Shown one piece after another: positions 1-32,273 of a stretch of 32,273 bases of DNA. The stretch covers positions 1 to 32,273 of the forward strand of contig JAKBMM010000036.1 in NCBI GenBank assembly GCA_021831565.1, given 5' to 3'. Made by a program: the position numbers and the translations under genes. The notes under the pieces are model-generated. The model was given only the letters and a program-made list of their open reading frames with translations, made no database searches and was not told the DNA's origin. Numbering within the stretch: position 1 is the first letter of the stretch; the number at the start of each line of letters is the position of its first letter. The stretch is from Planctomycetota bacterium (lineage in GTDB: Bacteria > Planctomycetota > Phycisphaerae > WQYP01).

Positions 1-1097
1 CGCAGGTTCTGGAGGCGGAGAACCACCTGCCAATCGCGCGTCAAGCCGGCAACGCCGGCCAGGATATTCTCGAACATCAGCGGATACAGATTGCCGCCGC
101 CGGCCACAACGATTTCATCCCGGCGTCCGCGCAGGCGGCTCATTCGCGCTCCTTTACGTCCGCAGGCGCAGCGTCCGGGGATCAGGCGCGTCACGTCGCG
201 CGAACGATAACGGATCAGCGGCATGACGCGCCTCCTTAGGGTGGTGTAAACCAGTTCCCCGTAACCGTCCGGAGTTACGTCCGCCGCCTCATGGTAAAAG
301 TCGATGTCATCCAGATGATAACCGTCGAAATCACAGGGTTGATAACCCAGACCGCTGCCGAGTTCCACACTGCCGTAGCACATGCGCACGATGGCGCCCC
401 GCCACACCTTATGCATCCAGCCGATGGCCTCGCGGGGCATTTCTTCGGCGCCGCCGACGAGAGTTTTCAACGCAACAGAGCCGTCGCGCTCGGCCAACTC
501 GGTGAGCCGGATCAACCAGGTTGGTTCCCCCATCACAACATTGAAGCGATAGGTCCGCAGCCGCCGGTATACTTCCACCGGATCGACCTTTCCGAAGGCC
601 ATGCAGAAATTACCCGCCGCCATCAAGGCGTTATGCGTCAACATTCCGGGAATCCACATCGAAAAGTCGAAGGCGTTGGCGACGCGATCCTCCGGGCCGA
701 TGCCCATCATGGGTAGTCCGGCGGCCATCACCTGGCCCATCTGCTCCATCTCGCGTTGATCGTAATAAATCCGCTTGTTGCGTCCGCTGGTTCCGGAAGA
801 TTCAAAGACAATCGCGGGGGGGCGGCATAAAAAAGATTCCGGATCAGCAATGATGTCCTCCGGAGTGGTAAAAAAATCGCCGAGGTCCCCCGGCGTTTTC
901 ACCTGCCGTGGATCAATGCCCAGCCGCCGAAACGCAGCGCGATAAAACGGCGAATGCTGCGCTACCCAGCGAAGCGTCCGCCGAAAACGCGCGGTTCGAA
1001 CCTGGTCAATCAGCCGGTCCGGAAGGCGCTCGTAAAAGTTCGCCAGCAGAACCGGCGGTATTCGGTCAGCCAGGGAATCAAGCGACGCCAGTATCAT
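1..1097 (-). CDS. PaaK/F390-type adenylate-forming ligase, partial
   Basis: The reading frame opens at ATG 1097 and stays open to the left edge, so the C-terminus lies outside the window; 365 codons are visible. The protein resembles phenylacetate-CoA ligase and coenzyme F390 synthetase enzymes, which activate a carboxylic acid with ATP. Visible motifs are the P-loop-like SSGTSG (about residue 98), YGSVELGSG as the A5-type motif, the YRSRDVTRLIPGRCACG segment carrying the A8 Arg/Asp, and RGRRDEIVVAGGGNLYP at the hinge to the C-terminal lid. It is the last visible gene of a minus-strand run, 61 bp after the aminotransferase. The substrate is unknown; PaaK-like proteins in biosynthetic clusters often load unusual acids. 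The start is the only in-frame ATG near the upstream gene and has a modest GGGAG about 12 nt before it. Confidence 0.85.
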   Translation of the reverse strand, partial: MILASLDSLADRIPPVLLANFYERLPDRLIDQVRTARFRRTLRWVAQHSPFYRAAFRRLGIDPRQVKTPGDLGDFFTTPEDIIADPESFLCRPPAIVFESSGTSGRNKRIYYDQREMEQMGQVMAAGLPMMGIGPEDRVANAFDFSMWIPGMLTHNALMAAGNFCMAFGKVDPVEVYRRLRTYRFNVVMGEPTWLIRLTELAERDGSVALKTLVGGAEEMPREAIGWMHKVWRGAIVRMCYGSVELGSGLGYQPCDFDGYHLDDIDFYHEAADVTPDGYGELVYTTLRRRVMPLIRYRSRDVTRLIPGRCACGRKGARMSRLRGRRDEIVVAGGGNLYPLMFENILAGVAGLTRDWQVVLRLQNL

Positions 1098-1158
1098 TGT
1101 TCCAAGATGCTCCCGTGTTTAGAGCCTGCCCGGATAGGCCCTTGCGCCCCAACAAGAT

Positions 1159-2520
1159 TCATCGGACGGCGCGCATGGCCTTTTCAATCGCCGCCGTGGC
1201 AATAGCCAGATCGTCGGCGCTGTGTACCGTGCTGATGAACCAGCACGCGGACCCGGAACCGTTCAGATGCACGCCCTGGCGTAGCAGGGCATGGCGGAAC
1301 GCGCCGTAGCGGGCCATATCCACGCCGCTCAGATCGCGATAATGACGCAACGGCTTGCCGTCGCGGTTGAATACCACCTGAAACATGCCGCCACTCCCCT
1401 GCACAACGCACGGAACGTTCCAATCCCGACTGCTTCTCCGGATGGCCTCCATACACGCCCGGCCATGTTCATGAATGGATTCCAGAACACCGGGACGGGC
1501 GATCTGGCGGAGAGTGAACAGGGCGGCCGCGGCGCAGAGCGGGTTGCCGTTGTAGGTTCCGCCGTGTTTGACAGTATTGGCGCCGATCAATTCCATGATG
1601 TCGCGCCGGCCCGCAAAAGCACTGATCGCGAACCCGCCGCCGAGCGCCTTGCTGAAAACCGCCAGATCGGGCGTAACTCCGAATGCCTCCGCCGCCCCGC
1701 CTCGCGCCAGACGGAAGCCGGTGACGATTTCATCAAATATGAGGATGATTCCCAACCGCGCGCATTGCTCCCGCAACCACGGGAGAAATCCGGGTTGCGG
1801 TTCAATGCAGGCGTTGTTGGCGACAACGGGTTCCAGAATCACGGCGGCCAGGTCGGAGGCATGGCTTTCGATAATACGGCTTGTCCGATCGCGGTCATTG
1901 AAGGGGGCGATGATCACGTCGCCGACTACGCCGGCGGGTATGCCGGGCGAATGGGGATAACTTGCCGGGGCGTCCAGCGGACCGGCTTGCGCCGCGGTGG
2001 GCCGGTTGCTTACCGCCAGCACATCCACCCAACCGTGATAATGTCCCTCGAACTTGAGCACGCGATTCTTGCCGGTAAAGCCGCGGGCGGCCCGAATGGC
2101 TCCGCAGATGGCTTCCGAACCGGAGTTGGAAAAGCGGACCAGCTCGGCGCCGGGAACCATGCGGCATATCTGTTCGGCCAGTTCCACTTCCACGATATTG
2201 CACGTGCCGAACATCGTACCATCCGCAAGCTGCTTGTCCGCGGCGCGAATCAGGCCGGGGTGGGCATGGCCCAGGATCACACTGCCATAACTAAGCAGAT
2301 AATCGACGAATTCGTGCCCGTCGGCGTCCCAAATATGTGAGCCGCGACCATGCGTGAGATACAGTGGATAGTGCCAGGAACCGGTGGTGGTGGTGCGGGC
2401 GGAACTGCTGATTCCACCGGCGAGAACTTGCCGGGCACGGGCGAACCACCGCTGCGATTGCTCGGCCGCCGAAGCGTCCGCCAATCCAAGAGGGGCCGTT
2501 TGGGTTGGTACGTCGCCCAT
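1159..2520 (-). CDS. GSA-aminomutase-like class III aminotransferase
   Basis: This 453-residue protein is a PLP-dependent class III aminotransferase of the glutamate-1-semialdehyde 2,1-aminomutase branch. Visible motifs are SNSGSEA (cofactor phosphate binding), EGHYHGW, the IFDEIVTGFR segment with the Asp that contacts the PLP ring nitrogen, and FSKALGGG with the Schiff-base lysine. The N-terminus lacks the PGGVNSPVR-type stretch expected of true HemL and has AGGISSSART instead. It is also about 25 residues longer than usual. I therefore favour a pathway-specific aminotransferase or aminomutase over the tetrapyrrole enzyme. Its ATG overlaps the stop of the upstream M20 gene as ATGA, which points to translational coupling. 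An AAGGAAAA stretch lies at Shine-Dalgarno distance. The PaaK-like ligase follows downstream. Confidence 0.88.
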   Translation of the reverse strand: MGDVPTQTAPLGLADASAAEQSQRWFARARQVLAGGISSSARTTTTGSWHYPLYLTHGRGSHIWDADGHEFVDYLLSYGSVILGHAHPGLIRAADKQLADGTMFGTCNIVEVELAEQICRMVPGAELVRFSNSGSEAICGAIRAARGFTGKNRVLKFEGHYHGWVDVLAVSNRPTAAQAGPLDAPASYPHSPGIPAGVVGDVIIAPFNDRDRTSRIIESHASDLAAVILEPVVANNACIEPQPGFLPWLREQCARLGIILIFDEIVTGFRLARGGAAEAFGVTPDLAVFSKALGGGFAISAFAGRRDIMELIGANTVKHGGTYNGNPLCAAAALFTLRQIARPGVLESIHEHGRACMEAIRRSSRDWNVPCVVQGSGGMFQVVFNRDGKPLRHYRDLSGVDMARYGAFRHALLRQGVHLNGSGSACWFISTVHSADDLAIATAAIEKAMRAVR

Positions 2521-3836
2521 CAGGAGTTTTCCTTATCATGCGTCCAGTAATACGCCAGCAACGCCAAATGTACCGCCGTATCCCGAACGGCGGCCAGATC
2601 CACGAATTCGTCAACGGCGTGCGCCTGCTCCAGGCTGCCCGGTCCCCACACCAGCGTGGGAACGCCCTGGCGCCGCCAGCGCAGTCCCGCTTCACATCCG
2701 GAATTAAATGCTTTCCAGCCCTTCCATGCAAGCTTTCGTTCGTTTATTTGCAAAATTCGTTCGGCCAGCCGGCACAGGGGGTGCTCCGGCGCCGTGGCGT
2801 GTCCGGAGTATTCTTCAATAAAATCCGTCTTCATATCGCCGGCGGCGAAGGCCTTACCCATGCGTTGCTCAAGCTCCCGCTGAAATCTGCGTTTCCAGAC
2901 GGAAATATCCTCATCGGGCGGAAGTTCGAAATACCCCGTGCACAAGGCCTGATCGCAGACCATGCCCGGCCAGGAACCGCCTTGGATTTGATCCACTGTA
3001 ATTGGCCGTAGAATAGGATAATCAGCGAAGAGCTGGTTTGATTTTTTCCGGTTGAATTTCCGTTCCATTCGCTCCAGGGCCGCAAGAACACGCCGCAGAT
3101 CCGCAATGGCGTCGCGCCCCAGCCACTTAAGTGTTCCATGTACGGCTCGGCCGGCGACGGTAATGCGAAATCGCAGGCCACTTCGTGATGCGCAGCGTGG
3201 TTGGCCCTCCGTCGGTTCGAGAATCACCACGGCATCGGCACGATAACCCCGCATCAGACTGGTAAGCGTGCCCAGCCCGACACAATCTTCTTCGCCCGGA
3301 ACCAATTCCAGCAGGATATCGCCGCGCGGCGCGTCGGCACCGGCGGCAATTTCACGCAGCGCCTGCATCGCCAGCAGGGCACTGACCAGCGGGCCTTTGC
3401 TATCGCAGGCGCCGCGACCATAAAGGCGGCCCCTGGCCATGAAACCAGACCAGGGGCCGTGCCGCCAGCGTTCCGGTTCCGGCGCGGCAACCACGTCGCT
3501 ATGGGCATTGAACAGCAGACTGCGGCCCCGTTCCCGGCCAGGATGGCGGATGACCAGGGTGGGCCGACCTTTTAAGGGGAGATGGCCGGCGGCGGCTTCG
3601 GGAAAACCAGCCAGCGATTTCTCATCCGTTTCGAACACGTCAACGGAAAAACCGCATGCTCGCGCCCATTGGGCCAACCGTCGCACCACGGCCTTTTCCC
3701 GCCCGCTGATGCTGGGAATCCGGACAATTTCCGCCAGCAGACTTTCCGCTTGCGGCTGGAGCCGTTGCACGGCCCGAATGAGTTTTTTCCTCAAATTCGC
3801 CGGGGTAGGGACAGCGAGTTTCGATATTATTGGCAT
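2520..3836 (-). CDS. M20-family metallopeptidase/deacylase (ArgE/DapE type)
   Basis: A member of the zinc-dependent M20 family (ArgE, DapE, carboxypeptidase G2 type), which hydrolyses amide bonds of N-acyl amino acids or dipeptides in the cytoplasm. The metal and catalytic segments are all present: FNAHSDVV (His ligand and catalytic Asp), GRGACDSKG (bridging Asp), PGEEDCVG (general-base Glu and Glu ligand), and AHAVDEFVD near the C-terminus (last His ligand). A lid/dimerisation domain with AVHGTLKWLG lies between. The frame can extend to a TTG at 3848, but ATG 3836 has a GGAAA stretch at the right distance, so I chose it (438 residues). The gene overlaps the aminotransferase by ATGA. Its specificity cannot be read from sequence; as neighbour of an acid-activating ligase it could remove an acyl or aminoacyl group in the same pathway. 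Confidence 0.88.
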   Translation of the reverse strand: MPIISKLAVPTPANLRKKLIRAVQRLQPQAESLLAEIVRIPSISGREKAVVRRLAQWARACGFSVDVFETDEKSLAGFPEAAAGHLPLKGRPTLVIRHPGRERGRSLLFNAHSDVVAAPEPERWRHGPWSGFMARGRLYGRGACDSKGPLVSALLAMQALREIAAGADAPRGDILLELVPGEEDCVGLGTLTSLMRGYRADAVVILEPTEGQPRCASRSGLRFRITVAGRAVHGTLKWLGRDAIADLRRVLAALERMERKFNRKKSNQLFADYPILRPITVDQIQGGSWPGMVCDQALCTGYFELPPDEDISVWKRRFQRELEQRMGKAFAAGDMKTDFIEEYSGHATAPEHPLCRLAERILQINERKLAWKGWKAFNSGCEAGLRWRRQGVPTLVWGPGSLEQAHAVDEFVDLAAVRDTAVHLALLAYYWTHDKENS

Positions 3837-3974
3837 GAGAGTTTCCAAGGCTTCGCACGGGCAACCGCATGGCTGAAGTCTTTCTAAATGGCTTCGCCGG
3901 CGAGAGAATCGACGTAAAAATCCGGGCCCCCTGCGCGGCGGGATATTCTTTTGTTCATCGCGGTGCGCCGGGAT

Positions 3975-4020
3975 GGGAGTTTATCACCGGCAATCCGGCG
4001 GCGATGTGATAAACTGTCCC
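3975..4020. other. inverted repeat between HAD and M20 genes
   Basis: GGGAGTTTATCAC (3975-3987) faces GTGATAAACTGTCCC (4006-4020) across an 18-base loop; the GTTTATCAC arms match perfectly. On the plus strand the right arm is followed by GCTTTTTATC, which would look like a terminator, but no plus-strand gene ends here. On the minus strand it sits in the 249-bp spacer between the HAD and M20 genes and lacks a U-run, so it could be an attenuator, a processing hairpin or an operator. No coding region in the spacer is convincing. Confidence 0.35.
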
Positions 4021-4085
4021 GCTTTTTATCTTGTCCAGCTCTCCGCGCCAAGACTTCCGCGTCGGCCGGCCACACCATCGTGCGG

Positions 4086-4778
4086 TTAAATCACCGCCGC
4101 CCTGGTCGACCACGCCTGCCGGAGGGCCGAGGCGACATCCCGCAGTGAAACAAAAGGAATATAGGCGATGTGTTCGACCGCCAGCGCCCGGGCCAATACG
4201 CCCTTGGCGAACACCCGGTCAGCTTTACGGGCCGGGCATAAATCGCTCCGGCCATCGCCAATATAAATCGTCTGTCTTCCCGGCCGTCTTAATTGTTCGG
4301 CGCTGGCGCATTTGCAATGGGCGGCGCCCGACTGGCAATGTGTTTGCGAATGCGGACATATCAGCCGCAACCGTTCGCCGCATTGCACGATCCGATTGGC
4401 GTAAACTTCCAGACGGGCAATCCCCCGGCGGGCCAGAATTCTCTTAATGAATCGCTCGATGCCGTCGCTGAGAATCGTCACCGGAACACGATGTTGGGCC
4501 AGATATTCCAATAAAAGCTCCAAGCCGGGATCCACCTCAATTCGATCCAGGAACGCCTCAAGTTCCCGGGCGGAAATTCGCACCAACGAAAATTCCTGCC
4601 GCAGACATTCCCGCGAACCGATCAGACCCGCCTGCCAGCGTTCTTCAATGAGCCTCCAGGATTCATTAACGGCATATCGGTTGATAAGCTCATCGAGCAC
4701 GTCCACACGGGAAATAGTCCCGTCAAAGTCGAGCCATACCTGGGCCAAATCGGGAGGCGGTAGCGGAAAGTTCGTCAA
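4086..4778 (-). CDS. HAD-superfamily phosphatase (MtnX/SerB-like)
   Basis: A small cytoplasmic phosphatase of the haloacid dehalogenase superfamily. It shows motif I WLDFDGT (nucleophile Asp and second Asp near the N-terminus), motif II TILSDG, and motif IV YIGDGRSDLCPARKADRVFAKG, the pattern of phosphoserine-phosphatase and MtnX-like members. A Cys/His-rich stretch, CPHSQTHCQSGAAHCKC, sits between the cap and motif IV and resembles the metal-binding-looking insert of some MtnX-like proteins. The frame extends to GTG 4787, but there the AAGG is directly against the start. TTG 4778 has AAGGG eight bases upstream, so I prefer it (230 residues). It is first in the minus-strand run and separated by about 250 bp from the M20 gene, so membership in the same operon is plausible but not proven. 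The substrate is unknown. Confidence 0.8.
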   Translation of the reverse strand: MTNFPLPPPDLAQVWLDFDGTISRVDVLDELINRYAVNESWRLIEERWQAGLIGSRECLRQEFSLVRISARELEAFLDRIEVDPGLELLLEYLAQHRVPVTILSDGIERFIKRILARRGIARLEVYANRIVQCGERLRLICPHSQTHCQSGAAHCKCASAEQLRRPGRQTIYIGDGRSDLCPARKADRVFAKGVLARALAVEHIAYIPFVSLRDVASALRQAWSTRAAVI

Positions 4779-4916
4779 TTGGGTCACCCTTGTTTACTAC
4801 CTTACTTTTTATTGCTTACCCAAATCATAATAAAGATGTAATGATTTTTGAAGTGCTTTCTCCATGCTGCTTGCTCCATTTTCAATAAGAATTCCCAAAG
4901 ATTTGCGTAAGCGTTA

Positions 4917-6711
4917 TCACTTCCTTGTTGTGAAGCGTAAGACCACTGGGGCCAAGGGCACGCCGCCGCTGCTTTGGAAGCTTTTGTAGGACGGACTGTT
5001 GATGCCCAAGCGATAAGTGTGGCCCGGTTCCAGCTTCACCGGCAGCACACAGGTCTTGTGATCTTCGGTCCAGTAGGGCTTCTTCCCTTTGGGAATCGTC
5101 GGGAAATCAGGCCCCCCGCCCGTCCAGGAAAACCCCGCGCCCATCGGAACACTGAACGTAACGCTGATTTCCGTCAAATTCGGGTTCACGTCCTTCGCAC
5201 CGTTTTTAGGAATAAGCCTCATGATCTTTGGCTTGGCGGCCAGCCGTTGCAATTGTCTACCCGCACCTCGAGTAGTGAAATAAATAGCCGTTGGTCTTGC
5301 CGATAAACCGCCTGCGCTTCGAAAATTCCTGTAGCTCTTGGAATTGATGCCCACGCGGTAATAGTGGGCGGCTTGGAGCTTGACGGGCAAAACACAGGTG
5401 CGTTTGTTGAGCCAATGCGCGCGTTGCCCCGCGGGACTTGGAGGATAATCCGCCCCGCCGCCGGTCCACGAAAATCCCTTCCCCATGTCCCGGTCGAATG
5501 TGACAGTGATCTGAGTAATCGCCGGATTCACATCCGTTTCCCCCACACGCGGTGATGTGGCGATGATGTTCGGCCGGCCTTCCGCGGTAGCAGGACTGTT
5601 TTCAATTGCGCTTCTGGGATTGGCGGCGGTCGGCCCGGCGCCCGCCCCGGATTGCGCGCCGGTGAAACCAACCAGTGCAAGGCCAATGAACAGCGCTACC
5701 GCCGCCACTGGCCAACCATTTGTTTTCTCGAATTTTTTGATCATACGAATCCTCGCTTTCATTTGATTTCTGTTTTCCAGTATTCCGACCATGTCCGGCG
5801 ACCTGGCCGGGCAACTGAAATGTTCGAGCACTTTGATGACCGTGCGCCCGTAGAACTGCCTTTCCCGGTCCCCGCTGTACGACAAAGCCAGCGCATCGCA
5901 TGCCAGCTCCCTGTCGGCCTGCATTCGGCGGAAGGCATACCATACCAGAGGATTGAACCAGTGCAGGATCAACAGCAGCGTCGTGAGCCAGTTCAGTGGA
6001 ATGTCGCCGCGCTTGACGTGGCCCAGTTCGTGTAAAAACACATGACGCAACTCCGGCAGCGAAAAACTCTCTGTCAACCCGGCCGGCAGGAGCAGGCGGG
6101 GCCGGATGAATCCGTACAATGCCGGGCTGGCTGCGGCATCGGTCTCAATCAGGGCCAGCGGCGCATAGACCCCCATCTCTTGCTTGCAGTCCTCAAGCAA
6201 ATCCAGCACTTCCGCAACCGTCAGAGGACGTTTGCGCCGAGTTCTCCATCGCCTCCGGCAACCCGTTGTCAAAAGCCCAACCAGCAGCGCCGCGGCGCCG
6301 GCCAGCCAGACCCCGACCAGCCAGTTCCGCCAGGATTCGAGCCAGGAAAATGCGGTCGCAGTGGTCCGAACCGCCAATGAAACGAGGGCGTCGCCGCTGG
6401 CCGGTGGGGCGGAATGTTTCAACGAACCTGGATGCCCTGGCATGGCCATCGCCGGGCTTGGTGAAACGCTGGAAAAAACGGGCGGATGGTGCTGGAATAA
6501 ATTCAAGACACCGATTTGGACCGGGTAACGACCACGGCAACGCCAGCCGGAGCACCACCAGCAACCAAAGCGTATGGCGCCATTTCGGCGGGAGCTGCTT
6601 GCGAAACAGCCGTTGCGCCAGCAACACCAGCACAATTAACGCGGCGGCCTCCGACGAAAGACGCAGCAGGCAGAAAAAGAAAGCGTTGGTTGAGTCGAGC
6701 AGCGTGTTCAT
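4917..6711 (-). CDS. BlaR1-like M56 metallopeptidase with two Ig-like repeats (frameshifted)
   Basis: A membrane zinc protease of the BlaR1/MecR1 M56 family. The N-terminus (from ATG 6711) has the family's first membrane helices and PPKWRHTLWLLVVLRLALPW. The frame then breaks at TTA-CCC-GG, about 6521-6526. Skipping one base continues as QIGVLNLFQ and reads to 4917, giving about 597 residues in total. The downstream part contains further membrane helices, the zinc motif HELGH, the distal DRELACD, and a helix WPVAAVALFIGLALVGF. Instead of a penicillin-binding sensor the C-terminus has two tandem Ig-like repeats of about 105 residues, each with the pattern DVNP..T.ITVTF..M..GFSWTGGG..P and TCVLPVKL...Y..GINS. 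The start overlaps the BlaI stop as ATGA. The break may be a real mutation, a sequencing error or +1 frameshifting; as written, no single frame encodes the whole protein. Confidence 0.82.
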
Positions 6712-7088
6712 TGTTCCTCCTTTTCTTCAAGCAACCGCTTCAATTCACGGATTTCCGCGGTTGAAAGATTTTTGCTTTCCACGAAGTGCGCCAGCATGGG
6801 CCGCAGCGCGCCGTTAAAGACCCGATCCAAAAACGTTTCGCTCGCCTCCGCTACACATTCCGCTTGCTTCACCAACGGGCGATAGAGATAGGCCCGCCCT
6901 TCTTTGCGGAAGCCCAGGGCCTTCTTGGCGACCAGCCGGCCCAAAAACGTCTTGATCGTCTTGGGATGCCAGGTGGGATCGGCGCGGGTCAGGGTGGCGA
7001 TGACATCACGAGCTGAACAGGGACCCTTGGCCCAGACGACTTTGATGACCTCCCACTCGGCCTCGGAGATTTTAGGAATCTTTTTCAT
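6708..7088 (-). CDS. blaI: BlaI/MecI-family repressor
   Basis: A winged-helix repressor of the BlaI/MecI/CopY family. The N-terminal region PKISEAEWEVIKVVWAKGPCSARDVI is the family's DNA-binding domain start. TWHPKTIKTFLGRLVAKKAL is the recognition helix region, and the C-terminal helices (AEIRELKRLLEEKEE) would mediate dimerisation and carry the cleavage region. The 126-128 residue length is typical. ATG 7094 is also in frame, but ATG 7088 has GGGATGG just upstream and matches usual family starts. It is co-transcribed with the M56 protease through an ATGA overlap, the standard repressor/sensor-protease layout. Two BlaI-like boxes in its own promoter (7104-7115 and 7127-7138) indicate autorepression. 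Given the altered sensor domain, the signal may not be a beta-lactam. Confidence 0.9.
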   Translation of the reverse strand: MKKIPKISEAEWEVIKVVWAKGPCSARDVIATLTRADPTWHPKTIKTFLGRLVAKKALGFRKEGRAYLYRPLVKQAECVAEASETFLDRVFNGALRPMLAHFVESKNLSTAEIRELKRLLEEKEEQ

Positions 7089-7103
7089 CACCATCCCATG
7101 CGA

Positions 7104-7115
7104 TTACAACTGTAA
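7104..7115 (-). promoter_or_regulatory. BlaI-type operator 1
   Basis: TTACAACTGTAA is a perfect 12-bp palindrome matching the TACA-N2-TGTA core known for BlaI/MecI operators. It lies between the predicted -10 (7124-7129) and the blaI start, over the expected transcription start, so bound repressor would block initiation. Confidence 0.75.
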
Positions 7116-7123
7116 ACGCCCAT

Positions 7124-7152
7124 AGATTACATTCGTAGGCGATCTCTGTCAA
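7124..7152 (-). promoter_or_regulatory. blaI-M56 promoter
   Basis: Read on the minus strand, TTGACA (7152-7147), a 17-bp spacer and TAATCT (7129-7124) form a near-consensus vegetative promoter. The predicted start falls about 7117, giving a roughly 25-30 nt leader before blaI. Two BlaI-type boxes overlap the -10/spacer and the start site. Confidence 0.7.
7127..7138 (-). promoter_or_regulatory. BlaI-type operator 2
   Basis: TTACATTCGTAG is an imperfect version of the TACA-N2-TGTA box, with one half-site changed to CGTA. It is centred 23 bp from operator 1 and overlaps the -10 hexamer and spacer of the blaI promoter. Paired boxes about two helical turns apart are typical for BlaI-family control. 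Confidence 0.6.
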
Positions 7153-7226
7153 CCAACAAAAATGTTCCGGGTTTTTTACCTGTCCGCCGGTGAGAGTTTC
7201 TATCCAACAGGTCGCGCCGGATATCA

Positions 7227-7255
7227 TTGACTTAAATAGCAATGTGCGGTAGGAT
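7227..7255 (+). promoter_or_regulatory. promoter of RelE/XRE pair, predicted leaderless
   Basis: TTGACT (7227-7232), a 17-bp spacer and TAGGAT (7250-7255) lie only six bases before the toxin ATG at 7262. Transcription would start at or next to the ATG, so the mRNA would have no leader. No Shine-Dalgarno site is present. Confidence 0.6.
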
Positions 7256-7261
7256 ACGATA

Positions 7262-7516
7262 ATGGCCCACGTGGAAATATCGCCCGCCGCCGACGCTGAT
7301 ATAGCGGGATTGCCGCTGGTTATTCGTGGACGAGTATGGGACATCGTTGATCGCCTGGAGCGATGGCCCGTAGTAAGTGGAGCCAAGCCATTACGCGGCA
7401 AGCTGGCTGGGCATTACCGGATACGCACGGGCGATTATCGCGTGCAATTTCGCGTGGCTGGCGGCATGGTGATTATTGAGAAAGTCGGCCACCGCGACGG
7501 ATTCTATGAGGATTAA
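7262..7516 (+). CDS. RelE/ParE-family toxin
   Basis: An 84-residue protein with the RelE/ParE layout: an N-terminal VEISPAADADI segment, a helix with basic residues (PLVIRGRVWDIVDRLERWP), then the strand region PLRGKLAGHYRIRTGDYRVQFRVAGGMVIIEKVGHRDGFYE. The GHYRIRTGDYRV segment and the closing GHRD are hallmarks of RelE-type mRNA endoribonucleases that act at the ribosome. The antitoxin-like XRE gene follows after 3 bp, so this is a toxin-first operon. The start is fixed by the -10 element six bases upstream. The family is clear; whether it acts as RelE or ParE is not. Confidence 0.85.
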   Translation: MAHVEISPAADADIAGLPLVIRGRVWDIVDRLERWPVVSGAKPLRGKLAGHYRIRTGDYRVQFRVAGGMVIIEKVGHRDGFYED

Positions 7517-7519
7517 GCC

Positions 7520-7936
7520 ATGAACATGCATGTGCAGACAATCGAAGTAGCCGGACAACGCCTGACCTTGCTTCCCGAAACCGAGTATCTCAAACTGCTG
7601 GTGCGGGCGGGATCACCGACGCCGGAACTGCACATGCCGCCCATGCCCGCCAAGCTGCCAAGCGGCAACTATCCGGCACGGGAATACTTGCGGGCGTCCA
7701 TCGCACGGGAGATTATCCGCACGCGTCGCCGGTTGGGACTCTCACAAGCCGAATTGGCCCGGCGGGCCGGACTGGCGATAGCGCACTTGAACCGCCTGGA
7801 ACGGGCCAAGGGCAATCCCACCGCCGCCACGGTGGCGAAGATTGACGCCGCGTTGAAGGCCGCCGAGAAAGAGGCATTGTCTGGAAAGAAAAGAGGGGCA
7901 TCAACGTGCGGTGATTTACGGCGGGTCAGGCGGTGA
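7520..7936 (+). CDS. XRE-family antitoxin
   Basis: A 138-residue protein whose residues about 65-120 form a Cro/C1-type helix-turn-helix: REIIRTRRRLGLSQAELARRAGLAIAHLNRLERAKGNPTAATVAKIDAAL. The N-terminal 60 residues (TIEVAGQRLTLLPETEYLKLL) probably form the toxin-binding part. It follows the RelE-like toxin by 3 bp and is expected to bind the toxin and repress the operon. The last residues after KKRG are Arg-rich and out of character. A fragment in another frame begins at the same place, so the natural C-terminus may have been replaced at a recombination joint. Confidence 0.85.
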   Translation: MNMHVQTIEVAGQRLTLLPETEYLKLLVRAGSPTPELHMPPMPAKLPSGNYPAREYLRASIAREIIRTRRRLGLSQAELARRAGLAIAHLNRLERAKGNPTAATVAKIDAALKAAEKEALSGKKRGASTCGDLRRVRR

Positions 7937-8081
7937 AAGCAAGGAAAATAAGAGTGTTTTTTGTCCGCTCTACAAGGACAAGAAAACCGGAGAGCCGCGC
8001 CGTAGTGGCAAATGCTGTTTGAGCTTCAATGACCACAAAGGCATTCGCCGGGCGGTTGTCGCGCCCTACTTGGATTCATAA
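7911..8081 (+). pseudogene. integrase N-terminal remnant (putative)
   Basis: A 56-codon open stretch, from GTG 7911 to TAA 8081, overlaps the antitoxin end in another frame. It encodes VFCPLYKDKKTGEPRRSGK followed by FNDHKGIRRAVVAP. The pattern of an opening strand, a K-T-G turn, then basic and aromatic strands matches the N-terminus of tyrosine-type integrases I know from planctomycetes. No catalytic domain follows. It is best read as a leftover of the integrase of a mobile element, near a duplicated tRNA-Pro end. The identification rests on pattern only. Confidence 0.35.
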
Positions 8082-8257
8082 ACGATCCTCCCCTGCCGGG
8101 CGGTCTCCCTGTAAATCAGCCCCGGCACATCTTTGAGCCTCTCCCACCTCGATTGCGGGACAACCAGGATATCCATGGGCATGACCGGCTGCATCCAGAC
8201 GTTGAAATCCAAACCGAAGAATTTTCTCAAATCGATCACACGGAATCTCTGTGACAC
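8066..8257 (-). pseudogene. nucleotidyltransferase C-terminal remnant
   Basis: The minus-strand frame encodes MDILVVPQSRWERLKDVPGL then IYRETARQGRIVYESK and a stop. This is the typical ending of MNT/KNT-type nucleotidyltransferases: a final strand, a helix with basic residues, then the Arg-Glu-Gly-like turn and VLYE end. The catalytic GSxxxG...DxD half is missing upstream, where no frame supplies it. The fragment converges with the integrase remnant and overlaps it by 16 bp. It was probably the antitoxin or enzyme half of a MntA/HepT-like module, now decayed. Confidence 0.45.
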
Positions 8258-8532
8258 TGCATCGGACCGTTGGGTAATATTTCACTTCGGCTTGTGCGAT
8301 TCATGGTTGTTCTCCGTGATCCCCTGCTCTAAATTCACCTGCTCTATTTTGGCCTTTAGCCAAAATCGGGGCGACAGGACACCAATAGAACTTTTTGCGG
8401 ATGGGTGTTGGGAGATTGCCGGATTGCGGATCTATACGACCGTGAAGTCTGGTCGGCGGGGGCTGTTTGTTAGGCCTCAGGGCATCAACCGCCGTGACGT
8501 TGGCAGTGCGGCTGTGTCGTGCTTTATAACCC
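8258..8532. other. intergenic region with no intact gene
   Basis: Apart from the duplicated tRNA-Pro end at 8341-8379 and two CTGCTCTA octamers just before it (8333-8347 area), I see no intact gene here. Frames on both strands are short or lack start signals. Confidence 0.5.
8341..8379. repeat. direct repeat copy A: tRNA-Pro 3' end plus hairpin
   Basis: This 39-bp segment matches 9831-9869 at 36 positions. It contains the last 15 bases of the tRNA-Pro gene with discriminator (minus strand) and the hairpin that follows the tRNA. The hairpin here is TTTTGGC-CTTTA-GCCAAAA. Two of the three differences from the other copy exchange a G:C pair for T:A within the stem, so pairing is kept. Such a partial tRNA copy is what integration into a tRNA 3' end leaves. 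Confidence 0.7.
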
Positions 8533-8560
8533 TTGACGCATATCACCCATAGGTTATAAT
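8533..8560 (+). promoter_or_regulatory. promoter of HigB-like/XRE pair, predicted leaderless
   Basis: TTGACG (8533-8538), a 16-bp spacer and TATAAT (8555-8560) end six bases before the ATG at 8567. No ribosome-binding site is present. The layout predicts transcription starting at the start codon. Confidence 0.7.
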
Positions 8561-8566
8561 ATCACA

Positions 8567-8926
8567 ATGTGGCAGGTTGAGTTCACGGATGATTTTGGGC
8601 GATGGTGGTGCGATCTTTCATCCGCTCAGCAGACCGCCATCGATGCGAATGTGCGGCTGCTGGAACAACTGGGGCCGCACCTTTCCCGTCCGTACGCGGA
8701 TACGGTGAAGGGTTCACGGCACTCGAATATGAAGGAGTTGCGAATCCAATGTCAGGGGCGGCCCTTGAGAGTATTCTTTGCTTTCGACCCCCGCCGTTGT
8801 GCGATCCTGCTCATAGGCGGCGACAAAACCGGGGATAGCCGGTTCTACGAGCGTATGATTCCAGTGGCCGAACGGTTGTACGACGAATACCTTGATCAAT
8901 TGAGGAAAGAAGGTTTGATCTCATGA
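8567..8926 (+). CDS. RelE/HigB-like toxin (phage Gp49-type)
   Basis: A 119-residue toxin of the RelE/HigB superfamily, in the longer Gp49-like branch. Visible features are the N-terminal WQVEFTDDFGRWW, the helix LSSAQQTAIDANVRLLEQLGP, the conserved SRPYADTVKGSRHSNMKELR segment, and the strand pair GRPLRVFFAFDPRRCAILLIGGDKTGD, with the usual RFYERMIPVAERLYDEYL tail. These proteins cleave mRNA at the ribosome. The toxin comes first, and its stop overlaps the XRE antitoxin start as ATGA. The start is set by the -10 element six bases upstream. Confidence 0.88.
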   Translation: MWQVEFTDDFGRWWCDLSSAQQTAIDANVRLLEQLGPHLSRPYADTVKGSRHSNMKELRIQCQGRPLRVFFAFDPRRCAILLIGGDKTGDSRFYERMIPVAERLYDEYLDQLRKEGLIS

Positions 8927-9237
8927 AGCACCAATCTTTTCGGAAACTTCGGGCGAGGATGACCCCTCGCCAGCGTGTCCGGGCAGAGGCACGGGCCAAA
9001 GAAATGATGGCGGAAATGCTGCTGGCTGAAATTCGCCGGTCGGTCGGGCTTACCCAGCAGGATCTGGCCAGATCCCTCGGCGTGACCCAGCCAAGTCTGT
9101 CCAAGCTGGAGAAGCAGGACGACATGCATATCAGCACGCTCCGGCGGCTGGTCGAAGCGCTGGGTGGGCGGCTGGAAGTGGTCGCACACCTGCCCAAGGG
9201 CGATATTCGCATCAGTCAATTTGCACAGACTATATAG
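8923..9237 (+). CDS. XRE-family antitoxin (HigA-like)
   Basis: A 104-residue antitoxin with an N-terminal helical region rich in Arg (FRKLRARMTPRQRVRAEARAKEMMAEM) followed by an XRE helix-turn-helix: IRRSVGLTQQDLARSLGVTQPSLSKLEKQDDMHISTLRRLVEALGG. It ends in RLEVVAHLPKGDIRI, the usual closing strand of this group. It overlaps the toxin by four bases, so the two are translationally coupled. It is expected to neutralise the toxin and autorepress the promoter at 8533-8560. Confidence 0.9.
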   Translation: MKHQSFRKLRARMTPRQRVRAEARAKEMMAEMLLAEIRRSVGLTQQDLARSLGVTQPSLSKLEKQDDMHISTLRRLVEALGGRLEVVAHLPKGDIRISQFAQTI

Positions 9238-9251
9238 CACAAGGGGCAATT

Positions 9252-9364
9252 GCCTGTATGGCGGAACTGGCAGACGCGGCAGCTTCTTTATGTGCACCTA
9301 TGAAAGTGCATGCAAGCAAGCTACTACCCTCGTGGGTGTGTGGGTCCGAATCCCACTATGGGCA
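9252..9364 (+). tRNA. leucine-type tRNA-like sequence with anticodon-loop insertion
   Basis: Acceptor arms GCCTGTA (9252-9258) and TATGGGC (9357-9363) pair, with two G-T wobbles, followed by discriminator A. The D-arm GCG-GAACTGGCAGA-CGC (9261-9277) and a long variable arm ACCC-TCGT-GGGT (9326-9337) are of leucine type. The T-arm is GTGGG-TCCGAAT-CCCAC (9340-9356), with C where a U (pseudouridine 55) is expected. The anticodon stem GCAGC/GCTAC (one mismatch) encloses 36 bases instead of 7. The extra 29 bases contain the hairpin TGCAC-CTATGAAA-GTGCA. No leucine anticodon can be assigned. It could be a pseudo-tRNA, a tRNA with a tiny intron, or a structural variant. No CCA is encoded. Confidence 0.55.
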
Positions 9365-9399
9365 GTTGTATTTCTTGAAGGTGAAGCGATACGGATTTA

Positions 9400-9699
9400 C
9401 TATATTGTCCGGAATCTGCCATTCTCCAAGGTTATTAATTTACGGCGGGAGGCAATTTCCATCAGCGCTACACACTCCTGTACTGAGCCTCTGGCGATCA
9501 TGAAAAAGTTTTTGCGGTCAGGAATTGTAAATCGCCCATTGCCTTCGGCGATATTGGCGGCAATTGACAAGGCCGCACGATTTACCTGATCTACCAGAAA
9601 GTAGTAGCCACGAGGAAAGGCCTCGGCTGTCGCCGCGACTTGGTCCGCAAAATCCACGGCCTTTTGGTAGACCTGCAGATTCTCAAACATGAACGGCAT
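9400..9699 (-). CDS. four-helix-bundle protein (23S rRNA IVS-type)
   Basis: A 99-residue protein of the four-helix-bundle family first seen inside 23S rRNA intervening sequences. It shows FENLQVYQKAVDFADQV, FLVDQVNRAALSIAANIAEGNGR, RKNFFMIARGSVQECVALMEIA, which are the conserved segments of helices 1 to 4. Members also occur as accessory proteins of diversity-generating retroelements, but no reverse transcriptase is present here. The molecular role is unknown. ATG 9699 is preceded by GGAAGGG at the right distance. An array of octamer repeats lies directly upstream. The gene is convergent with the leucine-type tRNA-like sequence. Confidence 0.85.
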   Translation of the reverse strand: MPFMFENLQVYQKAVDFADQVAATAEAFPRGYYFLVDQVNRAALSIAANIAEGNGRFTIPDRKNFFMIARGSVQECVALMEIASRRKLITLENGRFRTI

Positions 9700-9714
9700 A
9701 GTTGCCCTTCCGAA

Positions 9715-9836
9715 AGAACAGTAGATCAGTGGAACAGTAGACCGCAGTGGAGTAGGACATAATGTACATTTGCAGGTGATCGTCGATTGTAAAGCCCTTC
9801 TCTACTGCTCGACTGTTCAACTGCTCCACTGCTCTA
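9715..9836. repeat. inverted octamer arrays around a 45-bp core
   Basis: At 9717-9754 the plus strand carries octamers of the form GAACAGTA, GATCAGTG, GAACAGTA, then CAGTGGAG. At about 9799-9836 the complementary octamers (CTACTGCT, CGACTGTT, CAACTGCT, CCACTGCT) run in the opposite orientation. The two arrays can pair into a long imperfect hairpin upstream of the four-helix-bundle gene. The second array ends in the duplicated hairpin and tRNA-Pro end. Two similar octamers precede repeat copy A at 8341. Confidence 0.6.
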
Positions 9837-9869
9837 TTTTTGCCTTTGGCAAAAATCGGGGCGACAGGA
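9831..9869. repeat. direct repeat copy B: native tRNA-Pro end plus hairpin
   Basis: This is the partner of 8341-8379, 36 of 39 bases identical. Here the tRNA part is intact. The hairpin TTTTTGCC-TTT-GGCAAAAA (9837-9855) directly abuts the tRNA discriminator base and may end the tRNA transcript, though no separate U-run follows it. Confidence 0.7.
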
Positions 9870-9931
9870 TTTGAACCTGCGACCTCTTGACCCCCAGTCA
9901 AGCGCGCTGAACCAGACTGCGCCACGCCCCG
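9856..9931 (-). tRNA. tRNA-Pro(GGG)
   Basis: The minus strand folds into a complete cloverleaf. Acceptor CGGGGCG pairs with CGCCCCG. The D-arm starts GCGC; the anticodon arm is CTTGA-CTGGGGG-TCAAG with anticodon GGG; the T-arm is GCAGG-TTCAAAT-CCTGT. The discriminator is A at 9856 and CCA is not encoded. The 3' end is duplicated at 8341-8379, consistent with use as an integration site. Confidence 0.95.
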
Positions 9932-10015
9932 TTGGAAAAACCATCGTATCCAAAAAGTACCCGGCAATCCACCGTCCACCTGGTTTGATCCGATTCGCCC
10001 TGCTCCGATGGATTT

Positions 10016-11494
10016 TTACAACGGACGGGCGATGGTTTGCTGGCGTAAATAATCATGCAGGGCTTGCGGGCTGTTGACGCCGCCGCCCAGGCCGCTGAGG
10101 TTGACACCGCCGTAGGGCAGGCCATAGGCGAACACGTTATGCGCGTTGATCCACGAATTGCCGGCCACCAGCGCTTCGGCCACGCGCCGCGCCCGTTCCC
10201 AATCCGCGGACCATACGGAATTCGCCAACCCGTAGCGCGAACGGTTCACCAGGTTAATGGCCTGCTCTTGCGTTTTGAATTTCAGCAGGTAGGCGACGGG
10301 TCCGAAGATTTCTTCCTGTGCGCAGATATTGTCGGGATCGCCGGCGAGCAAGGCGGGCTTGACGAAATAGCCGCCGTCCGCCGCGGCGGTTCCGCCTTCC
10401 AGCACGGCCACGGCGCCTTGCGCCCGGCCTTTTTCGAGGTAGCCCAGCACGCGCCGCCGCTGTTTCTCCGACACCACCGGCCCCATTTCCGTGACCGGAT
10501 CCAAACCGTGGCCGAGGCGGACTTTCTCCAGCCGGGCGCGAACGGCATCGACGAACTGGTCATAAATCCGCTCGTGCACCAGCCAGCGCGTGGCGGTGCA
10601 GCAAACCTGGCCGGTGTTGAGCGTGATGGCGCCGGCCAATTGCCCGGCGGTTTGTGCAATATCCACATCATCGAACAGCACCGCGGCGCCTTTGCCGCCC
10701 AGCTCCAGCTTGCAGGGAATCAGGTTGCGTCCCGCCGCCTCGGCGACCCGCCGTCCCACCTCCGGCGAACCGGTGAAGGCGATGCGGGCCAGGCCGGCGT
10801 GTTGGCCCAGCGCCGCCCCGGCGGCACGGCCCAGGCCGGGAACCACGTTAATCACCCCGTCCGGAATGCCGGCTTTCTGGGCGAGCCGGCAAAAATAAAG
10901 CGAGGACAGGGGCGTATTCTCCGCCGGTTTGAGAACAACGGTATTGCCGGCAGCCAGCGCCGGCGCCAGGTTCCAGCCCAGGAGCATAAAAGGAAAATTC
11001 CAAGGGAGAATAAAGCCACAGGCGCCGTACGGCACGCGCAGGGTGTACGCTTCCATGGCCTTGAGACCGATCGGTTCCCGTGGTCGCAGGTGAACCGCCA
11101 GATCGGCGAAGTAGCGCAGTGCCCGGCCGGCATCGGGCACGTCGAACCCCGCCGCCTGCGCCAGCGGCTTGCCCACGTCCAGCGATTCAATTTGCGCCAG
11201 GGCATCGGCATGTTTGTCCACCAGGTCCGCCAGGCGGTGCAGCAACACCGCGCGGTCGTTCGACGGCATGGCGGCCCAGCCCGACTGATGAAAAGCTTTT
11301 TGTGCGGCGGCTACCGCCGCGTCAACGTCCGCCGCATCTCCCGCGGCCACTTTCGCCAGAACTTCGCCCGTGCCGGGATCACGGGTTTCAAAGTTTTGGC
11401 CGGCGGCGGCGGGTACAAAGCGGCCGCCGATATACATGGGCAACGGCTGGGCGGCCAGGAATGATTTCACCTCGGGCAGCAATACGGTTTTCAT
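10016..11494 (-). CDS. NAD(P)-dependent aldehyde dehydrogenase
   Basis: A 492-residue member of the ALDH superfamily, which oxidises an aldehyde to the acid with NAD(P). Visible are the cofactor and active-site segments PWNFPF (catalytic Asn), VLKPAENTPLSS, FTGSPEVGRRV, LELGGKGA (general-base Glu), NTGQVCC with the nucleophile expected at Cys298, and EEIFGPV. The length is that of betaine-aldehyde-dehydrogenase-like enzymes. Its ATG overlaps the stop of the PfkB kinase as ATGA, and the kinase overlaps the aldolase-like gene, so the three form one operon. ALDH is last. By context it should oxidise the aldehyde released by the aldolase-like step; the actual substrate is not known. Confidence 0.93.
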   Translation of the reverse strand: MKTVLLPEVKSFLAAQPLPMYIGGRFVPAAAGQNFETRDPGTGEVLAKVAAGDAADVDAAVAAAQKAFHQSGWAAMPSNDRAVLLHRLADLVDKHADALAQIESLDVGKPLAQAAGFDVPDAGRALRYFADLAVHLRPREPIGLKAMEAYTLRVPYGACGFILPWNFPFMLLGWNLAPALAAGNTVVLKPAENTPLSSLYFCRLAQKAGIPDGVINVVPGLGRAAGAALGQHAGLARIAFTGSPEVGRRVAEAAGRNLIPCKLELGGKGAAVLFDDVDIAQTAGQLAGAITLNTGQVCCTATRWLVHERIYDQFVDAVRARLEKVRLGHGLDPVTEMGPVVSEKQRRRVLGYLEKGRAQGAVAVLEGGTAAADGGYFVKPALLAGDPDNICAQEEIFGPVAYLLKFKTQEQAINLVNRSRYGLANSVWSADWERARRVAEALVAGNSWINAHNVFAYGLPYGGVNLSGLGGGVNSPQALHDYLRQQTIARPL

Positions 11495-12495
11495 GATCGG
11501 GCCACCTTTCGTCCAATGGGAACCACGTTTACTTGCTCTATTTTATCAATCATTTCGCGCATCGGATCATCCTCCGTGAGCCGTTGCCGCAGCAGTTCGG
11601 CGACTTGCCGGGAGGTGGGCAGAGCGTCCCAACCACCCCCGCGGCCGCACGCTTTGAGTGCGCCGCAAGCCGCCGCGAACAGCACGGCCTGGGGTACGGA
11701 AAACCCGCGGGCGATCGCCAGGGCGTAGGCGCCGTGGTAGGTGTCGCCGCAGCCGGTGGTATCCACCGCCTCGACGGGGAAGGCCGGCAGGTGCGCCGGA
11801 GGGCGGGCCGGCGAGTCGGTCCACCAGCAACCGGCGGCGCCGGCGGTAACGACGGTCGCGGCGCGGGGTGTGTTCGCCAACCGGGCGCAGGCGGCGCATA
11901 AATCCCGCTCCCCCGTGAACCATTGTGCAAATTCCTCGGGCGCCACCAGATGGTCCACCTGTTCCAGCAGTTGAGCCGCCTGGGGCGAGCGGCCTTCCAT
12001 ATCGATAACGACGGGGACACCGGCGTGGCGCGCTTTTTTCGCCAAGTCCACAGGCGCCGGCTCGCAAAGAAAATCGAGCAACAAAACGCGGCTCGCCGCG
12101 AGCAAGTCGTCCGGCAGGTCGGCGGCGGAAATCGGCTCAAAAGATCGGTTGTCGTAAAAAATGGTGCGTTCGCCGGTGCTCCGGTCGATCACAATGTGGC
12201 TGTGATAAGGACGCCCGGATGGGTCGGAAATCATATAAGACAGATTCACGCCCCGGGCGGCGAGAATCCGGCGGATATGAAGCGAGAGTTCATCTTCGCC
12301 GAGGCGCGCCACGAACACCGCCCGGCCGCCGAGCGCCGCCACCGCCGCCATTGCCGTGCAGGCCGGCCCCCCGCCATGACGGGTCGCGGCGCGCACCGGA
12401 ACCTTCACATTGGCGGGTGGATACTTATCCACGGTTAGCAAATCGTCAACGGCGGCGATTCCGACGCCAAGCACGTCACAGGTCTTCTCGATCAT
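11491..12495 (-). CDS. PfkB-family sugar kinase
   Basis: A 334-residue ribokinase/PfkB-family kinase. The N-terminal VLGVGIAAVDDL, the glycine pair in TRHGGGPACTAMAAVAALGG (sugar-binding PfkB signature 1), and DTTGCGDTYHGAY (signature 2, with the catalytic base at Asp251) are clear. The Cys in TTGCGD replaces the common Ala, a tolerated variation. The product would be a sugar or sugar-acid phosphate. It sits between the aldolase-like and aldehyde dehydrogenase genes, overlapping the first by 20 bp and the second by 4. The order suggests phosphorylation, carbon-carbon cleavage and aldehyde oxidation. A GGGAG precedes the start. Confidence 0.9.
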   Translation of the reverse strand: MIEKTCDVLGVGIAAVDDLLTVDKYPPANVKVPVRAATRHGGGPACTAMAAVAALGGRAVFVARLGEDELSLHIRRILAARGVNLSYMISDPSGRPYHSHIVIDRSTGERTIFYDNRSFEPISAADLPDDLLAASRVLLLDFLCEPAPVDLAKKARHAGVPVVIDMEGRSPQAAQLLEQVDHLVAPEEFAQWFTGERDLCAACARLANTPRAATVVTAGAAGCWWTDSPARPPAHLPAFPVEAVDTTGCGDTYHGAYALAIARGFSVPQAVLFAAACGALKACGRGGGWDALPTSRQVAELLRQRLTEDDPMREMIDKIEQVNVVPIGRKVARS

Positions 12496-13654
12496 GGCGA
12501 TTGCTTTCTCCCGCCGGCGTCCCGGCGGGTGACGCCATCCACGACCGGGCCGGGCGTGGATGTTCCGGGTTGTTGCGCGTGCCGTTCACCAGCACGCCCC
12601 CGGCGGTATAACGCATGGCGGTGGCGGTGAGATTCATATCGTCCGCCAACGAGCGGGTGGGAACGATGCCGGCCCCCTGGAGTCTTGCGTGATACGCCCG
12701 GACCGCCTCTTCCGGAGAGATTTCGTCATCGGCGATGTGCCGAAGCATCTCCACAAATACAAGCTGGTCCTCGGCATGGTTGATCTTCCGTCCGAACAAC
12801 GCGACGCGGGCCCCGTATTTCTTCGCCTCCGCCAGCAGCTTGAAAGCGTCATAAGTGGTTCCCTCTCCGCCGCCGAGAATCCCCACGATCACGGATTCAT
12901 CGTAACGGCACAATTCCTCCATATAACGCGGGCCGTGGTAGACGATCTTGAGAAAAATCGGCCGGGATGTTGTCGGCACGCCCGCCAGCAGGCTGCAGAT
13001 ATGGTCATTTACGAACGCCCCGATCAGATCGTCGGCAACGCGATGCGTCGCGGCCGGAACATTCGGGTCAAACACCTCCAGAAAATGGCGAAACCCTTTG
13101 GCTTCGGCTTCCAGCCGGAACTCCTTGTAGCTCTGCATGGTTTGGCGGTCCATCTCGGGAATGTTGTTGAACGTGACGGAGTACAAACCAAGATTGGCGC
13201 CGCGGGATCGTTCCCAGGAAGCGCAGGGCGATTTGCCGGCCTGAATATGATCGATGGTGGTTGTGGCGAAAGGGCGCGAGGGACTCGCCGCGTAGCCGGC
13301 GCCCCGGCACAGGTGAATGTCGGTGGCGTCATTGGCGCGCACCGCCGGAGTGACGCCGGAGCCTTCAAAGAGCTTTTCCCGGATCGTCAACTGTTCGCTG
13401 GTGGAGCAACTCATCAGCATGATGTCGATCAATCCCTGGCGAACGATCCGCCGCATCCACCCGCGGTATTCCGCCAGGGTGCGGTGCGGAAAACCACCGG
13501 ATGGCGCGTCCCGCGCCGGTCCGGGGGCGGCTATGCCCAGAGCCATGTCCGCATCTTTGGCGTCGGCGAGAATAAATGTCTTATGGAAACGCTCTTGGGC
13601 GAGCCGGGCGAGTTTTTTGTCGAGCGATTTCTGCATACACGGTTCCGCGGCCAT
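12476..13654 (-). CDS. aldolase-like TIM-barrel protein
   Basis: A 392-residue protein that I read as a class-I aldolase-like beta/alpha barrel, related in pattern to LacD/YihT-type enzymes. Supporting segments are TFILADAKDADMALG near the N-terminus (strand 1 with an Asp), FRHFLEVFDPNV, PIFLKIVYHGPRYMEEL (a strand-borne Lys where a Schiff-base lysine would sit), VIVGILGGGEGTTYDAF, and ARVALFGRKINHAEDQ (phosphate-binding-like end strands). It is longer than LacD (about 300-330). The family assignment is inferred from motifs. GTG 13672 is in frame, but ATG 13654 has GGAAGGG nine bases upstream. It is first in the operon, divergent from radA. Confidence 0.65.
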   Translation of the reverse strand: MAAEPCMQKSLDKKLARLAQERFHKTFILADAKDADMALGIAAPGPARDAPSGGFPHRTLAEYRGWMRRIVRQGLIDIMLMSCSTSEQLTIREKLFEGSGVTPAVRANDATDIHLCRGAGYAASPSRPFATTTIDHIQAGKSPCASWERSRGANLGLYSVTFNNIPEMDRQTMQSYKEFRLEAEAKGFRHFLEVFDPNVPAATHRVADDLIGAFVNDHICSLLAGVPTTSRPIFLKIVYHGPRYMEELCRYDESVIVGILGGGEGTTYDAFKLLAEAKKYGARVALFGRKINHAEDQLVFVEMLRHIADDEISPEEAVRAYHARLQGAGIVPTRSLADDMNLTATAMRYTAGGVLVNGTRNNPEHPRPARSWMASPAGTPAGESNRHDREDL

Positions 13655-13684
13655 AGAATATCGCCCTTCCACGGTAATTCAACT

Positions 13685-13690
13685 TATAAT
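13685..13690 (+). promoter_or_regulatory. -10 element of radA, possibly leaderless
   Basis: TATAAT ends seven bases before the radA ATG at 13698, as at several other genes in this window. No convincing -35 is seen 16-18 bp upstream, and there is no Shine-Dalgarno site before the ATG. Confidence 0.4.
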
Positions 13691-13697
13691 CCCACCC

Positions 13698-15107
13698 ATG
13701 GCGAAAGTAAAAACGTACTACGTCTGCCGGCAGTGCGGAGCCATGCAGCCCAAGTGGATGGGCAAGTGTCCCGATTGCGATTCCTGGGACACCCTGGAAC
13801 AAATGACGCAGGCGAGCGCTGATCCGCACCGTCCACGGGCGTTGGCCGAGGCCGACGGCGATGGGGCGCCTCCCTCCGTCCGGCAAGAGGATAACCCGCG
13901 GCCGGTGGGGCAAATTCCGGAATTTCAGACGCCGCGGATTCCTTCGGGTATGAGCGAATTCGACCGCGTGCTCGGCGGAGGCGTGGTGCCCGGCTCGGCA
14001 ATTCTGCTCGGCGGCAACCCGGGCATTGGAAAATCCACACTTCTGCTCCAAGCGGGCGACCGGATGGCGCAGCGCGGATTGAACGTGCTCTACGTAACCA
14101 GCGAGGAATCGGCGGGGCAGGCAAAACTCCGCGCCCGGCGGCTGGGTGTCGGCCACGAGAATCTGCTGATCTACGCCGAGTGCAATCTGGAAAAGATCAG
14201 CCGGCAAATCCGCAGGCTTCGCCCGCATCTGTGCATCGTCGATTCGGTGCAGATGATCTACCAGCCCGATAATCCCTCGCCGCCGGGAAGCCTCTCCCAG
14301 CTTAAGGACTGCGGCACGGACCTGGTTTACCTGGCCAAGGCGGGAGGAACGGCCGTATGCCTGGTCGGACACGTCACCAAGCAGGGCGTGCTCGCCGGGC
14401 CGAAACTTCTCGAACACGTGGTGGACACCGTGCTCTATTTTGAGGGCGATACGCACCACGACCACCGGCTGGTGCGCTGCGTGAAAAATCGTCATGGCAA
14501 TACGCTGGAAGTGGGGCTTTTTCGGATGGGAAACGCCGGCCTGGAGCCGGTGGAGGATGCTTCCGCGCTGCTGGTGGAACCCCATGGCGATTCGCCCGGC
14601 GGCAGTGTGATCACCGCCGCCCTGCAGGGTTCGCGCGTGCTGGCGGTGGAGGTGCAGGCGCTTACCGCCGAGAGCATGTTGGGCGCGGCGCGGCGGAAAG
14701 TCAGCGGCTGCGACGCCAATCGCGTGGCCATGATTATTGCCGTTCTGGAAAAACGCACCGGTCTGCGCCTGGTTGATAAAGACGTATTCGTCAACGTCGT
14801 CGGAGGGCTCAAAGTGAGCGATCCGGCGGCGGACGCCGCCATCGCTCTGGCGATCGCCGGCGCCCACACCAAACGCGGATTAAGCAGCCGCACGCTGGTG
14901 GTCGGGGAATTGGGATTGCTCGGCGAGTTGCGGCAGATCGGTTCGCTGGCCCAGCGCCTGGGGGAGGCCGTTCGACTCGGTTACCAGCGCATCCTCACCC
15001 CGGCTCCCCGCAGCAGCGCCGACAGGGCGGCCGTAGCCGAAGCGGGACGAAACCTGATCATTTCCCCCTGCCGCGCGGTGGACGAAGCGATCCAGTTGCT
15101 GGCGTAG
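13698..15107 (+). CDS. radA: DNA repair protein RadA
   Basis: A 469-residue RadA (Sms), a RecA-like helicase that drives branch migration of recombination intermediates. The N-terminal zinc finger is CRQCG...CPDCDSW. The ATPase core has Walker A GGNPGIGKST and Walker B LCIVDSVQ. The C-terminal Lon-protease-like domain (from about residue 300) includes GGSVITAALQGSRVLAVEVQAL and SDPAADAAIALAIAG. The RadA signature usually written KNRFG reads KNRHG here. A longer in-frame extension to 13317 exists but runs through the divergent aldolase gene; ATG 13698 gives the expected N-terminus. The gene converges on lptB. Confidence 0.95.
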   Translation: MAKVKTYYVCRQCGAMQPKWMGKCPDCDSWDTLEQMTQASADPHRPRALAEADGDGAPPSVRQEDNPRPVGQIPEFQTPRIPSGMSEFDRVLGGGVVPGSAILLGGNPGIGKSTLLLQAGDRMAQRGLNVLYVTSEESAGQAKLRARRLGVGHENLLIYAECNLEKISRQIRRLRPHLCIVDSVQMIYQPDNPSPPGSLSQLKDCGTDLVYLAKAGGTAVCLVGHVTKQGVLAGPKLLEHVVDTVLYFEGDTHHDHRLVRCVKNRHGNTLEVGLFRMGNAGLEPVEDASALLVEPHGDSPGGSVITAALQGSRVLAVEVQALTAESMLGAARRKVSGCDANRVAMIIAVLEKRTGLRLVDKDVFVNVVGGLKVSDPAADAAIALAIAGAHTKRGLSSRTLVVGELGLLGELRQIGSLAQRLGEAVRLGYQRILTPAPRSSADRAAVAEAGRNLIISPCRAVDEAIQLLA

Positions 15108-15214
15108 ATCGGACCGTTGCCGGACGACGCCATCGGAGAAACCATCCGAGCGTGTGTGAGAGGGTGGCCGGAGGCGCAAGGCGATCTGTCGGGACTACCG
15201 TCCCGCCCACGCTC

Positions 15215-16072
15215 TCAACCGAATTCATCCCCTTTGAACGTATGGCCGAGATAGGTCTGCCGCACCAGGGGATCGTTGATGAGTTCCCGCGGCGCACCTT
15301 GGGCGAGCACCTTGCCTTCGGAAATAATCAGCGCCCGATCGCATACCTCCAGCGTCCGCTGCACATTGTGATCGGTGATGAGAATGGCCTTGCCCATTTG
15401 CGCGCGAAGCCGGCGGATTTCACGCTGGAGGTCTTCCACGGCGATCGGGTCCACTCCGCTGAACGGTTCATCAAGCAGAATCAGGGAGGGGTTGGTGATC
15501 AGCGCGCGGGCGATTTCCAGTTTGCGCCTCTCGCCGCCGGAGAGGGTATACGCCTTCTGCCGGCGCGTGGAGAGCAGTCCGAACTGTTCCATGAGGCGGC
15601 AACTCTCGCGGCGCCGTTCGCGCCGCGAGCGGCGCGTGGTTTCCAGGATGGCCAGCAGGTTTTGCTCCACCGTCAGGCGCAGAAACACCGATGGTTCCTG
15701 GGAGAGGTAGCCCATGCCGCGTCTAGCGCGTTTATACATGGGAAGATGAGTGATGTCTACGCCGTCGAAAAGAATGCGGCCGTCGTTCGGCGGCACCATG
15801 CCGATGACCATGTGGAACGTGGTGGTCTTGCCGGCGCCGTTGCGGCCCAGCAGGCCGACGACTTCCTGGTTGCCCACGTCAAACGATACGTGGTCCACCA
15901 CCGTGCGGCCGCCATATTTTTTCACCAGGTTCCGGGCTTTGAGCAGAATCAACCAACACCACGCATCGCTTGAAAAAACAACTACCGGCGGTTGATTCTC
16001 GCCATGAATCGCCGCGCCGGCAAGGAACGCGGCAATTGTAAGCGGGAGGACGGCGGGGGTAAATCGCAACAT
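15215..16072 (-). CDS. lptB: LptB, lipopolysaccharide-export ATPase, with N-terminal extension
   Basis: The ABC ATPase of the LptBFG lipopolysaccharide transporter. The family-typical features are all present: Walker A GRNGAGKTTT, Q-loop LSQEPSVF, signature LSGGERRKLEIARAL, Walker B LILLDEPFSGVDPI, and ITDHNVQRTLEVCDRALIISEGKV. The conserved domain begins at about ILLKARNLVKKYGG, residue 42. The preceding residues, LRFTPAVLPLTIAAFLAGAAIHGE, look like a signal peptide, which a cytosolic ATPase should not have. Either the real start is the internal TTG just before ILLKAR, or a deletion fused the leader of a neighbouring lptA-like gene to lptB. It implies an outer membrane with lipopolysaccharide. 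Confidence 0.9.
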   Translation of the reverse strand: MLRFTPAVLPLTIAAFLAGAAIHGENQPPVVVFSSDAWCWLILLKARNLVKKYGGRTVVDHVSFDVGNQEVVGLLGRNGAGKTTTFHMVIGMVPPNDGRILFDGVDITHLPMYKRARRGMGYLSQEPSVFLRLTVEQNLLAILETTRRSRRERRRESCRLMEQFGLLSTRRQKAYTLSGGERRKLEIARALITNPSLILLDEPFSGVDPIAVEDLQREIRRLRAQMGKAILITDHNVQRTLEVCDRALIISEGKVLAQGAPRELINDPLVRQTYLGHTFKGDEFG

Positions 16073-16104
16073 GATGCAAGTGTTTCCCGCGGATATAATA
16101 ATGA

Positions 16105-16121
16105 TAGCTTATTTTAAGCTA
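16105..16121. other. palindrome in lptB/acyl-CoA synthetase intergenic region
   Basis: TAGCTTA-TTT-TAAGCTA is a perfect 7-bp inverted repeat in the A+T-rich space between the divergent lptB and AMP-ligase genes. A TATAAT-like sequence lies at 16094-16099. It could be an operator or a small hairpin; there is no further evidence. Confidence 0.3.
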
Positions 16122-16202
16122 CGGCGGCCGGGATTTACGATTTACCAGGAGAGGAGTTCTCCATCCGGCCGCGACGGTTGAGATTTCGCGCACGGTGGAA
16201 AC

Positions 16203-17720
16203 ATGCTTTTGGAAAAAATTATTGAGCAGGGCGGCCGACAGGGGAGGCGCCTGGCCATCCTCGATGACCAACGAAGCATCACTTTCCGCCGGCTCGTGCT
16301 GGGCGCGGATATCATGGCCGGCCATATCGACCGCATCGTGGGCGATGAGGACAAAGTCGGCTTGCTGCTGCCGCAATCCGGCGCCTTCGCGGCGGCGTTT
16401 CTGGGCACGCGCTGGAGCGATCGCACCGCCGTACCGCTCAATTACCTGCTGCGCCCGCCGGAACTTATCGCGATTTGCCGCGACGCCGGCCTGACCACCG
16501 TCTTGACCATTCGCTTTTTTCAGAATTCGGCGACGGCTCTTCAGGAAGCGGGCGTCCAGACGGTGTTCATGGAGGACCTTTCTTTTTCGTCGCCGCTGTT
16601 CGGTCTGTCCCGGCTGGCCGGGTTCAAACGCCGTCTGCCGGCATACAAACCCGACAAGGTCGCGGCGATTATCTATACCAGCGGCACCAGCGGCGAGCCA
16701 AAGGGAGTGATGCTCACCGATCACAACCTCGATTCCAACGCCGCCGCCGCCATCGAACATGCCCGTTTTGACCAGCGGATGACTTTTCTGGGCATATTGC
16801 CCATGTTTCACGCGCTGGGCATTATGAGCTGCTTCCTGGTCCCGTTGAGCCTTGGTTGCACGGTGGTCTATCAGGCGCGATTAAACCCGGCGGGTATTTT
16901 TCAAGCCATCCAGAAACACAAAATCGAGGTGCTCGTCGCGGTACCGAGCATGTACGCCTTGTTGGCCAACGTCAAAAACGCCGGACACGCGGCGCTGGCC
17001 AGCGTGCGTTACGCCGTCAGCGGCGGTGAACCACTGCCGAGGTCACTCTGCGAGTGTTTCCAGCGGCAGTTCGGCATCACCCTGCTGGAGGGCTTCGGAC
17101 TTACTGAAACCTCGCCGATGGTGTCGTTTTCGGTTCCCTGGGCGAACAAAAGCGGCAGTGTGGGAAAACCGCTGCCGCAGGTACAGCTTCGCATTGTGGA
17201 CGACGGCGGCCATACGCTGGGGCCGAATCAGGACGGAGAATTGTGGATCAAAGGCCCCAGCGTGATGAAGGGTTATTACCGCCGGCCCGCGGAAACGGCC
17301 CAGGTGCTGACCACCGACGGCTGGCTGAAAACCGGCGATATAGCCAGAATCGACGACGAGGGCTTTTTATTCATCACCGGTCGCAAGAAGGAAATGATCA
17401 ACATGGCCGGTGAAAAAATAGCGCCCGGCGAAATCGAAGAAGTCCTCCGCCGCCACCCGGCGGTGCTCCTAGCGGCGGTGGTCGGCGTGAAAGACGCCCA
17501 GCGCGGCGAAGTGCCGGTGGCATTCATTCAACTGGCCCCCGCTCTGGAGGAAAAGCCAACCGCCCAGGACATCCGCATATTCCTTCGGCAGAGATTGGCG
17601 CCGTACAAAACCCCCCGCGACGTCTATTTTGTTGAGGAGATGCCGCGTTTGCCGACGGGAAAAATTATGAAGCGGGCGCTATCGATTCCGGAACCATCGC
17701 CGCTCTCAGAGTCGGTTTGA
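16203..17720 (+). CDS. AMP-binding acyl-CoA synthetase-like enzyme
   Basis: A 505-residue member of the acyl/aryl-CoA synthetase (ANL) superfamily, which adenylates a carboxylic acid and usually transfers it to CoA. Core motifs are IIYTSGTSGEPKGVM (P-loop, about residues 157-171), LEGFGLTETSP (A5), GDIARIDDEGFLFITGRKKEMI (A7-A8) and LPTGKIMKRAL (A10, catalytic Lys). The length and composition fit medium/long-chain fatty acyl-CoA ligases. The substrate is not certain. The start ATG has GGTGGAAAC just before it. The gene is divergent from lptB and converges on birA, with a long hairpin between the two stops. Confidence 0.92.
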   Translation: MLLEKIIEQGGRQGRRLAILDDQRSITFRRLVLGADIMAGHIDRIVGDEDKVGLLLPQSGAFAAAFLGTRWSDRTAVPLNYLLRPPELIAICRDAGLTTVLTIRFFQNSATALQEAGVQTVFMEDLSFSSPLFGLSRLAGFKRRLPAYKPDKVAAIIYTSGTSGEPKGVMLTDHNLDSNAAAAIEHARFDQRMTFLGILPMFHALGIMSCFLVPLSLGCTVVYQARLNPAGIFQAIQKHKIEVLVAVPSMYALLANVKNAGHAALASVRYAVSGGEPLPRSLCECFQRQFGITLLEGFGLTETSPMVSFSVPWANKSGSVGKPLPQVQLRIVDDGGHTLGPNQDGELWIKGPSVMKGYYRRPAETAQVLTTDGWLKTGDIARIDDEGFLFITGRKKEMINMAGEKIAPGEIEEVLRRHPAVLLAAVVGVKDAQRGEVPVAFIQLAPALEEKPTAQDIRIFLRQRLAPYKTPRDVYFVEEMPRLPTGKIMKRALSIPEPSPLSESV

Positions 17721-17722
17721 GG

Positions 17723-17763
17723 AAGAACCTGTTTTTTAAGAAGAATCAGAAGAACAGGTTCTT
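17723..17763. terminator. hairpin between convergent acyl-CoA synthetase and birA genes
   Basis: AAGAACCTGTT (17723-17733) pairs perfectly with AACAGGTTCTT (17753-17763) around a 19-base loop. It begins directly after the ligase stop and overlaps the birA stop, so it likely serves both genes. No clean U-run follows the stem; the T-run is in the loop. Confidence 0.5.
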
Positions 17764-18547
17764 ACCCTTCCGGCCGGATTTTCCCACCGTTGACGCTGCG
17801 AATCGTTCCACTTGGCGCGTAAACCGGGCCGGCCGGTGTTTCCAGACGCAGTGCGCCGCCGGGACCGAACCCATTCGCCCGGCCCGCAACGGTTTGGCCG
17901 CCGGTATCGACGATCACCTGCGACCCGCCCAGGGCGTCATAAGCCATCAGTTCGCCGGCTAGGGCGTCGTATCCTTCCTCCGCCACGCGGCGGATCCATT
18001 CGGCCAGTTCATTCAATAGGCGTTCCCGCAACAGCTTCAAATCGTGCCGGTGACCGGTAACGCTCAACAGCGAAGCGGCGAAATCTTTCAGTTGCGGCCC
18101 CAACGACGCCGGTCGGCTGTTCACGTTCAGACCCACTCCCACCACCGCCGCATGGCGTTGCGACAGAATCACGCTTTGGCAAAGCACACCGGCGATTTTT
18201 TTCTTCCCCGCCAGAACGTCATTGGGCCAGCGCACGGCAATCTTCTCCAGGCCCATCCGGTGAAGCGTCCGGGCCAGAGCCAGGCCGGCCGCCAGTGGTA
18301 AAAGCGGTTCACACGCCGGCGGCGGAGAATCCAGCACCGCGCTGAAATATATCCCCCCCCTCGGACTAAGCCAGGTGCGGCCGTGTTGTCCCTGTCCGCG
18401 GGTCTGGCGGTTGGCGACGTGCACCGAAACAAGATCGCCCGGCCGGCTATGATTCGAAGTCGATTCGACGAGCCGGCGCGCTTCGCCCAGAGCCAACTCC
18501 TGGGTGGAAGCGACGGTGTCGTAGTGATGAATTTTCCATGGCGCCAT
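17762..18547 (-). CDS. birA: biotin-protein ligase, BirA catalytic type
   Basis: A 261-residue biotin-[acetyl-CoA carboxylase] ligase, which forms biotinyl-AMP and attaches biotin to carrier lysines. It lacks the N-terminal repressor domain, so it is the catalytic-only class. Visible segments are HHYDTVASTQELA, the biotinyl-AMP loop TRGQGQHGRTWLSP, RWPNDVLAGKKKIAGVL, and VGVGLNVNSRP, then a small SH3-like C-terminal domain. In the adenylate-binding loop the usual G-R-G-R-x-G-R reads G-Q-G-Q-H-G-R, so both interior arginines (E. coli Arg116 and Arg118 positions) are glutamine. The start is ATG 18547. It is divergent from the SppA gene. Confidence 0.93.
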   Translation of the reverse strand: MAPWKIHHYDTVASTQELALGEARRLVESTSNHSRPGDLVSVHVANRQTRGQGQHGRTWLSPRGGIYFSAVLDSPPPACEPLLPLAAGLALARTLHRMGLEKIAVRWPNDVLAGKKKIAGVLCQSVILSQRHAAVVGVGLNVNSRPASLGPQLKDFAASLLSVTGHRHDLKLLRERLLNELAEWIRRVAEEGYDALAGELMAYDALGGSQVIVDTGGQTVAGRANGFGPGGALRLETPAGPVYAPSGTIRSVNGGKIRPEG

Positions 18548-18718
18548 ATTTTAAGACAAGGTAATAAAAATTACGATAATTTGGAAGATGGAAAATGGCC
18601 GCAATCAATGGGAATTCCGCGACGGTAGCGGCTACAATGAATACTCCGGCGCCGGGGATGTGATGCACGGGCCGAGTGGTCCGCTGGCGCACGCCTGATT
18701 TTTTGGAGATTGTTTTTC

Positions 18719-20581
18719 ATGAGCAGACCGTTTCCCCATCTTTTTTTCGCCGTGCTTCTGACCGGCGTTCTGGGCGCCGCGGCGCCGGCATGTTTGGCCC
18801 GCGCGGCGACAGGCGCACCTGCGACTACTTTGCCGGCGAAGGCGCCGCCGGCCGCCCCAGCCGATGCGGCGACCACTGGCCCGCTTCGTCGCGTGGCGAA
18901 AATTACCCTGGAAGGCCGGCTGCTTGAATACCCAAGCGGTTTCAATTTTTCGCTTTTTAACCTTGGCCCCTCCCGCCGGCCGGCGTTGACCAGCCTTATT
19001 CAAACTCTGCAAAGGGCGGCGAAAAGCACCTCTCTTTCCGGCGTGTATCTGAACCTGCGCTCTTTTAATCTTTCTCTGACGCAGGCGCAGGAAATCGGCG
19101 AATTGTTGGAAAAAATCCGCAAAACCGGCAAACGCGTCGCGGTTTATTCTCCGGATTTCGATACCAATACCTACCTCTTGGCGTCGCATGCCAACACCAT
19201 CATCATGTCCGGACATGGAACTTTTTTTCTACCCGGCGTGGAACTTCAACTGCTGTTCTTCAAGAACCTTTTGAGCAAGCTGTACCTCCAGGCTGATATG
19301 GTTCAGATCGGCAAATACAAGGGGGCCCAGGAACCGCTTACCCGAACTTCGGCCAGCAAGGCTTTCGCCGGCCAGGTGCAGGGGCTGGTCAATTCCTGGT
19401 ACGCGCAAATTCTCAATACCATCGCCGCCGATCGCCCTAACATGAGCCGGCATCAGGTGGAAGCGGCCATCAACCGGGGGATCATGGAGGGAACCACGGC
19501 CAAAAAACTGGGACTGGTGAATCAACTGCTCGCCCGGCAGAACGTGAACGCCTGGCTGGAAAAACATTTTGACGGCGGGTGTGTGCTGCTGCGGCACTGG
19601 AACGGTTCCGCTCCGCCGCCGGTGAACCTCAACAGCCCGTTCGCCCTGTTTCAACTGCTCGGCGCGCCGCCGAAGCATACGCGGGCGACAAAGCCGGCCA
19701 TCGCCGTGATCTGCGCCAAGGGTTTGATCATGGACGATTCGCCCGGCGCCTCCGAAAACAATTCGATTATCACGCCGGCGCGAATTCAGCGGGAAGTGAA
19801 TGCCGCCCTGCACAATCCGCTGGTTAAGGCTATCGTTCTGCGCGTGAATTCCCCCGGCGGCTCAGCCGAGGCCAGCGAGGAAATCTGGCGGATTCTCCAT
19901 GCCGCGGGGAAGAAAAAGCCGCTGACCGTTTCCATGGGGGCCGAGGCCGCCAGCGGCGGTTATTACATTTCCACGGCGGGAGCGCAAATCACCGCCGAAC
20001 CGGGAACCATCGCCGGCTCCATCGGAGTGGTGGGCGGCAAGATCGTGCTGGGCGGCCTGTTTTCTAAAATCGGCCTGAACGTTGAGACATTCTCCAAAGG
20101 CGCAAACGCCGGACTTTTTGACGCCACAGAGCCGTTTACACCCCAGGAAAGGGCCTTCGTGACCTGCCTGATGCGCCAAACCTATGCGCTGTTCATACGC
20201 CGCGTGCTGGAAAGCCGCGGTAATAAGATCGCCCACATTCAGCAGGTGGCGCGGGGGCGCCTGTTCTCCGGGAATCGGGCTTGCAGGGTCGGACTGGTTG
20301 ATCATGTCGGTTCGCTGGCGGGAGTGCTTATCGCCGCCGCCCGCAAAGCGCATATTGCCGGGAATTACCAGGTTCTGGTGTACCCCCGGGCCAAGTCGCT
20401 GGCGCAACTCATTCGCGAGAAATTCGGCATCCAATCCGCGCTTCCGCCGGGACTGCAAATGCTGCTGTCCGGTTTACCGCGTTCCTACCGCCGCCCGGCG
20501 ACGCAAATGTTTCAAATGGTGCGCGTGCTGCAGCGGGACGAGGTGCTCCTGGCCGCGCCGATCGGTTTCGTGGAAAAATAA
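18719..20581 (+). CDS. sppA: signal peptide peptidase SppA, 67K type
   Basis: A 620-residue long-form SppA with two S49 serine-protease domains. These membrane-bound enzymes degrade leftover signal peptides. The N-terminal hydrophobic stretch (FFAVLLTGVLGAAAPACLA) is a signal peptide or anchor. The catalytic dyad is visible as Lys201 in IGKYKGAQEP in the first domain and Ser412 in AASGGYYIS in the second, matching the E. coli Lys209/Ser409 arrangement. NSPGGSAEASEEIWR and GSIGVVGGKIV are conserved flanking strands. A TTG at 18710 is in frame, but ATG 18719 has TTGGAG upstream. It is followed by a lipoprotein gene 54 bp later. Confidence 0.93.
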   Translation: MSRPFPHLFFAVLLTGVLGAAAPACLARAATGAPATTLPAKAPPAAPADAATTGPLRRVAKITLEGRLLEYPSGFNFSLFNLGPSRRPALTSLIQTLQRAAKSTSLSGVYLNLRSFNLSLTQAQEIGELLEKIRKTGKRVAVYSPDFDTNTYLLASHANTIIMSGHGTFFLPGVELQLLFFKNLLSKLYLQADMVQIGKYKGAQEPLTRTSASKAFAGQVQGLVNSWYAQILNTIAADRPNMSRHQVEAAINRGIMEGTTAKKLGLVNQLLARQNVNAWLEKHFDGGCVLLRHWNGSAPPPVNLNSPFALFQLLGAPPKHTRATKPAIAVICAKGLIMDDSPGASENNSIITPARIQREVNAALHNPLVKAIVLRVNSPGGSAEASEEIWRILHAAGKKKPLTVSMGAEAASGGYYISTAGAQITAEPGTIAGSIGVVGGKIVLGGLFSKIGLNVETFSKGANAGLFDATEPFTPQERAFVTCLMRQTYALFIRRVLESRGNKIAHIQQVARGRLFSGNRACRVGLVDHVGSLAGVLIAAARKAHIAGNYQVLVYPRAKSLAQLIREKFGIQSALPPGLQMLLSGLPRSYRRPATQMFQMVRVLQRDEVLLAAPIGFVEK

Positions 20582-20635
20582 AACAGGACCAAATCCCATT
20601 ATATTATTGACGGCCTGACGAACCGAGGGTACATA

Positions 20636-22273
20636 ATGAATATGCCAACGCTTACGCGAGTGCTGTCCGCCGCAGGTTTGTTCTTCGTGGTCGCCGCTTT
20701 GACCGGTTGCGGCAACTCCCGGAGCGGCCATGCCGATACGCAAGCCGCTCGAGTTTCTCAACAGGCCGCCGGTCTTCTCCTGAGCGCGGGCGACTACCGT
20801 CCGGCCGCCGACTTTCCCGTGCGGTTCACCGCGCCGCTCCCCGCGGCGAAGGTTTCCGCGGCCATGCAAATCGCCCGACAAAAGCCTTCCGCCTATCTGG
20901 CGCCGCGTTCCGCCGCGCGCGACCTCCGCCATGCCTCCGCCATGCTCGCCGATGCGCTATCCCTGCCGCGGATGCAGTTCCAGTTCAAGGGTCTTCTCGC
21001 CGGTGAAAAAGCCCTGGTGGAATTGGCGGCGGCGCAGCTTCGTCTGCGCCGCATCATTGCGACCGGAAACGATATCCAGTCGCAGGTCAACGCGATACTT
21101 CGCCAGTCCGACCAACTCACGGTTGATCAGAAAAAAATGACCTTCTTGCGCGCGCGGCGGCGGGTGCTATCGGCCATTTACACGAAGCGGCTGAGCCGCG
21201 CCAAGACCGCGCTGGCGCAGGCCCGGCGCCAGGCGCAGGTCGCCATGCAAAAGCTCGCGGCGCTTCATAAGCGGTTGGCGTTCTATTCGATGCAACAGCG
21301 CCGGCTCTACGGGCGCGGAGTCGTCTGGCGCAACAACTCGCGGACGACCATGGGGGAAACGTCGCTTCGGCAGTTCAAAAAGGCCATGCATGAAATGAAC
21401 CTGGCGGCACTCGCCGGTGAACACGCCGAAAATCTTGCGGCCGAAGTAGCGCAGACCCAGGCGGTTTGGAATCTGGCGCACCTGCGGGTTCAGGCGGCGC
21501 AGAGCGCGGTAGTCCGGCTCGCCGCGGCGCGCCGGGCGGCTGCCGGCATCGCCCGCCGCGACACACGGCAGATCGCGGTACTACTCGCCGGCGCCAAGGT
21601 GATTGTGGCGGGACCTTTGAACGCCGGCCAGACCATCCAGCAGCGTCTGCAGGCGATTCAGGCGGCGCTCCAGAGTGGCTCGCGCCAGGCGAAAAAGGCG
21701 ATTGCTCTGTGCCGGCAGGCTCGCCAAAGCCTGCAGATTGCGATCGAACAACAGCGCAAGAATTATGTATTGGCTCGGAATCTGCAGGCCGGCGGAGTTC
21801 CCTACGACGATCCCCTCGTGCGCGCCGATAATAACCATGTTCCCGAGTGCATGATTGATATTCATCTCGCCTACGCCGCGCTACAGATGGCCCAGATCGA
21901 TCAGCTTCTCTTACAGAATGCCGGACTCCACAAAGAGGCCGCCGTACTGGGCGAGCGGTTTTTCTCTCTGATTCGCAAGGCCTCGCCGTTGCAACCGCCT
22001 CCGCCCGGCGAACGCCGGCGGCTTCGCCAGGCCGCCCTGGCCGCCCTCCATCAGGCTTCCGTGGATTTAACTCAGGCGCAAGGAGCGTTTCCCGCCGGCC
22101 CATCGCCGGTTAAGTGGCTTACCCCGGCTTTGCAATATGAACAGACTCTCTCCGTCGCGGCAATAACCAATAATCCGACAGCTCGCGCCGCGGCGTTGCG
22201 GCAGGCGGCCAAGTACGCCGCGGCCGCGGATAAACTCAATCCTCTCCTGAAACTGGGCGCGGCAAGCCGCTAA
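20636..22273 (+). CDS. lipoprotein with long helical domain, unknown function
   Basis: A 545-residue protein with a lipoprotein signal: hydrophobic residues 9-22 followed by LTGC, with the lipidated Cys at 25. The rest is rich in Ala, Gln, Arg and Leu, with long stretches compatible with coiled-coil or helical-bundle structure (for example KTALAQARRQAQVAMQKLAA and the region 330-375). No catalytic motif is seen, and I do not recognise the family. It is probably anchored in a membrane facing the periplasm. It lies 54 bp after sppA on the same strand and may be co-transcribed. Its TAA stop overlaps the TAG stop of the convergent CxxC gene. ATG 20642 is an alternative start. Confidence 0.8.
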   Translation: MNMPTLTRVLSAAGLFFVVAALTGCGNSRSGHADTQAARVSQQAAGLLLSAGDYRPAADFPVRFTAPLPAAKVSAAMQIARQKPSAYLAPRSAARDLRHASAMLADALSLPRMQFQFKGLLAGEKALVELAAAQLRLRRIIATGNDIQSQVNAILRQSDQLTVDQKKMTFLRARRRVLSAIYTKRLSRAKTALAQARRQAQVAMQKLAALHKRLAFYSMQQRRLYGRGVVWRNNSRTTMGETSLRQFKKAMHEMNLAALAGEHAENLAAEVAQTQAVWNLAHLRVQAAQSAVVRLAAARRAAAGIARRDTRQIAVLLAGAKVIVAGPLNAGQTIQQRLQAIQAALQSGSRQAKKAIALCRQARQSLQIAIEQQRKNYVLARNLQAGGVPYDDPLVRADNNHVPECMIDIHLAYAALQMAQIDQLLLQNAGLHKEAAVLGERFFSLIRKASPLQPPPPGERRRLRQAALAALHQASVDLTQAQGAFPAGPSPVKWLTPALQYEQTLSVAAITNNPTARAAALRQAAKYAAAADKLNPLLKLGAASR

Positions 22274-22884
22274 ATTTCTTCCGACAGAATCGTGGATATC
22301 TGCTGCGCTACGTCCCCAATCTGTTCGGCGCTCAGGTGCGGGTTAACCACCACGGCCGCCTCGTCGCCCCCGCGCCGCGTCATTTTCCATAGTTCCAGTT
22401 GGGGGAGTAATTGGCTTAACGCCTGTTGCCACTGGGCGTCCGGCGGTTCGGTTCCCTCGTATTTGAGCAGACGCTTACGCATCAGCAACAGCGCCAGCAC
22501 GAAACGGAAGCGAATATCCGCGATGTCGTGCCGGCCGGCGAGCCGGTCGAACAAATCCAGCAGAACCGAATCGTCCACGAAGGGTTTCCGTTTCTTGCGG
22601 ATATCCGGAACGATGGTTTTCCACCAGGAAAACATCTCTGCGGGCGGCGCGGGGCGCTTACCGCTTTCCCAGCAGGGCGGGCAATAGTCCATCCGCTGGT
22701 AGGGTGCGGTCAGGATGTTTCCCCCATCGCCTGGGTTGGCCGGGAGTGGTGTTCCCGCCGGCCACTCCACCAAGACCGCCCAGCACATGGTCCCGGAGGC
22801 AAGCTCGGCGCCGCAGGCCGCGCATCGCCGGCCGGCATTGCCTATGTTCCACGTCTGATTTCGCAGGATGTTCGTTGTCGCCAT
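22270..22884 (-). CDS. conserved CxxC protein, unknown function
   Basis: A 204-residue cytoplasmic protein. Cys21-x2-Cys24 and Cys68-x2-Cys71, with an extra Cys34, suggest a zinc site built from two knuckles. The rest is helical, with IRFRFVLALLLMRKRLLKYEG and a C-terminal SAEQIGDVAQQISTILS. It is conserved, to my memory, among planctomycetes, where it is annotated as hypothetical; this is recollection, not a search. The start is ATG 22884. The tRNA-Gly gene lies 112 bp away, divergently. No function can be given. Confidence 0.8.
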   Translation of the reverse strand: MATTNILRNQTWNIGNAGRRCAACGAELASGTMCWAVLVEWPAGTPLPANPGDGGNILTAPYQRMDYCPPCWESGKRPAPPAEMFSWWKTIVPDIRKKRKPFVDDSVLLDLFDRLAGRHDIADIRFRFVLALLLMRKRLLKYEGTEPPDAQWQQALSQLLPQLELWKMTRRGGDEAAVVVNPHLSAEQIGDVAQQISTILSEEI

Positions 22885-22996
22885 GGTGGTATCGTATATC
22901 GGCTCATGGGATGATCCAAATGCCCCGCGCTCCCTGGCCGCAAGGTTCCCTTGTTGACCGCACCGGAGAGTGCTATTCTTGTTTTAACTTACTTAG

Positions 22997-23068
<72 letters not shown>

Positions 23069-23138
23069 TTCAACGCGGCATCGGGAATAGTCGCGAAAAA
23101 CCTGATATTAATCCGTTTGCTTACCCATAGCCTGAAGC

Positions 23139-24971
23139 TCATTTCCTTTCGGTACCGCGAACGGCTTTCGCAATTTCCCTGACAGGCATCTTCACCACGG
23201 CCCTATCATAAGTCATCAGGCCGTTAATTTCGTCTTCAACATCCGTTATCTGCGTATAGATGACCGCAGAGTCTCCTCTGCCTTTGGCCCACCATGGCGG
23301 TTTCATCGCGCCCGGTACTTTGGTAATTAAGCCGGGGTTTTTCTCCAACGCCCACACTTCCCGCCACAAGTGGCGGAAACGGGTAAGTTCCGCGGATTCC
23401 GTGGCAAAACCCTGGTATTGAGCCAAATGGGATGTCACCCACATGTGCCCTTTGACGATCCGCCCCAGCCCTCCAAATTCACCGGAAACACTCGCCCGGC
23501 CGCCCGATGGGATGTTACACCACGGCGTTGTGTAATGATGGGTATCATTGATATTGCCAACACCTTTATCCACCCAGCCACTGGCGTCGGTAATCAGCCG
23601 GGAAGGATCCAGGCGATGGACGTAGCGAACCAGGCTGCGCACGTCGTGCTCGCCCCAGCCTTCGTTGAATATGACCCAATCCACGATGCAGGGATGATTT
23701 TCCCTGTCATAGATCATCTGCCCCAGTTCTTGCTTAAATTGGGCCGCTTGTCCGACGGTTAAACGCCCCTTGAAGAAACACGCCGGCATGTCCTGCCAGA
23801 CCATAAGCCCAAGGCGATCCGCCCAATAATACCAACGATCAGGCTCGTTTTTTTGATGCTTGCGCACCAAGTTGAATCCGAGTTTTTTCTCCATCACGAG
23901 ATCGTAGCGCAACGCCCGATCCGTCGGCGCTGTGTAGAGGCCATCCGGCCAGAATCCCTGGTCCAGCACCCCACGTCCGAAAATGAACTTGCCGTTGAGC
24001 AAAATCCGGTTGCATCCGTCCACCTTGCCGATGGAAATGGAGCGCATCCCAAAATAGCTTCTAACAAAATCGGTTTCATGGTGGTGATACGTCAGGGTAA
24101 TGGCGAGATTGTACAGAAATGGCCGGCTCGGCCACCACAGCTTCGGATGCGGTATGCGAATCGCAATGGGCCTGTTCACCGGCCCGGTACCAGCGGCCAC
24201 CGGAGTTATGCCGTCAAGTACCACCACACGAGCCGTGCCGGCCGCGGCGTCAACAGTGACGGCCACTGATTTTTTCCCGACATGCGGAACAATAACCAGG
24301 TGGGTAATATGATTGCGGGACACCGGCTCCAACCAGACCGTCTGCCATATCCCGGTCGATGCGGTGTAAAAGATACCCCCCGGATGCAGTGTCTGCTTTC
24401 CTCGCGGCTGCGCACCAGTGTTGACGGGATTCACAACCCTGAGCGTCAGTTCCTGCCGTCCGGAAGATTTTAAGTAAGGCGTGATATCATACGAAAAACT
24501 GTCATATCCGCCCCTATGTACGCCAAGTTTGTGTCCGTTGATGTAAATCGTCGATTTCCAATTAACCGCGCCGAAATGCAGCAGCACATGCCGCCAATTC
24601 TTCGGTACGCTCAATGTTCGCCAATACCAGACGGCATGGTGGGGGCCGACATACTTCATCACTCCGGAAAGCGCCGACTGCACCGGATAGGGTACGAGAA
24701 TTTTGCCGTCCGCCCGGCCGGGAAAGTGATTCCGCTGCGCTGGCGTGATCGCATAATTCCAAAGTCCGTTAAGATTTTTCCAAACCGCACGGCGCATCTG
24801 AGGGCGGGGGTAATGCACCAGCGCGTGCGTCGGGGAAACTTCTTTATCCCATCGCGTCATCAGAGGTGCTTTGGCCATCTTCCAACTATTCATAACCCCC
24901 GCTGAAGCTGCGGACGAAAGGCTCGTTAATACCGTCAGCACAACCAACCATCGGCCATAAATATTCAACAC
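23139..24971 (-). CDS. secreted glycoside hydrolase family 2 protein
   Basis: A 610-residue exported glycosidase of family GH2 (beta-galactosidase, beta-glucuronidase or beta-mannosidase type). The first 24 residues (WLVVLTVLTSLSSAASAG) form a signal peptide. A sugar-binding jelly-roll domain follows (PYPVQSALSGV...VWYWRTLSVP...HFGAVNWKSTIYINGHKLG), then an Ig-like sandwich, then the TIM barrel with LGFNLVRKHQKNEPDRWYYWADRLGL. The retaining pair is Glu437 in FNEGWGEHD (acid/base) and Glu498 in SGEFGG (nucleophile). The active-site Asn precedes Glu437. It probably trims polysaccharides in the periplasm. The exact sugar is not known. It has no carbohydrate-use neighbours in this window. Confidence 0.93.
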   Translation of the reverse strand: MLNIYGRWLVVLTVLTSLSSAASAGVMNSWKMAKAPLMTRWDKEVSPTHALVHYPRPQMRRAVWKNLNGLWNYAITPAQRNHFPGRADGKILVPYPVQSALSGVMKYVGPHHAVWYWRTLSVPKNWRHVLLHFGAVNWKSTIYINGHKLGVHRGGYDSFSYDITPYLKSSGRQELTLRVVNPVNTGAQPRGKQTLHPGGIFYTASTGIWQTVWLEPVSRNHITHLVIVPHVGKKSVAVTVDAAAGTARVVVLDGITPVAAGTGPVNRPIAIRIPHPKLWWPSRPFLYNLAITLTYHHHETDFVRSYFGMRSISIGKVDGCNRILLNGKFIFGRGVLDQGFWPDGLYTAPTDRALRYDLVMEKKLGFNLVRKHQKNEPDRWYYWADRLGLMVWQDMPACFFKGRLTVGQAAQFKQELGQMIYDRENHPCIVDWVIFNEGWGEHDVRSLVRYVHRLDPSRLITDASGWVDKGVGNINDTHHYTTPWCNIPSGGRASVSGEFGGLGRIVKGHMWVTSHLAQYQGFATESAELTRFRHLWREVWALEKNPGLITKVPGAMKPPWWAKGRGDSAVIYTQITDVEDEINGLMTYDRAVVKMPVREIAKAVRGTERK

Positions 24972-25015
24972 GCAAATCTCCTGTCAATTTCCATGACGTC
25001 GGCCCCGATTATCCA

Positions 25016-25104
25016 TAAAAGTGGCCGGATGTCCGTGGTGGTTTTCAACATTGGCGGCAACAAGTACCGCTTGATCGCCGCCATCCACTATAACACGGAC
25101 AAGC
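25016..25104 (+). pseudogene. higB fragment
   Basis: Bases 25031-25104 match 29096-29169, the middle of the intact higB gene, with one difference over 74 bases. A shorter stretch of similarity (TAAAAGTGGCCGG) lies just upstream. Neither the start nor the end of the gene is present. The rest of the 24972-25158 spacer holds nothing else I can identify apart from the promoter that follows. Confidence 0.85.
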
Positions 25105-25158
25105 CACAGCCGGACCGCTCATCTCATCGCAACGCAACCGGATCTGGAATATCACACG

Positions 25159-25187
25159 TTGCATATTAGATTTTCATGGTATATGAT
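25159..25187 (+). promoter_or_regulatory. promoter of DUF4143-type ATPase, predicted leaderless
   Basis: TTGCAT (25159-25164), a 17-bp spacer and TATGAT (25182-25187) end seven bases before the chosen ATG 25195, with no ribosome-binding site between. Confidence 0.5.
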
Positions 25188-25194
25188 GGCGGTT

Positions 25195-26331
25195 ATGATT
25201 GACCGTAAAATCGACATTCAACTGGTTCGCGCCGCCCTGCGGCGTAGTCGCGTGGTGGCCCTGCTGGGACCGCGCCAATGCGGCAAAACGACTCTGGCCC
25301 GGCGGTTTGTCGCGCCTGATTCGCTGAATTATTTTGACCTGGAAGACCCGCTGAGTCTGGCCCGCTTGGACGAACCGGATATCGCGCTGCGACCGCGCAA
25401 GGGGCTTGTGGTTATTGATGAAGTTCAGCGGAAGCCGGAGATTTTCCGTCTCCTGCGCGTGCTGGCCGACCGCCGGCCGCTGCCGGCGCGTTTCCTTATC
25501 CTGGGCAGCGCGTCGCCCGAGTTGCTGCGGCAATCATCCGAGACGCTGGCTGGAAGACTCGAAACCATTCCGTTGGATGGCTTTCGCCTGGCCGATCTCG
25601 GGGCGTCCGCCCGGGAAAAGCACTGGCGGCGCGGCGGCTTTCCGCGATCATTTACCGCACACCGGGAGGAAGACTCGCTGATTTGGCGGAAGCAATTTCT
25701 CGATACTCTTCTGGAGCGGGATATACCGCAGCTCGGTGTAACCATTCCCGCCGCCGTTCTCCGCAGATTCTGGAACATGCTCGCACATTATCATGGGCAG
25801 GTGTGGAATGCGGCGGAGTTTGCGCGGGCGTTGGCGGTGAGCGAACCAACCGTGCGCCGGTATCTGGACTTGATGAGCGGCGTATTCATGGTTCGTCTAT
25901 TGACGCCCTGGTTTGAGAACATCGCCAAGCGCCAGGTGAAGGCGCCCAAAGTATATGTACGCGACACCGGTCTTTTGCACGCATTACTCAACATTGCCAG
26001 CCAGCGGGATCTGGAAAACCACCCGAAAGTCGGCGCCTCCTGGGAAGGCTACGCGATCGAAGAGGTGCTCAAGGCTCTTAAGCCGCGGGAAGCCCACTTC
26101 TGGGCGACGCATAATGGCGCCGAGCTTGACCTGTTGCTGCTCCAAGGCGGCTTGCGCATTGGCGTGGAGTGCAAGCGGATGGATGCGCCCGTCCTGACGC
26201 CGTCGATGCGCATGGCGATTGCCGATCTGAAGCTCGATGAACTCCATGTGATCTATCCCGGCGAGCGGTCTTATGCGCTTGCGGACAAGGTGAAGGTGAC
26301 GCCTTTGGCGGATTTCGTAAATGCGGCGTAG
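25195..26331 (+). CDS. AAA ATPase with DUF4143 (ATP-binding protein of accessory islands)
   Basis: A 378-residue P-loop ATPase of the widespread AAA_14/DUF4143 family. Walker A is LLGPRQCGKTTLARRF (about residues 24-38), Walker B is LVVIDEVQRKPEIF, and sensor 1 is FLILGSASPELL. The DUF4143 part follows, with RRYLDLMSGVFMVRLLTPW, KAPKVYVRDTGLLHALL and a C-terminal nuclease-like region HNGAELDLLL...RIGVECKRMD, which has the D...ExK pattern of the PD-(D/E)XK fold. Family members are common in mobile regions; their role is not established. The frame extends upstream to TTG 25159, but that is part of the promoter. Confidence 0.88.
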   Translation: MIDRKIDIQLVRAALRRSRVVALLGPRQCGKTTLARRFVAPDSLNYFDLEDPLSLARLDEPDIALRPRKGLVVIDEVQRKPEIFRLLRVLADRRPLPARFLILGSASPELLRQSSETLAGRLETIPLDGFRLADLGASAREKHWRRGGFPRSFTAHREEDSLIWRKQFLDTLLERDIPQLGVTIPAAVLRRFWNMLAHYHGQVWNAAEFARALAVSEPTVRRYLDLMSGVFMVRLLTPWFENIAKRQVKAPKVYVRDTGLLHALLNIASQRDLENHPKVGASWEGYAIEEVLKALKPREAHFWATHNGAELDLLLLQGGLRIGVECKRMDAPVLTPSMRMAIADLKLDELHVIYPGERSYALADKVKVTPLADFVNAA

Positions 26332-26500
26332 CACCGGCTCGCGCACTCGCCGTGGGGCCCCGATAGCTATCGTGACCCATTGCCGCGCCCGATTCAGATA
26401 TCTCCGTCCCTTCTTCCAGCGTTCCCCTCCCCTTGCGCAAAATTATTTTCCATCCCGGCGATCGAAAAAAATCCTCCTTCAAAATCGGGTTGCTTCATCG

Positions 26501-26521
26501 TGCGGACAATAACTGTCCGCA
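26501..26521. repeat. hairpin repeat, member 1
   Basis: TGCGGACA-ATAAC-TGTCCGCA is a perfect 8-bp stem with a 5-base loop. The same core recurs at 26627-26654 and 27519-27537 and, degenerate, at 29712-29735, all in the space between accessory genes. Confidence 0.65.
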
Positions 26522-26626
26522 GGATGTGGCATAATTTAACCGTTCACGAGCCTATAGGAAGAAGTGAGGGTGTCCTGCGTGCAGTGCCACCGACCCGCGA
26601 AGCGGTGAGATAGGCGAACATGCAAT

Positions 26627-26654
26627 CCGCGGCAAGGACAACAACTGTCCGCGG
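26627..26654. repeat. hairpin repeat, member 2
   Basis: CCGC, a 5-base bulge, GGACA-ACAAC-TGTCC and GCGG form a bulged stem with the same core, GGACAACAACTGTCC, as the other members. Confidence 0.55.
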
Positions 26655-26759
26655 CGGCGGCTAAAATGATCGCAGCGGATGGGCCGTGTATAGATGAAGA
26701 TACGCAACGCGAATGGTGATAGAATGGAGACGTTCAAAGCCATCCACAGGAGATTCCAG

Positions 26760-27146
26760 ATGACGAAAGCCGCGAAAACCGGAAGACGCAAGATGCCACG
26801 GTTACCCAAGGTGCAAAATCAGGAGCGGTTCCCGGTAATTGACCTGATCCAGCAGCGGCGGCCCAAGATCGACGCGCTGTGCCGGAAGTTTCACGTGAGA
26901 CAGTTGGAACTGTTCGGCTCCGCCGCCGACGCCGGGCGGTTTGATCCCGCACATAGCGATGTGGATTTTCTGGTTGCGTTTACCCCGGAGGCCGAGCCTC
27001 GCCTGGCGGAATTATACTTGGACCTGATTGCGGCCCTGCGTGAGCTTTTGGGACGGGAGGTGGACGTGGTGATGACCCGCGCCATCCGCAACCCCTACTT
27101 CCGGCAAGTTATCGACCGTAACCGCAGGACGCTCTATGCAGCCTGA
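26760..27146 (+). CDS. mntA: MntA-like nucleotidyltransferase (antitoxin)
   Basis: A 128-residue minimal nucleotidyltransferase. The catalytic motif is LELFGSAADAGRFDPAHSDVDFLVAF, matching GSxxxG...SDxDxxV, with a further Asp in EVDVVMTRAI. In MntA/HepT modules such a protein AMPylates a tyrosine of the HepT RNase and so neutralises it. The frame is open to 26694, but ATG 26760 has AGGAG seven bases before it. It overlaps hepT by 11 bp. The layout (nucleotidyltransferase then HEPN) is the standard one for this TA type. Confidence 0.88.
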   Translation: MTKAAKTGRRKMPRLPKVQNQERFPVIDLIQQRRPKIDALCRKFHVRQLELFGSAADAGRFDPAHSDVDFLVAFTPEAEPRLAELYLDLIAALRELLGREVDVVMTRAIRNPYFRQVIDRNRRTLYAA

Positions 27147-27483
27147 AACACTTAAGTCGTTGACCGACATACGGCAAGCCGGGGAGGCTATTTTGCGTTT
27201 TGCCGCCGAGATCACGCCCGAACAATATGAAGGCGATGTACTGCTGCGTTCGTTGGTGGAACGCCAATGCGAGATTATTGGTGAGGCCTTGCGGCGGCTT
27301 GAACGTACTGATCCGCGGATGTTTGCGCGGATTCATCATGCGCGCCGCATCGTTGACTTTCGTAACGTCATCGCGCATGGGTACGACTCTTTGGACTCCA
27401 CAATCGTATCACAGGTCGTGCGCCTGCATCTGCCCGCCCTGCTCCATGACGTGCAGAGGGCCATGAATCCTGGCGGCCAGTGA
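27136..27483 (+). CDS. hepT: HepT-like HEPN-domain RNase (toxin)
   Basis: A 115-residue helical HEPN protein. The catalytic Rx4HxY motif is intact as RNVIAHGY (Arg76, His81, Tyr83). Other conserved segments are SLVERQCEIIGEALRRL and PEILDFRN-like RIVDFRN. HepT proteins are RNases; in the studied MntA/HepT pair the motif Tyr is the AMPylation target of MntA. Gene order, overlap and motif all agree with a complete, potentially active module. Confidence 0.9.
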   Translation: MQPETLKSLTDIRQAGEAILRFAAEITPEQYEGDVLLRSLVERQCEIIGEALRRLERTDPRMFARIHHARRIVDFRNVIAHGYDSLDSTIVSQVVRLHLPALLHDVQRAMNPGGQ

Positions 27484-27518
27484 ACTGTGTAGAACTGCTG
27501 TGTGCGAGAGTGGGGACT

Positions 27519-27537
27519 GCGGACAACAACCGTCCGC
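27519..27537. repeat. hairpin repeat, member 3
   Basis: GCGGAC-AACAACC-GTCCGC, a 6-bp stem, sits just after hepT. One change relative to member 1 disrupts the innermost pair. Confidence 0.5.
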
Positions 27538-27558
27538 CTCAACCAGCAGATTGTACAC

Positions 27559-27681
27559 ATGGACGCCGCCATAAAAATCGACCTCGGCATCTGCTCCGAC
27601 ACCCATGGCGGACAACTGCCGTCGCGGTGCGGCTGGCGGCGCAATGCGGTTCTCCACGGCGGCGATGTCCGCGGTGCGCCC
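27559..27681 (+). pseudogene. metallophosphoesterase 5' fragment
   Basis: From ATG 27559 the frame reads IDLGICSDTHGGQLP and then NAVLHGGDVRGAP. These are the first two metal-binding motifs (SDTHG and GD) of calcineurin-like phosphoesterases of the YfcE type. The sequence then leaves the family and runs into the next TA module. The catalytic GNHE and later His motifs are absent, so it is a gene remnant. A second copy of the same beginning lies at 28817-28873. Confidence 0.6.
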
Positions 27682-27744
27682 ACGCTCGGCGGGACGGCCG
27701 GGGCCGCGGACTGGGGCGAGTGTCGCTCGAGTCAGGGACTGCGG

Positions 27745-27750
27745 TATAAT
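27745..27750 (+). promoter_or_regulatory. -10 element before PIN gene
   Basis: TATAAT ends ten bases before ATG 27761 of the PIN-domain gene. A second in-frame ATG (27749) overlaps the hexamer and is unlikely to be used. No good -35 is seen. Confidence 0.4.
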
Positions 27751-27760
27751 GATTTGCGCG

Positions 27761-28201
27761 ATGCTGATCTATCTCGACATGTGCTGCCTCAAGCAACCAT
27801 TCGACGATCAATCGCAGCCGCGCATACGATTGGAAAGCGAAGCCGTCTTGGGACTGCTCGCGGTTGAGTCGCCGGAACTCCAATTTGTACGATCGCCCGC
27901 GCTGATGCTTGAGAATGCGTGGAATCCTGTGCGGGAGCGAGCGCGACGGGTGGGACAATGGCTGACCGCAGCGCCTCTTTGGCGGCCCAATGCATGCGCG
28001 TTGGCGCCGCGAACTGACGAATTGATGCGCCTCGGCCTGAAGAACTTCGATGCCCTGCACGTAGCCTGCGCCGAACAGGCCGGTGCCGACGCGTTCGCGT
28101 CTTGTGACGACCGGCTTCTCGCGGTGGTCAGGCGACACGCTGGCTGTATTCGAGTGCGGGTGGCGGGGGTGGTGGAACTGGCACAGGAGACGCTTAAATG
28201 A
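27761..28201 (+). CDS. PIN-domain protein (VapC-like toxin)
   Basis: A 146-residue PIN-domain protein. MLIYLDMCCLKQPFDDQSQPRIRLE is the N-terminal strand with the first acidic residue. The PIN core continues with the Glu of LESEAVLGLL, then FDALHVACAEQAGADAFASCDDRLL, which holds the later Asp residues of the nuclease site. PIN toxins are metal-dependent RNases. The frame is open far upstream, but that sequence is the phosphoesterase fragment, so the start is ATG 27761. It overlaps the next gene as ATGA. Confidence 0.83.
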   Translation: MLIYLDMCCLKQPFDDQSQPRIRLESEAVLGLLAVESPELQFVRSPALMLENAWNPVRERARRVGQWLTAAPLWRPNACALAPRTDELMRLGLKNFDALHVACAEQAGADAFASCDDRLLAVVRRHAGCIRVRVAGVVELAQETLK

Positions 28202-28407
28202 CCACTCTGTTAATCGAACCGGCTGAACTGCGATCGCGCGGCTTCGCCTTGCTCGCCGAGTCACTGGGCTGGGTCAACGCCGTGCGGTTCATCCAGCAAT
28301 ACGAACCCAGCCAACACAACTACACCATGGAGAGGGAGGCTATCTTGCCGGACTGGAACGCGGCCGAGTTAGTGCGCCGAATGGACCCAGCCGGGCCGGC
28401 GTCGTAG
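28198..28407 (+). CDS. small partner of PIN protein (putative antitoxin)
   Basis: A 69-residue protein that overlaps the PIN gene by four bases. The pattern RGFALLAESLGWVNAVRFIQQYE followed by NYTMEREAILPDWNAAELVRRM is shared, as far as I recall, by a family of short proteins always found beside such PIN genes. Coupled translation and small size point to the antitoxin of the pair. No DNA-binding motif is evident, so repression may come from elsewhere. Confidence 0.75.
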   Translation: MTTLLIEPAELRSRGFALLAESLGWVNAVRFIQQYEPSQHNYTMEREAILPDWNAAELVRRMDPAGPAS

Positions 28408-28605
28408 GACGGTCGGACGGTGAGCGCTGCGGGGCATTCGGAACAGTTATCCAGGTGCTGCGCCGATCGGGTGGCTATTTGGCGCCGTGGGTGTCCAACA
28501 CGCGGTTTTCGGTCGCTGATGGCCATCCAGTCTCGGCGGATATACCGTGGGCGGCGCCCGCGAATCCGCCTGGCGGTGGCCGGCGGCGCGACGGAGGAAG
28601 AATCC

Positions 28606-28782
28606 GTGCACATCATCGCGACCGATTGCGTGGAGATTGGCCGGGGCGTGAAAATGCCGGGGCCGTACGTTGTTATTTCCATCCATGACCCGACCAGACC
28701 CCCGGTGCGAATCGCGCCTGATCCGTTGATCCGCGGCGTGCTGAAGCTCGCGCCGCGCGCCCGGAGAAAACAAAAGTCATAG
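28606..28782 (+). CDS. short hypothetical protein, probably a gene fragment
   Basis: From GTG 28606 the frame encodes about 58 residues including MPGPYVVISIHDPTRPPVRI, which reads like a genuine protein segment. It ends in a basic tail, RARRKQKS. The frame is open to 28420 but the earlier part looks non-coding. There is no good ribosome-binding site. Similar VISIxDP segments occur in longer hypothetical proteins of accessory regions, so truncation is likely. No function can be given. Confidence 0.35.
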   Translation: MHIIATDCVEIGRGVKMPGPYVVISIHDPTRPPVRIAPDPLIRGVLKLAPRARRKQKS

Positions 28783-28816
28783 CCCGGAGCGTGAGTGACG
28801 GGTCGTCCGCACTGCC

Positions 28817-28873
28817 ACAATCACATTGGGCATCTGCTCCGACACCCATGGCGAACAATTGCCGCGGTGGCAT
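28817..28873 (+). pseudogene. metallophosphoesterase 5' fragment, second copy
   Basis: The frame reads LGICSDTHGEQLPRW and then ends in the promoter region of higB. At DNA level 28829-28851 is identical to 27586-27608 in the core CATCTGCTCCGACACCCATG and diverges after it. Only the first metal-binding motif remains. Confidence 0.6.
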
Positions 28874-28890
28874 AGTAAAAAATGGTTCGC

Positions 28891-28919
28891 TTGACATGAC
28901 CCCCAATTGACCACATAAT
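28891..28919 (+). promoter_or_regulatory. promoter of higB/higA, predicted leaderless
   Basis: TTGACA (28891-28896), a 17-bp spacer and CATAAT (28914-28919) end six bases before the higB ATG at 28926. Confidence 0.65.
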
Positions 28920-28925
28920 GAGTGC

Positions 28926-29234
28926 ATGTGGATCATCAAGCCCGCGACCATTCGCGAAATGGCCCGCGACAATCCGCAGGTTGAAATGGCGCTGGTGCGA
29001 TGGTTGCGGATTGCCAAGACGGCTCGCTGGAAGCATCTGGCCGAAGTACGAACGGCGTTTAGAGCGGCCGATGAAGTAAAAGTGGCCGGCGGCAGGTCCG
29101 TGGTGGTTTTCAACATTGGCGGCAACAAGTACCGCTTGATCGCCGCCATCCACTATAACACGGGCAAGCTGTACGTCCTGGATTTCATGAGTCATCGGGA
29201 ATACAGTCTGGACCGGTGGAAGGAGTCGTTATGA
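28926..29234 (+). CDS. higB: HigB-family toxin
   Basis: A 102-residue HigB (RelE superfamily) mRNA endonuclease. Typical segments are MWIIKPATIREMARDNPQ, WLRIAKTARWKHLAEVRTAF, and the strand region SVVVFNIGGNKYRLIAAIHYNTGKLYVLDFMSHREYSLDRWK, where NKYRLIAAI and the H-x-EY ending mark the family. It is complete and in a toxin-first operon; its stop overlaps the higA ATG. A fragment of the same gene sits 4.07 kb away at 25016-25104. Confidence 0.9.
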   Translation: MWIIKPATIREMARDNPQVEMALVRWLRIAKTARWKHLAEVRTAFRAADEVKVAGGRSVVVFNIGGNKYRLIAAIHYNTGKLYVLDFMSHREYSLDRWKESL

Positions 29235-29647
29235 AGACCCATGGTAAATTGGAATTCCGGACGTTTCCGACCGATTATCCGGGGCTTGTCAATCGGCTGC
29301 CCCCGCGCCCGATTCATGATCGTGTGGACTACGATAACGTCATGGAAGTGGTGCTCGCGATGGCCGGCCACCGCATGACGAAGGATCAAGAAGATTATTT
29401 TGAGCTGCTTTCGGAGATGATCCTCAAGTACGATCAGGAGCATGGCGAACAGTTGCCTGGCGGTACGCCCCGCGAGCGGTTGCGTGCTTTGGTGGAAATG
29501 GCCGACATGAGCGCGTCGGATTTGGGGCGGCTGCTTGGGAACCGTGGACTCGGATCGAGTCTGCTCAAAGGAACACGCGCCTTGTCCAAAACGCATATCC
29601 GCAAACTCTGCGAACATTTTCATCTTTCCGCGGATTATTTCCTTTAG
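29231..29647 (+). CDS. higA: HigA-family antitoxin
   Basis: A 138-residue antitoxin of the HigA type. The N-terminal half (FPTDYPGLVNRLPPRPIHDRVDYDNVMEVVLAMAGHRMTKDQEDYF) is typical of HigA proteins paired with this HigB group. The C-terminal half holds a Cro/C1-like helix-turn-helix with LRALVEMADMSASDLGRLLG...LLKGTRALSKTHIRKLCEHFHLSADYFL. The start is ATG 29231, which overlaps the higB stop (ATGA). A longer frame from 29216 is unlikely. Confidence 0.9.
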   Translation: MKTHGKLEFRTFPTDYPGLVNRLPPRPIHDRVDYDNVMEVVLAMAGHRMTKDQEDYFELLSEMILKYDQEHGEQLPGGTPRERLRALVEMADMSASDLGRLLGNRGLGSSLLKGTRALSKTHIRKLCEHFHLSADYFL

Positions 29648-30030
29648 CAATGTCCTTTCGGGCGGCCCCGCGTTTCGCCATTGGCAACCTACCAGTTGTT
29701 CATATCTGAACGCGGATAACAACTGCCGGCCGCGGCCGCAAATAAACCCAATTTCTATTCTCAACTCTCTATCTACTACTTTCTAATTCGCCGAGCGAAT
29801 TGTGCTGGCGATGATGAATGAGACGCACGTCGCCGGCCCAAGAGCGCTGGCGGAAGCGGTCGGCGTTCGGCCTGTGTCAATAGCGATAGATTGTCCACCA
29901 GATTGATCATTTGCAGGTATTGGGTTTGCAAGTATAATGACGCCGCCTATCGGAATAGTCGTGGAAGTGCATGGTTTTCCCGACGTGCACCTACCCACTT
30001 CATTTGTATGGGGAAAAGGAGAATTGAAAA
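29648..30030. other. 383-bp spacer with degenerate hairpin and promoter
   Basis: No gene is supported. A degenerate member of the hairpin family lies at 29712-29735 (GCGGATAACAACTG then CCGGCCGCGG). Base composition shifts to A+T-rich from about 29740, continuing into the nuclease gene. A promoter is proposed at 29911-29938. Confidence 0.4.
29911..29938 (+). promoter_or_regulatory. promoter of nuclease gene
   Basis: TTGCAG (29911-29916), a 16-bp spacer and TATAAT (29933-29938) precede the nuclease start by about 92 bases. Unlike the TA promoters this gives a leader, with AAAAGGAG as ribosome-binding site before ATG 30031. Confidence 0.5.
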
Positions 30031-30987
30031 ATGGAAACGCAGGTATTTGCATTCGCACGAATTGAAGATGACGACGCACGTAAGCTCCTTTACGAAGAAA
30101 TTAAACAAGGTCGTTCTAGATTTGGTATGTGGAATCAAATCAAATCTCTGAAAGAAGAGTATTTCGGAAGAAACCGATTATTGCTAGAAATCCACAAAGG
30201 CGACTGGATCGTGCATATTAACATGCCGGAATACGGTAAATGCGTTGCTGTACAGGCAGCAGGGGAGTATCAATTCGACACTGGCGTAACGTGTTCCTGG
30301 GGACAAGATTTCAATAATGTCATCCCGAATGATCCCAGCACGATTGTTCAATTCGACCGTAGCGACAAGAACGTCCTGCCCTCCGTGAACTTGAGTCCCA
30401 TGAAGCGCATACAGCGTGTGCATCAAGTGGACGATTTTCTGAAGAGCATCGTGAACCTGAAGCAAGGGAAATACCGCCCCAGCGACGGAGGACGATCCGC
30501 CATCCATCTGAAGAACCGCCTCTTAAAACTGCTCCCTGAGATTACCAAAGCCATCCACGAAATGAACAAGAGCAAAGAGTTTGAGCGCTTCCTCGATGGG
30601 ATCTTTTCCGCGTTGCCAAATACCAAATCAACACCAAATGGATTCGGGTGGAAATCGGATTATGGCGCAGATATTCTCGTCGAGTTTCGGAATCCGATAT
30701 TGGGAATAGATCTGACAACGACATTAGTCGTTCAAGCCAAGTCTTATGAGGGGGATCACTGGGATCTGAGCGCTGTCGACCAGATCATCGAAGGTATAAG
30801 CAAATATGAGGCAGACGGCGGCCTTCTAATTACCACCGCGAACAAAACACAACGTCTCGAAGATTATATCCGCGAGAAATCTGAGAGCCTGAAAAAACCA
30901 ATTTATCTTATCGCTGGAACTGAAGTCGCTGAATTTGTTCTACGATATGCGCCCGAAAAACTCTTTGGGGATACTAAGGGACTGTAA
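30031..30987 (+). CDS. Mrr-like PD-(D/E)XK nuclease, orphan restriction-type protein
   Basis: A 318-residue protein with a C-terminal Mrr-type nuclease domain: Asp214 in DYGADILVEF, then LVVQAKSYEG with Gln235-x-Lys237, and AVDQIIEGISKYEADGGLLITTAN, the Mrr helix and strand. The N-terminal 130 residues (GMWNQIKSLKEEYFGRNRLLLEIHKGDWIVHINMPEYGKCVAV...) look like a separate recognition domain, possibly PUA/EVE-like, a fold used to read modified bases; this is inferred. No methyltransferase is adjacent, so a modification-dependent enzyme is plausible. The gene is more A+T-rich than its neighbours, suggesting recent transfer. The last two codons and the stop lie inside the inverted repeat of the insertion sequence that follows. 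Confidence 0.75.
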   Translation: METQVFAFARIEDDDARKLLYEEIKQGRSRFGMWNQIKSLKEEYFGRNRLLLEIHKGDWIVHINMPEYGKCVAVQAAGEYQFDTGVTCSWGQDFNNVIPNDPSTIVQFDRSDKNVLPSVNLSPMKRIQRVHQVDDFLKSIVNLKQGKYRPSDGGRSAIHLKNRLLKLLPEITKAIHEMNKSKEFERFLDGIFSALPNTKSTPNGFGWKSDYGADILVEFRNPILGIDLTTTLVVQAKSYEGDHWDLSAVDQIIEGISKYEADGGLLITTANKTQRLEDYIREKSESLKKPIYLIAGTEVAEFVLRYAPEKLFGDTKGL

Positions 30988-32270
30988 CAAAATAACTTGA
31001 TTCTTTCGCCATGTCATAGCCGATAATAAAAGCATGACACAAGAACGGACGCTTGATGGCAAGTATGAAGTCTTGCAAGCCGCCCTGAACGAACGCACGC
31101 GACGGCTGTGGGCGGGCACGGAGGCGGTCGCCTATGGCCGCGGGGGTATCGCCGCGGTGATGCGTGTCACCGGTATGTCGCGCAACACCATCGTGCGTGG
31201 CATCGCCGAAGCTGCCGCGGCCCATCCGCTGGACGTAGCCCGCATTCGTGCGCCGGGCGGTGGGCGCAAAGCCAAGGCGATGTTGGACCCGGGGCTGAAG
31301 CAGGCCTTGGAGCGCCGGGTGGAGCCGGTCAGTCGGGGCGACCCGGAATCGCCGCTGCGGTGGACGTGCAAGAGCACACGCCGGCTGGCCAGGGACTTGG
31401 CGGCCGAAGGCTACCAAGTCAGTCATCGGCTGGTGGCCGACTTGCTGCACGAGTTGGGCTACCGTTTGCAGGCCAATCGCAAGACCCGCGAAGGATCCAG
31501 CCATCCCGACCGCAACGCCCAGTTCGAGTACATCAACCGCGTCGTATCTCAAGCGATGGCGGGCGGCCAGCCGGCGGTCTCGGTGGATACCAAGAAGAAA
31601 GAACTGGTCGGAGACTTCAAAAATGGCGGCCGGGAATGGCGGCCGAAGGGTGCGCCGGAGGAGGTCCGGGTCCACGACTTTTTGGATAAACAGTTGGGCA
31701 AGGCGATCCCCTACGGGGTTTACGACCTGGCGCGCAACGCCGGCTGGGTCAGCGTGGGTGTGGACCACGACACGGCCACCTTCGCGGTTAACACCATTCG
31801 CCGCTGGTGGCGGACGATGGGCCGACCGGGCTATCCGCGGGCGCGTTCGCTGCTGATCGTGGCCGATAGCGGCGGGAGCAATGGTTCGCGCGTGCGGCTG
31901 TGGAAGTGGGAACTGCACCAGCTGGCGTGTCAGACGGGCTTGGCGATCCACGTGTGTCATCTGCCGCCGGGAACCAGCAAGTGGAACAAGATCGAACACC
32001 GGCTGTTCAGCTTCATCAGCCAGAACTGGCGTGGTCGGCCGCTGCTGACCCATGCCACGATCGTCAACCTGATCGCCCACACACGGACCACGTCCGGCTT
32101 GAAGGTCCGGTGCGAACTGGATGCCAAGCGGTACCCGCGCAAGGTCAAGGTGACCAACGCTCAGATGGAACAAATCCACCTGCGTCCCGACGCCTTTCAT
32201 GGCGAGTGGAACTATCTCATTCGACCAGGATGATCCCGCCTTAATCATCATATTATTTCGTTACAATCCC
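30978..32270 (+). mobile_element. ISAzo13-family insertion sequence, complete
   Basis: A 1293-bp element with one transposase gene. The left end GGGACTGTAACAAAATAA (30978-30995) is the inverted copy, with two differences, of the right end (32253-32270, reading GGGATTGTAACGAAATAA on the minus strand). TAA flanks the element on both sides (30975-30977 and 32271-32273), as a 3-bp target duplication would. The insertion is at the 3' end of the nuclease gene. The window stops right after the second TAA, so the right neighbour is unseen. Confidence 0.88.
31034..32233 (+). CDS. ISAzo13-family transposase
   Basis: A 399-residue DDE transposase of the ISAzo13 family. The N-terminal part has helix-turn-helix regions (AVMRVTGMSRNTIVRGIAEA and GYQVSHRLVADLLHELGY). 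The catalytic triad is readable as Asp in AVSVDTKKKELVGDFKN, Asp in LLIVADSGGSNGSR, and Glu in GTSKWNKIEHRLFSFISQNW. RTTSGLKVRCELD and KVTNAQMEQI complete the family pattern. The gene is intact, so the element may be active. GATAAT ends six bases before ATG 31034, and TTGATT lies 19 bp further up, so translation may be leaderless. Confidence 0.95.
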   Translation: MTQERTLDGKYEVLQAALNERTRRLWAGTEAVAYGRGGIAAVMRVTGMSRNTIVRGIAEAAAAHPLDVARIRAPGGGRKAKAMLDPGLKQALERRVEPVSRGDPESPLRWTCKSTRRLARDLAAEGYQVSHRLVADLLHELGYRLQANRKTREGSSHPDRNAQFEYINRVVSQAMAGGQPAVSVDTKKKELVGDFKNGGREWRPKGAPEEVRVHDFLDKQLGKAIPYGVYDLARNAGWVSVGVDHDTATFAVNTIRRWWRTMGRPGYPRARSLLIVADSGGSNGSRVRLWKWELHQLACQTGLAIHVCHLPPGTSKWNKIEHRLFSFISQNWRGRPLLTHATIVNLIAHTRTTSGLKVRCELDAKRYPRKVKVTNAQMEQIHLRPDAFHGEWNYLIRPG

Positions 32271-32273
32271 TAA

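What the first reader, a model, noticed from the sequence alone, without database searches (positions are those of the whole stretch)
9252..9364. Leucine-type tRNA-like sequence with 29 extra bases in the anticodon loop
Acceptor, D, variable and T arms all form, with leucine-type D-loop and long variable arm. The anticodon loop is 36 bases, and the insert has its own 5-bp hairpin. No leucine anticodon is readable, and position 55 is C. It could be a decoy tRNA, a tRNA with a minimal intron, or an altered tRNA carried by a mobile element. I do not know a described bacterial class that fits.
Basis: seen in the sequence. Interest (0 to 1): 0.65.

Follow-up and report, generated by a model that had tools for sequence, protein, structure and literature searches.

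The report
Non-decoding leucine tRNA-like gene
This is a leucine-type transfer-RNA gene whose decoding loop is filled by 29 extra bases, so it can hardly read the genetic code; it sits in a strain-specific stretch of DNA, is probably decaying, and resembles a very rare, scattered and apparently undescribed set of long-armed leucine tRNA-like genes found in other bacteria.

Summary
Window 9252-9364 is a full-length leucine-type tRNA-like gene: Rfam tRNA 29.6 bits, just over the cut-off of 29; leucine model 80.8 bits; 23 of 24 shell pairs. Its anticodon loop is 36 nt. Excising any one segment to leave a 7-nt loop gives no leucine anticodon, so the intron reading fails. The inner hairpin is no more stable than chance (88/500 shuffles), position 55 is C, and the anticodon stem has a C·A mismatch. 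The gene lies 14 bp behind a HigBA-like toxin-antitoxin pair, in a ~5-kb segment absent from the sister genome at this locus. It is unique among 397 genomes of its class. Leu-GAG was not found in this genome, but that may be an assembly gap. A scan of public genomes showed that the shape recurs: seven sporadic 110-114-nt leucine tRNA-like genes from distant lineages have anticodon arms extended into an 18-20-bp rod (z -2.4 to -5.6). Four of their genomes keep all five normal Leu tRNAs, so those genes are extras. Viral contigs hold many more Leu tRNA-likes with replaced interiors. Best reading: a laterally acquired, non-decoding Leu tRNA-like gene, probably decaying. Membership in the long-armed set is compatible, not shown.

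The parts
9252..9364 (+). Leu-type tRNA-like gene, 113 nt, discriminator A73 at 9364, no encoded CCA (normal for the Leu genes of this genome)
   Evidence: RF00005 29.6 bits at exactly these coordinates; Leu model 80.8 bits
9252..9258 (+). acceptor stem 5' strand GCCTGTA, pairs with 9357-9363 TATGGGC; T9255-G9360 and G9256-T9359 are wobble pairs
   Evidence: direct reading; pair table
9261..9277 (+). D arm of leucine type, GCGGAACTGGCAGACGC, identical to that of this genome's Leu-CAA and Leu-TAG genes
9279..9283 (+). anticodon stem 5' strand GCAGC (partner 9320-9324 GCTAC; C9280-A9323 mismatch)
9284..9319 (+). 36-nt anticodon loop, 29 nt longer than normal; no leucine anticodon obtainable by one excision
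   Evidence: enumeration from the sequence
9291..9312 (+). inner hairpin TGTGCAC (9291-9297) / GTGCATG (9306-9312), 8-nt loop
   Evidence: folds; stability not above chance (88/500 shuffles)
9326..9337 (+). long variable arm ACCC-TCGT-GGGT, 4 pairs
9340..9356 (+). T arm GTGGG-TCCGAAT-CCCAC; position 55 is C (9346)
8567..8926 (+). HigB-like toxin gene (Gp49/DUF891); a promoter-like TTGACG-16-TATAAT lies just upstream (8533-8560)
   Evidence: Pfam PF05973 1.1e-19; promoter scan
8923..9237 (+). HigA-like HTH antitoxin gene; stop codon 14 bp before the tRNA-like gene
   Evidence: Pfam HTH_37/HTH_3
4869..9850 (.). segment without counterpart in the sister genome at this place; 1-4868 and 9851 onwards are syntenic there at about 88-95% identity

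Best explanation
The gene is an accessory, laterally acquired leucine-type tRNA-like gene that does not decode. Its shell (acceptor, D, variable and T arms, A73) is that of a tRNA-Leu, and bacterial LeuRS does not need the anticodon, so such RNAs can be charged or bound without being used by the ribosome. The anticodon arm has become a long imperfect hairpin. The RNA would be made as part of the higBA transcript and trimmed by RNase P (inferred). This copy carries C55, which breaks the G18:U55 contact needed for leucylation in E. coli, plus a stem mismatch and two wobble pairs in the acceptor stem, so it is most likely decaying from a more intact long-armed ancestor. Shown: the anatomy, no leucine anticodon by simple excision, the strain-specific position, and the existence of similar extra genes elsewhere. 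Inferred: lateral origin, transcription, decay, and common architecture with the other long-armed genes.
For: Shell. No counterpart in the sister genome's syntenic locus; unique in 397 genomes of the class. Only 69% identical to any canonical Leu gene of the family, so not a recent local duplicate. Similar 110-114-nt long-armed Leu genes in a Chloroflexi MAG, a Phycisphaerales MAG, an Acidobacteriaceae MAG, Methylorubrum, an Amylibacter MAG, a Methylopila MAG and a Polyangiaceae MAG, with significantly structured arms. Four of those genomes hold all five normal Leu tRNAs. LeuRS independence of the anticodon, charging of truncated tRNA-Leu and the importance of G18:U55 are reviewed in PMC9976931.
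Against: The window arm is not more structured than shuffles, unlike the seven others. No intact close homologue was found, so the ancestral state and the direction of change are inferred. Decay is inferred from four positions that would also fit ordinary drift. No expression data.
Confidence: 0.5

Rival explanations
1. Ordinary pseudogene: a canonical tRNA-Leu (perhaps of CUN type, since the stem keeps AGCTT...GCT) suffered a random 29-nt insertion or local rearrangement in the anticodon loop and is decaying; the hairpin means nothing.
For: Arm stability at chance level; C55, C-A mismatch, U-G and G-U acceptor pairs; Rfam score at the threshold; no relative with this insert.
Against: 23 of 24 shell pairs and A73 intact, more than expected after long decay; total length (113) and loop length (36) fall inside the narrow range of seven independent long-armed genes (110-114; 31-37); no repeat or target-site duplication at the insert.
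Confidence: 0.3
2. Functional long-armed Leu tRNA-like RNA: charged or bound by LeuRS, kept as a decoy against tRNA-cleaving nucleases or as a leucine donor outside the ribosome.
For: The architecture recurs in distant lineages as an extra gene; neighbouring genes include PIN-domain proteins (L305, L306), a PglX-like methylase (L283) and an unannotated ORF with an RNALSH (Rx4H) motif (L319); the window copy follows higBA; encoded CCA after the three alphaproteobacterial copies.
Against: C55 in the window copy; weak arm; neighbours are not homologous to each other and no common partner was found; presence in well under 1% of genomes tested.
Confidence: 0.15
3. Working tRNA-Leu(GAG) with a minimal intron: normal Leu-GAG was not found in this genome and the gene would supply it after splicing.
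For: Leu-GAG is the one isoacceptor not found in G000, whereas most relatives sampled have it; Leu-CAA genes with 21-26-nt inserts exist in other bacteria (L311, L316, L341).
Against: One excision leaving a 7-nt loop gives only AGC, CGC, CTC or CTT; the G000 contig C84, orthologous to the Leu-GAG neighbourhood of G001, leaves homology about 225 bases before its end, short of the tRNA site, so the normal gene may lie in an assembly gap.
Confidence: 0.03
4. Assembly or binning artefact.
For: The genome is a fragmented draft of 86 contigs.
Against: The gene is internal to a 32-kb contig with syntenic DNA of the same genus on both sides.
Confidence: 0.02

Closest known systems
tRNAOther pseudo-tRNA of Bacillus cereus ATCC 14579 (PMC3399842, abstract read)
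   Same: a tRNA-like gene at a genomic island that does not function in translation
   Different: per the abstract it has a deletion phenotype; the window gene is of leucine type with a 36-nt anticodon loop and has no known phenotype
Group I intron of tRNA-Leu(UAA) in cyanobacteria and plastids (PMC4476775)
   Same: sequence inserted in the anticodon loop of a tRNA-Leu gene
   Different: only 29 nt here, no Rfam intron hit, no leucine anticodon after excision
Allo-tRNAs and their transposon-associated pseudogenes (review PMC7609411)
   Same: non-canonical tRNA genes, some hypothesised to be tied to mobile elements, some decayed
   Different: 8/4 or 9/3 acceptor branch; the window gene has a 7-bp acceptor stem, Leu D arm and an altered anticodon loop
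Phage tRNAs with altered anticodon loops that evade tRNA nucleases (van den Berg 2023, PMC10264068, title and abstract only)
   Same: altered anticodon loop as a possible means of escaping nucleases
   Different: by title and abstract these concern anticodon-loop mutations of phage tRNAs, not a 29-nt insertion

Membership tests
Functional elongator tRNA-Leu | closed cloverleaf with Leu D arm, long variable arm and A73 | tested here: met
   23 of 24 pairs, A73
Functional elongator tRNA-Leu | leucine anticodon in a 7-nt loop | tested here: not met
   36-nt loop, no leucine anticodon by any one excision
Functional elongator tRNA-Leu | T54-T55-C56 in the T loop | tested here: not met
   TCC; position 55 is T in all 22 distinct canonical family genes
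Group I intron-bearing tRNA-Leu | intron core and restoration of the anticodon after excision | tested here: not met
   29 nt, no intron family in Rfam at E<=1, no anticodon restored
Long-armed Leu tRNA-like set found here (L283, L305, L306, L307, L319, L331, L349) | Leu shell, total 110-114 nt, loop 31-37 nt | tested here: met
   113 nt, 36-nt loop
Long-armed Leu tRNA-like set found here (L283, L305, L306, L307, L319, L331, L349) | arm more stable than shuffles (z -2.4 to -5.6 in the seven) | tested here: not met
   z -0.85, 88/500
Long-armed Leu tRNA-like set found here (L283, L305, L306, L307, L319, L331, L349) | extra gene beside all five normal Leu isoacceptors | tested here: inconclusive
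   met in G400, G404, G405, G406; Leu-GAG not found in G000, possibly an assembly gap
Viral Leu tRNA-like RNAs (L157-L236) | Leu shell with the anticodon region replaced by other helices | tested here: inconclusive
   shared shell; most viral interiors fold differently; no BLAST hit of the window gene in phages
Anti-nuclease decoy tRNA | expressed RNA that binds or occupies a tRNA nuclease | not testable with these tools
   needs RNA-seq and biochemistry

The most novel reading that the evidence does not exclude
The window gene is a somewhat worn member of an undescribed, sparse, horizontally spread class of leucine-type tRNA-like RNAs whose anticodon arm is replaced by an 18-20-bp rod. Such RNAs could still be recognised by LeuRS but cannot decode, and would serve as decoys or leucine donors at accessory or conflict loci. 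They would be related in principle to the numerous viral Leu tRNA-likes with replaced interiors.
Probability: 0.2. Interest if true: 0.8.

Novelty: new variant of a known kind. Interest (0 to 1): 0.42.

Why it matters
On its own the window gene is close to a curiosity. It led to two sets that ARAGORN and Rfam mostly miss: rare bacterial Leu tRNA genes with a rod-like, non-decoding anticodon arm that exist beside a full Leu set, and many viral Leu tRNA-likes with replaced interiors. Because LeuRS ignores the anticodon, leucine tRNA is a natural scaffold for RNAs that look like tRNA but do not decode. If these are expressed and charged, they offer a directly testable case of tRNA mimicry in phage-host conflict or in leucine transfer outside the ribosome.

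Tried and rejected
BLASTN of the gene against 61 relatives: only the D-arm matches normal Leu tRNAs. BLASTN against phages and plasmids: nothing. Direct or inverted repeats at the insert as a sign of a transposon or MITE: none. The possibility that the gene is this genome's Leu-GAG: no excision yields GAG, and the orthologous contig breaks off near the site. Gene neighbourhoods of the seven long-armed genes against Pfam, PADLOC, PHROGs and NCBIfam and against each other: suggestive single neighbours (PIN, methylase, Rx4H motif) but no shared partner. Searches of the order or family of three long-armed carriers: no second copy in 150, 199 and 400 genomes, so covariation within a clade could not be tested. 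Model R2 scores the window at 56 bits but scores a normal Leu gene at 55, so it does not discriminate long arms. Literature searches found no description of long-armed Leu tRNA-likes; only open-licence papers are searched.

Full report
What is there. ARAGORN and a default window-wide Rfam scan miss the gene. A search of the whole genome with RF00005 and a local scan both find it at exactly 9252-9364 with 29.6 bits against a cut-off of 29. Aligned with the four normal Leu genes of the same genome (CAA, TAA, TAG, CAG), it keeps the 7-bp acceptor stem, the leucine D arm (identical to those of Leu-CAA and Leu-TAG), the 4-bp variable arm, the 5-bp T stem and A73; 23 of 24 pairs form. It departs in a 36-nt anticodon loop, a C-A pair in the anticodon stem, C at position 55, A7-U66, and U-G and G-U pairs in the acceptor stem. 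It is at most 69% identical to any of 22 distinct canonical Leu genes of its family. A Leu D-arm ... T-arm pattern at this spacing never occurs in 100 shuffles of the window.

Can it decode? Keeping a prefix and a suffix of the 36-nt loop that together make 7 nt gives anticodons AGC, CGC, CTC or CTT, none for leucine. The genome's missing isoacceptor is GAG. Nearly all relatives whose genes were read have a normal Leu-GAG (two of the regions fetched as candidates turned out to hold a Leu-TAA gene and a truncated one). In the sister genome G001 it lies beside cysC and a PHP-domain gene. The orthologous contig of the window's genome (C84) matches at 92% and leaves homology about 225 bases before its end, short of the tRNA site, so a normal Leu-GAG may simply lie in an assembly gap. 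I therefore do not treat this gene as the genome's Leu-GAG.

Where it sits. Window 1-4868 and 9851 onwards are syntenic with G001 at about 88-95% identity, but roughly 4.87-9.85 kb has no counterpart there at this locus. The segment holds BlaR1/M56- and BlaI-like genes (by reading), a ParE-like toxin with an HTH gene, a HigBA-like pair ending 14 bp before the gene, and a 23S rRNA IVP-type gene. A good promoter-like site precedes higB, so co-transcription with higBA is plausible but inferred. No other genome among 397 of the class carries anything of this shape; two other pattern hits there are neighbouring tRNAs.

Related shapes elsewhere. I scanned public collections for a leucine D arm and T arm 57-87 nt apart, beyond the spacing of normal Leu genes. 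Among the parsed hits, seven have one long anticodon hairpin and a total of 110-114 nt: L283 Chloroflexi MAG, L305 Phycisphaerales MAG, L306 Acidobacteriaceae MAG, L307 Methylorubrum podarium, L319 Amylibacter MAG, L331 Methylopila MAG and L349 Polyangiaceae MAG. Their arms are more stable than shuffles that keep the stem (z -2.4 to -5.6, at most 9/500), all keep T55, and the three alphaproteobacterial copies have an encoded CCA. Four carriers also hold all five normal Leu isoacceptors (G400, G404, G405, G406), so the long-armed gene is an extra. None of 150, 199 and 400 relatives of three carriers has a second copy, so the set is sporadic. Neighbours include PIN-domain genes, a PglX-like methylase and an ORF with an Rx4H motif, but no shared partner.

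How the window copy compares. Its length (113) and loop (36) fit this set. Its arm does not stand out from shuffles (z -0.85, 88/500), and it has C55. In E. coli tRNA-Leu the anticodon is dispensable for leucylation and truncated tRNA-Leu is charged, whereas the G18:U55 contact is important (review PMC9976931). A Leu shell without an anticodon can thus be a LeuRS substrate in principle, but this copy is probably impaired. The departures (C55, C-A, U-G, G-U) are each explained by one transition from a canonical pair or base, as expected of decay. That reading is inference, since no intact close relative was found.

A second, larger set is viral. Of 80 viral stretches parsed, 66 are closed Leu shells whose interiors fold in various other ways. 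Roughly 28 share an AGTCAGG ... CCTGACT shell with different interiors. Rfam and ARAGORN mostly do not call them. One is identical to unannotated DNA between a DUF2303 gene and ninG in Bacteroides phage BS-TP2. One viral copy, L233, has a long anticodon arm and a normal variable arm. These are not shown to be homologous to the window gene.

Judgement. The tRNA shell, the lack of a leucine anticodon by simple excision and the strain-specific position are shown. Lateral origin, transcription with higBA and decay are inferred. I weigh a non-decoding accessory Leu tRNA-like in decay at 0.5, a plain interrupted pseudogene at 0.3, a functional decoy or leucine donor at 0.15 and an intron-bearing tRNA at 0.03. 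The wider set of long-armed and viral Leu tRNA-likes deserves its own study more than this copy does.

Noticed in passing
L157-L236 (viral contigs), e.g. L217, L224, L229: Many viral Leu-type tRNA-like genes keep the acceptor, D and T arms but have the anticodon region replaced by other helices; about 28 share the shell AGTCAGG...CCTGACT with different interiors; mostly unseen by ARAGORN and Rfam; one lies unannotated in Bacteroides phage BS-TP2 (PQ571275.1:19550-19657) before ninG.
   Followed up: partly
L183 and L197: Two nearly identical viral Leu tRNA-likes with a 13-nt anticodon loop and a long variable hairpin that differ by compensatory changes (GATATAAG/CTTATATT against GGGGTAAG/CTTATCTC).
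   Followed up: no
L311:138-247 -, L316:6074-6183 +, L341:1380-1484 +: Leu genes of CAA type with a 21-26-nt insert right after C34 (C^AA). Two related Planctomycetota MAGs share it with different hairpin loops, and no normal Leu-CAA was found in either: a possible minimal intron in bacterial tRNA.
   Followed up: partly
G000:C78:6869-6935 and G000:C14:24735-24791 (L060, L061): Two truncated tRNA-like stretches with intact anticodon and T arms but a defective 5' half, perhaps attachment-site remnants of integrated elements.
   Followed up: no
G000:C84:1-225 (L149): The contig leaves homology with the sister genome before the place of Leu-GAG and ends in unrelated sequence that may be a mobile element.
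   Followed up: partly
window 8307-8354: Short repeat present in about ten places of the sister genome G001.
   Followed up: no
window 31034-32233: ISAzo13-type transposase gene (Rhodopirellula transposase DDE domain) at the end of the contig.
   Followed up: no
L448:48-137 (Acidobacteriaceae MAG G401): ARAGORN calls a 90-nt tRNA with anticodon CTA, scored by the Leu model; a possible amber suppressor in a genome where no Leu-TAA was found among the hits.
   Followed up: no
L348 (Betaproteobacteria MAG): Leu-type shell with a normal 7-nt loop reading AGC (alanine anticodon) and an enlarged variable region.
   Followed up: no
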